64,000 nt of DNA, taken from the NCBI RefSeq assembly GCF_011765465.1, contig NZ_CP050265.1, positions 2,954,425 through 3,018,424 of the forward strand, given 5' to 3'. Shown in pieces: positions 1-64,000 of the stretch (its first letter is position 1; each line of letters opens with the position of its first letter). This DNA comes from Erythrobacter sp. (GTDB lineage: Bacteria > Pseudomonadota > Alphaproteobacteria > Sphingomonadales > Sphingomonadaceae). Position numbers and translations under genes: made by a program. The notes under the pieces are model-generated. The model did not search any database. It worked only from the letters and a program-made list of their open reading frames with translations, and was not told the DNA's origin.

Positions 1-19
1 CGACATCGGCTTCGGTCAT
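1..19 (-). CDS. possible 5' end of a gene running off the left edge
   Basis: The reverse strand reads ATG followed by five sense codons (M-T-E-A-D-V) before the window ends. No clear Shine-Dalgarno sequence lies upstream of it. Six codons are too few to recognise a product. It is listed only because the orientation would leave a roughly 130-base divergent gap before the next gene. Confidence 0.2.
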
Positions 20-151
20 CGGGGGAGGTTCTTTCTCGCTGGAGGGGCGCACGGTTCCGTAGCTTCGTGTGCAAAGCGGCTCGATGCGCGCCTTGTCAAG
101 CCCGGAACCGGCTGGCACATCGGTGGGCGTTGCAGATCGGGGGCGGCAAAG

Positions 152-733
152 GTGGACCAGGCGGGCAATGCGGCGGATGCCGGGCAAGGCAGGGACAAGG
201 GAGATGCAAGAGAGCCGGATTGGTCCGCCAACGCGATCCATCTCCTGCGCACCACGCAGATCAACACACTGACCTTGTCACAAATGGCCGACCAGAAGGC
301 CAACATCATGATCGGTGCGACCTTCGTGGTTTTTTCGCTGTCGGTCACGCGCCTTATGGGCGAAACGATCACCTTTGCCACCTTGTGCCTTGCGGCAACG
401 GCCTTCTTCTCCTCCCTGTGCGCGGTGATTGCGGTTCTCCCAACCGTCGGGGTTCTGCCAAGGCGGGATGAGCAGCAAAACCTGCTTTTCTTCGGGCACT
501 TCGCTGTACTCGACGAAGAGCAGTGGAAATCCCGCCTGCGCGAAGAACTTCAAGACGATGGCGCCGTGTTCGATACGATGATGCATGACATCTACCAGAA
601 CGGTCGGGTTCTGCACCGGCGCAAGTATCGCTTCCTCGCCTATGGCTACCGGATCTTTCTCGGCGGTCTCCTGCTCACCATGATCGTCTTTGCCTGGGAA
701 TATTCGGCCGAGGCGTCGGCGCTGGCGACCTAG
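152..733 (+). CDS. PycTM-like three-helix membrane protein
   Basis: A 193-residue protein starting at GTG. The first 40 or so residues are polar. They are followed by a stretch rich in Asp-Gln-Lys-Ala (about residues 47-52) that runs into a first membrane helix, a second helix at about residues 70-95 and a third near residues 168-187. This arrangement, with an ADQKANIMIGA motif at the first helix, resembles the PycTM (DUF5706) domain of Pycsar effector proteins, which are membrane-damaging proteins gated by cyclic nucleotides. No nucleotide cyclase gene is adjacent, so a defence role is not supported here and a housekeeping membrane role is equally possible. The stop codon overlaps the stop codon of the convergent divK gene. 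The start is uncertain because the ribosome-binding site is weak. Confidence 0.7.
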   Translation: MDQAGNAADAGQGRDKGDAREPDWSANAIHLLRTTQINTLTLSQMADQKANIMIGATFVVFSLSVTRLMGETITFATLCLAATAFFSSLCAVIAVLPTVGVLPRRDEQQNLLFFGHFAVLDEEQWKSRLREELQDDGAVFDTMMHDIYQNGRVLHRRKYRFLAYGYRIFLGGLLLTMIVFAWEYSAEASALAT

Positions 734-1104
734 TTCGGCAGCAGCGCCTTGACCGCACTCATGAAGGGGCTGATCGATACCGGCTTGGCGAGATAGCCTG
801 ATGCACCGGCGGAACGGATGCGATCCTCGTCGCCCTTGGCCGCGAAGGCCGTGACGGCGAGCACCGGGATTGCCCGAAGCGCCGTGTCGCGCCGTGCGGC
901 CTCGATCAATTCGACACCGGAAATCCCCGGGAGCTGGATATCCATGATGATAAGATCGGGCGTCATAGCTCGCGCCGTCTCGAGAACCTTGCCCCCGTCC
1001 GCAACCGGCTCGACTTCGAAACCGTTCGCCTTGAGCACGTCGCAGAACAATTTCCGGTTGAGGTCGTTGTCCTCGACCACCATTATTCGCTTCGTCACAG
1101 TCAC
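730..1104 (-). CDS. divK: DivK-type single-domain response regulator
   Basis: A 124-residue stand-alone receiver domain. The acidic pocket is at Glu11-Asp12, the phosphoacceptor Asp55 sits in IIMDIQLP, Thr85 in AVTAF and Lys107 in the LAKP motif, so all receiver residues are present. The sequence matches DivK of alphaproteobacteria, which is phosphorylated by PleC/DivJ-type kinases and controls the DivL-CckA branch that sets CtrA activity and polarity. No output domain is present, as expected. The start is a GTG, with another GTG two codons later. ctrA, its downstream target, lies about 22 kb away in this window. The gene is convergent with the PycTM-like gene and divergent from the DUF3572 operon. 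Confidence 0.9.
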   Translation of the reverse strand: MTVTKRIMVVEDNDLNRKLFCDVLKANGFEVEPVADGGKVLETARAMTPDLIIMDIQLPGISGVELIEAARRDTALRAIPVLAVTAFAAKGDEDRIRSAGASGYLAKPVSISPFMSAVKALLPN

Positions 1105-1154
1105 GCCCCGTTTTGCCCTGCGAGCGAGCGTAACCCTACCTGGAGGTCGCTACA

Positions 1155-1442
1155 ATCCCGGATCGCCCCGAAACCGCGCCCGGCCGCGCCGCCCTGAGCG
1201 CGCAAACGCTCGCCCTTGCAGCGCTCGGCTGGGTGCTGGAGGACGACGAACGCGCGGACCGGTATCTCGAACTGACCGGGCTCGATCCCGATTCGCTGCG
1301 CGCAGGGCTGGGCGATCCGTCCGTGCTCGGCTCGGCACTCGATTTTCTCGCCAATCACGAACCCGATCTCCTCAGGGCGGCCGAAGCGCTGGCCGTAACG
1401 CCCGAGGAACTGATTTCTGCCCGGAAGGAACTGACCCGATGA
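1155..1442 (+). CDS. DUF3572 family protein with a probable AUC start
   Basis: The frame encodes a protein ending at 1442 that matches the small all-helical DUF3572 family of alphaproteobacteria (about 90-100 residues, function unknown). The frame is open from 1134. Its conserved first helix (ALSAQTLALAALGWVLEDD) lies upstream of the only GTG, at 1233, and the frame has no ATG, GTG or TTG before that. A good Shine-Dalgarno sequence, GGAGG at 1142-1146, lies 8 bases before an ATC codon at 1155, which gives a 95-residue product of normal family length. The stop codon overlaps the ATG of the following HAD gene, so the two are translationally coupled. A sequencing error in the first codon is the main alternative. 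Confidence 0.7.
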   Translation: MPDRPETAPGRAALSAQTLALAALGWVLEDDERADRYLELTGLDPDSLRAGLGDPSVLGSALDFLANHEPDLLRAAEALAVTPEELISARKELTR

Positions 1443-2068
1443 GCCGCCCCCTGATCATCAGCGACTGCGACGAAGTGCTGTTGCACATGGTCGCGCATTT
1501 CAAGCAATGGCTCGAGGAAAGCCAGGGGGTCGATTTCAACCTCGAAGGCCACGATTTCGCCCATGCGTTGCGGTGGCAGGAGAGCGGCGACCTGCTCGAA
1601 CCGGCGGACATCTGGCGGATGCTGGGGCGTTTTTTCGATCGGGAGATGGACCGCCAGACCCCGATCCAGGGGGCCGTGGAAGGGATCAACGCGCTTGCCG
1701 AACAGGCCGACGTGGTGATCCTCACCAATCTCGTCGACGAACGGCGCGACAAGCGGGCGGACCAGCTCGCCGCGCTCGGCATCCATGCGCGCGTCTTCAC
1801 CAACCAGGGGCCGAAGGGGCCGGCCCTGAAGAAGATCGTGGAGGAATTCGCCCCGAGCCGCGCCGTGTTCATCGACGACCTAGCCCAGCACCATGCTTCG
1901 GTCGCCGAAGTCGCGCCCGAGGTCGTTCGCCTGCACATGTGCGGCGAACCGATGATTGCAGGGTCGATCGACTGTGCGCACAAGGCCGGTCATGCCGAAG
2001 CGCGGATCGACCGTTGGGACGAAGCCTTGCCCTGGCTGTTCGACCGAATAGAGGGGAATGCGATATGA
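1439..2068 (+). CDS. HAD-superfamily hydrolase
   Basis: A 209-residue protein with a haloacid-dehalogenase core. Motif I is the SDCDEVLLH segment near the N-terminus, where the two Asp residues would be nucleophile and acid/base. A Thr in VVILTNLVD is motif II, a Lys in the GPKGPALKK region is motif III, and FIDDLAQH is the acidic motif IV. Substrate cannot be read from sequence. The ATG overlaps the stop of DUF3572 and its own stop overlaps the next ATG, so it belongs to the coupled five-gene operon at 1155-4387. It is cytoplasmic, with no signal or membrane segment. Confidence 0.8.
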   Translation: MSRPLIISDCDEVLLHMVAHFKQWLEESQGVDFNLEGHDFAHALRWQESGDLLEPADIWRMLGRFFDREMDRQTPIQGAVEGINALAEQADVVILTNLVDERRDKRADQLAALGIHARVFTNQGPKGPALKKIVEEFAPSRAVFIDDLAQHHASVAEVAPEVVRLHMCGEPMIAGSIDCAHKAGHAEARIDRWDEALPWLFDRIEGNAI

Positions 2069-2520
2069 CGATCGAGAAACGACTGGCCGAACTGGGGCTG
2101 GTCCTGCCCGAGCCCGCCGCCCCGGTCGCAAGCTATGTTGCGGTCGTCCACGAAGGCGGGTTCGCCCATGTCTCGGGACAATTGCCGTTCATCGACGGAG
2201 CCCTCGTGACAGGACGGCTCGGAGACGACCTCACTCTTGAGGACGGGATCATGGCGGCGCGCGCCTGCGGCATGATGATCCTTGCGCAGCTGAAGCAGGC
2301 GGGGCTGCTCGAACGGGTCGAGCGCGTCGTGAAGCTCGGCGCCTTCGTCAATTCGACGCCCGATTTCACCGACCAGCCCAAGGTCGCCAATGGCGCGTCC
2401 GACCTGATGTTCGAGGTTTTCGGCGAAAAGGGCCGCCACGCCCGCGCCGCGGTGGGCGTGCCTGCCCTTCCTCTGGGCGCGGCGGTGGAAGTCGATGCGG
2501 TGATCGCCGTCTCGGGATGA
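2065..2520 (+). CDS. RidA/YjgF-family protein
   Basis: A 151-residue protein of the RidA/YER057c/UK114 family, in the longer (about 150-residue) subgroup. Recognisable segments are HVSGQLPF near residue 38, the GIMAARACGMMILAQL helix, and the C-terminal VGVPALPLGAAVEVDAVIAV strand pair. Classical RidA proteins are trimers that hydrolyse reactive enamine or imine intermediates made by PLP enzymes. This subgroup is less well characterised and the key Arg is not obvious. It overlaps the HAD gene and the GDPD gene by four bases each. Confidence 0.85.
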   Translation: MTIEKRLAELGLVLPEPAAPVASYVAVVHEGGFAHVSGQLPFIDGALVTGRLGDDLTLEDGIMAARACGMMILAQLKQAGLLERVERVVKLGAFVNSTPDFTDQPKVANGASDLMFEVFGEKGRHARAAVGVPALPLGAAVEVDAVIAVSG

Positions 2521-3245
2521 CGCGTCGCACCGCTCCCGACTGGCTGACGCAGTGGGAATATGCCCACCGTGGGCTGCACTCGCCGGGAGTGCCCGAAAAC
2601 TCGCTCGCCGCCGCCGAAGCGGCAATTGCGGCGGGCATGGGGATCGAATGCGACGTCCAGCGCAGCTTGGACGATCACCCGATGGTCTTCCACGACTGGG
2701 AGCTGGAGCGGCTGACCGGAGTGGCGGGAGCCACCGAAGAAAGGCTAGCCGAGGAGCTCGAGGCGCTCGGACTGATCGGCTCCGATCAGAGCCCCGTCCG
2801 GCTGGCGACGTTCCTCGAGATCGTTGCCGGGCGCGTCCCCGTTCTCATCGAGATCAAGTCAAGGCGCGGCTACGATGTCGAGTGGAGCTGCGTGAGCGTC
2901 AGTCGCCTTCTGGACGCCTATTGCGGCCTTCACGCCGTGATGAGCTTCGATCCGCGCGTGTCCCGCTGGTTCCGCCGCCATGCGCCGCATACGCCCTGCG
3001 GCCTGGTGATGCGCGAAGACGGGCGCGGGAACACCCAGAAGGCTTGGCAGAGGCGCCTGGCATTGTGGCTCGCGAAGCCCGATTTTCTCGCCTATCACAT
3101 CGCCGCGTTGCCGAACCGCTGGGTCGCGGTTCTTCGCGCCGGTGGTCTGCCGGTCTTGACTTGGACGGTCGATTCCTCAGCAACGCGTGCGCTCGCCGTG
3201 CTCCATGCCGATGCCCTCATCGTCGAGGGGGAGGGCGTAGCATGA
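2517..3245 (+). CDS. glycerophosphodiester phosphodiesterase family protein
   Basis: A 242-residue cytoplasmic-type GDPD barrel. The catalytic HRG...PENS motif is near residues 19-30, followed by the metal-binding ECDVQ motif and the VFHDWELERLTG segment holding the second catalytic His. A later IEIKSR segment is the third metal-site motif. The family hydrolyses glycerophosphodiesters to glycerol 3-phosphate and an alcohol. There is no signal peptide, so it would act on internal lipid-derived headgroups. It overlaps RidA upstream and the FemAB-like gene downstream by four bases each. Confidence 0.88.
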   Translation: MTRRTAPDWLTQWEYAHRGLHSPGVPENSLAAAEAAIAAGMGIECDVQRSLDDHPMVFHDWELERLTGVAGATEERLAEELEALGLIGSDQSPVRLATFLEIVAGRVPVLIEIKSRRGYDVEWSCVSVSRLLDAYCGLHAVMSFDPRVSRWFRRHAPHTPCGLVMREDGRGNTQKAWQRRLALWLAKPDFLAYHIAALPNRWVAVLRAGGLPVLTWTVDSSATRALAVLHADALIVEGEGVA

Positions 3246-4387
3246 GCGACAGCTCCCTGACCGTTCGCCTTGCCCCTTCGGTGGGGGAGTTCGACGCAGC
3301 CGAATGGAACGCTCTCGGCGGCTATCGCAATCCTTTCGTCAGCCACGAATTCCTGAGCGCGATGGAGGACTCGGGCAGTGTCGGCGAAGGCACGGGCTGG
3401 GACCCCGCCCCGATCGTCGTTACCGACGCTCAAGGCCGCCTTCGTGCCGCCTTGCCGAGTTATGCCAAGGGACACAGCCAGGGCGAATACGTTTTCGACC
3501 ACAGCTGGGCCGATGCGTGGCATCGTGCCGGGGGGCGCTATTATCCCAAGCTCCAGATCGCCGCGCCCTTCACCCCGGCGAGCGGTCCGCGGCTGCTGCT
3601 GTCGGAACCGGCGCTCGCGCCCCATCTTCTCAAGGGCGCGGAAACCGTCTGCCAGCAGAACGGGCTTTCCTCGGCCCACGCCACCTTCATCGAAGAAGAT
3701 CAGGTCGCGCTGTTCGAGGACGCGGGCTGGCTGATCCGCAACGACATCCAGTTCCACTGGCTCAATCGCGATTACGCATCCTTCGACGATTTTCTCGGCG
3801 AACTCGCCTCGCGCAAGCGCAAGAACCTGCGCAAGGAACGCGCTGCCGCGCAGGACGGGCTGCGGATCGAGCGGCTGAGCGGCGGCGACATAAAGCCGCA
3901 TCACTGGGACGCCTTCTGGATTTTTTACCAGGACACCGGCGCGCGCAAATGGGGCACGCCCTATCTCACTCGGGCGGCGTTCGACCTGCTCGGCGAGCGG
4001 ATGGGAGACAGAATCGTGCTGATCCTCGCTTTCGACGGGGAGGAGCCGATCGCGGGTGCGCTTAACTTCATCGGGCGCGAGGCGCTCTACGGGCGCTATT
4101 GGGGTTGCACCCGCGACGTTAAGTTCCTGCACTTCGAGCTGTGCTATTATCAGGCGATCGACATTGCGATCGAACTCGGCCTGCCGCGCGTCGAGGCCGG
4201 AGCACAGGGCGGGCACAAGCTGGCCCGGGGATACGAGCCGGTGAAGACATGGTCGGCGCACTGGATCGCCGACCCCGGTTTCCGCGCGGCGGTGGCGGAT
4301 TTCCTCGAGCGTGAGCGAGCGGGCGTCGCCAGCGACCAGCTGTTTCTCGGCGACCGCACGCCTTTCAGGAAGGCGGGCGAGGACTGA
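3242..4387 (+). CDS. FemAB-like GNAT-fold protein (DUF482)
   Basis: A 381-residue protein of the family annotated as peptidoglycan biosynthesis/recognition (DUF482, FemAB_like). It has the N-terminal WNAL...NPFVSHEFLSAMEDSG motif, a YFDHSWADA-like segment, a basic SRKRKNLRKERA stretch near residue 200, and the C-terminal GAQGGHKLARGYEPVKTWSAHW motif typical of the family. The fold is a double GNAT acyltransferase, and the substrate is unknown. It is the last gene of the coupled run starting with DUF3572, and its stop is followed four bases later by the end of a convergent gene. Confidence 0.85.
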   Translation: MSDSSLTVRLAPSVGEFDAAEWNALGGYRNPFVSHEFLSAMEDSGSVGEGTGWDPAPIVVTDAQGRLRAALPSYAKGHSQGEYVFDHSWADAWHRAGGRYYPKLQIAAPFTPASGPRLLLSEPALAPHLLKGAETVCQQNGLSSAHATFIEEDQVALFEDAGWLIRNDIQFHWLNRDYASFDDFLGELASRKRKNLRKERAAAQDGLRIERLSGGDIKPHHWDAFWIFYQDTGARKWGTPYLTRAAFDLLGERMGDRIVLILAFDGEEPIAGALNFIGREALYGRYWGCTRDVKFLHFELCYYQAIDIAIELGLPRVEAGAQGGHKLARGYEPVKTWSAHWIADPGFRAAVADFLERERAGVASDQLFLGDRTPFRKAGED

Positions 4388-4391
4388 CCGG

Positions 4392-4721
4392 TCAGGCGGC
4401 CCGGGCGCGCTCCTGCGCCAGCCACTGGCGGGCGCGACGCTGTGCCTCGGCGATTTCGCGTGCGGTCATTTCCTCCGAGATGTCGGCCCGGCTCCACGCA
4501 GCTTCTTCATGCCCGCGTGCGGCGGCGAGGTTAAACCACTTGTGCGCTTCGACAAGATCGGACGGCGCGCCGCTGCTGGCCGTCGAATAGGCGACCCCGA
4601 GATCGAACAGCGCCGCTACATCGCCCTGCGATGCCGCCGCCAGCCGCTCGGCCAGGGCAAGGTCGTGGTCGGCCGCTTCGGCCGGTCGGCAATCGGTCCC
4701 CTTAATCGGTGCGAGTTTCAT
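4392..4721 (-). CDS. SEL1-like repeat protein
   Basis: A 109-residue protein with one clear SEL1/TPR-type repeat, GDVAALFDLGVAYSTA...DLVEAHKWFNLAAARGHEEAA, at about residues 33-75. This is followed by a charged amphipathic helix. Short single-SEL1 proteins of this kind are common in sphingomonads, and their partners are unknown. There is no signal peptide. It is convergent with the FemAB-like gene and divergent from dksA, with about 300 bases in between. Confidence 0.7.
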   Translation of the reverse strand: MKLAPIKGTDCRPAEAADHDLALAERLAAASQGDVAALFDLGVAYSTASSGAPSDLVEAHKWFNLAAARGHEEAAWSRADISEEMTAREIAEAQRRARQWLAQERARAA

Positions 4722-4886
4722 TCTTCACTCCCCGTTCTTCGCGAAACCGACCCCCTTGCGGCTCGCTCGGCTTCAGAAGTCAGGGATCGTGGTCAATAAT
4801 TGGTTAACGGACCCACGTTTTTGTTATTCTCGCCGGATGTGGTGCTTGCGCCTCGGCGATGCCCGGCAGCCCGGACGCGATTCGGC

Positions 4887-4915
4887 TTGTGCCTCAAACA
4901 GGGCTTCCCTATAGG
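4887..4915 (+). promoter_or_regulatory. candidate sigma-70-type promoter of dksA
   Basis: TTGTGC at 4887-4892 and TATAGG at 4910-4915 are separated by 17 bases, about 100 bases before the dksA ATG. This falls in the roughly 300-base stretch between the SEL1 gene and dksA, where I see no other gene. A GATTC (CcrM-type GANTC) site lies just upstream at about 4880. The match is moderate and unproven. Confidence 0.35.
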
Positions 4916-5017
4916 CGCGGCGAGGCTTCGGCTGTCCGGAAGGCGTGGCATCGCAACTGTGCCGGCGTCGCCGATCCGGGGCGGCACTGCAGGAACTCGC
5001 GGGGACAAGAGCAGCAC

Positions 5018-5476
5018 ATGGGATCGCCTACGTCGGACGACATCGACATTCTCGAAAAGGCCAAGCGTATGCTCGAGCCGGATTACGTCCCGAGCGAAGA
5101 CGAAGAATACATGAACGAGCGGCACCAGGCCTATTTCCGGATGTTGCTGATCGAATGGAAGCGATCGATTCACAGCGCCGCCGGCCAGACCCTGCAATCC
5201 CTCCAGGACGGCCCGATCCGCGAAGCCGACCTGAATGACCGCGCCTCGAGCGAGACCGACTGGGGAATCGAGCTGCGCACCCGCGATCGCCAGCGCAAGC
5301 TGATCGCCAAGATCGATGCCGCGCTGCGCCGCCTCGACGAAGGCGAATACGGCTATTGCGAGGTCACCGGCGACCCGATCGGATTGAAGCGTTTGATCGC
5401 CCGCCCGGTCGCGACCATGACGGTCGAAGCGCAGGAAGCCCACGAACGGCGCGAAAAGGTGTCGCGGGACGATTAA
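5018..5476 (+). CDS. dksA: RNA polymerase-binding transcription factor DksA
   Basis: A 152-residue protein with the DksA coiled coil (about residues 25-110, including the conserved DxxDxA-like loop around LNDRASSETDW) and a C-terminal zinc-finger-like region, YGYCEVTGDPIGLKRL. Only one of the four zinc-ligand Cys positions is a Cys, the reduced form common in alphaproteobacteria. DksA binds the RNA polymerase secondary channel and, with ppGpp, retunes rRNA and amino-acid promoters. The start chosen (MGSPTSDD) gives the usual length; upstream in-frame starts would add a Cys/Arg-rich leader unlike the family. Confidence 0.9.
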   Translation: MGSPTSDDIDILEKAKRMLEPDYVPSEDEEYMNERHQAYFRMLLIEWKRSIHSAAGQTLQSLQDGPIREADLNDRASSETDWGIELRTRDRQRKLIAKIDAALRRLDEGEYGYCEVTGDPIGLKRLIARPVATMTVEAQEAHERREKVSRDD

Positions 5477-5692
5477 GTATTCACGTGTCCGCCTCAAGTC
5501 GTTTCAGTCTGGTACAAGCCAGCTGCAATGGTAAATCTTGGGCCTTCTTTTAAGATTCCGTTTACCGCGTTGCCATAACCCCGGGAGCGCGGGTCGAAGT
5601 GGGTCGTCCCGCTGCTTGCGACCCGGAATGGTCGTAGCATATCCGCAAAGAATGGCCGGGCCCTGACATGGGTCCGGTGGAGGCGAACCGAA

Positions 5693-6067
5693 ATGACCGG
5701 TGTCGATACGCGCAGCGTTTCCCGTGACAGCCTGTTCCTTCTAGCGGACCTGAGGCTCGAGGAATCCGACGAAGTGCATCGGGTGCGTGTGCGCAACCTG
5801 TCTGACGGCGGTATGATGGGCGAAGGCAGCGTGCGCGTCCAGCGTGGCTACCGCGTCAAGGTCGACCTGCGCAATATTGGCGAGGTCTGCGGCAGCGTCG
5901 CCTGGGTCCAGGATGAGCGTTTCGGGGTCGCTTTCGACGAAGAGATCGATTCGCAGCGCGCGCGGCGGCCGGCCGGGAGCGGTGCGATGGGTGCGGCCGA
6001 TTCCTATCCTTCCTACGCCCACCGCGCCCCGCAGCTTCCTGACCCGGCGACGCTGCGCAAGGTCTGA
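5693..6067 (+). CDS. PilZ-domain protein
   Basis: A 124-residue protein. A RSVSR segment (Arg7, Arg11) supplies the RxxxR half and NLSDGG (about residue 37) the (D/N)xSxxG half of the cyclic-di-GMP binding site. They are followed by beta strands ending in the FGVAFDEEID segment. The C-terminal 35 residues are low-complexity and probably disordered. A single stand-alone PilZ domain usually acts as a c-di-GMP receptor that binds a partner protein; the partner is not evident here. An AGGCG-type ribosome-binding site precedes the ATG. Confidence 0.8.
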   Translation: MTGVDTRSVSRDSLFLLADLRLEESDEVHRVRVRNLSDGGMMGEGSVRVQRGYRVKVDLRNIGEVCGSVAWVQDERFGVAFDEEIDSQRARRPAGSGAMGAADSYPSYAHRAPQLPDPATLRKV

Positions 6068-6139
6068 AGCCCGACCCCTTTCGCGGTCGGCGGGATTTGG
6101 CCGCTGAAACGCAAACGGGGCGGTGCTAACACCGTCGCG

Positions 6140-7609
6140 ATGCGATTCCTCTCCTGCCTCTTCCTCATGCTCCTAGTGATCGGCTGCGGCCCAGCCCGCG
6201 ACGATGGCCCGATCGACGTGGCGGTAATCGGCGGCGCCGATGGCCTCTTCGCCGAAGGTGTGCGCCTTTCTTCCGCTGCCCAGCACTTGCGCGCGGCCAC
6301 GGCGGAGGGCCTGGTTTCGCTCGATCCGACGGGCCAGGTCGTTCCCGCGATCGCCGAACGCTGGATCGTTACCGATGACGGGCTCAGCTACATCTTCCGC
6401 CTGCGCGATTCGAACTGGCCCGACGGCGACCCGATCACCGCGACCGATGTTCGTCGGATCCTGCGCTCGAACCTGCGCGCACTCGAAGGCACGTCGCTCG
6501 GCCTCGACCTTGCCAAGATCACCGACGTGAGAGCGATGACAGGCCGCGTGGTCGAGCTTCGCCTGTCGAGCCCGATGCCCGAATTCCTGCGCCTTCTCGC
6601 CCAGCCCGAACTCGGTCTCGTCAGGGGCGGGAGCGGGACCGGCCCCATGATCATGTCGCGTGACGAGGACCAGCCGCTTGCAAGGTTGAGCGCGCTCCCG
6701 CCGGAGGCGCGCGGCCTGCCCGCGCGCGAGAACTGGGAGGACTTCGCCCGACCCCTGACCCTGCGGGCCATGACTGCCGAAGCGGCAGTCGAGGCGTTCC
6801 AGTCGGGCGAGGTCGATCTCGTGCTCAACGGCACGCTCGCGACCTTCCCGCTGGCCGAACTCGGCCCGCTGTCGCGCGGCACGATCCAGGTCGATCCCGC
6901 GATCGGCATGATGGGTCTGGTGGTAACGGACAACAGCGGCCTCCTCGCCGAGCCCGAGCGGCGCGAGGCGCTTTCGATGGCGATCGACCGTGCCGCGCTG
7001 ATCCAGCCCTTCGGTCTTGGCGGCTGGCAGCCGACCGAATGGATCGTCCCGCCGGCACTTTTCGATCAGCCCGCCCCCTATCCGGCTAGCCGCTGGCCCG
7101 ACCTCGATCTCGAGGAGCGCCGCCGCGTCGCCGCCGATCGGATTTCCGCCTGGGCCGAGGAGACGGGCGAGGAACCTCTCGTGCGCGTCGCCCTGCCGAA
7201 AGGACCGGGCAGCGCCCTGTTGCTGCGCGGGCTTGCGCGCGCATGGGAGACGATCGGCGTGCGGGTCGAGTGGGCTGGCGAGGGGGAATCCGCGGACCTT
7301 GTGTTCCGGGACCGGGTGGCGCGCTATTCCTCACCCCGTTGGTTCCTGAACCAGCTCAATTGCGAGCTCGAAATCGGGCTGTGCGTGGTGGATGCGGATG
7401 CGCTGGTAAGGGAAGCCCTTTCGCTGCGCGATCCTGCGGAAAAGCGCCGGGTTCTTATCGAGGCGCACGAGGCGCTGGTCCAAGGAGAGGTCTTCATCCC
7501 ATTCGGCCAGCCGGTGCGCTGGTCGCTCGTCCGCGGTGCGATCGGGCCTTATTCGGCGAACCAGTGGGGCCTCCACCCCTTGTTCCCGCTCACCCAGCCC
7601 ACCACATAA
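6140..7609 (+). CDS. ABC transporter substrate-binding lipoprotein (family 5)
   Basis: A 489-residue exported protein with a lipoprotein signal (MRFLSCLFLMLLVIGCG; lipobox Cys16). The mature part has the SBP_bac_5 pattern: an early GLVSLDPTGQVVPAIAERW segment, the YIFRLRDSNWPDGDPITATDV motif, and a C-terminal RWSLVRG...ANQWGLHPLF segment. Family members bind peptides, nickel or other solutes. No permease or ATPase genes are adjacent, so the ligand and partner transporter are unknown. The next gene starts five bases downstream and is probably cotranscribed. Confidence 0.85.
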   Translation: MRFLSCLFLMLLVIGCGPARDDGPIDVAVIGGADGLFAEGVRLSSAAQHLRAATAEGLVSLDPTGQVVPAIAERWIVTDDGLSYIFRLRDSNWPDGDPITATDVRRILRSNLRALEGTSLGLDLAKITDVRAMTGRVVELRLSSPMPEFLRLLAQPELGLVRGGSGTGPMIMSRDEDQPLARLSALPPEARGLPARENWEDFARPLTLRAMTAEAAVEAFQSGEVDLVLNGTLATFPLAELGPLSRGTIQVDPAIGMMGLVVTDNSGLLAEPERREALSMAIDRAALIQPFGLGGWQPTEWIVPPALFDQPAPYPASRWPDLDLEERRRVAADRISAWAEETGEEPLVRVALPKGPGSALLLRGLARAWETIGVRVEWAGEGESADLVFRDRVARYSSPRWFLNQLNCELEIGLCVVDADALVREALSLRDPAEKRRVLIEAHEALVQGEVFIPFGQPVRWSLVRGAIGPYSANQWGLHPLFPLTQPTT

Positions 7610-7614
7610 GGGGT

Positions 7615-8043
7615 ATGGAACGAACGCCGAACGAAACCCTGCGCGCCCGGCCGATGACGCTGTCGCTGCCGACCGGGACCGATCCCGCCTCGATCCGGCA
7701 GCGGGTCGAGGCGCTCGAATTCCTGCTCGAACGCAGCCTGCGCGTGCCCGGCGTCAAGGTTCCGATCGGCCTCGACGGGCTGATCGGGCTCGTGCCCGTT
7801 CTCGGCGATATCATCACCACGGCGCTCGGCGCCTACATCGTGTGGGAAGCCCGCAATCTCGGGCTGTCGAAATGGCAACTCACCCGCATGGGCGCGAATG
7901 TCGCCTTCGACACCTTGCTCGGGCTTGTTCCGCTGGTCGGCGATGCGGCGGACTTCGTCTTCCGCTCGAACACTCGCAACCTGAAGATCCTGCGAAGGCA
8001 TCTCGACAAGCACCATCCCGAAACGCGGGTTATCGAGGGCTAG
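7615..8043 (+). CDS. DUF4112 membrane protein
   Basis: A 142-residue protein with the DUF4112 hallmark GLDGLIGLVPVLGDIITTALGAYIV (about residues 57-81, split by Pro and Gly) and a second hydrophobic segment, DTLLGLVPLVGDAADFVF, at about residues 104-121. Both look like hairpin or re-entrant membrane helices separated by a conserved basic loop. The function is unknown. It starts five bases after the solute-binding protein gene and ends 35 bases before kynA. Confidence 0.8.
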   Translation: MERTPNETLRARPMTLSLPTGTDPASIRQRVEALEFLLERSLRVPGVKVPIGLDGLIGLVPVLGDIITTALGAYIVWEARNLGLSKWQLTRMGANVAFDTLLGLVPLVGDAADFVFRSNTRNLKILRRHLDKHHPETRVIEG

Positions 8044-8078
8044 TTTCCTCGCCCGCCCGCCTGCGCTAGGGGCCGGGC

Positions 8079-8870
8079 ATGAGCCGCGACGTCACCTATT
8101 CGAGCTATCTCGATCTCGACCGCATCCTTGGCGCGCAGCACCCGGCATCGGGCGCGCATGACGAGATGCTCTTCATCATCGTCCACCAGGCGAGCGAGCT
8201 TTGGCTGAAGCTGTTCCTGCACGAACTCACCGAAGCGCGCGAGCGGATCGAAGCGGACGATTTGCGTCCGGCGTTCAAGATGCTCGCCCGCGTCGCGCGC
8301 GCCCAGCAGCAGCTGATCCAGAGCTGGGACGTTCTCAGCACGATGACCCCGCACGATTATTCGCGCATTCGCCCGCACCTCGCCTCGTCGAGCGGGTTCC
8401 AGTCGGCGCAGTACCGGATGATGGAATTCATGCTCGGCGGGCGCGATGCGAAGCACGTGCGGCTCCACCGCGGGAACGAGGACTGGGCAGAGCGGCTGGA
8501 CGCGGAGACGAACCGCGCGAGCCTCTACGATGCCGCGGTGCGCCTGCTCGCCCGGCGGGGCTTCGATATTTCGGCCGAGGTGCTCGAACGCGATGTCGGG
8601 GTAACGTGGCGGCACGATGCCAGCGTCGAAGCGGCATGGGCGGAGATCTATCGCGAGCCACAGGCACACTGGGACCTCTACGAACTGGCCGAAAAGCTGG
8701 TCGATCTCGAATACCATTTCCAGCGCTGGCGTTTCGGTCACTTGAAGACGGTTGAGCGCATCATCGGCTTCAAGCGCGGCACTGGCGGCACGCCTGGCGT
8801 TCCCTATCTCGAAGGCGTTCTGAAGCAGGCATTCTTTCCCGAATTGCTCAGCGTCAGGACTGCGATATGA
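8079..8870 (+). CDS. kynA: tryptophan 2,3-dioxygenase
   Basis: A 263-residue haem dioxygenase that oxidises L-tryptophan to N-formylkynurenine. The N-terminal TYSSYLDLDRILGAQHP motif, the HDEMLFIIVHQASELWLKL segment carrying the haem-distal and substrate residues, and the late RWRFGHLKTVERIIGFKRGTGGT motif with the proximal His and substrate-binding Thr are all present. The length is normal for the bacterial enzyme. It is the first gene of a kynA-kynB-kynU operon in which each stop overlaps the next start by four bases. Confidence 0.96.
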   Translation: MSRDVTYSSYLDLDRILGAQHPASGAHDEMLFIIVHQASELWLKLFLHELTEARERIEADDLRPAFKMLARVARAQQQLIQSWDVLSTMTPHDYSRIRPHLASSSGFQSAQYRMMEFMLGGRDAKHVRLHRGNEDWAERLDAETNRASLYDAAVRLLARRGFDISAEVLERDVGVTWRHDASVEAAWAEIYREPQAHWDLYELAEKLVDLEYHFQRWRFGHLKTVERIIGFKRGTGGTPGVPYLEGVLKQAFFPELLSVRTAI

Positions 8871-9493
8871 GCGGGCGGATTCGCGACATCTCGCAAGCCC
8901 TCCATCCCGGTCTGCCGGTGTGGCCGGGCGACACCGCTTTCACGCAGGCGCGCACATGGCAGATGGAGGAGGGCTCGCCGGTCAACGTCTCGGCGCTGAC
9001 CCTTTCGACCCATTCCGGCGCCCACGCCGATGCCCCGCTCCATTATGCTGCCGATGCGCCCGACATCGCCTCGGTCGATCTCGCGCCCTACCTTGGCGAG
9101 TGCCTGGTAGTCGATGCGCGCGGGGTAGGGCCGCTGGTCGAGGTCGGGGACCTGCCGCACCTTCACGGCGCGGACCGCGTTCTGTTCCGGACCTTCGACG
9201 CCTTTCCGCACAAGCACTGGCCCGCCGCGCCGACCGCAATCGCGCCCGAGACGATCGAGTGGCTCGGCGTTCAGGGCGTCCGGCTGGTGGGGATGGACGG
9301 CCCCTCGCTCGACCCGCTCGATTCGAAGGATATGCTCGCGCACAAGGCAGTCCTGAAACACGATATGCGCGTGCTCGAAGGGCTGGTGCTCGATGACGTC
9401 GAGGAGGGGCGCTACGAACTCATCGCCCTGCCGCTCCCCATCGTCGGGGGCGATGCTTCGCCGGTGCGGGCCGTGTTGAGGGACCTGCCATGA
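8867..9493 (+). CDS. kynB: arylformamidase (kynurenine formamidase)
   Basis: A 208-residue cyclase-fold metal hydrolase that converts N-formylkynurenine to kynurenine and formate. The conserved WPGDTAF segment near residue 20 and the metal-binding HSGAHADAPLHY motif (about residues 46-57) are visible. The C-terminal YELIALPLPIVGGDASPVRAVL segment is also family-typical. The ATG overlaps the kynA stop and the stop overlaps kynU, which indicates translational coupling. Confidence 0.95.
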   Translation: MSGRIRDISQALHPGLPVWPGDTAFTQARTWQMEEGSPVNVSALTLSTHSGAHADAPLHYAADAPDIASVDLAPYLGECLVVDARGVGPLVEVGDLPHLHGADRVLFRTFDAFPHKHWPAAPTAIAPETIEWLGVQGVRLVGMDGPSLDPLDSKDMLAHKAVLKHDMRVLEGLVLDDVEEGRYELIALPLPIVGGDASPVRAVLRDLP

Positions 9494-10713
9494 CCGCTGC
9501 CGAGCGCGCCCGCGCACTCGATGCGGCCGATCCGCTTGGCGTCTTCCGCGAGCGTTTCGTTCTTCCCGAAGGAGTGATCTATCTCGACGGCAACTCGCTC
9601 GGCGCTCTGCCGCGCGCGACCATGCCGGCGATGGAGCGGGCGGTGCGCGGCGAATGGGGCGAAGGGCTGATCCGTAGCTGGAACGAGGCTGGATGGTTCG
9701 AGATGGCACAGCGAGTGGGCGGCAAGATCGCGCCGCTGATCGGCGCTGCCCCGCAAGAGGTCATCGCCTGCGATTCGACCAGCGTGAATCTGTTCAAGCT
9801 GATAGCCGCGGCGCTTGAGATGCGTTCGGGGCGCAAGGTCGTACTGTCGGAGCCCGGCAATTTCCCGACCGACCTTTACATGGTCGCAGGGCTGGAACGG
9901 CAGGGTCTGGCCGAACGCCGTCTCGCCCCGCGCGAAGGGCTGCTGGAGGCGCTGGATAGAGACGTTGCGCTGCTGATGCTGACCCATGTCCATTACAAGA
10001 CCGGTGCGATGCACGACATGGCGGCGCTGACCCGCGCGGCACACGAGGCGGGGGCGCTGGTTTTGTGGGACTTGTCGCACTCGACCGGGGCTGTGCCGGT
10101 CGACCTCGCCGGTGTCGGAGCCGATTTTGCGGTCGGCTGCGGCTACAAGTATCTGTGCGGGGGGCCGGGCGCACCCGCCTTCGCCTTCGTCGCCGAGCGG
10201 CACCACGCTGACCTCGCGCAGCCGCTCACCGGCTGGTTCGGCCATGCCGCGCCCTTCGCCTTCTCCGACGATTACGAGGCCGCTCCGGGCATCGAGCAAT
10301 TGCTGTGCGGAACCTCCCCGGTGCTGGGCCTGACCGCGCTCGAGGTGGGCGTCGACCTGATCGCTCGGATCGGCATCGAACGCCTTTATGCCAAGTCGCG
10401 CGCCCTATCCGAATTCTTCCTCGAATGCCTCGCCGAACGGGGCATCGACCTCGACCTCGTCAGCCCCGACGACAGCGCGGCGCGAGGGAGCCAGCTGTCC
10501 TTTCGCCATAACGAGGCCTACCCCGTCTGCCAGGCGCTCATCGCGCGCGGCGTGATCGGCGATTTCCGCGCGCCCGACATCCTGCGGCTGGGCTTCGCCC
10601 CGGCCTACCTGTCCTTCGCCGACATCGCCGAAGCGGCCCGCCACCTCGCCGAAGTTCTGGAGAGCGAGGAATGGCGGCGCGAGGAATTCAACCGCCGTTC
10701 CGCCGTCACCTGA
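9490..10713 (+). CDS. kynU: kynureninase
   Basis: A 407-residue PLP enzyme that cleaves kynurenine to anthranilate and alanine. The N-terminal VIYLDGNSLGALPR motif, the CDSTSVNLFKL segment, the LWDLSHSTGAVPVDL motif with the PLP-ring Asp and His, and the GCGYKYLCGGPGAPAF motif containing the Schiff-base Lys are all present. The pathway would deliver anthranilate, either back to tryptophan or to anthranilate breakdown. No NAD-branch gene (kmo, haaO) is nearby. It is convergent with the HNH gene, with 160 bases between them in which I see no gene. Confidence 0.96.
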   Translation: MTAAERARALDAADPLGVFRERFVLPEGVIYLDGNSLGALPRATMPAMERAVRGEWGEGLIRSWNEAGWFEMAQRVGGKIAPLIGAAPQEVIACDSTSVNLFKLIAAALEMRSGRKVVLSEPGNFPTDLYMVAGLERQGLAERRLAPREGLLEALDRDVALLMLTHVHYKTGAMHDMAALTRAAHEAGALVLWDLSHSTGAVPVDLAGVGADFAVGCGYKYLCGGPGAPAFAFVAERHHADLAQPLTGWFGHAAPFAFSDDYEAAPGIEQLLCGTSPVLGLTALEVGVDLIARIGIERLYAKSRALSEFFLECLAERGIDLDLVSPDDSAARGSQLSFRHNEAYPVCQALIARGVIGDFRAPDILRLGFAPAYLSFADIAEAARHLAEVLESEEWRREEFNRRSAVT

Positions 10714-10872
10714 TCGCCCGAGTCGCGCGGGCGCTGGTTGACGTAGTCCATACACTCCCAAGTCGGTGGCAGGGGGCATGGCCGCGCGCGATTTCGGCTT
10801 TGGCAGCAGCGACGGGCAAGATTGCCCCGGGGACGAAGCTAGCGCGCAGGCGCGATGTAGGAAATCGGCCCG

Positions 10873-11481
10873 TCAGGCTTCGAGTTCGATGTCCCAGTAG
10901 AGCCAGTCGCGCCACGTCTCGTGGAGGTAGTTCGGCGGGAACTGCTTGCCATGCTGCTGCAATTGCCAGCTGGTCGGCCGGATCGGCTTCATCCGCACCG
11001 GCATTGCCGCCTGCTTCGGCGTGCGCCCGCCCTTTTTCATGTTGCACGGCGCGCAGGCGGTGACGATGTTTTCCCACGTCGTCTTGCCGCCGAGCCTGCG
11101 CGGCAGGACGTGGTCGAAGGTGAGGCTTTCCCCGCTCCCGCAATACTGGCACTGGAAGCGGTCGCGCAGGAACACGTTGAAGCGGGTGAAGGCGGGAAAT
11201 TCGCTCTGCTTCACATATTGCCTGAGCGCGATCACGCTCGGGATTTTCATGTCGAGGCTGGGCGAGTGGACCTCGCGGTCGTAGCTGGCGACGATGTCGA
11301 CCCGGTCGAGGAAGACCGCCTTGATCGCGGTCTGCCACGGCCAGACGCTCAAGGGGTAATAGGACAGCGGCGTATAGTCCGCATTGAGCACGAGCGCGGG
11401 ACAGGCCGACAGGTTGCGCGTCGGGTCTTCGTCGCTGCTGCGGAACCGCGCAGCCCTTTCGATCAGATCGGCGTGAAACAC
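10873..11481 (-). CDS. HNH endonuclease family protein
   Basis: A 202-residue protein with an HNH/McrA-type core: FLRDRFQCQYCG (first zinc Cys pair), LTFDHVLPRRLGG (catalytic His), ENIVTACAPCNMKKGGRTP (Asn and second Cys pair). The N-terminal PALVLNADYTPLSYYPL segment is typical of a widespread alphaproteobacterial chromosomal HNH family whose role is not established. The start is taken as the GTG at 11481 because GGGAGG lies 10 bases before it. An upstream ATG at 11523 would add 14 residues and has no such site. Confidence 0.88.
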   Translation of the reverse strand: MFHADLIERAARFRSSDEDPTRNLSACPALVLNADYTPLSYYPLSVWPWQTAIKAVFLDRVDIVASYDREVHSPSLDMKIPSVIALRQYVKQSEFPAFTRFNVFLRDRFQCQYCGSGESLTFDHVLPRRLGGKTTWENIVTACAPCNMKKGGRTPKQAAMPVRMKPIRPTSWQLQQHGKQFPPNYLHETWRDWLYWDIELEA

Positions 11482-11552
11482 GCTAGGCGTTCCTCCCTGA
11501 TTGAACGAAGCATGGCGTGGCAAGGAAAAGAGTCAATGGCGTGACAGGCGGC

Positions 11553-11590
11553 TTATCCCCGGCGGCAAGCTGTGGGTCGGCTGTGGATAA
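11553..11590. other. DnaA-box-like sites between HNH and gluQ
   Basis: TGTGGATAA at 11582-11590 is an exact complement of the consensus DnaA box TTATCCACA. TTATCCCCG at 11553 is a two-mismatch copy, and TGTGGG lies between them. The divergent intergenic region is 180 bases long and is not AT-rich, so it does not look like an origin. Binding is possible but unproven. Confidence 0.35.
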
Positions 11591-11662
11591 GTTGTGTAGG
11601 CTGAGCTCCCGGGGGCCAGCAGAGTGGGGTTTCCATCCTGCTTGTGGCAAAAGGCGCGCGCT

Positions 11663-12481
11663 GTGGAAATCGTCACCCGCTTCGCCCCCAGTCCGAACGG
11701 CCCGCTCCATCTCGGCCACGCCTTTGCCGCGATCGTCGCCCACGACCGGGCGCGCGAGGCGGGCGGGCGGTTCCTGCTGCGGATCGAGGACATCGACGGC
11801 CCGCGTTCGCGGCCCGAGCTCGCCGACACCTTCCGCCGCGATCTCGAATGGCTCGGGCTCGAATGGGAGGAGGTTCCGGCGCAATCGACCCGGCTGGACA
11901 GCTACGAGGCGGCCGCCTCACGGCTGCGCGACAAGGGCCTGCTCTACCCCTGCACCTGCACCCGCCGGGAAATCGCCGCCGCCGCCACGCGCGAGGGGCC
12001 GGAAGGCCCGGTCTATCCCGGAACCTGCAAGGGCCGGACGGTCGATCCGACACTGCCCGCCGCGCTCCGGCTCGATGTCGAGAAGGCGCTCGCGCTGACC
12101 GGCGAGCTGCGCTGGTATGACGAGATCGCCGGCGAACAGCGCGCCGATCCGGCGGCGGGCGGCGACCCGGTGATCGTGCGCAAGGACCTGCCCGCAAGCT
12201 ACCACCTCGCCGCGACGCTCGACGATGCGGCGGACGGGGTGACCGTGGTGACGCGCGGGCTGGACTTGTTTGCCGCCACCCACGTCCACCGCCTGCTGCA
12301 GGCGCTGCTCGACCTGCCCGTTCCCCGCTGGCATCATCACCGCCTGCTGCTCGACGAGGAGGGCCGCAAGCTCTCGAAAAGGCGCGGCTCGCCCGCGCTT
12401 TCCGACCGGCGCGAGGCGGGCGAGGACGGATTGATGCTTGCCCGGCAATTGCGCTTGCAGCATTTGCAGGCTGGAACCTGA
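11663..12481 (+). CDS. gluQ: glutamyl-Q tRNA(Asp) synthetase
   Basis: A 272-residue paralogue of the GluRS catalytic domain that lacks the anticodon-binding domain. It attaches glutamate to queuosine in tRNA(Asp). The class I signatures are TRFAPSPNGPLHLGHA (HIGH-like, residue 5 onward) and RKLSKRRGS (KMSKS-like). The CTCTRREI motif provides zinc-ligand Cys. The GTG start is chosen because family proteins begin a few residues before TRFAPSP; another GTG at 11624 would add 13 residues. Confidence 0.9.
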   Translation: MEIVTRFAPSPNGPLHLGHAFAAIVAHDRAREAGGRFLLRIEDIDGPRSRPELADTFRRDLEWLGLEWEEVPAQSTRLDSYEAAASRLRDKGLLYPCTCTRREIAAAATREGPEGPVYPGTCKGRTVDPTLPAALRLDVEKALALTGELRWYDEIAGEQRADPAAGGDPVIVRKDLPASYHLAATLDDAADGVTVVTRGLDLFAATHVHRLLQALLDLPVPRWHHHRLLLDEEGRKLSKRRGSPALSDRREAGEDGLMLARQLRLQHLQAGT

Positions 12482-12505
12482 CCGCGAAAGGCCCATTTTC
12501 ACCTC

Positions 12506-12736
12506 ATGGAATATGTTCTCGTCCCCGCGCTCGTCATCCTGTGCATCATGGTCCTCGTGTCCCTGATCCGCGGGGTCGTGGCCTTCCTGAAGACCACCAA
12601 GATCGACCTTGAATCGGGCGAGGGCGAAACCGCGACCGATATGCAGCTCGCCCAGAACAAGGCGATGTTCGCGCGAATCAAGTATCAGGCTCTCGCGATC
12701 GTGGTGGTCGCGATCATTCTCGCCATCGCGCGGTAG
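12506..12736 (+). CDS. HIG1-domain / twin-transmembrane protein
   Basis: A 76-residue membrane protein with two helices (about residues 3-27 and 55-75) and a loop, DMQLAQNKAMFARIKYQALAI, matching the alphaproteobacterial HIG1 domain. HIG1 proteins associate with respiratory complexes in mitochondria, and by analogy this one may associate with a terminal oxidase, though no oxidase gene is nearby. It lies between gluQ and the cobalamin adenosyltransferase gene with short gaps and may be cotranscribed with the latter. Confidence 0.85.
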   Translation: MEYVLVPALVILCIMVLVSLIRGVVAFLKTTKIDLESGEGETATDMQLAQNKAMFARIKYQALAIVVVAIILAIAR

Positions 12737-12781
12737 ACGCGCGCTAGACGGAGACGGCCCAAGCGCATAAGCCTTGCGCCC

Positions 12782-13357
12782 ATGGTCAAGCTCAACCGCA
12801 TCTATACCCGCACCGGCGACGACGGCACGACCGGGCTTGTCGACGGCTCACGCATCCCGAAACATTCCGTCCGCATCGAGGCGATCGGCATGGTCGACGA
12901 GGCGAACAGCGCGATCGGCCTTGCCGTCTGCGCCATTGCGGACGAGGCGCACCGCGCATTGCTGACCCGCGTGCAGAACGACCTGTTCGACCTCGGCGCG
13001 GACCTCGCGACACCCGCCGAGGACGGGGATTTCGCTCCGTCCGAAATGGTGCTGCGCATGGTTCCGGCGCAGGCCGAATGGATCGAGGCGCGGATCGATG
13101 AACTCAACGAACGGCTCGAACCGCTCACCAGCTTCGTCCTGCCCGGCGGGAGCGAGGCAGCGGCCCGCGTCCATGTCGCCCGCGCCACGACCCGCGCGGC
13201 CGAACGCGCGATGACCGCGCTCGCCGGGGAAAGCCCGGTCAATCCGGCGGCGAGCGCCTATATCAACCGCCTGTCCGACCTCCTTTTCGTGCTCGCGCGT
13301 GTGCTCAACGACGATGGCTCCACCGACGTCAAATGGGTCCCCGGCGCGAACCGCTAG
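12782..13357 (+). CDS. PduO-type cob(I)yrinic acid a,c-diamide adenosyltransferase
   Basis: A 191-residue ATP:cob(I)alamin adenosyltransferase of the PduO/MMAB family. The N-terminal KLNRIYTRTGDDGTTGL motif is the ATP-binding segment. The RIEAIGMVDEANSAIGLA helix and the C-terminal AYINRLSDLLFVLARVLN motif complete the five-helix bundle and its trimer interface. It makes adenosylcobalamin for enzymes such as methylmalonyl-CoA mutase or ribonucleotide reductase. Neither is in this window. Confidence 0.93.
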   Translation: MVKLNRIYTRTGDDGTTGLVDGSRIPKHSVRIEAIGMVDEANSAIGLAVCAIADEAHRALLTRVQNDLFDLGADLATPAEDGDFAPSEMVLRMVPAQAEWIEARIDELNERLEPLTSFVLPGGSEAAARVHVARATTRAAERAMTALAGESPVNPAASAYINRLSDLLFVLARVLNDDGSTDVKWVPGANR

Positions 13358-13432
13358 CTATCCGCTGGCCTTTGGCGCCGCCTGCCGCTAACAGGCGCGG
13401 CACTTGGATGCTGCAGCTGCGAAGGAATTGAA

Positions 13433-14302
13433 ATGCGGAACGTCGCCGTCATCGGGGCCGGACAGATGGGCACCGGGATCGCCCAGACCGTCGCCCAGCA
13501 CGGAATGAAGGTCATGCTCGCCGATATCGACCTCGAACGGGCCGAAGCGGGCAAGGCCAATATCGAGAAGGCGGTGACGAAGCTGGTCGGCCGCGGAAAG
13601 ATCGAGGCCGATCATGCCGAAGCCTTGCTCGCGCGGATCACGCCGGTTGCGGACTATACCCCGATGGAAGCCGCCGACCTCATCATCGAAGCGGCGACCG
13701 AAAAGGAAGAGATCAAGCAGGCGATCTTCGAGAACGCCAGCAAGGTGCTTGGTGAGAATGCGATCATGGCGAGCAACACGAGCTCGATCCCGATCACCCG
13801 CATGGCGAACCATTCGCCCGATCCCGAACGCTTCATCGGGCTGCATTTCTTCAATCCCGTGCCGGTCATGGGCCTGATCGAGGTCATTCCGGGCCTCGCC
13901 ACTTCGCAGGAGACGACCGACGCCGTCACCGCCTTCGCGCGCGGGCTGGGCAAGGAAGTCGTGCTGTCGCAGGACGAACCGGGCTTCGTCGTCAACCGCA
14001 TCCTGCTGCCGATGATCAACGAGGCCGTGTTCGTGCTCGGCCAGTCGACTGCGGGGATCGAGGACATCGACAAGGGCTGCCGCCTCGGCCTCAATCACCC
14101 GATGGGGCCGCTGCAGCTCGCGGATTTCGTCGGGCTCGACACCTGTCTCGACATCATCAAGGTGCTCTACAAGACCACCCGCGACAGCAAGTATCGCCCC
14201 GCGCCGCTGCTGGTGAAATATGTCGAGGCCGGCTGGCTCGGGCGCAAGACGGGGCGCGGTTTCTACGATTACAGCGGCGAAGCGCCCGTGCCCACGCGCT
14301 GA
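13433..14302 (+). CDS. 3-hydroxybutyryl-CoA dehydrogenase
   Basis: A 289-residue soluble 3-hydroxyacyl-CoA dehydrogenase of the HbdA/PaaH type. The Rossmann motif [13 protein letters not shown] begins at residue 5. The [12 protein letters not shown] segment carries the catalytic-domain Glu, and the [18 protein letters not shown] motif contains the catalytic His. The [15 protein letters not shown] helix begins the C-terminal CoA-binding dimerisation domain. It interconverts (S)-3-hydroxybutyryl-CoA and acetoacetyl-CoA in fatty-acid or butanoate metabolism. Confidence 0.93.
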
Positions 14303-14379
14303 AGCGGGGGCGCTGGCAAGTAAGGGGCCAAGGAACATCGGGGCCTGGCTATCCGTTGGTTTTGCAAAGGAGATTTTGC

Positions 14380-14706
14380 ATGACCGACCGCAAGGAAAAC
14401 CCCGTCAGCCAGGAACAGCGCCAGTCGGGCCTCGCGCCCGAGACGCATAACGACGAACAGGACGACCACCGCCGGCAGGCGCAGGAAGTCGCCGAGGAAG
14501 CGCAGTCGGACGAAAGCGGCGAACCCGGCGGGACCGAAAGCCGCAAGCCCGCCTCACCCGGCATCGACAATGTCGCAGGAAACGAAACCGATATGGTCGA
14601 GGAGATGCGCCGGATGGAAGACACCGGAAAGATCGACCATTCCGCTTATGCGGGCGAGCCGAACCACGACGACAACACCGGGAAATACGACGGCAAGGAG
14701 CGCTGA
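14380..14706 (+). CDS. acidic, probably disordered small protein of unknown function
   Basis: A 108-residue, very hydrophilic protein rich in Glu, Asp, Gln and Asn, with no hydrophobic core, signal or membrane helix. An AAAGGAG Shine-Dalgarno sequence at about 14366-14372 with good spacing supports the start. The C-terminal half (IDNVAGNETDMVEEMRRMEDTG) looks like an amphipathic helix. Composition alone suggests an intrinsically disordered or desiccation-type protein, but this is inference and I do not recognise the family. Confidence 0.7.
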   Translation: MTDRKENPVSQEQRQSGLAPETHNDEQDDHRRQAQEVAEEAQSDESGEPGGTESRKPASPGIDNVAGNETDMVEEMRRMEDTGKIDHSAYAGEPNHDDNTGKYDGKER

Positions 14707-14729
14707 GCGCGCCTCCTCGGCGCGCCGCA

Positions 14730-15209
14730 TCAGCGGGGCGGGCCGCTCCCGACCTTCGCCCCCGGCTCGAGATCGGCGGCGATCGCTCGGGTCTGTGCGC
14801 TGGGCTGGTTCTTCGGCCCTTCGCCCTTGGGCGGATCGCCGATGCCTGCCGGGCCGGGGCGCCGCTTTGCCTCGACCTTGGATTCGAGGATGACGAAATC
14901 CTGTGAGCCCGGCTCGGTCGAGCGATCGGGCAGCGGGTCGAACCCGCGCGCATCGTCGATCAGCGCGTCAAGCGGGGCGGGCTCGCTCCGCGGGTTGTAC
15001 CAGTCGTCGCCCGGCGCGTCCCCGGCAAAGCCCTGCGCGGCCGGCTGGGTCGCCGGGACCTTCGGTTCGACCTTGCGCTCGACCGCCGATTCCTCGGCCA
15101 GCGTGGAGGTCATGTCCCCCTGCGTGGCGGCGAAGATACCCGCGCCCACCACCACCATGCCCGCAAATGCGAGCGCGGCCTTGCTGTTCTCGAAAATGGT
15201 CCTCGACAT
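14730..15209 (-). CDS. single-pass membrane-anchored protein of unknown function
   Basis: A 159-residue protein with one N-terminal hydrophobic helix (AALAFAGMVVVGAGIFAAT, about residues 11-29), then a Pro/Glu/Ala-rich segment that is probably disordered and periplasmic. The WYNPRSEPAPLDALIDDA motif near residue 70 is the most structured part. I do not recognise a family. It lies 27 bases downstream of mutS on the opposite side from its start, so mutS is upstream on the same strand only by a short gap and cotranscription is possible. Confidence 0.65.
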   Translation of the reverse strand: MSRTIFENSKAALAFAGMVVVGAGIFAATQGDMTSTLAEESAVERKVEPKVPATQPAAQGFAGDAPGDDWYNPRSEPAPLDALIDDARGFDPLPDRSTEPGSQDFVILESKVEAKRRPGPAGIGDPPKGEGPKNQPSAQTRAIAADLEPGAKVGSGPPR

Positions 15210-15236
15210 GGCGGAATGAGACTAGCGCGGGCTTGG

Positions 15237-17903
15237 TTAAGGTTTGGTGGAGGTTGCCGCGCGCTTGAGGTCATAAAGCAGGTCGAGCGCCTCGCGCGGG
15301 GACAGGGCATCGACATCGAGATCGCGCAGGCGAGCGGCGATGCGCTCCTCCCCGCTCGGCTCGGGCGGGGCCGAGGCGGCCGCTGCGAAGAGCGGCAATT
15401 CGCCCAGGCCGGCCGCCAGCCCGCCGGTTTCGGTGCGCGCCTGTTCAAGCTTTTCGAGCACCTGTCCCGCCCGCTCGACGACTTCCTTCGGCACGCCCGC
15501 CAGCCGCGCGACGGCGAGCCCGTAGCTGCGATCCGCCGGACCCTCGGAGAGTTCGTGGAGCAGGACGAGGTCGCCCTTCCACTCGCGCGCGCGGACATGG
15601 TGGAGCGAGAGAGCCGGGCAGCTTTCGGCGAGCCGGGAGAGTTCGTGGTAATGGGTCGCGAACAGGCAGCGGCAGCCGATCCGCGAGTGGACCGCCTCGA
15701 CCACCGCCCAGGCGAGCGCGAGCCCGTCATAGGTCGATGTGCCGCGCCCGACCTCGTCGAGGATGACGAAGCTGCGTTCCCCCGCCTGCGCGAGGATCGC
15801 GGCGGTTTCGACCATTTCGACCATGAAGGTCGAACGTCCCCGCGCGAGGTTGTCGGACGCGCCGACGCGGCTGAACAGGCGATCGACCAGCCCGATCCGG
15901 GCCGAGGTCGCGGGCACGAAGCAGCCGGCCTGCGCCATCAGAACGATCAGCGCGTTCTGGCGCAGGAAAGTCGATTTCCCGCCCATGTTCGGCCCGCCGA
16001 TCAGCCATAGCCGGTCTTCGCCCGAAAGCGCGCAGTCGTTCGCGACGAAGCGTTCCCCCGCCTTCGCCAGCGCCGCCTCGACGACCGGGTGCCGCCCGCC
16101 GCGGATGTCGAGCACAGGGTCTTCCTCGATCTCGGGCCGGCACCAGTCGCCCTCCGCCGCGCGCTCGGCATTGCCCGCGGCCACGTCGATCCGCGCGAGT
16201 GCCGCCGCGGTCCGCGCGATCGCCTCGCGCGCGGCGTGGACTTCGCCCACCAGTTCCTCGAAATGCGCCTCCTCCGCCGCCAGCGCGCGCCCGCCCGCTT
16301 CGGAAATGCGCGAGGCTTCTTCGTGCAGGGCGAGCGAGTTGAACCGCACCGCGTCCTTCATCGTCTGGCGATGGGTGAAGCCGCTGTCGGCGGCCATGAA
16401 ACGATCGGCATGGCGGGCGGGCACTTCGATGAAATAGCCCAGCACGCCGTTGTGCTTTATCTTGAGAGAGGGCGTTCCCGTCTCCTCGCGGTAGCGCGCC
16501 TCCATCGCCGCAATCGCCTTGCGCGCGTTGCCCGACACCTCGCGCAGTTCGTCGAGCGCGGCATCGTAGCCGCCGGCGATGAAGCCGCCATTGCCGCGCT
16601 CGGTCGGGGGGGAGGCGACGAGCGCTCGCGACAGCAGGTCGGTGAGCGCGCCATGGCCCGAAAGCTCAGGCAGCAGGCGGTCGAGGAGGGCAGGGCGGTC
16701 GGGTTCTCCCGCTAGCCATTCATGCAACCGCGCCGCTTCGGCGAGCCCGTCGCGCACCTGCCCCAGGTCGCGCGGGCTCCCGCGCCCCGCCGCGATCCGC
16801 CCGAGCGCGCGCCCGATGTCGGGCAGGGCGCGCAGGCTTTCGCGCAGGCGCGCGCGTTCGATCGGGCGGTCGAGCCAGAACCGCACCAGCGCGAGCCGCG
16901 CCTCGATTTCCTCCCGGTCGAGCAGTGGGGCCGACAGATCCTCCGCCAGCAGGCGCGATCCGGCCCCGGTCGAGCAGCGGTCGAGCGCGGCGGCGAGACT
17001 GCCCGCCCGTCCGCCGGTGGTGCTGGACAAGATTTCGAGGCTGGTGCGGGTCGCCTCGTCCATCGCCAGCCCCGCGCCGCCCGTGCGCCTGACCGGCGGC
17101 AGGAGCAGTGGCAGCCGCCCGCGCCCGGCGTGGTCGAGATAGGCGACCAGCCCGCCCGCCGCCGCCAGCATGGGCCGGGTGAAATCCCCGAACCCGTCGA
17201 GCGTGGAGACTCCGTGGACCTTGCGTAGCGCTTCCGCCCCGCCATCGCTCGAAAAGGCACTCTGCGGATGTGTCGCGGCCTCTTCCATGCCGGGCTCGTG
17301 GACGAAGGCGAAATCCTCCGGCACCACGATTTCGCTCGGCCCGAGCCGGGCGAGTTCCGCACCCAGCATTTCCGGCGCGCATTCCTCGAGCACCATGCGA
17401 CCGGTCGAGATGTCCACGCTGGCGATCCCAATGACCCCGCGCACTTCGGCGAGCGCCACCAGCAGGTTCGCCCGGCGCGGTTCTAGCAGCGCCTCCTCGG
17501 TCAGCGTGCCAGCCGTGACGAAACGGACGATGTCGCGCTTGACCAGCACTTTCGAAGAGGGCGTGCCCTCGCGCTTCGCCCGCGCCTTGGCTTCCTCGGG
17601 CGTTTCGACCTGTTCGGCGATCGCGACCTTGCAGCCCGCCTTGATCAGCCGGGCGAGATAGCCTTCCGCCGAATGGACCGGGACGCCGCACATCGGGACC
17701 GGCTCGCCCCCGTGCTCGCCGCGCGTCGTCAGCGCTATGTCGAGCACCTGCGAGGCAGTCTTCGCATCCTCGAAGAACAGCTCGAAGAAATCGCCCATCC
17801 GGTAGAACAGGAGCGACCCGCCCGCCTCCTCCTTGAGCGCGAGATATTGCGCCATCATCGGGGTCGGCTTGCCCGTGGCTTTCGAGGCGGTGCTTGCGGC
17901 CAT
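15237..17903 (-). CDS. mutS: DNA mismatch repair protein MutS
   Basis: An 888-residue MutS. The N-terminal mismatch-recognition motif FYRMGDFFELFFEDA (about residues 33-47, Phe-X-Glu wedge) is followed by the connector, lever and clamp domains. The ATPase domain has Walker A GGPNMGGKSTF near residue 640 and the FATHYHELSRL motif. The C-terminal LSPREALDLLYDLK segment is the tetramerisation helix-turn-helix region. It recognises mispairs and recruits MutL. Length and domains are normal. Confidence 0.97.
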   Translation of the reverse strand: MAASTASKATGKPTPMMAQYLALKEEAGGSLLFYRMGDFFELFFEDAKTASQVLDIALTTRGEHGGEPVPMCGVPVHSAEGYLARLIKAGCKVAIAEQVETPEEAKARAKREGTPSSKVLVKRDIVRFVTAGTLTEEALLEPRRANLLVALAEVRGVIGIASVDISTGRMVLEECAPEMLGAELARLGPSEIVVPEDFAFVHEPGMEEAATHPQSAFSSDGGAEALRKVHGVSTLDGFGDFTRPMLAAAGGLVAYLDHAGRGRLPLLLPPVRRTGGAGLAMDEATRTSLEILSSTTGGRAGSLAAALDRCSTGAGSRLLAEDLSAPLLDREEIEARLALVRFWLDRPIERARLRESLRALPDIGRALGRIAAGRGSPRDLGQVRDGLAEAARLHEWLAGEPDRPALLDRLLPELSGHGALTDLLSRALVASPPTERGNGGFIAGGYDAALDELREVSGNARKAIAAMEARYREETGTPSLKIKHNGVLGYFIEVPARHADRFMAADSGFTHRQTMKDAVRFNSLALHEEASRISEAGGRALAAEEAHFEELVGEVHAAREAIARTAAALARIDVAAGNAERAAEGDWCRPEIEEDPVLDIRGGRHPVVEAALAKAGERFVANDCALSGEDRLWLIGGPNMGGKSTFLRQNALIVLMAQAGCFVPATSARIGLVDRLFSRVGASDNLARGRSTFMVEMVETAAILAQAGERSFVILDEVGRGTSTYDGLALAWAVVEAVHSRIGCRCLFATHYHELSRLAESCPALSLHHVRAREWKGDLVLLHELSEGPADRSYGLAVARLAGVPKEVVERAGQVLEKLEQARTETGGLAAGLGELPLFAAAASAPPEPSGEERIAARLRDLDVDALSPREALDLLYDLKRAATSTKP

Positions 17904-18072
17904 GGCTTTCGACTAGCACCGCGCAAGCGATTCGGAACGAGGCGTGCCCACGCTTTCCCCTGTTCCCTCCGCCCTTCTCTGAAGCGCACCGCACAAGAGC
18001 CTATCGTTTCCGGCAAGGCCGGGCTAAGCGGCTGGGACGCGAAGGATCTGGTGCATTTGGAGGGATACCGGC

Positions 18073-20346
18073 ATGGCCGATGAAGCAGAGGGCGCGCCCA
18101 AGGGCGGCTTCACCACGCGCGAGGCGCTATTCTACCATGAGACGATCCGGCCCGGTAAGCTGGAAATCGTCGCGACCAAGCCGATGACCTCGCAGCGCGA
18201 CCTGAGCCTCGCCTATTCGCCGGGCGTCGCCGCCCCGGTCGAGGCGATCGCACAGGATCCGAAGCTGGCCGCACGCTACACGGCGAAGGCGAACCTCGTC
18301 GCGGTGATCTCGAACGGGTCGGCGATCCTCGGGCTGGGCAATCTCGGCGCGCTCGCTTCGAAGCCGGTGATGGAAGGCAAGGCGGTGCTGTTCAAGCGCT
18401 TCGCCGACGTCGATTCAATCGATATCGAGCTCGCGACCGACGACCCCGAGAAGTTCATCGAGGCGGTCGCGCTGATGGAGCCGACCTTCGGCGGCATCAA
18501 CCTCGAGGATATCAAGGCGCCCGAATGCTTCATCATCGAGGCCGCTCTGCGCGAGCGCATGAACATTCCGATCATGCACGACGACCAGCACGGCACTGCG
18601 ATCATCACCGCGGCGGGCCTGCTCAATGCGTGCCACCTGACCAATCGCGACATCAAGGACGTGAAGGTCGTGGTGAACGGCGCGGGCGCGGCGGCGATCG
18701 CCTGCACCGCCCTCATCAAGGCGATGGGCGTGTCGCCGCAGAACGTCATCATGTGCGACCGCTCCGGCCCGATCACGCCCGACCGCGACAATGTCGACCA
18801 GTGGAAGAGCGCGCACGCGACAGCGACCGATGCGAAGGATCTCGAAGAGGCTCTCGAAGGCGCGGACATCTTCCTCGGCCTGTCGGCGGCGGGCGCGTTG
18901 AAACCCGAATGGGTCAAGAAGATGGCGGACAAGCCGATCATCTTCGCTATGGCAAACCCGGTCCCGGAGATCATGCCGGACGAGGCGAAGGAAGTCCGAC
19001 CCGACGCGATCATCGCCACCGGGCGCAGCGACTTTCCCAACCAGGTCAACAACGTGCTGGGCTTCCCGTTCATCTTCCGCGGCGCGCTCGACGTGCAGGC
19101 GACGACTATCAACGAGGAAATGAAAGTCGCCGCCGCCACCGCGATCGCCGAGCTCGCGCGCGAACGTGTGCCGGAAGAGGTTGCGGCGGCCTATGGCAAG
19201 AATCACAAGTTCGGGACCGACTACATCATCCCGGCCCCCTTCGACCCGCGGCTGATCGAGGTCGTCTCCTCGGCCGTCGCCAAAGCAGCGATGGATTCGG
19301 GCGTGGCGCAGGCGCGGATCGAGGATTTCGACGCCTATCGGATGCAGCTGCGCTCGCGGCTCAACCCGACGACCTCGGTGCTCACCGGCGTCTACAACGA
19401 GGCCAAGGCGAACCCGAAGCGCATGGTCTTTGCCGAGGCCGAGGAAGAAGTCGTGCTGCGCGCCGCGATCCAGTTCCGCGATTTCGGCTATGGCAAGCCG
19501 ATCCTGGTGGGGAGGACCAAAGCGGTTCTCGACAAGCTCCACCAGCTTTCGGTCAGCGATCCGGGCAGTTTCGAGATCCAGAATTCGGCCGACAGCGAGC
19601 ACGTGCCCGCGATGGTCGATTATCTCTACAAGCGGCTCCAGCGGCGCGGCTATACCGAGCGCGACGTGCGCCGCATGGTTAACCAGGAGCGCAACGTCTT
19701 CGCCGCGCTGCTGGTCGCGCTGGGCCACGGCGACGGGATGATTTCGGGGCTCACCCGGACTTTCGCCCAGACGGTGCGCGAGGTGAACATGGTGCTCGAC
19801 CGCAAGCCGGGCGCGCTGCCTTTCGGCATCCATATGATGATCGGCAAGAACCACACGACCTTCCTCGCCGACACGACGATGAACGAACGGCCGACTGCCG
19901 AGGAACTCGCCCATATCGCGCGGGAAACCGCCGCCGTCGCCCGTCGCATGGGCCACGAGCCGCGGGTCGCCTTTCTCTCCTATTCGACCTTCGGCAATCC
20001 GTCGGGCCAGTGGCTCGGCAATATCCGCGAGGCCGTCTCGATTCTCGACCGCGAGGATCCGGGCTTCGAATACGAGGGCGAGATGGCCCCCGATGCCGCG
20101 CTCAACCCGACGGTGATGAAGCTCTATCCCTTCAGCCGCCTGTCCGCGCCCGCCAACGTGCTGATCATGCCGGGCCTGCAATCGGCCAACCTTTCGGCCA
20201 AGATGCTGCGCGAACTGGGCGCGAACACGACCGTCGGCCCGATGCTGATCGGGATGGAGAAGCCAGTGCAGATCGCGCCGATGACCGCGCTTACCCCGGA
20301 CGTGCTGACGCTCTCGGTCCTGGCGAGCGCGGGCGTCGTCGGCTGA
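18073..20346 (+). CDS. maeB: NADP-dependent malic enzyme with phosphotransacetylase-like domain
   Basis: A 757-residue MaeB-type enzyme converting malate to pyruvate, CO2 and NADPH. The N-terminal 430 residues hold the malic domains: SLAYSPGVAAP, the IPIMHDDQHGTAIITAAGLLN metal/substrate segment (split here at the Gly), VVNGAGAAAIAC and FAMANPVPEI. Residues from about 440 match the phosphate acetyl/butyryltransferase fold (AEAEEEVVLRAA to NVLIMPGLQSANLSAKM), which in this family acts as an acetyl-CoA-sensing regulatory domain. A bidirectional terminator follows directly. Confidence 0.95.
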   Translation: MADEAEGAPKGGFTTREALFYHETIRPGKLEIVATKPMTSQRDLSLAYSPGVAAPVEAIAQDPKLAARYTAKANLVAVISNGSAILGLGNLGALASKPVMEGKAVLFKRFADVDSIDIELATDDPEKFIEAVALMEPTFGGINLEDIKAPECFIIEAALRERMNIPIMHDDQHGTAIITAAGLLNACHLTNRDIKDVKVVVNGAGAAAIACTALIKAMGVSPQNVIMCDRSGPITPDRDNVDQWKSAHATATDAKDLEEALEGADIFLGLSAAGALKPEWVKKMADKPIIFAMANPVPEIMPDEAKEVRPDAIIATGRSDFPNQVNNVLGFPFIFRGALDVQATTINEEMKVAAATAIAELARERVPEEVAAAYGKNHKFGTDYIIPAPFDPRLIEVVSSAVAKAAMDSGVAQARIEDFDAYRMQLRSRLNPTTSVLTGVYNEAKANPKRMVFAEAEEEVVLRAAIQFRDFGYGKPILVGRTKAVLDKLHQLSVSDPGSFEIQNSADSEHVPAMVDYLYKRLQRRGYTERDVRRMVNQERNVFAALLVALGHGDGMISGLTRTFAQTVREVNMVLDRKPGALPFGIHMMIGKNHTTFLADTTMNERPTAEELAHIARETAAVARRMGHEPRVAFLSYSTFGNPSGQWLGNIREAVSILDREDPGFEYEGEMAPDAALNPTVMKLYPFSRLSAPANVLIMPGLQSANLSAKMLRELGANTTVGPMLIGMEKPVQIAPMTALTPDVLTLSVLASAGVVG

Positions 20347-20350
20347 AACG

Positions 20351-20380
20351 AAAAAGGGCCCGGCCGTTCGGCCGGGCCCT
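20351..20380. terminator. bidirectional intrinsic terminator between maeB and the DUF892 gene
   Basis: An 11-bp perfect stem (20355-20365 with 20370-20380) closes a GTTC loop. A run of five A precedes it at 20351-20355, giving a U tract for the minus-strand transcript, so it best terminates the DUF892 gene. It can also stop maeB transcription. Confidence 0.8.
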
Positions 20381-20403
20381 CTTCCAATCGATTCCGCGCG
20401 AGA

Positions 20404-20901
20404 TCAGGCGGCGGCAGCCGGGTTCACTTCGCGCTCGGCGATCTTGTTCATGCGACGGTCGCCTTCGCGGGTTTCGTCGAGGCACTTGCCGAGGGTCGCG
20501 GCATCGTCCTTGAGGCCAAGACGATTGGCGAAGGCGGCGGCGGTGCCGTATCCGGCGACACCGTAGTGGACCATGCGCTGGTATTGCGTGATGATCGAGG
20601 CGTCGCGCACGTCCTCGTCCTCGATATCGGCATTGATCGCGTGGGCGTTGGCTTCGCGCACGAGACCTTCCATGCCCTTGCAGTGTTCGCCGGTCGGGTC
20701 GGCATCATGGCCTTCGATAAGGTTCTTGACCTTGTTCATGCCGTCTTCGATGCCTTTGACGCCATCGTCGAGCGCGGACTTGAGGTCGCTTTCGCTCGCC
20801 TTGTCACGCATCTTCTTCGTCGCTTCGAGCGACTGGCGATTGGCGCTGTAGATGTCCTGCAGTTGATCGACGTAGAGTTCGCGGAGGGTGGTGATAGCCA
20901 T
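20404..20901 (-). CDS. DUF892 (YciE/YciF-type) ferritin-like protein
   Basis: A 165-residue four-helix protein. The opening TLRELYVDQLQDIYSANRQ segment and the later GYGTAAAFANRLGLKDDAATL helix are characteristic of the DUF892/YciF family, which has a ferritin-like fold and is stress-induced in several bacteria. Glu and His residues that could bind a dimetal centre (ELYVDQLQDIY, QRMVHYGVAGYG) are present. The ATG at 20901 is chosen because GGAAGG lies eight bases before it; a further ATG ten codons upstream lacks one. Confidence 0.85.
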   Translation of the reverse strand: MAITTLRELYVDQLQDIYSANRQSLEATKKMRDKASESDLKSALDDGVKGIEDGMNKVKNLIEGHDADPTGEHCKGMEGLVREANAHAINADIEDEDVRDASIITQYQRMVHYGVAGYGTAAAFANRLGLKDDAATLGKCLDETREGDRRMNKIAEREVNPAAAA

Positions 20902-21047
20902 ATGCTTGCCTTCCTTTCGATTGGTGTTCACCCAATCGACGGTCGAACCCCCGTCCGCGTTCCGAAAAATGCCGCGTTTACCGATGCTTGCGCGCTCGCT
21001 GATGGCTCAGCTGCGATGGAGCGTGAAGGCGGCGCCCGTGCCCTGTG

Positions 21048-21749
21048 TCACAGCCTGCGGAAACGGAAATACCACACCTCGTGGCCGAACTTATCGCGCG
21101 CCTTCTGTTCGTAGCGCGTCTCGCACCAGCCCGAGGGGCGGTTCTGCCAGCTCGAAGGGCCATCGACGACCCATTCGAAATGGTCGGTGTGACGCTGCAT
21201 CACCATCAGGGCATGGCGCAGGTAGACCGCGTGGTCGGTTCCGAAACGCAGCTCGCCTCCGGGCTTCAGCTTGTCCGCGAACAGCGCGACCGGCCCGTCG
21301 TTCATCATCCGCCGCTTGGCATGGCGCGCCTTGGGCCAGGGGTCGGGATGGAGCAGGTAGATCATCGTCAGCGCACCGTCGGGCACGCGCTTCAGCACCT
21401 CGATCGCGTCGCCATGGTGGAGCCGGACATTGGCGAGCCGCTGCTCCTCGACATGGGTCAGCGCCTGCGCGACCCCGTTCAGAAACGGCTCCGCGCCGAT
21501 GAAGCCATGGTTCGGCAGCAGGTCCGCGCGGTAGGCGAGGTGCTCGCCTCCGCCGAAGCCGATCTCGAAATGCAGCGGGCAATCCTCACCGAACAGGCGT
21601 TCGGCGGTCACGGGGCCGTCCTCGGGCACGGCGATCTGCGGCAGGAGGTTGTCGACGAGCCCCTGCTGGCGCGCGCGCAGCGGCTTTCCCACCGAGCGGC
21701 CGTAAAGCCGGCTGAGCGTGGTCGGGTCGCCTTCCTTGTATGCGGTCAT
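21048..21749 (-). CDS. trmB: tRNA (guanine-N7-)-methyltransferase
   Basis: A 233-residue SAM-dependent enzyme that makes m7G46 in tRNA variable loops. The SAM site FEIGFGGGEHLAYRA lies around residues 77-90. The MIYLLHPDPWPKARHAKRR motif is the family signature, and the C-terminal GWCETRYEQKARDKFGHEVWYF segment is also conserved. The N-terminal LYGRSVGKPLRARQQ segment is typical of proteobacterial TrmB. The next plus-strand gene is divergent. Confidence 0.95.
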   Translation of the reverse strand: MTAYKEGDPTTLSRLYGRSVGKPLRARQQGLVDNLLPQIAVPEDGPVTAERLFGEDCPLHFEIGFGGGEHLAYRADLLPNHGFIGAEPFLNGVAQALTHVEEQRLANVRLHHGDAIEVLKRVPDGALTMIYLLHPDPWPKARHAKRRMMNDGPVALFADKLKPGGELRFGTDHAVYLRHALMVMQRHTDHFEWVVDGPSSWQNRPSGWCETRYEQKARDKFGHEVWYFRFRRL

Positions 21750-21856
21750 GGCCGTTCTCTCGTCACCGGGGCGCGCTAGGGCGAGGGAGGGGCGCTTGTC
21801 CAGTCCCCTCGGCGGGGCTTGAGCCCGAAGCCACTCTGCCGCTATCGCGCCGGGCG

Positions 21857-23074
21857 ATGAACGACCTTTTGACCAGTTTCGACGAACAGGCGCTGTGGGT
21901 GCAGTCGCTGATCGGCCTCCTGCTGCTCGCGACAGCCGCGCTGGCGGTCAATTTCCTGCTCAAGAAGGTGATCCTGCGCGCCGCCGCGCCCTTCCTCGAC
22001 AAGCAGACCGACACCTCGGACAAGGCGGCCGCATGGCTGGCGACGGTCATCCCGCTGTTGATCGTCTCGCGCGGGATCGATTTCGTCCCGAATCTGCAGG
22101 AAACCGTGCGGCTGGTCATTACCAATGTCGCGCAGGGCCTGATCGTGCTTTCGATCGCTATGGCGATCGTAAAGGCGCTGACCTACGTCAACGAGGTCTA
22201 CGAGCGTCGCCCGATCTCGAAGAACCGGCCGATCAAGGGCTATCTCCAGGTTCTCAAGATCGTCGTCCTGTGCGGCGCGGCGATCATCGTCATCTCGCTC
22301 CTGATCGGCGAATCCCCGCTCATCCTGCTCTCGGGTCTCGGCGCGATGGCGGCAGTGGTGCTGCTGGTTTTCAAGGACACGATCCTCAGCCTTGTCGCCA
22401 GTGTCCAGCTTTCGTCGAACGATATGCTGCGCGTTGGCGACTGGATCCAGATGCCGAGCATGAATGCCGATGGCGACGTGATCGACATCGCGCTGCACAC
22501 GGTGAAGGTCCAGAATTTCGACAAGACGATCACCACGATCCCGACCCACCGGCTTATCTCGGACGCGTTCATCAACTGGCGCGGGATGAAGGACAGTGGC
22601 GGGCGGCGCATCAAGCGGGCGGTCCATCTCGATCAGAACACGATCCGCTTCCTGTCGGACGAGGAGATCGAGCGGCTGTCGCGCTTTCGCCTCATCAAGC
22701 CGTATCTCGATGCCAAACGCGCCGAGCTTGCCGAATGGAACGCGCGGACGCTCGAGGAGGGCGACGACCTCGTGAACGCGCGGCGGATCACCAATATCGG
22801 CACGCTGCGCGCCTATGCGGTCGCCTACATGAAGGACCATCCGCGTGTCAGCGACAAGGGCTTCACCCTGATGGCGCGCCAGCTTGCCCCGACGCCGCAG
22901 GGTGTGCCGCTCGAACTCTACTGCTTCGCTGCGACGACCGAATGGCCGGTCTACGAGGCGATCCAGTCGGACATCTTCGATCACATCCTCGCCATCATTC
23001 CCGAATTCGGCCTGCGGGTGTTTCAGCAGCCCTCCGGGCTGGACCTTGGCGAGGCGCTGCGCGGGCGGGCCTGA
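21857..23074 (+). CDS. YbdG/MscM-type mechanosensitive ion channel
   Basis: A 405-residue MscS-superfamily membrane protein with five predicted helices in the first 180 residues. The pore helix is around ILLSGLGAMAAVVLLVFKDTILSLVASVQL (about residues 155-184, a Gly/Ala-rich stretch). The cytoplasmic beta domain follows with NDMLRVGDWIQMP and TTIPTHRLISDAFINW. An insertion after the beta domain (residues about 255-330) fits the YbdG subgroup. It releases solutes on osmotic downshock. The ATG at 21857 is used because an upstream extension would be polar and unlike the family. Confidence 0.85.
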   Translation: MNDLLTSFDEQALWVQSLIGLLLLATAALAVNFLLKKVILRAAAPFLDKQTDTSDKAAAWLATVIPLLIVSRGIDFVPNLQETVRLVITNVAQGLIVLSIAMAIVKALTYVNEVYERRPISKNRPIKGYLQVLKIVVLCGAAIIVISLLIGESPLILLSGLGAMAAVVLLVFKDTILSLVASVQLSSNDMLRVGDWIQMPSMNADGDVIDIALHTVKVQNFDKTITTIPTHRLISDAFINWRGMKDSGGRRIKRAVHLDQNTIRFLSDEEIERLSRFRLIKPYLDAKRAELAEWNARTLEEGDDLVNARRITNIGTLRAYAVAYMKDHPRVSDKGFTLMARQLAPTPQGVPLELYCFAATTEWPVYEAIQSDIFDHILAIIPEFGLRVFQQPSGLDLGEALRGRA

Positions 23075-23096
23075 ACGCCCGGACCGGGCCGATGCG

Positions 23097-23126
23097 AAAA
23101 CACCCGGAGCGTCGCCGCCCCGGGTG
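23097..23126 (-). terminator. intrinsic terminator downstream of ctrA
   Basis: CACCCGG at 23101-23107 pairs with CCGGGTG at 23120-23126 around a 12-base loop. The minus-strand transcript then reads four U (AAAA at 23097-23100 on the plus strand). It lies 30 bases past the ctrA stop codon. Confidence 0.55.
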
Positions 23127-23156
23127 CTGTCGCATTTCGAAGATTCCAGGAGGAAA

Positions 23157-23852
23157 TCAGGCCGCTTCGACCTCTTCGCCCGGATCGCGCAGCACGTAGC
23201 CGCGGCCCCAGACGGTCTCGATGTAGTTTTCCCCGCCGCACGCGTGGCTGAGCTTCTTGCGCAGCTTGCAGATGAAGACGTCGATGATCTTAAGTTCAGG
23301 CTCGTCCATGCCGCCGTAGAGGTGGTTGAGGAACATTTCCTTGGTCAGCGTCGTGCCCTTGCGAAGCGAGAGCAGCTCGAGCATCGCGTATTCCTTGCCC
23401 GTCAGGTGGACCCGCGCGCCATCGACTTCGACCGTCTTGGCATCGAGGTTCACGGCGAGCTTGCCGGTGCGGATGATCGACTGGCTGTGGCCCTTCGACC
23501 GGCGCACCACGGCGTGGATGCGGGCGACCAGTTCCTCGCGGTGGAACGGCTTGGTCACGTAATCGTCGGCGCCGAATCCGAAGCTGCGGATCTTGCTGTC
23601 CATCTCGGCGATGCCCGAAAGGATCAGCACCGGCGTCTGCACCTTGGCGACGCGCAGCTTCTTGAGCACGTCATAGCCGTGCATATCGGGCAGGTTCAGG
23701 TCGAGCAGGATGATGTCGTAATCATACAGCTTGCCCAGATCGAGCCCTTCCTCGCCCAGGTCGGTCGAATAGACGTTGAAGCCTTCGGTCGTGAGCATGA
23801 GCTCGATCGCCTTGGCCGTGGTCGGTTCGTCCTCGATCAGAAGCACTCGCAT
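23157..23852 (-). CDS. ctrA: cell-cycle master response regulator CtrA
   Basis: A 231-residue OmpR-type regulator: a receiver domain with phosphoacceptor Asp51 ([18 protein letters not shown]) and a winged-helix DNA-binding domain ([19 protein letters not shown]...[14 protein letters not shown]...[12 protein letters not shown]). The sequence is unmistakably CtrA. The protein ends in Glu-Val-Glu-Ala-Ala, and the C-terminal Ala-Ala matches the ClpXP degron used for cell-cycle proteolysis in Caulobacter. In sphingomonads CtrA controls motility, division and DNA-repair genes. It lies downstream of rpoN on the same strand but has its own 180-base upstream region with TTAA and GANTC sites. Confidence 0.97.
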
Positions 23853-23927
23853 TTCCGGTCCCCTGTTTGCCCCGCATGGCGGACATCGTGTGCATGGTAA
23901 CGCCTCGGCAAGAGGTGTTGCCCTTCA

Positions 23928-23991
23928 TTAACCACACAACATCTGAACGGAAAAGGTTAATTAAGCGTAAAGCCATGTTTTGCCGCGAGTC
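23928..23991 (-). promoter_or_regulatory. ctrA upstream region with CtrA-type half sites and a CcrM site
   Basis: TTAA occurs at 23928-23931, 23957-23960 and 23961-23964. The 23957 copy is followed after seven bases by TAAA, a near match to the full CtrA box TTAA-N7-TTAA. GAGTC at 23987-23991 is a GANTC site, methylated by CcrM in alphaproteobacteria. Autoregulation and methylation control are known for Caulobacter ctrA; here they are inferred from the motifs alone. Confidence 0.5.
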
Positions 23992-24032
23992 GCAGGTGTT
24001 GATACCTAGGCTTTTCGCGGAGCGCGCCAGGG

Positions 24033-25514
24033 TCAGAGCCCCGCGATTTTCTTGGCCCTGCGGCGCTCGGCGCTCGATCCTATGCCGATCGCTTCGCGGT
24101 ATTTCGCCACCGTCCGCCGGGCGAGGTCGAAGCCTTCCTCCTTGAGCAGGTCGGCGAGTTTCTGGTCGGACAGGATCTTCTTCGGGTCTTCCGCCTCGCA
24201 CAGCGCACGGATCCGGGCCTTGATCGCCTCGGACGAGGCACCTTCTCCGTCGCTGGAGGCGACCCCGCTGGAGAAGAAATACTTGAGCTCGAACGTGCCG
24301 CGGTCGCAGGCGAGATACTTGTTGCTGGTCACGCGGCTGACCGTGCTTTCGTGCATCTCGATCTTCTCCGCCACCTCGCGCAGAGTCAGCGGGCGCAGTT
24401 CGGAAACCCCGTGGCGAAAGAAACCGTCCTGGCGCCGCACGATCTCGGCGGCGGTTTTGAGGATCGTCTTCTGCCGCTGGTCCAATGCACGGATCAGCCA
24501 GTGCGCGTCGGCGAGCTTTTCCTTGAGCCAGCCTTGCGATTCCCGGTCAGCGGCAGAGGTGCTGATCTCTACATAATAGCTGCGATTGACGACGAGGCGC
24601 GGCAGGGTGTCCTCGTTGATCGCGATGTCCCAGCCGCCCGTGCCGTTCGCGCTCAGGATGACGTCGGGAACGACCGCATCGACACGCGAGGGCGCAAAGG
24701 CGAGGCCGGGCTTGGGATCGTAGCCGCGCAATTCGCGCAGCATGTCGGCGAAGTCCTCCTCGTCGACCTCGCACATCCGCCTGAGGCGCGCGATTTCCCC
24801 TCGGGCGAGCAGGTCGAGATTGTCGATCAGCTTCGCCATGCACGGGTCGTAGCGGTCGGCTTCGCGAGCCTGGATGGCAAGGCATTCGGCAAGGCTGCGC
24901 GCGCCGACACCCGCCGGGTCGAGCGACTGGACCAGCGCCAGCGCATCCTCGACCGCGCCCCGGTCGGCACCAAGGTCGTAGGCGATAGCATCGAGGTCGA
25001 AGCCGAGATAGCCCGCATCGTCGAGCAGTCCGATAATGTGGCGGGCGACAAAGGCCTGCCGCTCGTCCCGCGCCGCGGCTCCGACCTGCGCCAGCAGGTA
25101 TTCGCCCAGCGTCGTTTCGGCCGCGCCGAGCTGTTCGAGGTCGGGGTAATCCTCGCCGCTCGCCGCGCCGGACGTCGAGAGCGCGCCGCTCCAGTCCCCG
25201 CTGTCCCCGTCTCCGGTATCGCGCTCACGGTCGAGCGCGGCGGGGTCGAGGTCGAGCGGCGCATCGCCCTCGCCCTCACCCGCCGCGATCAGACGGTCGC
25301 TGTCGAATTCCTCGCGCGGGGCGTCGTCGGGCTCGTCGCGCTCCTCGCTTGCCGTGCCGCCCGCCTCGAGCAGCGGGTTCGCCTCCAGCGCCTCGCCGAT
25401 ATAGGTTTCGAGTTCGAGATTGGATGCCGCCAGCAGCTTGATCGCCTGCTGCAATTGCGGCGTCATCACCAGCGATTGCGATTGCCTCAGGTCTAGCCGC
25501 GGACCCAGCGCCAT
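24033..25514 (-). CDS. rpoN: RNA polymerase sigma-54 factor
   Basis: A 493-residue sigma-54. Region I is the Gln/Leu-rich LDLRQSQSLVMTPQLQQAIKLL segment (split at the Met), which contacts bacterial enhancer-binding proteins. Region II is acidic (residues about 50-120). The core-binding and DNA-binding domains follow, and the RpoN box ARRTVAKYRE lies near the C-terminus, where it recognises the -24 element. It starts 20 bases after the lptB stop and is probably cotranscribed with it. The hpf gene that follows rpoN in many proteobacteria is absent; ctrA follows instead. Confidence 0.95.
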   Translation of the reverse strand: MALGPRLDLRQSQSLVMTPQLQQAIKLLAASNLELETYIGEALEANPLLEAGGTASEERDEPDDAPREEFDSDRLIAAGEGEGDAPLDLDPAALDRERDTGDGDSGDWSGALSTSGAASGEDYPDLEQLGAAETTLGEYLLAQVGAAARDERQAFVARHIIGLLDDAGYLGFDLDAIAYDLGADRGAVEDALALVQSLDPAGVGARSLAECLAIQAREADRYDPCMAKLIDNLDLLARGEIARLRRMCEVDEEDFADMLRELRGYDPKPGLAFAPSRVDAVVPDVILSANGTGGWDIAINEDTLPRLVVNRSYYVEISTSAADRESQGWLKEKLADAHWLIRALDQRQKTILKTAAEIVRRQDGFFRHGVSELRPLTLREVAEKIEMHESTVSRVTSNKYLACDRGTFELKYFFSSGVASSDGEGASSEAIKARIRALCEAEDPKKILSDQKLADLLKEEGFDLARRTVAKYREAIGIGSSAERRRAKKIAGL

Positions 25515-25534
25515 GGCCTATCCCCGCTGCCGGC

Positions 25535-26341
25535 TCACAGCGTGAAGCTCTCGCCGAGGTAGAGCCGCCGCACGTTCTCGTCCGCGACGAGTTCCTGCGG
25601 GCTGCCCGCGAACAGCACCTGCCCCCCGTAGATGATGCAGGCGCGGTCGACGATGTCGAGCGTCTCGCGGACGTTGTGATCGGTGATCAGCACCCCGATC
25701 CCGCGGCGCTTGAGATCCTTCACCAGGTCGCGGATGTCGCTGATCGAGAGCGGGTCGATCCCGGCGAAGGGTTCGTCGAGCAGCATGATCGAAGGTTTCG
25801 CCGCGAGCGCCCGGGCGATTTCGCAGCGCCGCCGTTCGCCGCCCGACAGCGCCATCGCGGGCGCGTCGCGCAGCCGGGTGAGGCCGAATTCGCCGAGCAG
25901 GCGTTCGAGTTCGGCCTTGCGCGTCTCGCGGTCGGGTTCGACCAGTTCGAGCACCGCATTGATGTTCTGCTCGACCGTCATCCCGCGAAAGATGCTGGTT
26001 TCCTGCGGCAGGTAGCCGAGACCGAGGATCGCACGGCGATACATGGGCAGGTTGGTTACGTCTTCTCCGTCCATGAGGATGCGGCCCGAATCGGGTTTGA
26101 CGAGGCCCATGATCGAATAGAAACAGGTCGTCTTGCCCGCCCCGTTCGGCCCGAGCAGGCCGAGCACCTCGCCCTTCGCCACGGTCAGCGAGATGTCGGT
26201 CAGCACCGCGCGCTTGTCGTAGCTCTTGGCGATCGAGATGACCTCGAGCCCGCGCTTGCCTTCGCCCGCTTCGTCGGCGGAAGCGCTGCCTGCGGGGGCA
26301 TCGATCACGGATGACTTGTCCATGGAAGGACGCTCTAGCAT
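25535..26341 (-). CDS. lptB: LPS export ABC transporter ATP-binding protein LptB
   Basis: A 268-residue ABC ATPase. Walker A is GPNGAGKTT, followed by the LptB-specific FYSIMGLVKPDSG segment, the Q-loop in LGYLPQETSIFRGM, the signature LSGGERRR, and Walker B LLDEPFAGIDP. It powers lipopolysaccharide extraction from the inner membrane with LptFGC. The lptC and lptA genes that often precede it are not upstream here. The exact start is unsure: ATG codons at 26341 and 26323 are both possible and neither has a clear ribosome-binding site. Confidence 0.94.
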   Translation of the reverse strand: MLERPSMDKSSVIDAPAGSASADEAGEGKRGLEVISIAKSYDKRAVLTDISLTVAKGEVLGLLGPNGAGKTTCFYSIMGLVKPDSGRILMDGEDVTNLPMYRRAILGLGYLPQETSIFRGMTVEQNINAVLELVEPDRETRKAELERLLGEFGLTRLRDAPAMALSGGERRRCEIARALAAKPSIMLLDEPFAGIDPLSISDIRDLVKDLKRRGIGVLITDHNVRETLDIVDRACIIYGGQVLFAGSPQELVADENVRRLYLGESFTL

Positions 26342-26376
26342 TCATGACGGGGCAGGAAAGGGGCAGAATCTCGGAA

Positions 26377-26393
26377 TTGGCAGGATTTTTGCT
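26377..26393 (+). promoter_or_regulatory. sigma-54-type (-24/-12) promoter
   Basis: TTGGCAGGA at 26377-26385 followed by TTGCT at 26389-26393 matches YTGGCACGR-N3-TTGCW at every position but one. The invariant GG (26379-26380) and GC (26391-26392) are separated by exactly ten bases. It points away from lptB-rpoN, with a start expected near 26404. A 7-bp inverted repeat with a two-base loop at 26397-26412 overlaps that start. The rest of the 267-base gap 26342-26608 shows no gene. Confidence 0.6.
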
Positions 26394-26608
26394 AGCATTG
26401 CGCGGGCGCAATCGCCTGATGGAGCTGCTGCGCTGCCTTCGTGGAACATCGCACCGGGGAAGGGTGAAGCAAATCCGGCGAAATCCGGAGGTTGCGCTGC
26501 TTCTGGTGCGTGCAGCGCAACGATGTTTCGGTTTGGTTACCGTCCTTGCAACAAGGCGACGGTTCTGTGATACTCGCACGGCAGATGGAGATTGATCGGG
26601 GATCGACC

Positions 26609-27013
26609 ATGACCGAGACTTCGCACGATACGCATCGCCCTGCGGCCCGGATCGCGGGAAGAACGGCGCGACGGCAAGCGGAGGCCCCGCGCGACTGGCG
26701 CCGCGCGATGAGCGACCATGTCGCCTATGCGCTGCTGGTCTACACCGGCCTGCAGATCTTCATGACGGTCAAGGCGCTGAACGAAGGCGGCTCGGGCCTG
26801 CTGCCCTATGCCGCACTGGTTATCCTCGTTGCGGGCATCATCCCTGCCTGCCGCTGGTTCGAGAAGCGCTGGTCGGACCTTTCTGATGCCCAGGCGATCG
26901 ATCCCGCGCACGCGGCGGCGTTCCGGCGGGATGCCTCCGCGCTCTGGCTCCTCGCGATCGGCTTGCCCGTTGCCCTGACCATCCTGATCAAGGCCGCCTT
27001 CGCCCTGTTCTGA
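26609..27013 (+). CDS. small integral membrane protein of unknown function
   Basis: A 134-residue protein with a basic N-terminal tail (residues 1-32) and three predicted helices: VAYALLVYTGLQIFMTV, LLPYAALVILVAGIIPA and LWLLAIGLPVALTILIKAA. A short GGGGA site precedes the ATG at 26609; an in-frame ATG at 26585 is an alternative. I do not recognise a family. It is the first gene downstream of the sigma-54-type promoter at 26377, with a leader of about 205 bases if that promoter drives it. Confidence 0.65.
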   Translation: MTETSHDTHRPAARIAGRTARRQAEAPRDWRRAMSDHVAYALLVYTGLQIFMTVKALNEGGSGLLPYAALVILVAGIIPACRWFEKRWSDLSDAQAIDPAHAAAFRRDASALWLLAIGLPVALTILIKAAFALF

Positions 27014-27090
27014 GCGATGGCCGGACAAGCCCGGCCCTTTCGCGCGGTCCGGCTTGCTGTATGCTCCCTCTCCCGATTGTCCGGGGAAAG

Positions 27091-28473
27091 GTGAGTGAAT
27101 TGGCGGTCCTGCGTTTCCTGACCATCCTGATTACGGCTTTGCTGGCCGCTCCGCTGGCCGCCGTCCCTTCGGTCACGACGCCCGCAGAGACGCCCGCCGC
27201 GAAGGAGCCCGCCGCTGAGATCGCGCAGGAACAGGACGCTGCCGGCGATGCACGGATTGAGGCGCGGATCGAGGGCATCTTCTCCGAACTTCCGCAATTC
27301 GGGACCGTCACCGTGACCGTGCGCGAGGGTGTCGTCACTCTGGCCGGAACCCTGCCCGATGCCGAGACCATCGCCCGCGCCGAGGCGATTGCAAGCCGGG
27401 TGTCGGGCGTCGCAACGGTCGAGAACCGCATCCGGCGCGACCTCTCGATCGAACGCAACCTGTCGATCATCGGCCAGGCGTCGCAGGTCGCCAGCGATAC
27501 GCTCGCCCTCCTGCCGCTGCTGGGGATCGCGGCGATCATCGCGGCGCTGGTCGGAGGCTTCGGCTATCTGCTCGCAAGCTTTGGCTTCGTATGGGACCGA
27601 ATCGCGCCCAACGCCTTCCTTGCCGAGCTCATCCGCACCGCCATCCGCTTCCTGTTCGTCGTCGGCGGCCTCGTGATCGCGCTCGATATGCTCGGCGCTG
27701 GCGCGCTGCTGGGCGCGCTGCTTGGCGGGGCGGGCGTGATCGGGATCGCTCTGGGTTTCGCCATGCGCGACACGGTCGAGAACTACGTCGCCTCACTGAT
27801 GCTGAGCCTGCGCCAGCCTTTCCGTCCCAACGACCACGTGCTGATCGACGACCTCGAAGGCCGCGTGATCCGCCTCACCAGCCGGGCGACGATCCTGATG
27901 ACGCTGGAAGGTAACCACCTGCGCATTCCCAATTCGCAGGTCTTCAAGGCGGTGATCCTGAATTACACGCGCAACCCGCAGCGGCGCTTCGATTTCGAGC
28001 TCGGGATAGATGCCGACGACGATCCGAGAGAGGCGATGACGCTCGGGATCGAGGTGCTTGCCGGCCTCGCCTTCGTCCTCGACACCCCGCCGCCGAGCGC
28101 GCGGATCGTCAATGTCGGCGATTCGAACATCGTGATCCAGTTCTTCGGTTGGATCGACCAGCGCGACGCGGACTGGTTCAAATCGCGAAGCCTCGCCATC
28201 GCCGCAGTCAAGGATGCGCTCGAGGAAGCCGGTTTCGCGCTGCCCGAGCCGATCTACCGCCTGCGCTTCGACGGGCGCACCGACCCCTTGCCGATCGGCC
28301 GTTCGCGCGGCGAAGGGAGGGCGCCGGAACGACCGCGCAAGGGCCGCGCGGCGCTCTCGGAGGCGCAGGACACGAAGCCCGAAAGCGAGATCAGCGAACT
28401 TGTCGAAGCCGAGCGCAGCACCGACCCGGCGCAGGAACGCGACCTGCTCGACGAACACCGCCCGGTCGAGTGA
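27091..28473 (+). CDS. BON-domain mechanosensitive ion channel (MscS family)
   Basis: A 460-residue protein with a signal peptide (about residues 1-27), a periplasmic BON domain at about residues 53-125 (VTVTVREGVVTLAGTLPDAE), then membrane helices and the MscS pore/vestibule signature IGIALGFAMRDTVENYVASL near residue 215. The C-terminal RIPNSQVFKAVILNYTRNP motif belongs to the cytoplasmic cage, and the last 70 residues are charged and disordered. BON domains bind membranes. The GTG at 27091 follows a GGGGAAAG site; an upstream ATG at 27061 is possible. Its stop codon abuts the ppa stop codon. Confidence 0.82.
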   Translation: MSELAVLRFLTILITALLAAPLAAVPSVTTPAETPAAKEPAAEIAQEQDAAGDARIEARIEGIFSELPQFGTVTVTVREGVVTLAGTLPDAETIARAEAIASRVSGVATVENRIRRDLSIERNLSIIGQASQVASDTLALLPLLGIAAIIAALVGGFGYLLASFGFVWDRIAPNAFLAELIRTAIRFLFVVGGLVIALDMLGAGALLGALLGGAGVIGIALGFAMRDTVENYVASLMLSLRQPFRPNDHVLIDDLEGRVIRLTSRATILMTLEGNHLRIPNSQVFKAVILNYTRNPQRRFDFELGIDADDDPREAMTLGIEVLAGLAFVLDTPPPSARIVNVGDSNIVIQFFGWIDQRDADWFKSRSLAIAAVKDALEEAGFALPEPIYRLRFDGRTDPLPIGRSRGEGRAPERPRKGRAALSEAQDTKPESEISELVEAERSTDPAQERDLLDEHRPVE

Positions 28474-29007
28474 TCAGCCGCCGTTCTGGGCGCGCTCGAT
28501 CGCTTCCATGACGATCTTGCGGGCCTCGGCACGGGTTCCCCAATTGCCGACGCGCACCCACTTTTCGGCTTCGAGATCCTTGTAGTGCGTGAAGAAGTGC
28601 TCGATCTGCTGGAAGATGATCGAGGGCAGGTCCTTGGTCTCGCCGACATCCGAGTAATAGGGGAAGGTCGTGTCCACGGGCACGCAGACGAGCTTTTCGT
28701 CGCCGCCATGCTCGTCCTCGAGATTGAGCACGCCGATCGGGCGCGCGCTGACGACGCAGCCGGGAATGAAAGGCGAGCGCGAGATCACCAGCGCGTCGAG
28801 CGGGTCCCCGTCGGGCGAGAGCGTGTGCGGGACGAAGCCGTAATTGGCCGGATAGCGCATCGGCGTGTGCAGGATGCGGTCGACGAACAGCGCGCCCGAT
28901 TCCTTGTCGAATTCGTATTTCACCGGCTCCCCGCCGGTCGGCACTTCGATGATGACATTGAGGTCGTCGGGGGGATTCTTGCCGGTCGGAATCTTGTCGA
29001 TGCGCAT
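28474..29007 (-). CDS. ppa: inorganic pyrophosphatase
   Basis: A 177-residue family I soluble pyrophosphatase that hydrolyses PPi to two phosphates and pulls biosynthetic reactions forward. The IEVPTGGEPVKYEFDKESG segment holds active-site Glu and Lys residues. YPANYGFVPHTL and the signature DGDPLD with its metal-binding Asp residues follow, and VPVDTTFPYYSDV is also conserved. The ATG at 29007 (MRIDKIP) gives the usual length. The gene is convergent with the BON channel gene, with no gap. Confidence 0.96.
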   Translation of the reverse strand: MRIDKIPTGKNPPDDLNVIIEVPTGGEPVKYEFDKESGALFVDRILHTPMRYPANYGFVPHTLSPDGDPLDALVISRSPFIPGCVVSARPIGVLNLEDEHGGDEKLVCVPVDTTFPYYSDVGETKDLPSIIFQQIEHFFTHYKDLEAEKWVRVGNWGTRAEARKIVMEAIERAQNGG

Positions 29008-29150
29008 GAATGCTGTCCTGTCCTGTCTAGCTTTGGCCGCCGGTCCCCCCTCTCTCCCGAGGCCAGCGCTGCGCGCCGATAGCCCGCTCTTCATATTGCG
29101 GCAACCGGAAGTCTCGCCTAATCGCGCCCGCAACCAAGGACATTCCTTCG

Positions 29151-30374
29151 ATGAGCAAGAACACCCCCAAGGCCATTCGCGGCACCCAGGACATTTTCGG
29201 CGCCGAGGCCGAAGCCTTCGCCTTCGTCGTCGAGACGTTCGAGCGGGTGCGGAAACTCTACCGCTTTAGGCGCGCCGAATTCCCGGTGTTCGAGCGGACC
29301 GAGGTCTTCGCGCGCTCGTTGGGCGAGACGACCGACGTGGTGTCGAAGGAGATGTATTCGTTCGAGGACCGCGGCGGGGAATCGCTCACCCTGCGCCCCG
29401 AATTCACGGCGGGAATAGCGCGCGCCTTCCTGACCAACGGCTGGCAGCAGCACGCGCCGCTAAAGGTCGCGACCCATGGCCCCCTGTTCCGCTACGAGCG
29501 CCCGCAGAAGGGCCGCTATCGCCAGTTCCACCAGATCGACGCCGAGATCATCGGCGCGGCCGAGCCGCAGGCGGATGTCGAACTGCTCGCAATGGCCGAC
29601 CAGCTCCTGAAAGAGCTCGGCATCGAGGGCGTGACGCTGCACCTCAACACGCTGGGCGATGCGGCGAGCCGCGAGGCGTGGCGTGCGGGGCTGGTCGACT
29701 ATTTCGGCAAGGTCGAGGGCGAATTGTCCGAGGATTCGCAGAAGCGGCTGCACAAGAACCCGCTGCGCATCCTCGATTCCAAGGACCCGCGCGACCGCGC
29801 CTTTCTTGCCGACGCGCCGCGGATCGACGATTACCTGTCGGACGAGGCGCGCGGCTTCTTCGAGGCGGTGACGAGCGGCCTCGATGCGGCGGGCGTGAAG
29901 TGGGTGCGCGCGGAAAGCCTCGTGCGCGGGCTCGACTACTATCGCCATACCGCCTTCGAATTCATCCCCGACGAGGGTTCGGCGGCAGCTGAGGCGCTCG
30001 GCGCGCAGAGCACCGTGCTGGGGGGTGGCCGCTATGACGGCCTTATGGAGAGCCTCGGCGGCCCAGCGACTCCGGCGGTCGGCTGGGCGGCGGGGATCGA
30101 GCGGCTGGCGATGCTGGTGGCGCAAGAGGGCGAAAAGCCAGCAGACGTAATTGTGGTGGTCGAGGACGATACGCTTCTTGCCGATGCCACTGCATCGATT
30201 GGAAAGCTGCGTGCGGCAGGTTTCGCCGCGGAAATGGTGGCGACCGGCAGTGTTCGCAAGCGCTTCGATAAGGCGTCGAAAATGGGGGCAAAGAGCCTCG
30301 TTTCATTCGTTTCCGCCGAGAGTGTTAGGATCCGCGGCGAGCGTCAGGGCGAAATTGAAGCCTTGCTCGCATGA
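29151..30374 (+). CDS. hisS: histidine--tRNA ligase
   Basis: A 407-residue class II aminoacyl-tRNA synthetase. The N-terminus has [10 protein letters not shown], followed by the motif 2 region [21 protein letters not shown], the HisA motif [15 protein letters not shown], motif 3 around [12 protein letters not shown], and a C-terminal anticodon-binding domain (residues about 325-407). Overlap of its stop with the prfA ATG indicates a hisS-prfA-prmC operon for translation functions. Confidence 0.96.
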
Positions 30375-31438
30375 AAATCCCCCCCGAACGCCTCGACCAG
30401 ATCGCCAACCGCTTCGCCGAGCTCGAAGCGCGCATGGCGTCCGGCACGCTCGAGGGTGAGGAATTCGTGCGCGCCAGCCGCGACTATGCCGAGCTCGAAC
30501 CCGTCGCCAAGGCCGCGCGCGAGGTGAAGGCCATGCGCGATGAGATCGCGGGGCTTGAGGAGATGCTCGCCGACCCCGAAATGAAAGCCATGGCAGAAGA
30601 GGAACTCGCCGCCCTGCGCGAGGCCCTGCCGGCTCGCGAACGCCAGCTTGCCGTTGCGCTCCTTCCCCGCGATTCGGCGGACGCGAAACCCGCCATGCTT
30701 GAAATCCGCGCCGGGACCGGGGGCGATGAAGCGGCGCTCTTTGCGGGCGATCTTTACCGGATGTACGAACGCTTCGCCGCCGAACAGGGCTGGCGGGTCG
30801 AGCCGGTCAGCATGAATGCGGCCGAGGTCGGCGGCTTCAAGGAAATCGTCGCCAATGTCTCCGGGCAGGGCGTCTTCGCCAAGCTGAAATTCGAGAGCGG
30901 TGTCCACCGCGTCCAGCGCGTGCCCGTCACCGAAAGCGGGGGGCGCATCCACACCTCCGCGGCGACCGTCGCGGTGCTGCCGGAACCCGACGAGGTCGAC
31001 GTGCAGATTGAGGACAAGGATCTCAAGATCGACATCTACCGCGCAAGCGGCGCGGGCGGGCAGCACGTCAACACGACCGATTCGGCGGTGCGCATCACCC
31101 ACCTGCCGAGCGGCATCGTCGTCACCCAGCAGGACGAGCGCAGCCAGCACAAGAACCGGGCCAAGGCGATGCAGGTGCTGCGCGCGCGCCTCTATGAAAA
31201 GATGCGCGACGAAGCCGAAGGCGCGGAGGCCGAGGCGAGAAAGGCCATGGTCGGCTCGGGCGACCGGTCGGAACGCATCCGCACCTACAACTTCCCGCAA
31301 GGGCGCGTGACCGACCACCGCATCGGGCTGACGCTGCACAAGCTCGACGAGGTGCTGGCAGGGCCGGGCCTTGCCGAACTGGTCGACGCGCTGATCGCCG
31401 AGGACGAGGCGAAGCGGCTCGCGGCGTTGGCGGAGTGA
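30371..31438 (+). CDS. prfA: peptide chain release factor 1
   Basis: A 355-residue RF1. The UAA/UAG-specific tripeptide position reads Pro-Val-Thr in [20 protein letters not shown] (the common form is Pro-Ala-Thr). The GGQ motif that triggers peptidyl-tRNA hydrolysis is in [17 protein letters not shown]. Length and domains are normal. The Gln of GGQ is the methylation target of PrmC, which is encoded next. Confidence 0.96.
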
Positions 31439-31440
31439 CG

Positions 31441-32280
31441 ATGACCATCGCCGAGGCGCTGCGCGAGGCTGCGGCTCGGCTGGCCGCGACGAGCGACACG
31501 GCGCGGCTCGATGCCGAACTGCTGATGGCGCACGCGCTTGGCGTCACTCGCTCGCAAATGCTGCTCCGGCATATGCAGGCTCCTTCACCCTGCCCATTCG
31601 AGAGCTTAGTCGCGCGGCGTGCGGGCCATGAGCCGGTCGCCTACATCACCGGCACCTGCGAATTCTACGGGCGCGAATTCCGGGTCGGGCCGGAAGTGCT
31701 GATCCCGCGCTCCGACAGCGAGACCGTGATCGAGGCCGCGCTCGATGCGCTCGGCCGGGAAGCCGGGGCGATCGTCGATCTCGGCACCGGATCGGGTGCG
31801 CTGCTGCTCACCCTGCTGGCCGAACGGGACGGCTTCACCGGCATCGGCCTCGACCGCAGCGAGGAGGCGCTGCGCATTGCGCGGGACAATGCGCAGCATC
31901 TTGGCCTTGCAACGCGGGCGCAGTTCCAAGCGGGCGACTGGACCCGGTCCGATGCGAGCGGCGATGCGTGGTATGCCGGCCTGCCGCTCGCCGACCTCGT
32001 CATCGCCAATCCGCCCTATGTCGAGGACGACGCCGATCTCGCGCCCGACGTGCGCGATTTCGAGCCGGCGGGCGCGCTATTCGCCGGTCCCGAGGGGCTC
32101 GACGATTACCGCATCATCGTCCCCGCGCTGCCCGCGATGCTCAGGGATGGCGGCGTGGCGGTGCTCGAGATCGGGGCGACGCAGGGGGAGGCGGTGAGAG
32201 CGCTCGGCGAAGCGGCGGGATTCGCTGTCGAAATCCGCCTGGACCTTGCGAATCGCCCCCGCGCGGCGATCCTGAGTTGA
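31441..32280 (+). CDS. prmC: peptide chain release factor N(5)-glutamine methyltransferase
   Basis: A 279-residue SAM-dependent methyltransferase that modifies the GGQ glutamine of release factors. The N-terminal helical domain is followed by EPVAYITGTCEFYGREF, the SAM-binding VDLGTGSGALLLTLL motif and the catalytic NPPY motif in LVIANPPYVEDDADL. GGAG six bases before the ATG at 31441 supports this start over a GTG six bases upstream. It lies directly after prfA. Confidence 0.94.
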   Translation: MTIAEALREAAARLAATSDTARLDAELLMAHALGVTRSQMLLRHMQAPSPCPFESLVARRAGHEPVAYITGTCEFYGREFRVGPEVLIPRSDSETVIEAALDALGREAGAIVDLGTGSGALLLTLLAERDGFTGIGLDRSEEALRIARDNAQHLGLATRAQFQAGDWTRSDASGDAWYAGLPLADLVIANPPYVEDDADLAPDVRDFEPAGALFAGPEGLDDYRIIVPALPAMLRDGGVAVLEIGATQGEAVRALGEAAGFAVEIRLDLANRPRAAILS

Positions 32281-32540
32281 GGAAAATCCCGCAAGGGCTT
32301 GGCAAACCGGCCGCGCATCGCTACCTCACGTATCAGGCAAGCGATCTGCGAAGGGCGCAAATCGCTCAGGCCGAGCTCCAAATCTCGCTTGAAACGGCCG
32401 TTAGGGCACGTCCCCGGCCTTTGGCAGCGCGGAGCGCGCGCCCCTCTGGCGGAAAAGCCATGTCGGCGGCGCATAGCAAGGGGTCTGTTGACCGTGTGTG
32501 CATCAATGCTTGCGCCAGGTCGCTGATAAGGAAAATTTCC

Positions 32541-33167
32541 TTGAATAACAATCGCAACAATCGCCGCCGTGGTCGCGGAAACCGCAATTCGGGCGGGGGC
32601 AACCAGCTCAACCGGATCGACAGCCGGGCGCGCGGTAATGCGCCGCAGCTGCTCGAGAAGTACAAGAAGCTGGCGCAGGACGCGCAGCACAATGGCGACC
32701 GGGTCCAGGCCGAATATTACCTGCAGTTCGCCGATCACTATTTCCGCGTGATCGCGGACAACAAGGCACGCCAGGAAGAGGCGCGGTCGAAGCGCAACGA
32801 CGATCGCGGTCAGTCCGACGACGATGACGACGGCGACGACGACAACCGCCGCAGCGACGGCAATCGGGGTGAGAGCAAGCGCGGCGGCAATCGCCGTTCG
32901 CGCTCCCGCCGCGACGACACCGACAGCGAAAGCACCCCGAACGAGGGCGAGGAAGGTGTCGAGGGCGAAGCGGTCGAGCCGAAGCGCAAGTCGCGCAAGC
33001 CCCGCGGCGGCGAAGACGCCAAGGAAAGCCGCTCCCCGTCAAAGCGCAAGCCCCGATCGAAGAAGAGCGAGGACGGCGGCGAAATCGACTCCTCCGTACT
33101 CCCGCCCTCGATCGGCGCCGAGGACGCCTCTTCCGGCGGCGACGATAACCTCGAGACGGTCGACTGA
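32541..33167 (+). CDS. DUF4167 domain protein with low-complexity acidic/basic tail
   Basis: A 208-residue protein. Residues 1-75 match DUF4167: an Asn/Arg-rich start (NNRNNRRRGRGNRN) and the QLNRIDSRARGNAPQLLEKYKKL...RVQAEYYLQFADHYFRVI core, conserved in Alphaproteobacteria and of unknown function. The Arg-rich start suggests nucleic-acid binding. The remaining 130 residues are a disordered Asp/Arg/Ser/Lys tail. The TTG start is chosen because AAGGAA lies seven bases before it and the family begins at this Asn run. The 260 bases between prmC and this start show no other gene. Confidence 0.8.
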   Translation: MNNNRNNRRRGRGNRNSGGGNQLNRIDSRARGNAPQLLEKYKKLAQDAQHNGDRVQAEYYLQFADHYFRVIADNKARQEEARSKRNDDRGQSDDDDDGDDDNRRSDGNRGESKRGGNRRSRSRRDDTDSESTPNEGEEGVEGEAVEPKRKSRKPRGGEDAKESRSPSKRKPRSKKSEDGGEIDSSVLPPSIGAEDASSGGDDNLETVD

Positions 33168-33210
33168 TCCTTTGCGCGGGCCCGGTCCGCATCGGGCTTG
33201 CCGATAATCG

Positions 33211-34836
33211 ATGGACAATCGCGCCAAGGCATTGGTGAAATTCGCGCAGGCACGACCCGGTCTTGTCGCGTTCGCGCTCGGCCTCGTTGCCGCCACGGCC
33301 TATCCCCCGCTCCGCCTCTGGCCGGTCGGCCTCGCTTCGCTCGCCGTCCTGGTGTGGCACCTCCAGAGCGCGCCGGATTGGCGCGGAGCCGTGTGGCGCG
33401 GATACCTGTTCGGCTGGGCGCATCTGACGCTCGCCAACAACTGGATTGCGACCGCCTTCACCCATCAGGCGAAGATGCCGGAATTCCTCGGCTGGCTCGC
33501 CGTCCCGCTGCTGTGCGTCTATCTTGCGGTCTATCCCGCACTCGCGGCGCTCGCGGCGCATCTCGTGGCCCGCCGGATTGCGCCGCGCGGCTGGGGTATT
33601 GCGGTTTTCGGCACGCTGTTCGCAGCTGCATGGATCGTCACCGAATGGGTGCGAAGCTGGGCCTTCACCGGCTATCCGTGGCCGCCGCTCGGCCTGATGC
33701 TGCTCGGCCACCATGACGCGCCGGGGATTGCGCGGCTCCTGCCGTGGCTGGGCACCTATGCGCTCTCGGGTTTCACGCTCCTGCTCGCTACCTGCCTTGC
33801 AGCGACGCTGGCCTATCGTCGCTGGCTTGCGGCGGGGTTCGCCGGCGTTGCCATCCTCGCCGCGATGCTCCTTTCCCCGACGACCAGCGAGCCGCCGCGC
33901 GAGGGTATCCGCTATGCCCTGATCCAGCCGCTCATCCCGCAGAGCGAGATCAACGACGGGTCGAAGTTCGAGGAGCAGTTTCAGCGCATCGCCCGCCTCA
34001 CCATGCCGGGGAACGAGGAATCGCGCCTTGTGCTCTGGCCCGAAAGCGCGATCCCCGACTATCTCGAGGACGGCTATCCGCTGCGCTATTATGCGCGAAT
34101 GACCGCAGGGGCCGATCCCGAATATGCGCGCGAGCGGATCGGGCGAGTGATCGGAGCGGATTCGACGCTGCTGACGGGCGTCGTCAATCTCGATATCGGC
34201 CTGCGCGAGGACGGCAGCCTCGGCGCGGTCAGCGCGCGCAATTCGGTGCTGGCGCTGGGTGGCGATGGCGCGATCGAGGCGCATTATGCCAAGGCGCACC
34301 TCGTGCCCTACGGCGAATACCTGCCAATGGCATGGGCGCTCGAACGCCTCGGGCTTTCGCGCCTGACTGCGGGGACGATCGAATATGTCGCGGGGCCGGG
34401 GCCGCGCACGCTCGACCTCGGCGACCATGGCAGGGCGGGCATACAGATCTGCTATGAAATCGTCTTTTCCGGCGAGGTCGTCGATCCCGACAATCGCCCC
34501 GATTACATTTTCAATCCATCGAACGACGGCTGGTTCGGCGAATGGGGTCCGCCGCAACATCTCGCGCAGGCGCGAATGCGCGCGATCGAGGAGGGGCTGC
34601 CGGTGCTCCGCTCGACCACGACCGGCATAAGCGCGGTGATCGACGCGGACGGGATCGTGCGAGGACACATCGGGCGGGGCCAGGCGGGAAGGCTCGACGG
34701 GTTCGTGCCCTCGGCCAAGCCCCCGACGCTCTTTTCGCGCCTCGGAAACGCCCTGCCGCTCGGCTGGGCCGCCGTTCTGGCGCTCGCCGCGCTCGTCCTG
34801 CCGAGATTGCTTGCGCTGCGCCGCGCGCGGGGCTAG
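33211..34836 (+). CDS. lnt: apolipoprotein N-acyltransferase
   Basis: A 541-residue inner-membrane enzyme that N-acylates diacylated lipoproteins. Six hydrophobic segments fill about the first 210 residues. The periplasmic nitrilase-like domain carries the catalytic triad: Glu near residue 276 in LVLWPESAIPDY, Lys near 360 in HYAKAHLVPYGEYLP and Cys near 413 in GIQICYEIVF. A last helix at about residues 510-535 returns to the membrane. It completes maturation of lipoproteins such as those encoded at 6140, 39249 and 47773. Confidence 0.95.
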   Translation: MDNRAKALVKFAQARPGLVAFALGLVAATAYPPLRLWPVGLASLAVLVWHLQSAPDWRGAVWRGYLFGWAHLTLANNWIATAFTHQAKMPEFLGWLAVPLLCVYLAVYPALAALAAHLVARRIAPRGWGIAVFGTLFAAAWIVTEWVRSWAFTGYPWPPLGLMLLGHHDAPGIARLLPWLGTYALSGFTLLLATCLAATLAYRRWLAAGFAGVAILAAMLLSPTTSEPPREGIRYALIQPLIPQSEINDGSKFEEQFQRIARLTMPGNEESRLVLWPESAIPDYLEDGYPLRYYARMTAGADPEYARERIGRVIGADSTLLTGVVNLDIGLREDGSLGAVSARNSVLALGGDGAIEAHYAKAHLVPYGEYLPMAWALERLGLSRLTAGTIEYVAGPGPRTLDLGDHGRAGIQICYEIVFSGEVVDPDNRPDYIFNPSNDGWFGEWGPPQHLAQARMRAIEEGLPVLRSTTTGISAVIDADGIVRGHIGRGQAGRLDGFVPSAKPPTLFSRLGNALPLGWAAVLALAALVLPRLLALRRARG

Positions 34837-34860
34837 GGGCTTAGCCGCGAATGCCCGGAC

Positions 34861-34888
34861 ATAAAGATTTCCTTATATCTGCATAAGG
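34861..34888 (+). promoter_or_regulatory. inverted-repeat operator upstream of metK
   Basis: CCTTAT at 34871-34876 and ATAAGG at 34883-34888 form a perfect repeat around six bases. A third half site, ATAAAG at 34861-34866, pairs imperfectly with the first. The block is AT-rich in GC-rich surroundings and lies 48 bases before the metK ATG. It resembles binding sites of ArsR-family methionine-cycle regulators (SahR type), but no regulator gene is adjacent. Confidence 0.5.
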
Positions 34889-34935
34889 GAACATGGGCCG
34901 GGCGACGGCTTGGACAACGAACCCCTGGGGGACTC

Positions 34936-36183
34936 ATGCGCAGCGATTTCATCTTCACTTCCGAAAGCGTTTCCGAAGGCCATCCCGACAAGGTCTCCGA
35001 CCAGATCTCGGATGCGATCGTCGATCTCATGCTCGCCAAGGATCCCGAATCCCGGGTCGCCTGCGAGACGATGACCACGACCCAGCGCGTCGTCCTGTCG
35101 GGCGAAATCCGCTGCAACCCGATGTACGACCCGACCCGCGAGGACTGGAAGTACAACAATTACTGGGCGCCCGGCGCGCGCGACGAGATCGAGGAAGCCG
35201 TGCGCCGGACCGTCGCCGAGATCGGCTATGAACAGGACGGGTTCCACTGGGAGACCCTGACCTTCGAAAACCACCTCCACGGCCAGTCCGCCCACATCGC
35301 GCAGGGCGTCGACGCGGGCGCGGAAGGTTCGAACAAGGACGAAGGCGCGGGCGACCAGGGTATCATGTTCGGCTTCGCCTGCGACGAGACCCCCGATCTC
35401 ATGCCCGCGACGCTCGATTACAGCCACAAGATTCTCCAGCAGCTCGCCGAGGACCGCAAGTCGGGCGCCGCGCCCTTCCTCGAGCCCGATGCCAAGAGCC
35501 AGGTCACGCTGCGCTATGTCGACGGCAAGCCCGTCGCCTGCACCGCGGTCGTCGTCTCGACCCAGCACGCGCCGGGCTATCACGAGGGCGAAAAGGAAGC
35601 CGAGCTCAAGGCCTATGTGAAGAAGGTCGTCTCCGGCATCCTGCCCGAAGGCTTCATCTCCGATGATACGGCGTGGCACATCAACCCGACCGGCGCCTTC
35701 GAGATCGGCGGGCCGGACGGCGATGCCGGGCTCACGGGCCGCAAGATCATCGTCGACACCTATGGCGGCGCGGCTCCGCACGGGGGCGGAGCGTTCAGCG
35801 GGAAGGACCCGACCAAGGTCGACCGCAGCGCCGCCTACATCACGCGTTACCTCGCCAAGAACGTGGTCGCCGCGGGCCTCGCCTCGCGCTGCACGATCCA
35901 GATCGCCTATGCGATCGGCGTGTCCGAGCCGCTCTCGCTCTATGTGGACACCCACGGCACCTGCGCCGACGGCATCACCGACGAGGCGATCGAGAACGCG
36001 ATCCGTGGCCTTGCCAAGCTCGGCGGCCTGACCCCGCGCGCGATCCGCACGCACCTTGGCCTCAACAAGCCGATCTATCGCAAGAGCGCGGCCTACGGTC
36101 ATTTCGGTCGCCCGGCCGAAGGCGATCACTTCCCTTGGGAGCGAACCGACCTTGCGGACGACCTCAAGGCCGCGCTTTCCTGA
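34936..36183 (+). CDS. metK: S-adenosylmethionine synthetase
   Basis: A 415-residue enzyme forming S-adenosylmethionine from methionine and ATP. The N-terminal [20 protein letters not shown] motif, the [10 protein letters not shown] signature near residue 136, and the C-terminal [19 protein letters not shown] motif with ATP/phosphate-binding Lys and Asp are present. It is somewhat longer than the E. coli enzyme, as in other alphaproteobacteria. It has its own upstream operator-like inverted repeat and a GGGGGA ribosome-binding site. Confidence 0.96.
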
Positions 36184-36213
36184 TTTCACCGGCGCCGCCG
36201 CCTGCTAGGGCCA

Positions 36214-37431
36214 ATGCCCATGGTGGTGGCGCCGCAACCTTCCTCCGGACGAATTGCCGAGCTCGATGCCCTGAGGGGTGTCGCAGTGATCGGCATCGTC
36301 TGGCTGAACGTCCTTGTCTTCGCCCTGCCGAGCCAGGCTTATTACAACCCACTCGCCTGGGGCGGGGAAGGCGCCCTCGACCGGCTGGTCTGGGCGGCGA
36401 GCTTCGTCTTCGTCGAGGACAAGTTCCGCACGCTCTTCGCCATGCTGTTCGGCGCGGGCTGCCTGATCCTGTTCGACAAGGGGCGGGCACTCCGCGGCGT
36501 GGCGCTAGCCTGGCGTGCCCATTACGCGCGCATGGCGGTGCTGTTCGCCATCGGGCTCGTCCATGCGGTGCTGTTCGCGAATAACGACATCCTGCGCGCC
36601 TATGCGCTGGCGGGCTGCGCGCTGCCGTTCCTCGCCCCGCTCGCCCCGCGCGCTCTCGTGGCGGTCGCGATCGGCCTTATGACGATCCACGTCGGGTTCG
36701 GCTTCGTCGGATTCGGCGGCGCGATCCATGACTGGTTTACCGGTCGCATGGCGAGCGATGCGAGCTTCTTCGTCGAGCGCAATTACGGGACCGACCCGGC
36801 GGCGATCGCTTATATGCTCGAGCGCGGACAGGAGGCGCTGGGCGAACGGATCGGGCGGCGGGCCGAAGGCATCCCGGCGCAGCTCGGTGCGGTCGCTCTG
36901 TCGCTGCCGCTCAATCTTGCGTCCATCGCGCTCGGGATGGCGCTGTGGCGCAGTGGGATGCTGGCGGGCAAGTGGCGCCTCTTCCGGCTCCAGCGGCTCG
37001 CGGCAGCCTGTGCGCTGGGGGCGATTCCCGCGCTCTTGGCGTTGGCGTGGTTCATCGCGGTCAACGGCTTTCCCGGAGCGCTGGCTGGGGCGGGGAGTCT
37101 CGTCGTCTCGGCACCTTTCGACACGCTGCTCGGCCTCGCCTATGCCGCACTCGCCATGGCGTTTTTCACGCCCGGAGGCGCTGTCACGCGGCTGCTCACA
37201 CCGGTGGGTCGGCTCTCGCTGACCAATTACCTGATGACCTCGGTGATCCTCGCGAGCATTTTCGCGCCGTGGGGTCTGGGCCTGTTCGCCGCGGTCAGCC
37301 GCGTCGAGGCGCTGGCGATCAGCTTCGTGCCGATCATTGCCATGCTCGCTTGGTCGCCGTTCTGGGCCGCGCGCTTCGGGAAAGGCCCGTTCGAGCGGCT
37401 GTGGCGGGGCGCTTCACGCCTTATTGGCTGA
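36214..37431 (+). CDS. DUF418 family membrane protein
   Basis: A 405-residue integral membrane protein with about ten hydrophobic segments. The N-terminal RIAELDALRGVAVIGIVWLN motif and the C-terminal VGRLSLTNYLMTSVILASIF segment (DUF418 domain) define the family, which is related to acyltransferase-3-like proteins; its function is unknown. The final 18 bases overlap the end of the convergent CaiB-type gene. Confidence 0.85.
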   Translation: MPMVVAPQPSSGRIAELDALRGVAVIGIVWLNVLVFALPSQAYYNPLAWGGEGALDRLVWAASFVFVEDKFRTLFAMLFGAGCLILFDKGRALRGVALAWRAHYARMAVLFAIGLVHAVLFANNDILRAYALAGCALPFLAPLAPRALVAVAIGLMTIHVGFGFVGFGGAIHDWFTGRMASDASFFVERNYGTDPAAIAYMLERGQEALGERIGRRAEGIPAQLGAVALSLPLNLASIALGMALWRSGMLAGKWRLFRLQRLAAACALGAIPALLALAWFIAVNGFPGALAGAGSLVVSAPFDTLLGLAYAALAMAFFTPGGAVTRLLTPVGRLSLTNYLMTSVILASIFAPWGLGLFAAVSRVEALAISFVPIIAMLAWSPFWAARFGKGPFERLWRGASRLIG

Positions 37432-38583
37432 ATCGTCGTGCTCACCCAGCAGGGGCGAGGGCCGGTCGAGTGCCAGTTCGGCGTGCGAAAAGGTAAAGGG
37501 GCTGCGCACCCCGGCCATTCCGCCGAGTTCCACCTTCATCCCGCGCGCCTCTATCTGCGGATCGGCGAAGACTTCGTCCAGTCGGTTGATCGGGCCGGCA
37601 GGCACACCTGCGGCATGGCAGGCATCGAGCAGCGCCGCTTTCGTCCATTCCGCCGTCGCCACCGCGATCTCGGCATCGAGCGCCGCCGCGTTCGCGACCC
37701 GCTCGCCATTGTGCATGAAGCGAGGATCGTCCGACCAGTCGCTCCGCCCAAGCAGGTCGGCGAGCTTGTGGAACAGCCCGTCATTGGCAGGCGCGAGGAT
37801 CACGTGGCCGTCCTTCGCCGGGAACACGCCATAGGGCGCGACCTGCGCGTGGGCATTGCCCATGCGCGGTGGGTTCGCGCCGGTGGCAAATTGATAGGTC
37901 GCCTGGTTCGAGAGCAGGCCGACAGAGCAATCCATCAGGCTCATGTCGACGTGCTGGCCGCGGCCTGTCCGCTCGCGCATCAGCAGCGCCGCCTGGATGC
38001 CGTTCACCGCCCAAACGCCGGTGGCAAGATCGGATATCGAGATGCCCATCTTCACCGGCGTGCCTTCGGGCTCGCCGGTCAGCGACATGAAGCCGCTCAT
38101 TCCCTGGATCACGAAATCATACCCCGCCTCGTGCGCGCGCGGGCCAGTGTGACCGAAGCCGGTGATGGAGCAGTAGACGAGCCGTTCATTCGAAGGCGCA
38201 AGCGAGACGTAGTCGAGGCCGAACTTGGCGAGGCTGCCGGTCTTGAAATTCTCGATCACCACGTCCGCGCCGAGGCACAGCTCGCGCACCTTGGCGAGAT
38301 CGCGTTCGTCGCGGAAATCGGCGGTGATTCCTCGTTTCCCCCGGTTGCAGGCATGGTAATAGGCCGCCTCGCGCTGCGGCTTTCCGTCCGGTCCTGCGCG
38401 CTCGACCCAGGGCGGGCCCCATGCGCGCGTGCCGTCGCCTTCGGGGCTCTCGACCTTGATAACGTCCGCGCCGAGATCGGCGAGGATCTGCCCGGCAAAC
38501 GGCCCGGCGAGCACCCGCGCCAGCTCGACCACCTTGAGCCCGGCGAGCGGGGCATTCGGATTGCGCGGGCTTTCTAGCCACAT
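37414..38583 (-). CDS. CaiB/BaiF family (class III) CoA-transferase
   Basis: A 389-residue class III CoA-transferase. The N-terminal LAGLKVVELARVLAGPFAGQILADLGADVIKVE segment (given here in part: ELARVLAGPFAGQ) and the GDGTRAWGPPW motif are typical. The catalytic Asp lies in the MGISISDLATGVWA region. It is most similar in type to succinyl-CoA- or formyl-CoA-dependent enzymes, but the acyl substrate is not readable. It lies three bases after scoB, so a second, mechanistically different CoA-transferase sits in the same operon. Confidence 0.85.
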   Translation of the reverse strand: MWLESPRNPNAPLAGLKVVELARVLAGPFAGQILADLGADVIKVESPEGDGTRAWGPPWVERAGPDGKPQREAAYYHACNRGKRGITADFRDERDLAKVRELCLGADVVIENFKTGSLAKFGLDYVSLAPSNERLVYCSITGFGHTGPRAHEAGYDFVIQGMSGFMSLTGEPEGTPVKMGISISDLATGVWAVNGIQAALLMRERTGRGQHVDMSLMDCSVGLLSNQATYQFATGANPPRMGNAHAQVAPYGVFPAKDGHVILAPANDGLFHKLADLLGRSDWSDDPRFMHNGERVANAAALDAEIAVATAEWTKAALLDACHAAGVPAGPINRLDEVFADPQIEARGMKVELGGMAGVRSPFTFSHAELALDRPSPLLGEHDDSANKA

Positions 38584-38586
38584 GGC

Positions 38587-39252
38587 TCAGGCGGTCTCCA
38601 GCGCGGTTTCGTAATGCGCCGTGGTCTTTTCCGCGACCTCTTGCGCGGTGACGCCGGGCGCGAGTTCGATCAGGCGGAACGGGCTGTTCTTGTCCGGGCG
38701 CTGGAACACGCCGAGATTGGTGATGATCATGTCGACCACACCTGCGCCCGTCAGCGGCAGGGTGCATTCGGGGATGAACTTCGGGCTTCCGTCCTTGGCG
38801 GTGTGGTCCATGACGACGATGATCTTCTTGACCCCGGCGACGAGATCCATCGCGCCTCCCATGCCCTTGATCATCTTGCCCGGGATCATCCAGTTGGCGA
38901 TGTCGCCGTTCTCCGCCACTTCCATCGCGCCCAGCACGGTGAGGTCGATATGCCCGCCGCGGATCATCGAAAAGCTCGTCGCGCTGTCGAAATAGGCGCT
39001 GTGGGGCAGCTCGCTGATGGTCTGTTTCCCCGCATTGATGAGGTCCGGGTCGACCTCGTCCTCGTAGGGAAACGGCCCGATGCCGAGCATCCCGTTCTCG
39101 CTCTGCAGCGTCACCATCATCCCTTCGGGGATGTGATTGGCCACCAGCGTCGGGATGCCGATGCCGAGATTGACGTAATAGCCGTCCTCCAGCTCCTGCG
39201 CGGCGCGCGCCGCCATCTGGTCGCGGGTCCAGCCCTTGGGTTCGTCGGTCAT
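38587..39252 (-). CDS. scoB: 3-oxoacid CoA-transferase subunit B
   Basis: A 221-residue beta subunit of a class I (SCOT-type) CoA-transferase. [21 protein letters not shown] and [14 protein letters not shown] are clear; the Glu in SENG is the catalytic residue that forms the glutamyl-CoA thioester. The ATG at 39252 (MTDEPKGW) overlaps the stop of the lipoprotein gene upstream. With ScoA it would transfer CoA from succinyl-CoA to acetoacetate, consistent with ketone-body or polyhydroxybutyrate metabolism. Confidence 0.93.
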
Positions 39253-40061
39253 TGTGTCGGCCTTTGTTCTGAAAGTGAAAGCGACGGGACGAGAAACCAT
39301 CCGTCGCCGATCAGGAGTTCGAGGCCGAGCGCGGCCTCGGGGTTGACGAGATAAGCGTAGAGTTCGTCGAAATCCTCGCGTTCGTCGCCCGCGATCGCGA
39401 CGAGGCAGGTGCGGGCGGCAAGGTCCTCGCGCCGGGTCTGCTTGCGGTCGCCGGGATAGCGCATGAGCAGGAGTGTATCGTCGCCATCGGGGTCGAGTCC
39501 GGCCTCGGCGAGCGCCTCACGAAGCGCGCCCGCATGGGCCGCCGACTGGCCGGAGATCCAGGCGATTTCGACCCCCGCCCGGCGCAGGCGCGATAGGCCG
39601 ACCGACAGGTCCGGATCGGCGGAAACGTCCAGCTCGGCGGGCAGCATCCCGCCTGCTGGGTCGAGGTCGATCAGGACCGACGGCGTTTGGGCAGCGCAGG
39701 GCTTGAGCTCGGCGCTTAGCGAAGCGGGCTCAGCAAGAAGGGCAGAGTCCCGCGAGCCGTCGCTCGCTGCCATGGAGGCCGCGGCCTCGGCGAAAGCGAG
39801 GAAGTTTGCGAATGGGCCCATGGGGACATTCTCGCGCGGCCGGACGGGATCCGCGACGAGAAACAGATCGGAGGTGGCAGCCTCTGGCATGACGCTCTTA
39901 GGCGTGTCGCCCTCTATCGCGAGCGCGGGATCGCGACCGTCCATGCCGCTGCGCAGGACCGCCCCGCCAGCAACGACCGGGATTGCCGCTGCGACGCAGC
40001 CCGACAAGATGCCGACCAAGGCAACAAGGGCGGCGGGGACAAGGAGGCGGCGGAACGGCAC
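39249..40061 (-). CDS. HAD-like lipoprotein inserted between scoA and scoB
   Basis: A 270-residue exported protein with lipobox VGILSGC (Cys22). After a linker it shows a HAD-type core: Asp132 and Asp134 in [10 protein letters not shown] (motif I), a Ser in IAWISGQS (motif II), basic residues around [11 protein letters not shown] and an acidic [18 protein letters not shown] (motif IV). This pattern recalls class IIIB acid phosphatases, which are often lipoproteins, but the overall sequence is divergent and activity is not established. The stop overlaps the scoB start and the gene begins 11 bases after scoA. Confidence 0.65.
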
Positions 40062-40071
40062 GGACGCTCCC

Positions 40072-40794
40072 TCAGGCGGTTTCCCGTTCGCGTACCGTGC
40101 GGAACTCGATCTTCTTGTCGTAAGGCGCGCCGAGCACCAGCCGGTTCACGAACACGCCCGGCAGGTGGATCTGGTCGGGATCGAGCGCACCTGCAGGCAC
40201 GATTTCCTCGACCTCGGCGACGCAGACCCTGCCACAGGTCGCAGCGGGCTGGTTGAAGTTACGCGCGGTCTTGCGGAAGACGAGGTTGCCTGTCTCGTCG
40301 GCCTTCCACGCCTTGACGATCGACAGGTCGGCGAAGATCCCGCGCTCGAGAATGTAGGTCGACATCACGCCGTCCGGATCGGGGAATTCCTTGTGCTCCT
40401 TGCCTTCCGCGACCTGCGTGCCGACGCCGGTTTTCGTGTAAAAACCGGGGATGCCCGCGCCGCCCGCGCGCATCCGTTCGGCGAGCGTGCCTTGCGGGCA
40501 AAACTCGACTTCGAGTTCACCGGAGAGGAACTGCCGCTCGAATTCCTTGTTCTCGCCGACATAGGAGGAGATCATCTTCCTCACCTGGCGGGTGCGCAGC
40601 AGCTTGCCGATGCCTTCGTTGTCGATCCCGGCATTGTTGCTGGCGAACGTCAGCCCGGTGACGCCGCTGTCGCGGATCGCGTCGAGCAAGCGTTCCGGGA
40701 TCCCGCACAGGCCGAAGCCCCCGGCTGCGATCAGCATGTCGTTTTCAAGCACGCCCTCGAGGGCGCTGGCGGCGTCGGGGTAGAGCTTGCTCAT
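40072..40794 (-). CDS. scoA: 3-oxoacid CoA-transferase subunit A
   Basis: A 240-residue alpha subunit of the SCOT-type enzyme. The CoA-binding IAAGGFGLCGIPERLLDAI motif, the GLTFASNNAG segment, the GAGIPGFYTKTGVGT motif and the C-terminal PGVFVNRLVLG segment match the family closely. Its partner scoB is on the same strand, separated by the lipoprotein gene at 39249-40061, so the subunit genes are probably cotranscribed but not directly coupled. Confidence 0.93.
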   Translation of the reverse strand: MSKLYPDAASALEGVLENDMLIAAGGFGLCGIPERLLDAIRDSGVTGLTFASNNAGIDNEGIGKLLRTRQVRKMISSYVGENKEFERQFLSGELEVEFCPQGTLAERMRAGGAGIPGFYTKTGVGTQVAEGKEHKEFPDPDGVMSTYILERGIFADLSIVKAWKADETGNLVFRKTARNFNQPAATCGRVCVAEVEEIVPAGALDPDQIHLPGVFVNRLVLGAPYDKKIEFRTVRERETA

Positions 40795-40972
40795 GGATGT
40801 CCTCGATTGTGTCGGGATCGGTCTGGCGGCTGATTAAAGCCTTGTCCCGCCGCTGTCACGCGCGCCCTGCAGGAGTGTTTGGCAAGCGCGGCAAAGGCAG
40901 CGAATCATGCTGCAATGCAAAAGGATTCGCCGCGCGATGCTGCCGAAAATTCGGGCAGATGCCGCCTCCCCG

Positions 40973-40987
40973 TGCACATAATGTGCA
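40973..40987. promoter_or_regulatory. 15-base palindrome upstream of scoA and cdc48
   Basis: TGCACAT at 40973-40979 and ATGTGCA at 40981-40987 are perfect complements around a single A. More GCACAT and TGTGGTGC fragments lie within the next 50 bases. The form suits a dimeric regulator. It sits in the 502-base gap 40795-41296 between scoA (minus) and cdc48 (plus). Confidence 0.4.
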
Positions 40988-41060
40988 AGATTTGGCACAT
41001 GAGGCCCTTTGCGGGCATCATGTGGTGCGTAATTTTCATCAAACCATGCGCCATTCGCAC

Positions 41061-41089
41061 TTGCACAAATTGCCGTTCCGGGGCATATC
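41061..41089 (+). promoter_or_regulatory. candidate promoter of the small RNA
   Basis: TTGCAC at 41061-41066 and CATATC at 41084-41089 are separated by 17 bases. The -10 element is poor, but the predicted start (about 41096) coincides with the first base of the hairpin described for the small RNA. Confidence 0.35.
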
Positions 41090-41095
41090 CAAGCT

Positions 41096-41153
41096 GCCTT
41101 TCAGGCATCCTCTCCCAAACTTTTCTAGCCCGGCCTTCGTGCCGGGCTTTTTT
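41096..41153 (+). ncRNA. candidate trans-acting small RNA
   Basis: A short 5' hairpin (TGCCT at 41096-41100 with AGGCA at 41104-41108, TTC loop) is followed by an unpaired C/U-rich stretch containing CCTCTCCC, then a strong intrinsic terminator. This layout, with an anti-Shine-Dalgarno-like C/U-rich segment between two hairpins, is common among alphaproteobacterial regulatory RNAs. No plus-strand gene lies upstream for the terminator to serve. Confidence 0.45.
41127..41153 (+). terminator. orphan intrinsic terminator
   Basis: AGCCCGGC at 41127-41134 pairs with GCCGGGCT at 41141-41148 around a CTTCGT loop. A run of six T follows (41148-41153). This is the strongest plus-strand terminator in the window, and no coding gene ends upstream of it on that strand. 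Confidence 0.85.
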
Positions 41154-41296
41154 CTGTCCGCTTTCAGCAGGTCGGCGCGTGGCTCGCCGTCCGATGGACG
41201 AACCGGCGCGCCGCGCGCGCGCTTGCCCCTATTTGCAATGCGCGCGCGGCCTTCCTAGCTAGCTGCGAAAGCCCAGATGCAGCCGGAGGATCGCCC

Positions 41297-43603
41297 ATGG
41301 TCGATGCCGAAACCGCCAATAACGCCCGCACCGCGCGACTCCAGGTCGCTCCTGCTCGTCAGGAGGAATCGGGCCAAGGCATAGCGCGTATGCCGCGCTC
41401 GGCGTTCCAGGCGCTCGGCATCACCGAGGGCGACGTGGTCGAGATTGCCGGCAAGCGTTCGACTGCCGCGATCGCCATGGCCGCCTATCCCGAGGACGAA
41501 ACGCTCGACGTGGTGCGCCTCGACGGCCTCCAGCGCGGCAATGCCGAGGCGGCATCCGGCGAGCACGTCGAGATTTCCGCCGCGCGCTCGCGTCCCGCCA
41601 CTCGAGTAGTGTTCGCCCCGGCCCAGCGCGAAATGCGCCTGCAGGGCCCGACCCAGGCATTGAAGCGCAATTTCTTCCGGAAGCCGCTGGTCGCCGGCGA
41701 CCTCGTCGCCACGACGGGCCAACAGCCGGTCCAGAATATGCCGTCCGATGTGCGACAGCTCCTGCGCGCGCCCGCTTATGCGCTGACCCAAATTCGCCTT
41801 TCGGTCGCTTCGACCAGTCCCAAGGGCATCGTCCATATCGACGAGAACACCGAGGTGGAGCTGCGCACCGAATTCGAGGAGCCCCGCGACGCGCGCGCGG
41901 TGGTCAATTACGATGATGTCGGCGGCATGGACGACACGATCCAGCAGCTGCGCGAAATGGTCGAGCTGCCGCTGCGCTATCCCGAGCTGTTCACGCGCCT
42001 CGGTGTCGATCCGCCCAAGGGCGTGCTGCTGCATGGCCCGCCCGGCACCGGCAAGACCCGTCTCGCGCAGGCCGTTGCGAATGAAAGCGACGCGGAATTC
42101 TTCACCATCAACGGGCCGGAAATCATGGGCTCGGGCTATGGCGAATCGGAAAAGCGCCTGCGCGAAGTGTTCGAGGAAGCGAGCCGCGCCGCGCCGGCAA
42201 TCGTCTTCATCGACGAAATCGATTCGATCGCGCCCAAGCGCCAGCAAGTGCCGGGCGAGGCGGAAAAGCGCCTCGTCGCCCAGCTGCTCACGCTGATGGA
42301 CGGGCTCGAGGCGCGCTCAAACCTCGTCGTCATCGCCGCCACCAACCGGCCCGACGCGATCGACGAGGCGCTGCGCCGACCGGGACGCTTCGACCGCGAA
42401 ATCGTCATCGGCGTGCCTGACGAGCGCGGACGGCGGGAAATCCTCTCGATCCACACCCGCGGGATGCCGCTCGAGGACGCGGTCGACTTGAAGGAACTCG
42501 CCCGCGTGACCCACGGCTTCGTCGGGGCGGATATCGCTGCTCTAGCCCGCGAGGCGGCGATCGACGCGGTGCGCCGGATCATGCCGCGATTGGACCTCGA
42601 CGAGAGGACGATCCCGCCCGACGTGCTGGAAGACCTGTGCGTGACCCGCGCCGATTTCCTTTCGGCGCTGAAACGCATCCAGCCTTCGGCCATGCGCGAG
42701 GTCATGGTGCAGGTGCCGAACGTCCAGTGGTCGGACATCGGCGGCGCGAACGAGGCGATCGAGCGGCTCAAGGAAGGGATCGAGCTTCCGCTCAGAAACC
42801 CGCAAGCCTTCCGTCGGCTCGGCATTCGCCCGGCCAAGGGTTTCCTGCTCTACGGCCCGCCCGGTACCGGCAAGACCCTGCTCGCCAAGGCCGTGGCGAA
42901 AGAGGCCGAGGCCAATTTCATCTCGATGAAAAGTTCGGACCTGCTGTCCAAATGGTACGGCGAAAGCGAGCAGCAGATCGCCCGGATGTTCGCCCGCGCG
43001 CGCGCGGTGGCGCCCTGCGTCGTGTTCATCGACGAGATCGACAGCCTGGTCCCCGCCCGCGGCTCCGCGCAGGGCGAGCCGCAGGTGACGGGCCGGGTGG
43101 TCAACACGATCCTCGCCGAAATGGACGGTCTCGAGGAATTGCAGTCGGTCGTCGTGATCGGCGCGACCAACCGCCCAACGCTGGTCGACCCCGCCCTGCT
43201 GCGGCCCGGTCGGTTCGACGAACTCGTCTTCGTCAGCACCCCCGACAAGGCCGGGCGCGAGCACATCCTGCGCATTCATACGGCCAAAATGCCGCTCGCC
43301 GATGATGTCGACCTCGCCACCGTCGCGGCCGAGACCGAGCGGTTCACCGGGGCCGATCTCGAGGACGTGGTGCGCCGCGCCGGGCTCGGCGCGCTGCGCC
43401 GGGTGGGGAGCGACGTGCAGGAGGTCGTCGCCGAGGACTTCAAGGCGGCGCTCAAGGAATCGCGCGCAACGGTCACGGCGAAGATGGAAGACGAATACCG
43501 CCGGATGCAGGGCGAGCTGAAGAAGCGTGCCGCCGAGGTCCAGCCGATCGGATTCGTCGTCCCGGAAACGCTGGAACCCGTGCGCGACAAGAAGCACGGC
43601 TAG
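41297..43603 (+). CDS. CDC48/p97-family AAA ATPase
   Basis: A 768-residue double-AAA ATPase like archaeal VAT and eukaryotic p97/Cdc48. An N-terminal CDC48-type double-psi barrel and four-stranded domain (residues about 1-190; RMPRSAFQALGITEGDVVEI) precedes D1, with Walker A GPPGTGKT near residue 246 and FIDEIDSIAPKR. D2 has its Walker A near residue 519 and FIDEIDSLVPARG. Arginine-finger and sensor motifs (ATNRPDAIDEALRRPGRFDREI) are intact in both. It unfolds proteins using ATP. Bacterial copies are uncommon but present in sphingomonads. Its C-terminus lacks the proteasome-binding HbYX motif. Confidence 0.93.
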   Translation: MVDAETANNARTARLQVAPARQEESGQGIARMPRSAFQALGITEGDVVEIAGKRSTAAIAMAAYPEDETLDVVRLDGLQRGNAEAASGEHVEISAARSRPATRVVFAPAQREMRLQGPTQALKRNFFRKPLVAGDLVATTGQQPVQNMPSDVRQLLRAPAYALTQIRLSVASTSPKGIVHIDENTEVELRTEFEEPRDARAVVNYDDVGGMDDTIQQLREMVELPLRYPELFTRLGVDPPKGVLLHGPPGTGKTRLAQAVANESDAEFFTINGPEIMGSGYGESEKRLREVFEEASRAAPAIVFIDEIDSIAPKRQQVPGEAEKRLVAQLLTLMDGLEARSNLVVIAATNRPDAIDEALRRPGRFDREIVIGVPDERGRREILSIHTRGMPLEDAVDLKELARVTHGFVGADIAALAREAAIDAVRRIMPRLDLDERTIPPDVLEDLCVTRADFLSALKRIQPSAMREVMVQVPNVQWSDIGGANEAIERLKEGIELPLRNPQAFRRLGIRPAKGFLLYGPPGTGKTLLAKAVAKEAEANFISMKSSDLLSKWYGESEQQIARMFARARAVAPCVVFIDEIDSLVPARGSAQGEPQVTGRVVNTILAEMDGLEELQSVVVIGATNRPTLVDPALLRPGRFDELVFVSTPDKAGREHILRIHTAKMPLADDVDLATVAAETERFTGADLEDVVRRAGLGALRRVGSDVQEVVAEDFKAALKESRATVTAKMEDEYRRMQGELKKRAAEVQPIGFVVPETLEPVRDKKHG

Positions 43604-43613
43604 GAACCGAGGC

Positions 43614-44705
43614 TTAGCCGGGCAGGATGTCGACCCCGTCCCTGTCGATCGGCTCGACCCTGCGCCGCGCGATCGCTTCGGGCATTTCGTCGCGGATGAA
43701 GGCCATCATCGCCTCGCGTATCTGACAGCGAAGGTCGAAGGCGGTCCCGGCATCCTTCGCGCTCATCAGCAGGCGGACCTCGATGTAGTCGGGTGCGGTG
43801 TCGGTCACCTGCACCACCTGCACCCGCTCGTCCCACAGCGGATTGGCGGTGATGAGCTCCTCGTATTTCGCCCGCACCTTCCCGACATCCGCCATCGGGT
43901 CGAGATGGAGGAAGACCGTGCCGAGCAGCTGCGAACTGCGTCGGGTCCAGTTCTGGAATGTCTCGTCGAGGAACTTGTGGACCGGGACCACCAGCCGCCG
44001 CTCGTCCCAGATGCGCACGATGACGTAGGTCGTGCGGATGTCCTCGATCCGGCCCCATTCGCCCTCTACGATGACGACGTCGTCGATCCGGATCGGCTCG
44101 GTCAACGCCATCTGCAGCCCGCCGATCAGCGCCTTGAGCGCCGGTTGCGCCGCCGCGCCGACCGCAAGCGCGGCAAGGCCCGCCGAAGCCATCAGGGTCA
44201 CGCCGATGTCGCGGATCCCGGGGATCGACAGCAGCATCAGCCCGACGGTGACGAAGATGATGGCGAAGGTCCCGATCCGGCTGAAGATCGCAAGCCGCGT
44301 GCGCCGCCTGCGCGCCTCGAGATTGTCCTCGACATCGATATCGGCGCGCAGTTCCAGCGCCTTGACCGTCGCGCGCATGATCGACAGCGCCATCCAGCCG
44401 ATCAGCAGGGGCAGGACGAAGCCCGCTACCGCCTGCCACACCGTGTCGAGCACCGGCATGGTCCGCGCCGCCAGCACCAGCGCGAGGGCGACGATCGCCC
44501 AGCGGCTCGGCCGGACGAGTTCGCCGACGACGATGTTGTCGGCCTCGCTCTCGCTCGCATGGGCGACCCGGCGCAGGATACGAAAGAGAACGCCGTGAAC
44601 GAGAAGCGCCACGGCGACCGCGATGCCTGCCGCCAGCGCCGCCGCGGCAACGTCGCCCCAGTCGCTCGGCAGCAGCCCGCGCATCCGGTCGATCCACGCA
44701 TTCAT
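43614..44705 (-). CDS. MscS-type mechanosensitive channel
   Basis: A 363-residue membrane protein with four predicted helices in the first 190 residues, the pore helix around LMASAGLAALAVGAAAQPALKALIGGLQMAL (Gly/Ala-rich, split at Pro), then the beta domain IRIDDVVIVEGEWGRIEDI and a C-terminal alpha/beta cage. This resembles the MscS group with a short N-terminal extension. It lies 11 bases from the convergent cdc48 stop and 39 bases downstream of polA. It is the third MscS-superfamily gene in the window. Confidence 0.86.
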   Translation of the reverse strand: MNAWIDRMRGLLPSDWGDVAAAALAAGIAVAVALLVHGVLFRILRRVAHASESEADNIVVGELVRPSRWAIVALALVLAARTMPVLDTVWQAVAGFVLPLLIGWMALSIMRATVKALELRADIDVEDNLEARRRRTRLAIFSRIGTFAIIFVTVGLMLLSIPGIRDIGVTLMASAGLAALAVGAAAQPALKALIGGLQMALTEPIRIDDVVIVEGEWGRIEDIRTTYVIVRIWDERRLVVPVHKFLDETFQNWTRRSSQLLGTVFLHLDPMADVGKVRAKYEELITANPLWDERVQVVQVTDTAPDYIEVRLLMSAKDAGTAFDLRCQIREAMMAFIRDEMPEAIARRRVEPIDRDGVDILPG

Positions 44706-44744
44706 CAGGCCGGACCCTAGAGACTAAAGCGCCGTGCGTCACGG

Positions 44745-47582
44745 TCAGTGTGCCGCGTCCCACGAAGCGCCGGTGCCGATCTCGACACCGAGCGGGACAT
44801 CGAGCTTGACCGAAGGCAGCGCCGCCTCGGCCATGACCCGCTCGATCACTGGCGAGGCGGCGGCAACGTCGCTCTCGGGCAGTTCGAAGACCAGTTCGTC
44901 GTGGACCTGCAGCAGCATCCGCACATCCGGCAGGCCCGCATCCCTCAGCGCGGGCAGCATCCGCACCATCGCCCGCTTGATGATATCGGCGCTGGTTCCC
45001 TGGATCGGCGCGTTGATCGCCGCGCGTTCGGAACCCTGGCGCTCGGCCTGGTTTTTCGAATTGATCCGCGGGAACCACGTCTTGCGGCCGAACAGGGTCT
45101 GCGAATAGCCGCGCTCGCGCACGGTTTCCAATGTCTCGGCGATGTAGCGCTGGATGCCGGGGAAGCGCTGGAAATAGGTGTCGATCATGTCCTGCGCCTC
45201 GTCCGGATCGACTTCGAGCCGCCCGGCAAGGCCCCAGCGGCTGATTCCGTAGAGGATCGCGAAATTGATCGTCTTGGCCCGCGCGCGGGTGTCGCGGGTG
45301 ACTTCGCCGAACATCTCGGTCGCGGTGCGGGCGTGGATGTCCTCGCCGTTCGCGAAAGCCTGTTTCAGCGTGTCGACATCGGCCATGTGCGCGGCGAGGC
45401 GCAGCTCGATCTGCGAATAGTCGGCCGCGAGCAGGACATTGCCTTCCTCGGGCACGAAAGCCTCGCGGATCTGCCGCCCGATCGCGGTCCTGACCGGGAT
45501 GTTCTGCAGGTTGGGGTCGGTCGAGCTCAATCGCCCGGTCTGCGCACCCACGAGGCTGTAGCTCGTATGCACGCGCCCCGTCGCCGGATTGATCGCGGCC
45601 TGGAGGGCATCCGTGTAGGTCGATTTCAGCTTCGACAGCTGCCGCCATTCGAGCACCAGCCGCGCGATGGGCGCGCCTTCGGCGGCGAGCTTTTCGAGCA
45701 CCGACACGTCGGTCGAATACTGCCCGCTCTTGCCCTTGCGCCCGCCCTTGTAGCCCAGCTTGTCGAACAGGATCTCGCCCAGCTGCTTGGGGCTGCCAAC
45801 GGTGAATTCCTGCCCGGCGGCTTCGTGGATTTCCCCCTCGAGCCGCCCGATCTCCTTGGCGAATTCCTCCGACAGTTTCGCCAGCCGTGCGCGGTCGACC
45901 TTGATGCCCTCGCGCTCCATCCCCGCGACGACAGGAATCAGCGGTCGGTCGACCCGTTCGTAGATCCGGCTCCCGCCCTCTACCGCAAGCCGGGGCTTGA
46001 GCAGCGTGTAGAGCCGCCAAGTGATGTCCGCGTCCTCGGCCGCGTATTCGGTCGCGCGGTCGAGCGGCACCTCGCCGAAAGGGATCGCCTTCTTGCCGGT
46101 CCCGCACACGTCCTTGTAGGCGATCGCGGTGTGGGCGAGGTGGCGCTGGCACAGCTCGTCCATGCCGTGCCCGCCGCCGATCCCGTCCTCGGACCGCCCG
46201 GCATCGAGCGCGAAGCTGATGATCATCGTGTCCTCGACAGGGCTCACCGTGACACCATGGCGGGCGAGGACGTTGAGATCGTATTTGCCGTTCTGGAAGA
46301 CCTTGATGACGGCCTCGTCGGCGAGAAGCCGGCCGAGCGCGGCCAGCGCCGCGTCGCGTTCGACCTGCTGCGGTTTCTCGGCGAACATATCGGCTGAGCC
46401 GTGGGCGAGCGGGACGTAGCAGGCTTCGTTCGGCCCCACCGCGAGGCTCACCCCGACCAGATCGGCCTGCATCGCATCAAGAGAAGACGTCTCGGTATCG
46501 ACCGCCACGAGCCGGGCCGCACGTGCTCGTTCGATCCAGCGTTCGAGCGCATCCATCGTCTGGACCGTTTCGTAGGCGCTGCGATCCACGGCGGGCATTT
46601 CGGGCGGCGGCTGGCGATTGCCTTCCGCCGTGCCGTCCTCGCCCGCACGCTTCTCGCCTACCGGGTCGAGATTGTTCGGCCTTTCGGGGCTGCCGTGCCC
46701 ATTTCCCAGCCGCCGCAGGAGTGAGGTGAAGCCGTGTTTTTCGAGGAAGGCGGCGAGCGGTTCGGGCGGCACCTTGGAGAGTTTCATCTCTTCGATCGGC
46801 TGGGGGAGGTCGCAGTCCTCCTTGAGCGTGACGAGCACCCGGCTCATCTCGGCGTCGGCGCGGCCTTCTATGAGGCGCTCCTTGAGCTTCGATTTCTTCA
46901 TCTCCGGCGCGTGGTCGAGCGCGGCGGCAAGCGAGCCGTGTTCGGCGATCAGCTTGCTCGCGGTCTTTGGGCCGATGCCGTAGATGCCGGGGATGTTGTC
47001 GACGCTGTCGCCCATCAGCGCAAGCACGTCGCCGACCAGTTCCGGACCGACCCCGAATTTCGCTTCGACCTCGGGAATGTAGAGCCGCTGGCTCTTCATC
47101 GTGTCGAGCATATCGATGCGGGCTCCGTCGACTTCGCCGACGAGCTGCATCAGGTCCTTGTCGCTAGAGACGATCGTCACGTCCCAGCCCTTGCGCTGCG
47201 CTTCGCGGGAGTAGGAGGCGATGAGGTCGTCCGCTTCCAGCCCGGCTTCCTCGATGCAGGGCAGGCTGAAGGCGCGCGTCGCATCGCGTATGAGCGGGAA
47301 TTGCGGGCGCAGGTCCTCTGGCGGCTCGGGCCGGTTGGCCTTGTATTCGGGGTAGATCTCGTTGCGGAAGCTCTTGGAATCCTTGTCGAGGATGACCGCG
47401 AGATGGGTCGGACCGTCGGCCGCGTCGAGATCCTCGGCGAGCTTCCACAGCATCGTGGTGTAGCCGTAGACCGCGCCCACCGGCGTGCCTTCCGGGTCGG
47501 TCAGCGGCGGGAGGCGGTGATAGGCCCGGAAAATATAGGAGGAGCCGTCGACGAGGTAGAGGTGGTTGCGCGTCTGTCCCAT
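44745..47582 (-). CDS. polA: DNA polymerase I
   Basis: A 945-residue PolA with three domains. Residues 1-290 are the 5'-3' flap nuclease (VDGSSYIFRAYH, DDLIASYSREAQ, GVGPELVGDVLALMGDSVDNIPG in part). Residues about 350-545 are a 3'-5' exonuclease with active-site Asp and Glu in VAVDTETSSLD. Residues about 560-945 are the polymerase, with LLAADYSQIELR (motif A), RAKTINFAILYG (motif B) and QVHDELVFE (motif C). Intact exonuclease residues imply proofreading. It replaces RNA primers and fills repair gaps. Confidence 0.97.
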   Translation of the reverse strand: MGQTRNHLYLVDGSSYIFRAYHRLPPLTDPEGTPVGAVYGYTTMLWKLAEDLDAADGPTHLAVILDKDSKSFRNEIYPEYKANRPEPPEDLRPQFPLIRDATRAFSLPCIEEAGLEADDLIASYSREAQRKGWDVTIVSSDKDLMQLVGEVDGARIDMLDTMKSQRLYIPEVEAKFGVGPELVGDVLALMGDSVDNIPGIYGIGPKTASKLIAEHGSLAAALDHAPEMKKSKLKERLIEGRADAEMSRVLVTLKEDCDLPQPIEEMKLSKVPPEPLAAFLEKHGFTSLLRRLGNGHGSPERPNNLDPVGEKRAGEDGTAEGNRQPPPEMPAVDRSAYETVQTMDALERWIERARAARLVAVDTETSSLDAMQADLVGVSLAVGPNEACYVPLAHGSADMFAEKPQQVERDAALAALGRLLADEAVIKVFQNGKYDLNVLARHGVTVSPVEDTMIISFALDAGRSEDGIGGGHGMDELCQRHLAHTAIAYKDVCGTGKKAIPFGEVPLDRATEYAAEDADITWRLYTLLKPRLAVEGGSRIYERVDRPLIPVVAGMEREGIKVDRARLAKLSEEFAKEIGRLEGEIHEAAGQEFTVGSPKQLGEILFDKLGYKGGRKGKSGQYSTDVSVLEKLAAEGAPIARLVLEWRQLSKLKSTYTDALQAAINPATGRVHTSYSLVGAQTGRLSSTDPNLQNIPVRTAIGRQIREAFVPEEGNVLLAADYSQIELRLAAHMADVDTLKQAFANGEDIHARTATEMFGEVTRDTRARAKTINFAILYGISRWGLAGRLEVDPDEAQDMIDTYFQRFPGIQRYIAETLETVRERGYSQTLFGRKTWFPRINSKNQAERQGSERAAINAPIQGTSADIIKRAMVRMLPALRDAGLPDVRMLLQVHDELVFELPESDVAAASPVIERVMAEAALPSVKLDVPLGVEIGTGASWDAAH

Positions 47583-47772
47583 GCTGGCCTGCTAGCACCA
47601 CGCAAAGGCGGGCGTAAGCCGCTTTGCAGAAGGGGGCGCGAGAGGCACCTTTCGCTTGCCTTGCCACATTCTCGCCATTATTGGGGGGCGAGCCGGGATA
47701 GGGGTCCGGCTTTCTCGCGGCTCTGCAAGCGCGGCTGCGTGACGTCACTCGCTGAAGAAGGAATGCAAACTC

Positions 47773-48120
47773 ATGCGTAAGTTCGTTCTTGCTGCCGCAG
47801 TCGCCACCTCGGCACTCACCCTCGCAGCTTGCGGTGAAACCGCCGAAGCGCCCGACGGGACCGTCGATGAAATGAACGCCGACGCCGATTCGGTCGTCGA
47901 GGATGCCACTGCGACCGCCGAGGAAGGCATGGCCGATATGGAAGCGGGCGCCGAAGAGGCCGGCGAAGCGGCCGAGGAAACCGTCGAAGGCGCTGCCGGG
48001 GATGCCGCCGAAGAAGCCGATGCGGCGGGCGATGCCGCCTCGCGTATGCTCGACAAGGCGGTCGACAAGGCCATCGAAAAGGGCGAAGCCGCCGCCGACA
48101 AGGCGATGGCCGATATGTAA
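47773..48120 (+). CDS. small Ala/Glu-rich lipoprotein
   Basis: A 115-residue protein with a clear lipoprotein signal (TSALTLAAC; lipidated Cys20), then a nearly continuous Ala/Glu/Asp-rich segment predicted to form one long acidic helix or coiled coil. Heptad-like repeats of AxxAxE pattern run from about residue 40 to the end. I do not recognise a function. A strong terminator follows about 45 bases after the stop. A similar but unrelated Ala/Glu-rich lipoprotein is encoded at 59506. Confidence 0.72.
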   Translation: MRKFVLAAAVATSALTLAACGETAEAPDGTVDEMNADADSVVEDATATAEEGMADMEAGAEEAGEAAEETVEGAAGDAAEEADAAGDAASRMLDKAVDKAIEKGEAAADKAMADM

Positions 48121-48157
48121 TCTTCGCGTTCCCGCCCAAGGCGGGATGCCGGGAATA

Positions 48158-48194
48158 CAAAAAAGGGCGGCGCCGGTCAGGCGTCGCCCTTTTT
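48158..48194. terminator. bidirectional terminator after the small lipoprotein gene
   Basis: The 10-bp stem 48165-48174 / 48180-48189 (one G-U pair) has a five-base loop. Five T follow at 48190-48194 and seven A precede at 48158-48164, so it can serve both the lipoprotein gene and the convergent beta-lactamase-fold gene. Confidence 0.8.
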
Positions 48195-48217
48195 CACGTG
48201 GAACATCGCGGGAACGG

Positions 48218-49252
48218 TCAGCCGCCCGTGCGCGGTGCGCTGGTCCAGTTGATTCCGTCGTTATCGCGCAGCTTCGCCTTCGCATCGAAGCCGTCGTAGA
48301 GCGCCCGCGCGATCGCGGCGATCCGCCGTTCGCGGGCGAGGCGCGAGCCCTGCCCGGTGACGTAGATCGCCACCGCGATAGCGCGCCCGTCGGGATATTC
48401 GATGATGCCGATGTCGCTGGAAGTGTTGTTGAGCGAGCCGGTCTTGTGGCTCACCACCGCCTCGTCCGGCATATTGGCGACGATCCGGCGCCTGCCCGTG
48501 ACTGTCCGGCTCATCGCGCCGAGCAGCACCTGGCGATGCTCGTCGGAAAGGAAATCGCCCCGATAAAGCCCCTGCAGAAGCCGCACCATCGCCTTGGGCG
48601 TGGCCGCGTCGCGTGGGTCGATATAGGCTGCCGGGTCGTATTCGCCGTCGTCGCGCACCAGCGTCGCGATGTCGCGGTCGATGCTGAATTCGTTGATCCC
48701 CTGTCGCCGGACCCATCCATTGACCTTTTCCGGCCCGCCCACCGCGGCGAGCAGCGCATCGGTCGCAGGGTTGCTCGAACGAGTGATCATGATTTCGATG
48801 AGGTCGATCGCCCGCATATGCTTCCCCTCGCGCACGGGCGCTTTGGGCGAGGAGAATTTGGCCGAGCGGATCGGGATCATCAGCGGCCATTCCGAGGTCA
48901 GCGAGAATTGGCCCTTTTCGACCATGTCGAGATAAGTGGCGGCAACCGCAATCTTGCTGGTCGAGGCCATCGGGAAAAGCTGGTCGCCCAGCACCGCGAT
49001 CTGCTCTCCGGTCTGAAGGTCGAGTGCGGCCACTCCGATGCGACCCTTCGATCCGTCTGCAAGCTCCGCGATGCGCTGCTCGAAGGAGCTCTCATAGATC
49101 GCCTCGAATGTCTGCGGCGTGCGCAGCTCTGTCCCGAAGGCGTCATCGAAGCGCGAGGCGAGATCGGTGCCCTGCGCGCTGAGCGGCGCGCCGAGCAGCG
49201 CAAGCACGCCGAAAAGGATGGCAAGAAGGGAAAATCGCTGCTGTGGGGCCAT
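48218..49252 (-). CDS. class A beta-lactamase-fold serine hydrolase
   Basis: A 344-residue exported protein (signal peptide about 1-27). It has SxxK (Ser97-Thr-Ser-Lys100), SxN (Ser159-Ser-Asn161) and a KTG motif in SHKTGSLNN, so the acylation centre is complete. The omega-loop region after IDRD is about seven residues longer than in TEM enzymes and has no ExxLN motif, so the usual deacylating Glu166 is not apparent. It may be a slow penicillin-binding or peptidoglycan-processing hydrolase rather than a resistance enzyme. It is convergent with the small lipoprotein gene, across the terminator at 48158-48194. Confidence 0.82.
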   Translation of the reverse strand: MAPQQRFSLLAILFGVLALLGAPLSAQGTDLASRFDDAFGTELRTPQTFEAIYESSFEQRIAELADGSKGRIGVAALDLQTGEQIAVLGDQLFPMASTSKIAVAATYLDMVEKGQFSLTSEWPLMIPIRSAKFSSPKAPVREGKHMRAIDLIEIMITRSSNPATDALLAAVGGPEKVNGWVRRQGINEFSIDRDIATLVRDDGEYDPAAYIDPRDAATPKAMVRLLQGLYRGDFLSDEHRQVLLGAMSRTVTGRRRIVANMPDEAVVSHKTGSLNNTSSDIGIIEYPDGRAIAVAIYVTGQGSRLARERRIAAIARALYDGFDAKAKLRDNDGINWTSAPRTGG

Positions 49253-49534
49253 GGGCTAAGTCTAGGTCCTCGTGGTTGCCGCGGGCTTAATGCCATTGTC
49301 TAGGGCGGTGCGATTCCCCGCGGCAAGGGCAAATGGCTGTCCCCTGCGGCGAATGGTGCGCCAGCCGCGACGCGGACCCGGGCGGCGCTGTTCCTTCCCT
49401 TTGCAATCCGCGGGCCGTTGGGCGGTTCCCGCGCCACCTTCGTCGAATGGACGGCGCGATCCCGGCGATGCCTCTTGACTGCGTCGCACGGCAAGGCAGT
49501 TTGCCCGTCAATCCATCTCATCACGGGGACCTTC

Positions 49535-51829
49535 ATGACCAATATCCGTTTTCGCGCGCGCGCTGCACGCACGACTCTCGCCGCCCTGCTGGTCGGCTCG
49601 TCCACTATCGCCTTCGCCCAGAGCGCACCGATCGTTCAGCCCGGCGCGCCGGGTCAGGAAAGTCGCGACCTGTCGGCGGAAGAAGCGGTCAAGCTTGCCG
49701 GGTCGAGCTACACGCGCGCCGACGTCAAGTTCATGCAGGACATGATCGTCCACCATGCCCAGGCCGTCGAGATGGCCATGCTGGTCAAGGACCGCACCAA
49801 CACCGAGGACATCGTCGCCGTTGCCGGCCGGATCGAGGCAAGCCAGGAAGACGAGATGGCCTTCATGCGCGAATGGCTCGAAGCGCGCGGCGAACCGCTC
49901 CACATGGCGATGCCGGCGGGCCACGACCACCGCGCGCACCACGCGATGATGGGCATGGCGACGCCCGAACAGATGAAGGCGCTCGCCGCCGCCGAGGGCG
50001 CGGAATTCGACCGCCAGTTCCTCACCCTGATGATCGCCCACCACGAAGGCGCGCTCGACATGGTGGACAAGCTGCTCGCCCAGCCCGGCAGCGCCGCCGA
50101 CCCCGTCCTCTACCGCTTCATCGGCGATGTCGAAAACGACCAGAAAAGCGAGATCGAACGGATGGACGTCCTGCTCGCCGGCCTTTCGCCCGATCCGCGC
50201 GCCGGGCTTGCGGCAGGCTTCGACGACGCGGGCGAGGCGATCTCCAACCTGCGCCTCGTCGCCAGCCTGAGGAAGCCCGCCGGCTTCTTCAATCCCGACA
50301 ACCCGGCCGACCTGCGCCCCGCCATCCCGCCTCGCGAGGATGAAGCGGAGGAGGCCGCCGAGGACGTCGCCGAAGCCGCCGAAGAAGTCGCCGCCGCCGC
50401 TGCGGAGGAGGGCGAGGACGAAACCCCGACCCGGATGGAGGACAAGGAAGAGAGCCTCACCCAGTTCGCCGAACGCTCGCCGCTGCTCGATTTCGCGAAC
50501 ACCGACATGGCGTTCTTTGACGACATCATGGTCGCGGGCAACTACCACGGTTTCAACATCTACCGGCTCGGCGAGGACGGCGTGCCTGCGCTCATGTCCT
50601 CGGTCGTCTGTCCCGGCGGGCAGGGCGACGTCTCGGTCGTCGGCGACATCCTCGTGATGAGCGTCGAGCAGACCCGCGGGCGGGTCGATTGCGGCCTCCA
50701 GGGGGTCGAGGGCGACGTCAGCGAGGACCGCTTCCGCGGCCTTCGCATCTTCGACATTTCCGACCTTCGCCGTCCGCGCCAGGTCGGCGGGGTGCAGACC
50801 TGCCGCGGCAGCCACACCCACTCGATCGTCAGCGCGGACGATGAAAAGATCGTCGTCTACAATTCGGGCACCTCGAGCGTGCGCGACAGCGAGGAACTTG
50901 CCCGCTGCGTCGACAACCCGGCCTCGACCCGGACCGCCTATTTCAGCATCGACATCATCGAGATCCCGCTCGCCGACCCGTCCAAAGCGCGGATCGTCAG
51001 CTCGCCCCGCGTCTTCGCCGATGACGAGACCGGCGAGATCGCGGGCCTGTGGAAAGGCGGCGAAAGCGGCGAGGGCACGCAGTACACACGCCGCACCGAC
51101 CAGTGCCACGACATCACCGTCTTCCCGTCCAAGAACCTCGCCGCCGGCGCCTGTTCGGGCAACGGCATCCTCATGGACATTTCCGATCCCTATAACCCGA
51201 AGCGTATCGACGCGGTCTTCGACAAGGGCTTCGCCTACTGGCACTCGGCGACTTTCAACAATGACGGGACCAAGGTGATCTTCACCGACGAATGGGGCGG
51301 GGGCGGTCGCCCGCGCTGCCGTGCTTCGGACCCGCTCGACTGGGGCGCCGACGCGATCTACGACATCGTTGACGGCAAGCTCGAATATCGCAGCCATTAC
51401 AAGATGCCCGCTCCGCAGACGGACATGGAGAACTGCGTCGCGCACAATGGCTCGATCATCCCCGTGCCGGGCCGCGACATCTTCGTGCAGTCGTGGTACC
51501 AGGGCGGTATCAGCGTGGTGGATTTCACCGACAGCGCGAACCCCAAGGAAATCGCCTTCTTCGACCGCGGCCCGATCAGCGACGAGCAGATGGTCGTCGG
51601 CGGCTACTGGTCGTCCTATTGGTACAACGGACGCATCTACGGGACCGAGATCACCCGCGGCATCGACGTCTTCGCATTGGAGCCGAGCGAGCACCTGACC
51701 GAGGCGGAAATCGCCGCGGCCGAGGCGGCGTCCTATGCCGGGGAGCGCTTCAACCCGCAGACCCAGACCGAAGTGACGTGGTCCGATGCCGCGATCAAGG
51801 CGGCCGAGGCGAGCCGCAAGGGCGGCTGA
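49535..51829 (+). CDS. exported DUF305-LVIVD repeat fusion protein
   Basis: A 764-residue exported protein with a signal peptide ending near AFAQS. Residues about 60-240 hold DUF305: FMQDMIVHHAQAVEMAML and FLTLMIAHHEGALDMVDKLL carry paired His and Met residues suited to metal binding. A Glu/Ala-rich linker (residues about 270-305) leads to a C-terminal LVIVD-type beta-propeller with blades such as GLRIFDISDLRRPRQVGG, GILMDISDPYNPKRIDAV and GISVVDFTDSANPKEI. Each domain is known separately and the substrate is unknown. The 282-base upstream gap (49253-49534) shows no gene. Confidence 0.78.
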   Translation: MTNIRFRARAARTTLAALLVGSSTIAFAQSAPIVQPGAPGQESRDLSAEEAVKLAGSSYTRADVKFMQDMIVHHAQAVEMAMLVKDRTNTEDIVAVAGRIEASQEDEMAFMREWLEARGEPLHMAMPAGHDHRAHHAMMGMATPEQMKALAAAEGAEFDRQFLTLMIAHHEGALDMVDKLLAQPGSAADPVLYRFIGDVENDQKSEIERMDVLLAGLSPDPRAGLAAGFDDAGEAISNLRLVASLRKPAGFFNPDNPADLRPAIPPREDEAEEAAEDVAEAAEEVAAAAAEEGEDETPTRMEDKEESLTQFAERSPLLDFANTDMAFFDDIMVAGNYHGFNIYRLGEDGVPALMSSVVCPGGQGDVSVVGDILVMSVEQTRGRVDCGLQGVEGDVSEDRFRGLRIFDISDLRRPRQVGGVQTCRGSHTHSIVSADDEKIVVYNSGTSSVRDSEELARCVDNPASTRTAYFSIDIIEIPLADPSKARIVSSPRVFADDETGEIAGLWKGGESGEGTQYTRRTDQCHDITVFPSKNLAAGACSGNGILMDISDPYNPKRIDAVFDKGFAYWHSATFNNDGTKVIFTDEWGGGGRPRCRASDPLDWGADAIYDIVDGKLEYRSHYKMPAPQTDMENCVAHNGSIIPVPGRDIFVQSWYQGGISVVDFTDSANPKEIAFFDRGPISDEQMVVGGYWSSYWYNGRIYGTEITRGIDVFALEPSEHLTEAEIAAAEAASYAGERFNPQTQTEVTWSDAAIKAAEASRKGG

Positions 51830-51838
51830 CACCTGAAC

Positions 51839-51955
51839 GGCGCGGCGCGTGAGGATCACGCGCCGCGCCGATCGGGGGCGAGAAAGGTGACAAAGGTTAC
51901 ACCCTGTCACCTTTGCGCTCCGCCGATTCCGCCTTTCCGTTCAGTCAGCTGAACG
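51839..51955. repeat. three hairpin-forming inverted repeats after the DUF305-LVIVD gene
   Basis: A perfect 14-bp stem (51839-51852 / 51856-51869, GGA loop) lies just after the stop. A 10-bp repeat follows, AAAGGTGACA at 51883 with TGTCACCTTT at 51905. Third is a 7-bp repeat, CGTTCAG at 51938 with CTGAACG at 51949. None has a T tract, so they are not textbook terminators. The rest of the 303-base gap 51830-52132 is featureless. Confidence 0.6.
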
Positions 51956-52132
51956 CGAAATGCGCGCTCCGGACAATTGGGGGTGAGCGCCGAGAATCCC
52001 CGTTAAGGGGCGCAATCTTGCTCCTCACCATGCCAAAGAGCCGCGCGCGGTCTAGCGGGCAGGGGCGGGGTAGGAAATGCAGCTCTCGGGCCGGATGCGC
52101 CCGGTTGGGTCGGCGCGTCCGGGCGCTGCAGC

Positions 52133-52540
52133 TCAGGCCGCCTCGATCGCCTTTTCGATCTCTTCGGTGGAGACGTTGGTGAGCGTCTTGTCGATCTCGC
52201 CGACGAGGCGCTTTTTCAACTCGGTGTGATAATGCTGGCGCATCTCGCCCAGCGTCTTGGGATCGGCGATCACAAGTATGTCGTGCAGGTCGCCGTCGAT
52301 GGCCTTCGCGTTGAGCCATTCCGCCGCTGCCGCGCCGTGGGCGAGTTCGTTGAGATCGGTCCGGCCGAGCCGCTGGCCGTGATCGTCCTGGTGGCGGATC
52401 CCGGCGCTGAAATTGGTCGCGGCGAGCTTGGGATTGTCCTCCGCCGCCAGCTTGGGCTCGAAGATCTGGCCTTCGTTGCGGAACAGGGCGAAGCTTTCTC
52501 CGTCGACCACGGCGACATGGGCTTTTGCGGGTAATTTCAT
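52133..52540 (-). CDS. host attachment (Host_attach/baeRF-like) family protein
   Basis: A 135-residue cytoplasmic protein. It opens with AKAHVAVVDGESFALFRNEG and ends with a basic helix (HYHTELKKRLVGEIDKTLTN), as in the family named host attachment protein. The ILVIADPKTLGEMR strand-helix resembles the eRF1 domain 2 fold. The family name comes from an Agrobacterium plant-binding report, and a direct role in adhesion is not established. No signal peptide is present. Confidence 0.75.
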   Translation of the reverse strand: MKLPAKAHVAVVDGESFALFRNEGQIFEPKLAAEDNPKLAATNFSAGIRHQDDHGQRLGRTDLNELAHGAAAAEWLNAKAIDGDLHDILVIADPKTLGEMRQHYHTELKKRLVGEIDKTLTNVSTEEIEKAIEAA

Positions 52541-52597
52541 GGACTTTCCTCCTCTTTACCCGACCAACGCGCAGGCGCCGCGATCGTTGCGAGGAAG

Positions 52598-54436
52598 TCA
52601 GCCGCCCTTCACCTCGGCAATCCAGTTGTCGACCCGCTTTTCCAGCAGTGAAAGCGGGACCGACCCGCCGCCCAGCACGGTGTCGTGGAAGCCGCGAATG
52701 TCGAAATCCTCGCCCAACTCCGCCTCGGCACGGGCGCGCAATTGCTGGATGCGGATCATGCCGATCTTGTAGGAGGTCGCCTGTCCCGGCAGCACGAAAT
52801 AGCGCTGCACCTCGCTGCGCGCGGCGGCTTTGGGTGTGGGGGAGTTTTCCATCGCATAGGCCACGGCCTTTTCCTCGCTCCAGCCCTTGGCGTGGATGCC
52901 GGTGTCGACCACCAGCCGGATCGCGCGCCAGATCTCGCTCGAGAGGCGGCCGAACTCGGAATAGGGATCCTGGTAGCCGCCCATCTCCTTGGCGAGCGCC
53001 TCGGCATAGAGCGCCCAGCCTTCGCCGAAGGCCGAAATGAAGCCGCCCTGCGACTGGAAGCTCGGCACGCCTTCGAGTTCCTGCGCGATCGAAACCTGCA
53101 TATGGTGGCCCGGATTGCCCTCGTGATAGGCGATCGCCTCGAGCTCGGTGATGGGCATGGCGGTCATGTCGGACAGGTGCGCGTAGTAGATGCCGGGGCG
53201 CGAGCCGTCGGGCGTGCCGGGGCTGTAGTGCTGCGCGGCGCCGTCCTGTTCGCGGAAGGGTTCGACCCGGCGCACCTCAAGCTTCGCCTTAGGCAGGCGA
53301 CCGAAGAATTCGGGCAGGCGCGCGGTGATCGCAGCGATGTCGGCGGCGGCGCGGTCGATATACATCTGCGCGCCTTCGTCATTGTCGGGGAAGAAGAACT
53401 GCGGGTCGGTGCGGGTGAATTCGAAGAAGTCCTGCAGGTCGCCCTCGAAGCCGACCTGGTCCATGATCGCCAGCATTTCTCCGCGGATGCGGGCGACCTC
53501 GGAGAGGCCGAGCTGGTGGATTTCCTCCGCGGAGAGGTCGGTCGTGGTCATCGCCTGGAGGCGGGCGGCGTAGAAGGCTTCGCCGTCCGGAAGGGCGCTG
53601 GCCCCGCGCGCCGTTTCGTCGGCGTTGGCACGGTCAGCTTCGAACCAGTCGATGACGCGGGCGTAGGCGGGCCGGAATTCCTCGAGCAGCGCGATGCGCG
53701 CCTCTTTGCGCAGCTCGCCCGCTCGCGCCTCGGTGATCGCGCCCGCCTCGGTAAGCGCGGCAAGGTGACGCTCCACGCCTTCCCACATGGCCGAAGGCTC
53801 GCCCTCATCGAAGGGCGCTCCGCTCGTCAGGTTCTTCGATTCAAGGATCACCGCGTCATAGGCGAAGCGCGGCGGGCGCGTTCCCGCCGCTGCGTTGCGC
53901 TGGGCGAGGGCGAGGAGCTGGTCCATTGCCCGGCCGATCCCGCCGATCCGCGCGATGAAGGCTTCCATGTCGCTTTCGGTCTCGACCGCGTGCTGCGTCA
54001 GAAGGAAGGTCGGCAGGCCCGACTGCGCCGAGCCCATCTGGTGAAGGATGTAGTCCTGCTTGCGGAACCTCCAATTGCGCTCGGCCTCTTCCAGCCGGAA
54101 CCGCCACATATCCCACGAAAGCTTGCCCGCGGGCGTCAGCGCGTCGTAATCGAAAGTCGCTTCCATCTCCGCAGTCGCAGCGCGCATCCATTCGAGCTGT
54201 TCGAGTTGGGCCGCCTCGCTGAAATCGTCGATCCTGTCGTAGTCGGTCTTGAGCCCCAGCGCGGTCTGCATCATCGGGCTGAAGGCGAGCTGTTCCTCCC
54301 ACTTCTCCTCGAACCATGCATTAAGGCATTCGGTCTCGCTGGCGGTGCATTCCACGCCCGGCTCCTGGGCGACCGCGTGCTGCGGCGCGGCGAACACGAT
54401 TGATGCGAGCAACAGGGCTGCGAGAGTGGTCTTCAT
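52598..54436 (-). CDS. DUF885 family exported metallopeptidase-like protein
   Basis: A 612-residue exported protein (signal peptide about residues 1-24, ending in AVAQ). The zinc-peptidase motif HEGNPGHHMQ lies near residue 435 (HExxxHH type). The GFEGDLQDFFEF segment and the C-terminal EVQRYFVLPGQATSYKIGM motif are typical of DUF885 proteins, which resemble carboxypeptidases of the M32-like fold. The substrate is unknown. The ATG at 54436 is preferred because GGAAGGA lies eight bases upstream; an ATG nine codons earlier is possible. Confidence 0.85.
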   Translation of the reverse strand: MKTTLAALLLASIVFAAPQHAVAQEPGVECTASETECLNAWFEEKWEEQLAFSPMMQTALGLKTDYDRIDDFSEAAQLEQLEWMRAATAEMEATFDYDALTPAGKLSWDMWRFRLEEAERNWRFRKQDYILHQMGSAQSGLPTFLLTQHAVETESDMEAFIARIGGIGRAMDQLLALAQRNAAAGTRPPRFAYDAVILESKNLTSGAPFDEGEPSAMWEGVERHLAALTEAGAITEARAGELRKEARIALLEEFRPAYARVIDWFEADRANADETARGASALPDGEAFYAARLQAMTTTDLSAEEIHQLGLSEVARIRGEMLAIMDQVGFEGDLQDFFEFTRTDPQFFFPDNDEGAQMYIDRAAADIAAITARLPEFFGRLPKAKLEVRRVEPFREQDGAAQHYSPGTPDGSRPGIYYAHLSDMTAMPITELEAIAYHEGNPGHHMQVSIAQELEGVPSFQSQGGFISAFGEGWALYAEALAKEMGGYQDPYSEFGRLSSEIWRAIRLVVDTGIHAKGWSEEKAVAYAMENSPTPKAAARSEVQRYFVLPGQATSYKIGMIRIQQLRARAEAELGEDFDIRGFHDTVLGGGSVPLSLLEKRVDNWIAEVKGG

Positions 54437-54531
54437 GCCGGGTATCCTTCCATCCGTCTGCATCGCTGATGCACCATTCGCGCGCCCTTAGGAAGCGGCG
54501 GCTGTCGCGAAACTGAAGCACGCGGCCCACG

Positions 54532-54566
54532 AAAAAGGGCCCCGGCGCGCGGTTGCGCCGGGGCCC
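54532..54566 (-). terminator. intrinsic terminator of groESL
   Basis: A 12-bp perfect GC stem (54537-54548 / 54555-54566) with a six-base loop lies 30 bases after groEL. Five A at 54532-54536 give a U tract on the minus-strand transcript. Confidence 0.85.
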
Positions 54567-54595
54567 GTCGTTCTTCGCGTCCTTGGGAGCGAGGC

Positions 54596-56284
<1,689 letters not shown>

Positions 56285-56298
56285 TCAGGGGCGGCCGG

Positions 56299-56586
56299 TC
56301 AGCCGATGATCCCCATGATGTCGCTTTCCTTCATGATCAGCAGGTCTTCGCCGTCGATCTTGACTTCGGTGCCCGACCACTTGCCGAACAGCACGCGGTC
56401 GCCGGCCTTCACATCCATCGGGATGCGGTCGCCGTCGTCGTCGCGCGCGCCGTCGCCGACGGCGATGATCTCGCCCTCGCTCGGCTTTTCCTGCGCGCTG
56501 TCGGGGATGATGATGCCGCCTGCGGTCTTCTGGTCGGCTTCGATGCGACGGACCACAACGCGGTCGTGCAGCGGACGAAATGCCAT
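56299..56586 (-). CDS. groES: co-chaperonin GroES (HSP10)
   Basis: A 95-residue cap subunit. [14 protein letters not shown] at the N-terminus is followed by a mobile-loop region ([19 protein letters not shown]) that contacts GroEL and the C-terminal [16 protein letters not shown] strand. The ATG at 56586 gives the usual length. It precedes groEL by 53 bases in one operon, with CIRCE 36 bases upstream. Confidence 0.97.
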
Positions 56587-56621
56587 AGGTAATGACCTTT
56601 CTGCTTGGGTTGGTGTGTCTG

Positions 56622-56648
56622 TTGGCACTCTCCCCTCGAGAGTGCCAG
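56622..56648 (-). promoter_or_regulatory. CIRCE operator of groESL
   Basis: TTGGCACTC at 56622-56630, nine bases, then GAGTGCCAG at 56640-56648 match the CIRCE consensus TTAGCACTC-N9-GAGTGCTAA with two changes that preserve pairing and one terminal mismatch. HrcA would repress here until heat stress. The hrcA gene is not in this window. Confidence 0.85.
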
Positions 56649-56732
56649 CGGCGCGCATTTGGTTGCGCGCCCCTGCAGAGTCAAGCGAGGTTCATGAAAA
56701 AAATTCACGTGCGCCGCGGGGCGCCTTCCGGT

Positions 56733-58124
56733 TCAGGCGGGCCGCCGCGTGAGGCCCAGTTTCTCGCGCCTTCCCCAGCGCGCGATCAGCAGGATCGCGG
56801 CGCAGGCGAGGCCGCTCGCAAGGCCGACCCACACGCCCCTTTCGGCGAGCGGGGTGAAGAAGCCGAAGAACACCGCCGCGCCGAACCCGGGAACCCAGTA
56901 GCTGAAGATCGCGATCCACATCGGCACGCGCGTGTCCTGCAGCCCGCGCAGCGCTCCGGCCGCGACCGCCTGCACCCCGTCGACCAGCTGGAACGCGGCG
57001 GCGAGGACGAGGAACTGCAGCGCGAAGCCCACCAGCGTCGCGTTTTCCGGGTCTGCGGGATCGACGAAGATCATCAGCAGCGGCTCGGGGACGAGGATCA
57101 TCAGGCTCGCGGTGACGCTCATGAAACCCGCGCCCAGCGCCAGCGCGACCCATCCGCTGCGCGCCATGCCGACCGGGTCGCGCGCGCCGTAGAAATAGCC
57201 CACACGGATCGTCGCCGCCTGCCCCACGCCGAAGGGCACCTGGAAGGCGAGCGCGGCGATCTGCAACGCGACTATGTGGCCGGCAAGCGCGGCCGCACCG
57301 AAACGGCCCATCAGGAAGGCCGCGGCGCTGAACACGCCCGCCTCGGCGGTGACGGTGAGGGCGATCGGCGTGCCGATCAGCACGATCGTTCGCAGCCGCG
57401 CCCAGTCGGGCCGCCAGAAGCGGTAGAAGATGTGAAACCGCGCGAGCGCCGGATTGACGAGGATCACGACGACATAGGCCGCGAGCGTCACCAGCGCGGT
57501 GATGATCGTCGCCACCGCCGCCCCGACGAGGCCGAGTTCGGGCGCGCCGAGATTGCCGAAGATGAAGGCGTAGTTGGCAAGCGCGTTGACCGGGATGCCG
57601 AAGGCGGTGATCGCGGTCGCGACGATCGGCCATCCCAGCGCCGAGACGTAGTTCCTCAGCACGCCCGCGAGCAGCATCGGCACGAGCGAGAAGATGATCA
57701 CGAGGTTGTAGCTGTTGGCGAGCGCGATGATCTCTGCCTGCTGGCCCGACATCCGCATGACGGGGTCCAGCAGCAGGCACAGGCCCATGCCGATGACGCC
57801 GCTCCACACCGCGAGCCACAGCGCCATGCGGGTCGCGCGCCGCACCGGGCGGAAGGAAGGAGAGCGTGCGCCCAATGCCTCCGCAATGAGCGGCGCGACC
57901 GCGCCCGTCAGCGCGGTCATCGCCCACAGCACGAGGCCGAAGACCCCTACCGCGAGGCCCGATGCGGCGAGCTGTTCCTCGCCCAGCCGCGCGATGAAGA
58001 CGACATCGACGATATAGGTCGCCATCTGCAGCAGGTTGGCGAGCGCGAGCGGCGCGGCGAGCAGGCTCGTCGCGCGCAGTTCGCCTCCCCAGCCGGGCGT
58101 TTCGAGATGAGCCATGTGCGCCAT
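56733..58124 (-). CDS. MATE family multidrug efflux transporter
   Basis: A 463-residue NorM-type transporter with twelve predicted helices in two repeats. LAAPLALANLLQMATYIVDVVFIARLG (N-terminal repeat, split at Leu) and the LEGNVFS-like EAGVFSAAAFLMGRFG (C-terminal repeat) are family features. It exports cationic drugs in exchange for Na+ or H+. It lies downstream of rplL on the same strand but is separated by a terminator, so it is likely an independent unit. Confidence 0.9.
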   Translation of the reverse strand: MAHMAHLETPGWGGELRATSLLAAPLALANLLQMATYIVDVVFIARLGEEQLAASGLAVGVFGLVLWAMTALTGAVAPLIAEALGARSPSFRPVRRATRMALWLAVWSGVIGMGLCLLLDPVMRMSGQQAEIIALANSYNLVIIFSLVPMLLAGVLRNYVSALGWPIVATAITAFGIPVNALANYAFIFGNLGAPELGLVGAAVATIITALVTLAAYVVVILVNPALARFHIFYRFWRPDWARLRTIVLIGTPIALTVTAEAGVFSAAAFLMGRFGAAALAGHIVALQIAALAFQVPFGVGQAATIRVGYFYGARDPVGMARSGWVALALGAGFMSVTASLMILVPEPLLMIFVDPADPENATLVGFALQFLVLAAAFQLVDGVQAVAAGALRGLQDTRVPMWIAIFSYWVPGFGAAVFFGFFTPLAERGVWVGLASGLACAAILLIARWGRREKLGLTRRPA

Positions 58125-58182
58125 GAAGCCGGCCCGGATAGGCGCTTGCCGCGGGCGAGGAAAGGCGAAACCGTCCGGGCAA

Positions 58183-58217
58183 AGGAAAAGGGCGGCGCCG
58201 TCTCCGGCACCGCCCTT
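58183..58217 (-). terminator. intrinsic terminator after rplL
   Basis: A 13-bp stem with one C-A mismatch (58188-58200 / 58205-58217) has a TCTC loop. AAAA at 58186-58189 gives the minus-strand U tract. It lies about 30 bases past the rplL stop, consistent with rplJL being a self-contained operon. Confidence 0.7.
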
Positions 58218-58244
58218 CCCTGATCTGCAAAAGCAGTTCGAAGC

Positions 58245-58625
58245 TTACTTGAGCTCGACGGTACCGCCGGCGGCTTCGATCTTGGACTTGACCTCTTCGG
58301 CTTCTTCCTTGTTGACGCCTTCCTTGAGCGGCTTCGGCGCGCCTTCGACGAGCGCCTTGGCTTCGGTAAGGCCGAGACCGGTGATGGCGCGGACTTCCTT
58401 GATCACCTGGATCTTCTTGCCACCGTCGCCGGTCAGGATGACGTCGAATTCGTCCTTCTCTTCGGCAGCAGCGGCATCGCCGCCGCCACCAGCGGCGGGG
58501 CCAGCCACGGCGACCGCAGCAGCGGCGGAAACGCCCCATTCTTCTTCCAGCGCCTTGGCGAGTTCGGCCGCCTCGAGGACGGTGAGCTTCGACAGTTCTT
58601 CAACAAGCTTGGCAATATCGGCCAT
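58245..58625 (-). CDS. rplL: 50S ribosomal protein L7/L12
   Basis: A 126-residue stalk protein: N-terminal dimerisation helices ([30 protein letters not shown] in part), a flexible Ala/Gly hinge ([19 protein letters not shown]) and the globular C-terminal domain ([33 protein letters not shown]). It recruits elongation factors and stimulates their GTPase. It follows rplJ after 72 bases, with a GGAGT ribosome-binding site, and is followed by a terminator instead of rpoB. Confidence 0.97.
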
Positions 58626-58697
58626 GATGTTTCACTCCAAATTGTGGCGGGGCGTTCCGTTTGCCCCTGATGTTTCGTCTCTTGCGAACAGCGTCTC

Positions 58698-59213
58698 TCA
58701 GGCGTCTTCGGTGGCCGCATAGGCCCCGAACACACGGGCAAGCTTGTTAGCGGGCGCATTGACGACCTGGGCGATCTTCGTCGCCGGGGCGTTGATGAGG
58801 CCAACAATCGTGCCGCGCAGCTCGTCGAGGCTGGGCATCGAGGCGAGCGCCTTGACCCCGGCTTCGTCGAGCACCTGCGTGCCCATCGAACCGCCGACGA
58901 TTTCGAGCTTTTCGTTCGACTTGGCGAAGTCGACGGCGGCCTTGGCGGCCGCGACCGGGTCCTCGGACCAGGCCAGCGCGGTCGGACCCGAGAGGAATTC
59001 CTCGAGCCCGACATAGTCGGTGTCCTTCAGGGCGAGCTTGGCGAGACGGTTCTTCGCAACCTTGTAGGACGCACCCGCTTCACGCATCTTGTTGCGCAGT
59101 TCGGTGGACTGAGCCACCGTCATGCCGAGGTTGCGGGTGACAACCACCACGCCGACCTCGTTGAAGACCGCGTTGAGCTCGGCGACCGCTTCGGTTTTCT
59201 GCGAACGATCCAT
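58698..59213 (-). CDS. rplJ: 50S ribosomal protein L10
   Basis: A 171-residue L10, the base of the ribosomal stalk and binding partner of L7/L12. The [23 protein letters not shown] segment (in part), [13 protein letters not shown] and the C-terminal [22 protein letters not shown] helix are typical. AAGGAG lies seven bases before the ATG at 59213; longer in-frame starts extend into the leader. L10 usually represses its own operon by binding the leader mRNA. Confidence 0.96.
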
Positions 59214-59470
59214 GCCATACTCCTTCACTAGTGATCGCGCGGGAATGGCTCCCCGCACAACCGGCTCACATTGGCCCGCACCGAATGCCGGCACGGGCTT
59301 AAGGTCCGTTGACAAGGGAAGGAGGCGGCGCATTGCGCCAAAGGCCGCCAACAGAAGTGGAGGCCGGTAAATCTCGTTTCCCCGTCTAGGCTGGAAATTA
59401 AGACCGGCAAATTCCGGTCACCAACTGTCTCGGACGGATGCCCGGCGCGAAAAGACCCGCCGGACGTGGC
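59214..59470 (-). promoter_or_regulatory. rplJ leader region
   Basis: About 255 bases lie between a promoter-like element and the rplJ start and contain no gene. They can fold: GACCGG at 59402-59407 pairs perfectly with CCGGTC at 59414-59419, and GC-rich repeats flank 59320-59350. A leader of this size before rplJ fits the autoregulatory L10 leader known in other bacteria, but I cannot match its consensus by eye. Confidence 0.45.
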
Positions 59471-59473
59471 GGG
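59450..59473 (-). terminator. short hairpin terminator after the 59506 lipoprotein gene
   Basis: CCCGCC at 59456-59461 pairs with GGCGGG at 59468-59473, and AAAA at 59450-59453 gives four U on the minus strand. It lies 33 bases past the lipoprotein stop and directly beyond the rplJ promoter-like element. Confidence 0.5.
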
Positions 59474-59475
59474 CC

Positions 59476-59501
59476 TTTATAGGGCGGGGCCGGATTGTCA
59501 A
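59476..59501 (-). promoter_or_regulatory. candidate rplJ promoter
   Basis: On the minus strand a consensus TTGACA (plus-strand TGTCAA, 59496-59501) and TATAAA (59476-59481) are separated by 14 bases, shorter than the usual 17. The -35 element begins five bases from the stop of the upstream lipoprotein gene. The spacing makes the call tentative. Confidence 0.4.
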
Positions 59502-59505
59502 GCGA

Positions 59506-59760
59506 TCACTCGACCAGCCGGTCGGCCTCTTTCTCCAGTTCGCGGGCGCGCGCGTCGAGCCGGTCGGAATGCTCCTCGAAGACCTGCGCCTCTTCCTCGG
59601 TCTGCGCCCCGGCGGCGCGGCGTTCGGCAAGATCGGCATGGTCCGAAGTCGCTTCGGCCTGTTCGTCGATGATGTCCGATCCGGTCTGCTGCGAACAGGC
59701 GCCAAGGCTGGCGGTGCAGGCGAGCGAGGCTAGGAGGGAGGGGACGGCAAGGGTCTTCAT
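59506..59760 (-). CDS. small Glu/Ala-rich lipoprotein
   Basis: An 84-residue exported protein with lipobox ASLGACS (Cys22) and a charged, helical mature part (EEEAQVFEEHSDRLDARARELE) suggestive of a coiled coil. The function is unknown. ATG codons at 59760 and 59772 are both in frame; the first is used for the standard signal-peptide length. It is the last gene of a possible four-gene unit with the HTH, DUF2975 and small-peptide genes, after a 68-base gap. Confidence 0.7.
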   Translation of the reverse strand: MKTLAVPSLLASLACTASLGACSQQTGSDIIDEQAEATSDHADLAERRAAGAQTEEEAQVFEEHSDRLDARARELEKEADRLVE

Positions 59761-59828
59761 CGCATATTCCATTGGCTTACGAATGTCTTGCCGTCCCAAC
59801 GGGTGCGGCCGGGGCGATGTTCCGCGCT

Positions 59829-60044
59829 TCAGTCCTCGCCAGTCCCGGCCGGGCTGGCATAGGTCAGCAGGTCGCCCGGCTGGCAGTCGAGCTCCCGGCA
59901 GATCGCGGCGAGGGTTGAGAACCGGATCGCCTTGGCCTTGCCGGTCTTGAGGATCGACAGGTTGGCGAGGGTCAGGCCGACGCGCTCGGCGAGCTCGGTC
60001 AGCGTCATGCGGCGTTCGTGGAGCAGGTCGTCGAGGCGGACCAT
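59829..60044 (-). CDS. Cro/C1-type helix-turn-helix regulator (YozG-like)
   Basis: A 71-residue DNA-binding protein that is essentially one XRE helix-turn-helix: MTLTELAERVGLTLANLS (first and recognition helices), then LKTGKAKAIRFSTLAAICRE and CQPGDLL, matching the compact HTH_26/YozG group. Members are usually paired with a DUF2975 membrane protein, as here. The ATG at 60044 is used because AAGGAG lies eight bases upstream; an earlier in-frame ATG at 60083 overlaps the DUF2975 stop. Confidence 0.9.
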   Translation of the reverse strand: MVRLDDLLHERRMTLTELAERVGLTLANLSILKTGKAKAIRFSTLAAICRELDCQPGDLLTYASPAGTGED

Positions 60045-60082
60045 GATCGCGTCTCCTTCGGTGGGGTCGGTGGCGGGCGGCA

Positions 60083-60631
60083 TCACACGGTCCCCTCGAG
60101 ATCTTCGCGCATCGCGGCGCCATGCTTGAACACGCGGGCGAGGATGAACAGCAGGACCACCATCAGGATCCCGGTGAAGTCGATCCCGGCATCGATCGTG
60201 ATGTCCTGGTGTTCGAACTGGTCGGCCCATTTGGCGAGCAGCAGGCCGAGACCGGCGGCGGGCACGGCGAGCAGCTGGATCGCGAGCAGGAGCCACGCCA
60301 TCAGGTTCAGCCGCCGTGCGTTGTCGGGCACGAAGGGATCGCCTTCGCCGACTGTCGCAATGATCGCGCGCAGCTTGCCGAGGAAGACGAACAGCATGGC
60401 GAGCAGGGCGAGCGCGACGAAAAGCAGGCCGATAACCGGCATCATCGGAAGGCCGGTCGCTGTCTCGCCGATTTCCGCCGCGATCTCGGCATTGATCGCG
60501 TCGCGTGCGAACAGGAGAACGGGCAGGGCGATCACCACCGCAGCGGCGCCGATCGCCACGAATATCTGCATGATCACCGCGAGGACCTGCCCTGCGAGCA
60601 GCAGGAGGTCGTTGGGTCTGTCTTTCATCAT
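60083..60631 (-). CDS. DUF2975 membrane protein
   Basis: A 182-residue protein with four predicted membrane helices (near residues 9-36, 62-86, 112-136 and 155-172) and the DUF2975 loop IIATVGEGDPFVPDNARRLNLMAW between helices two and three. DUF2975 proteins pair with small Cro-type regulators and are thought to sense or sequester them, but this is not proven. The ATG at 60631 follows a GGGAGC site; an ATG at 60688 would add a Pro/Arg-rich leader. Confidence 0.85.
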   Translation of the reverse strand: MMKDRPNDLLLLAGQVLAVIMQIFVAIGAAAVVIALPVLLFARDAINAEIAAEIGETATGLPMMPVIGLLFVALALLAMLFVFLGKLRAIIATVGEGDPFVPDNARRLNLMAWLLLAIQLLAVPAAGLGLLLAKWADQFEHQDITIDAGIDFTGILMVVLLFILARVFKHGAAMREDLEGTV

Positions 60632-60647
60632 CTGTCTGCTCCCGGCG

Positions 60648-60794
60648 TCAGGCAAGTTCGGGCATGGGCTGGCCCGCCGGGGCGGCAAGGCTCAGGGCGA
60701 CGGGCTCCGGGACGACGGTGATCGCCGTGATCGAGCCGAGCGTGAGAAGAAGCGCCGCGCAGGCGGCGAGCGAATGGGAGAGGGTGTTGGTCAT
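60648..60794 (-). CDS. 48-residue membrane or secreted peptide
   Basis: An open frame of 48 codons with a strong AAGGAG site six bases before its ATG. It encodes a short polar start, a hydrophobic helix (SLAACAALLLTLGSITAI, about residues 8-25) and a Pro-rich tail. It ends 17 bases before the DUF2975 start and is first in the transcript from the promoter at 60836-60864, so it is likely a real first gene of that operon. I recognise no family. Confidence 0.65.
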   Translation of the reverse strand: MTNTLSHSLAACAALLLTLGSITAITVVPEPVALSLAAPAGQPMPELA

Positions 60795-60815
60795 ATCGAT
60801 CTCCTTGAAAGGGCA

Positions 60816-60887
60816 TATCGAGTTTCGATAATTCCGATCTAGGAGCGATTCGATTTATTGTCAAACAATAATATTGAAAAGCAATAT
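60816..60887. promoter_or_regulatory. AT-rich operator/promoter with three perfect inverted repeats
   Basis: TATCGA-N3-TCGATA (60816-60830), TTATTGT-N3-ACAATAA (60855-60871) and ATATTG-N5-CAATAT (60871-60887) are each perfect. On the minus strand TTGACA (60859-60864) and TAGATC (60836-60841), 17 bases apart, form a promoter for the small-peptide operon, whose start would fall in the first repeat. Autoregulation by the operon's Cro-type protein is a reasonable inference. Confidence 0.6.
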
Positions 60888-61001
60888 GCCGCTTATCGTT
60901 TTTCGCTGCGATCCGCCATTCCCGGCGCGCGGTGCTTCCGGCATGATGGCCGTGACGACGGCGAAATTTCCTGCTCGGCGCGCCTTGCCCTCGAGCTCGG
61001 C

Positions 61002-61030
61002 TTGACCGTTGCGGGGGCGCTCTTTATATC
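61002..61030 (+). promoter_or_regulatory. candidate rpoB promoter
   Basis: TTGACC at 61002-61007 and TATATC at 61025-61030 are 17 bases apart, giving a leader of about 245 bases before rpoB. No gene is seen between 60888 and 61281. rpoB must have a promoter here because rplJL is on the other strand. Confidence 0.5.
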
Positions 61031-61281
61031 GCCGCTCGTGCCCGCTTCGAGCAAGGCCGATTCATGCGCGGGGATCGGTTCGAGGAATGGAAGCGGCGGC
61101 CACCGATATTCGCGACGCTCAGAACGGCTGCACCCGGCCTCCCGCAAGGGATGAGGCATGGTGCGGCTTCTTTTGCGTCCGCGACGGGCCTGCACCGATG
61201 ACACCCGCCCGAACCGAGCGAATCACACCCGCGCGCGTCCATGCGTTCGCGCGCCGACAAAGAAGAGGCACATCTCCTCCA

Positions 61282-64000
61282 TGGCAACCAAGGCGAAGGC
61301 TCCCACCACGGGCAAGAACCTCTCCCGCAAGGCACAGGGCACCGCGAAAAAGCGGATCCGCAAGATCTTCGGCGACATCCATGAAGTCGTCGATATGCCC
61401 AACCTGATCGAGGTCCAGCGCGAGAGCTACGAGTTCTTCCTGCGCTCCGACCCCTCGGTTGGATACGTCTCGGGCCTCGAAAAGACCCTGCGCTCCGTCT
61501 TCCCGATCCGCGACTTCGCCGGCACGGCCGAACTCGACTTCGTCCATTACGAACTCGAGGAACCCAAGTACGACACGACCGAATGTCGCCAGCGCGGCAT
61601 CACCTATGCCGCGCCGATGAAGGTGACGCTGCGCCTGATCGTGTTCGAAGTCGACCAGGAGACCGAGACCCGCTCCGTCCTCGATATCAAGGAGCAGGAC
61701 GTCTACATGGGCGATATGCCGCTCATGACCGAGAACGGCACCTTCATCATCAACGGCACCGAGCGCGTCATCGTCTCGCAGATGCACCGTTCGCCCGGCG
61801 TGCTGTTCGACCATGACCGCGGCAAGACCCATTCCTCGGGCAAGCTGCTGTTCGCCGCGCGGGTCATTCCCTATCGCGGGTCGTGGCTCGATTTCGAATT
61901 CGACGCCAAGGACATCGTCAACGTGCGCATCGACAGGAAGCGCAAGCTTCCGGTGACCGCGCTGCTCTATGCGCTCGGCCTCGATAGCGAGGAAATCCTC
62001 CATTATTTCTACGACACGGTGACCTGGGAGCGCGCCAAGGACGGCTGGAAGATTCCTTTCGTCGCCGAACAGTGGCGCGGGTCCAAGCCGACTTTCCCGC
62101 TGGTCGATGCGAAGACCGGCGAGGAAGTCTTCCCCGCCGGCCAGAAGATTTCCCCGCGCGCCGCGAACAAGGCGGCCAAGGACGGCCTTGCCGAACTGCT
62201 CCTCCCGACCGAGGAAATCGTCAGCCGCTACGCCGCACGCGACATGATCGACGAGGCGACGGGCCGCATCTACATCGAGGCGGGCGACGAGGTGACGCTC
62301 GAGCACATCGAGACGCTCGATGCCGCCGGGATCGACACGGTCGAACTGCTCGACATCGACGAGATCAACACCGGACCGTGGATCCGCAACACGCTCAAGG
62401 CCGACAAGGCCGAGAACCGCGACGAGGGTCTCGAGGCGATCTACAAGGTGATGCGCCCGGGCGAACCGCCGACCAAGGAAACGGCCGAAGCTCTGTTCGA
62501 GGGCCTTTTCTTCGATTCCGAACGCTATGACCTGTCGGCCGTGGGCCGGGTGAAGCTCAATATGCGCCTCGGCCTCGACGCCGAAGACACGGTGACGACC
62601 CTGCGCAAGGAAGACATCCTCGCCGTGGTCAAGGAGCTTGTCGGCCTCAAGGACGGCAAGGGCGAAGTCGACGACATCGACAACCTCGGTAACCGCCGTG
62701 TGCGTTCGGTCGGCGAACTGCTCGAAAACCAGTACCGCGTCGGCCTGCTGCGCATGGAACGCGCGGTGAAGGAGCGTATGAGCTCGGTCGACGTGTCGAC
62801 CGTGATGCCGAACGACCTCATCAACGCCAAGCCGGCCGTTGCCGCGGTGCGCGAGTTCTTCGGTTCCTCGCAGCTTTCGCAGTTCATGGACCAGACCAAC
62901 CCGCTTTCCGAAGTCACCCACAAGCGCCGCGTCTCGGCGCTCGGCCCGGGCGGCCTCACGCGTGAGCGCGCAGGCTTCGAAGTGCGCGACGTCCACCCGA
63001 CGCACTATGGCCGCATCTGCCCGATCGAAACGCCGGAAGGCCCGAACATCGGCCTCATCAACTCGCTGGCAAGCTTTAGCCGGGTGAACAAGTACGGCTT
63101 CATCGAAACCCCCTATCGCAAGGTCGTCGACGGCAAGGTGACGAGCGAGGTGATCTACCTCTCCGCGATGGAAGAGCAGAAGCACACCGTCGCGCAGGCA
63201 TCGGCCGAGCTCAATGAGGACGGCAGCTTCGTCGAGGAACTCGTCTCCGCGCGCCATGCGGGCGACAACCTGATGGCGCCGCGCGACCAGATCACGCTGA
63301 TGGACGTGAGCCCCAAGCAGCTCGTCTCGGTCGCGGCTTCGCTGATTCCCTTCCTCGAGAACGACGACGCCAACCGCGCGCTGATGGGCTCGAATATGCA
63401 GCGCCAGGCGGTGCCGCTGGTCAAGGCCGAAGCGCCGTGGGTCGGCACGGGCATGGAAGAAACCGTGGCGCGCGATTCCGGCGCGGCGATCGCGGCCAAG
63501 CGCGGCGGGATCGTCGACCAGGTCGACGCGACCCGTATCGTCATCCGCGCGATCGGCGATGTCGAACCCGGCCAGTCGGGCGTCGACATCTACACGCTGC
63601 AGAAGTTCCAGCGTTCGAACCAGAATACCTGCATCAACCAGCGTCCCCTGGTGAAGGTGGGCGAGGTGATCGAGGCCGGCGACATCATCGCCGACGGCCC
63701 CTCGACCGATCTCGGCGAACTGGCGCTGGGCAAGAACAGCCTCGTCGCCTTCATGCCGTGGAACGGCTACAACTACGAGGACTCGATCCTGATCTCCGAG
63801 CGCATCGTGAAGGACGACGTGTTCACCTCGATCCACATCGAGGAATTCGAGGTCATGGCCCGCGACACCAAGCTCGGGCCGGAGGACATCACCCGCGACA
63901 TCCCCAATGTCGGTGAGGAAGCGCTGCGCAACCTCGACGAGGCGGGCATCGTCTACATCGGCGCGGAAGTGCACCCGGGCGACATCCTCGTCGGCAAGAT
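61282..64000 (+). CDS. rpoB: RNA polymerase beta subunit, 5' part
   Basis: The first 906 codons of RpoB; the frame is open to the right edge of the window. It starts with [11 protein letters not shown], followed by [20 protein letters not shown]. The rifampicin-binding region [20 protein letters not shown] near residue 530 has the wild-type residues at the usual resistance positions, and [20 protein letters not shown] follows. The missing part would hold the rest of the C-terminal region. A GGCAC/CTCC stretch precedes the ATG. Normally rpoB follows rplL; here it has its own upstream region. Confidence 0.97.

Follow-up and report, generated by a model that had tools for sequence, protein, structure and literature searches.

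A probable small RNA gene of the SuhB/MmgR family upstream of cdc48

A Rho-independent terminator that follows no gene raises the question of which transcript it ends. Such a terminator lies in a 502-base gap (40795-41296) of the window, by which we mean the whole 64-kb stretch of Erythrobacter sp. DNA analyzed, between a minus-strand gene for a CoA-transferase subunit (start at 40794, PF01144) and cdc48 (ATG at 41297), whose product contains AAA and CDC48_N domains. The first-pass annotation had described an orphan plus-strand terminator here, and we found both that the terminator is present, with its stem at 41127-41148, and that the gap holds no credible plus-strand gene upstream of it. Our reading, to which we assign a probability of about 0.88, is that positions 41093-41155 of the plus strand are a single SuhB/MmgR-type (alpha-r8-like) RNA gene with its own promoter and with Hfq-assisted Shine-Dalgarno pairing as its mode of action; transcription, Hfq binding, targets, and physiological role are predictions. 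The first-pass annotation had proposed that an RNA of about 58 bases begins at a 5-bp hairpin and acts in trans, which is very close to what the Rfam, conservation, covariation, and promoter evidence indicates, and had overlooked that this RNA belongs to an already known family, suhB/MmgR or alpha-r8.

The plus strand at 41089-41162 matches Rfam family RF00519 (suhB / Makes More Granules Regulator RNA) with 43.9 bits (E 7.7e-8), above the gathering score of 41 bits, and the match is full length, spanning model positions 1-77. It is the only gathering-level Rfam match in the whole 64 kb; weak matches to ncS025, ncS54, RyhB, and others were set aside, as each falls short of its gathering score and lies over this terminator. 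The length of the small RNA is estimated at about 61 to 63 nt, with the 5' end placed to within +/-3 nt. The window genome contains one copy, the next best match (22.7 bits) having been rejected for want of the core. In some other sphingomonads, the RNA is multicopy, with up to seven matches (G303), and the copies often retain the promoter box described below; tandem copies lie a few hundred to about a thousand bases apart (L181, 2001-2351; L172, 2980-4064).

The sequence at 41093-41155 folds with -21.9 kcal/mol (z = -4.05), and none of 200 shuffles folded as well. The predicted fold consists of two hairpins with an unpaired C-rich stretch between them, which is the suhB/MmgR order of a weak 5' hairpin, an unpaired core, and a Rho-independent terminator, seen both in this fold and in the pairs over 80 loci. 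The 5' hairpin, TGCCT-TTC-AGGCA, lies at 41095-41107 and is followed directly by the putative single-stranded pairing core TCCTCTCCCAAA (41108-41119), which is complementary to the Shine-Dalgarno-like GGGAGAGGA. The terminator (41127-41153) combines an 8-bp stem, with 7 G-C pairs of the 8, and a T run. The hairpin had been picked out in the first pass, as had a stretch, CCTCTCCC at 41109-41116, that it took to be unpaired; both are present, and the stretch is unpaired in the fold.

Short structured RNAs can also act by protein titration, so that the RNA might be an RsmA/CsrA-type sponge instead of pairing with mRNAs. We regard this as extremely improbable: GGA-containing loops are absent, the conserved stretch is rich in C and lacks pairing, and the relatives that have been studied act by pairing with mRNAs (PMC6563040, PMC12559287).

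Conservation and covariation of the RNA among sphingomonads

The first-pass annotation would have given up its RNA if there were neither a transcript nor conservation in related genomes, and the conservation half of this is clearly contradicted. A search of relatives found RF00519 matches in 60 of 61 genomes, including all 36 other genomes of the same genus. In 34 of these 36, the match is a true orthologue with the AGGCATCCTCTCCC core, whereas in G005 and G013 it is a different sequence; extra or atypical matches within the genus (L053, L054, L056, L058, and L059) lack the core and were not accepted as orthologues. Counting the window's own, 35 genus genomes therefore hold an orthologue with GGCATCCTCTCCC, mostly between the same two neighbors, the neighbor match being partial at some loci where the sequence stretch compared was short. 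Over these 35 orthologues, the core matches the window sequence with a mean identity of 1.00, the hairpin with 0.96, the promoter box with 0.91, and the terminator with 0.86, compared with 0.41 for the rest of the region.

Beyond the genus, a covariance model built from 32 genus sequences (R1) matches 102 of 120 family genomes and 77 of 91 genera, and RF00519 matches 106 of the 120, largely at the same places; within the order, R1 matches are almost confined to this one family. Named records that carry both the promoter box and the RNA include Sphingomonas, Sphingobium, Novosphingobium, Novosphingopyxis, Blastomonas, Qipengyuania, Tsuneonella, Aurantiacibacter, Croceibacterium, and Stakelama.

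Covariation in other sphingomonads, a check that the first pass had proposed, was assessed over 80 loci, two canonical alpha-r8 sequences among them. In this alignment, 97.5% of cells pair, and changes on both sides of a pair occur in 9 of 13 pairs and 108 cells, compared with 3.9 pairs and 19.5 cells in shuffles, while every slid version of the structure had a far lower covariation score. The terminator stem carries compensatory changes in 7 of its 8 pairs, with 99.5% of cells paired; although the alignment, being fitted to the model, favors the structure, the changes in the terminator can be seen plainly in the raw sequences. In the 5' hairpin, 94.3% of cells are paired, and covariation is weak because the hairpin is nearly invariant. 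The unpaired core is almost invariant while the terminator sequence varies, both in the genus and over the 80 loci, where TCCTCTCC is 97 to 100% conserved and the next C 76%. The evidence for the RNA is far beyond chance.

A conserved predicted promoter points to an RNA gene independent of cdc48

Upstream of the RNA, a conserved box, ATTCGCACTTGCACAA (41053-41068), covers a -35 element, TTGCAC (41061-41066), which is followed after 17 nt by a -10 element, CATATC (41084-41089). The -10 element reads CATA, CATT, or CACA in relatives, its first positions being conserved. The first pass had suggested a weak promoter spaced to start at the hairpin; TTGCAC-17-CATATC is indeed weak by the E. coli consensus and yet strongly conserved. 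The box is a probable binding site of RNA polymerase, a regulator, or both. Across the family, TTCGCANTTGC is found at 73 of 88 loci, 50 to 52 nt upstream of GGCATCC, and exact TTCGCACTTGC occurs twice in the window genome, the other occurrence apparently lying inside a gene.

The position of the RNA allows a different explanation, that the hairpin and terminator are the leader of cdc48 and regulate it by transcription attenuation. They share the strand of cdc48 and lie about 140 bases before it, and this synteny is kept in most genus genomes and many family genomes. However, the same box and core are kept at copies with no detected cdc48 nearby (for example, L174 and L175), some of them tandem; the fold offers no alternative antiterminator pairing; and cdc48 appears to have a promoter of its own. 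Two promoter-like blocks, TTGca and CcTAGCTa, are conserved in genus orthologues between the terminator and cdc48, and they correspond to a probable separate cdc48 promoter at 41233-41260 of the plus strand (TTGCAA, 16 nt, CTAGCT), outside the RNA gene. A cis-acting leader is therefore very unlikely, and since the box TTTCGCACTTGCACAA also accompanies, at a fixed distance, the copies away from cdc48, we favor a stand-alone RNA gene.

Other signals in the gap were also considered. A promoter scan suggested sigma-70 sites at 40879 and 40992, of which the latter was rejected as unconserved (identity 0.33). In many genus orthologues, an inverted repeat resembling TTGCA-N-TGCAA precedes the promoter box by about 20 to 25 bases. 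This repeat, which is degenerate in the window genome (about 41010-41040), is possibly a regulator site. The first-pass annotation had also drawn attention to a perfect palindrome, TGCACAT-A-ATGTGCA (TGCACATAATGTGCA). It is present at 40973-40987, outside the RNA gene, but its significance did not hold up: the exact palindrome is absent from the 34 other genus orthologues, leaving the window genome alone among 35, and in 13.7% of shuffles of the gap at least one 7-bp palindrome arises that is perfect and has a 0- to 3-nt spacer. We thus rejected it as a conserved operator; it is irrelevant to the RNA gene and explicable by chance.

The putative pairing core is a sphingomonad variant

The canonical internal unpaired 10-mer of alpha-r8 RNAs, UUUCCUCCCU (PMC12559287), was found in those other families of the order that were sampled, whereas the window and the whole genus have AUCCUCUCCC instead, a C/U-rich motif at the same position that seems to carry a CU insertion. 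MmgR of Sinorhizobium meliloti (alpha-r8) shares with the RNA described here the RF00519 family, the 5' hairpin, the unpaired C-rich core, and the terminator, and differs in having the UUUCCUCCCU core. SisA-D of Caulobacter crescentus (alpha-r8, with the sponge CrfA) are alike in architecture but number four copies with the canonical core, compared with one copy and AUCCUCUCCC here. In addition, alpha-r8 genes usually adjoin an FGase gene (PMC12559287), while this one adjoins the CoA-transferase gene and cdc48, and neither core motif was found near the two FGase loci of the window genome. We did not treat this neighborhood as a strict criterion, as paralogues elsewhere also lack an FGase gene.

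Two genomes of the same genus, G008 and G021, carry, besides the ATCCTCTCCC RNA, another one whose core is the canonical CCTCCCTGAAC (L055 and L057, oriented strand, about 2001-2090).

These differences could mean that the sphingomonad RNAs form a distinct family that merely resembles suhB/MmgR, with a hairpin, C-rich core, and terminator acquired by convergence. Besides the missing 10-mer and FGase neighborhood, the canonical-looking copy elsewhere in G008 and G021 and the near failure of R1 to match most other families of the order speak for this. On the other hand, sphingomonad loci score up to 61.6 bits to RF00519, R1 weakly finds canonical RNAs (28.4 bits, E 0.0014), and the order of elements is identical, with the hairpin followed directly by the C-rich stretch, CUU, and the terminator; we consider a separate origin unlikely. 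Because score and architecture agree with the Rfam family and the 10-mer does not, we file the RNA as a sphingomonad variant of that family and not as canonical alpha-r8. The gene is ordinary for sphingomonads except in its putative pairing core, which is unlike that of its relatives. The first-pass observation and interpretation were correct, and the RNA is a member of a known family with a group-specific core.

Proposed mechanism and candidate targets

Among the closest known RNAs is one annotated suhB in the sphingomonad Sphingopyxis granuli TFA. This SuhB, detected by Northern blotting and dRNA-seq, shares the Rfam family name, is 61 nt long, compared with 61 to 63 nt here, and represses thnR by Hfq-dependent pairing with a 5' UTR (PMC6563040); we liken the two by description, not by sequence, and thnR, a tetralin degradation target, is strain specific. 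SuhB is abundant when growth is fast (PMC6563040). In Caulobacter, the SisA core pairs with 5' UTRs, as shown by compensatory mutation, and represses mRNAs that include one for a TonB-dependent receptor (PMC12559287), in likeness to the mechanism proposed here.

In that mechanism, the RNA would be transcribed from its own conserved promoter, end at the Rho-independent terminator, and expose CCUCUCCC between its two hairpins. With Hfq, CCUCUCCC would pair with Shine-Dalgarno regions, similar to GGGAGAGG, in mRNAs from other loci and block their translation. To judge from Sphingopyxis SuhB and Caulobacter SisA, the targets are probably catabolic and uptake genes, which would be repressed during fast growth on a preferred carbon source. 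An Hfq gene is present in the window genome; it is a single 228-aa reading frame with two tandem Hfq/Sm domains and an acidic tail (L427, 1330-2016; about G000:C1:998830-999255), a doubling that could matter for binding of the RNA.

A search of 17 genus genomes for the core complement with at most one mismatch found 61 sites besides the RNA gene itself, compared with 28 expected from a third-order Markov model. Control patterns were likewise above expectation (19 versus 7.2, 14 versus 9.4, and 44 versus 26.6), so the genome-wide excess in these genomes is unconvincing and all targets are candidates only. We read 60 sites in context, namely, 59 of the 61 and one weaker site in the window genome. 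A count by eye places about 19 of these 60 immediately before a start codon, a proximity that is in part to be expected, as the site itself looks like a Shine-Dalgarno sequence. Many of these precede genes whose sequences read, again by eye, as catabolic or uptake functions, including a TauD-like dioxygenase, a branched-chain keto acid dehydrogenase, a TonB receptor, a Rieske dioxygenase, and an alcohol dehydrogenase. The best-placed candidate in the window genome is TTTCGGGGAGGATttcATG of a short-chain-dehydrogenase-like gene (G000:C1:1739283). Target genes seldom recur across genomes, with two orthologous pairs seen.

Implications for sphingomonad regulation

For at least 77 genera of one family, which include many pollutant degraders, this RNA now has a place, ends, a promoter, and a pairing core. 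Its promoter box, being fixed in position, offers a handle on the regulator by which SuhB is linked to growth rate, a mechanism left open by previous work (PMC6563040). With UUUCCUCCCU replaced by AUCCUCUCCC, the targets may differ, and the changed core makes the rewiring of alpha-r8 regulons in sphingomonads a directly testable question. We tentatively suggest, at somewhat less than even odds, that sphingomonads replaced the ancestral core and took on the dedicated promoter box, so that a different set of mRNAs and a different regulator or sponge would be wired to this carbon-status RNA than in rhizobia and Caulobacter.
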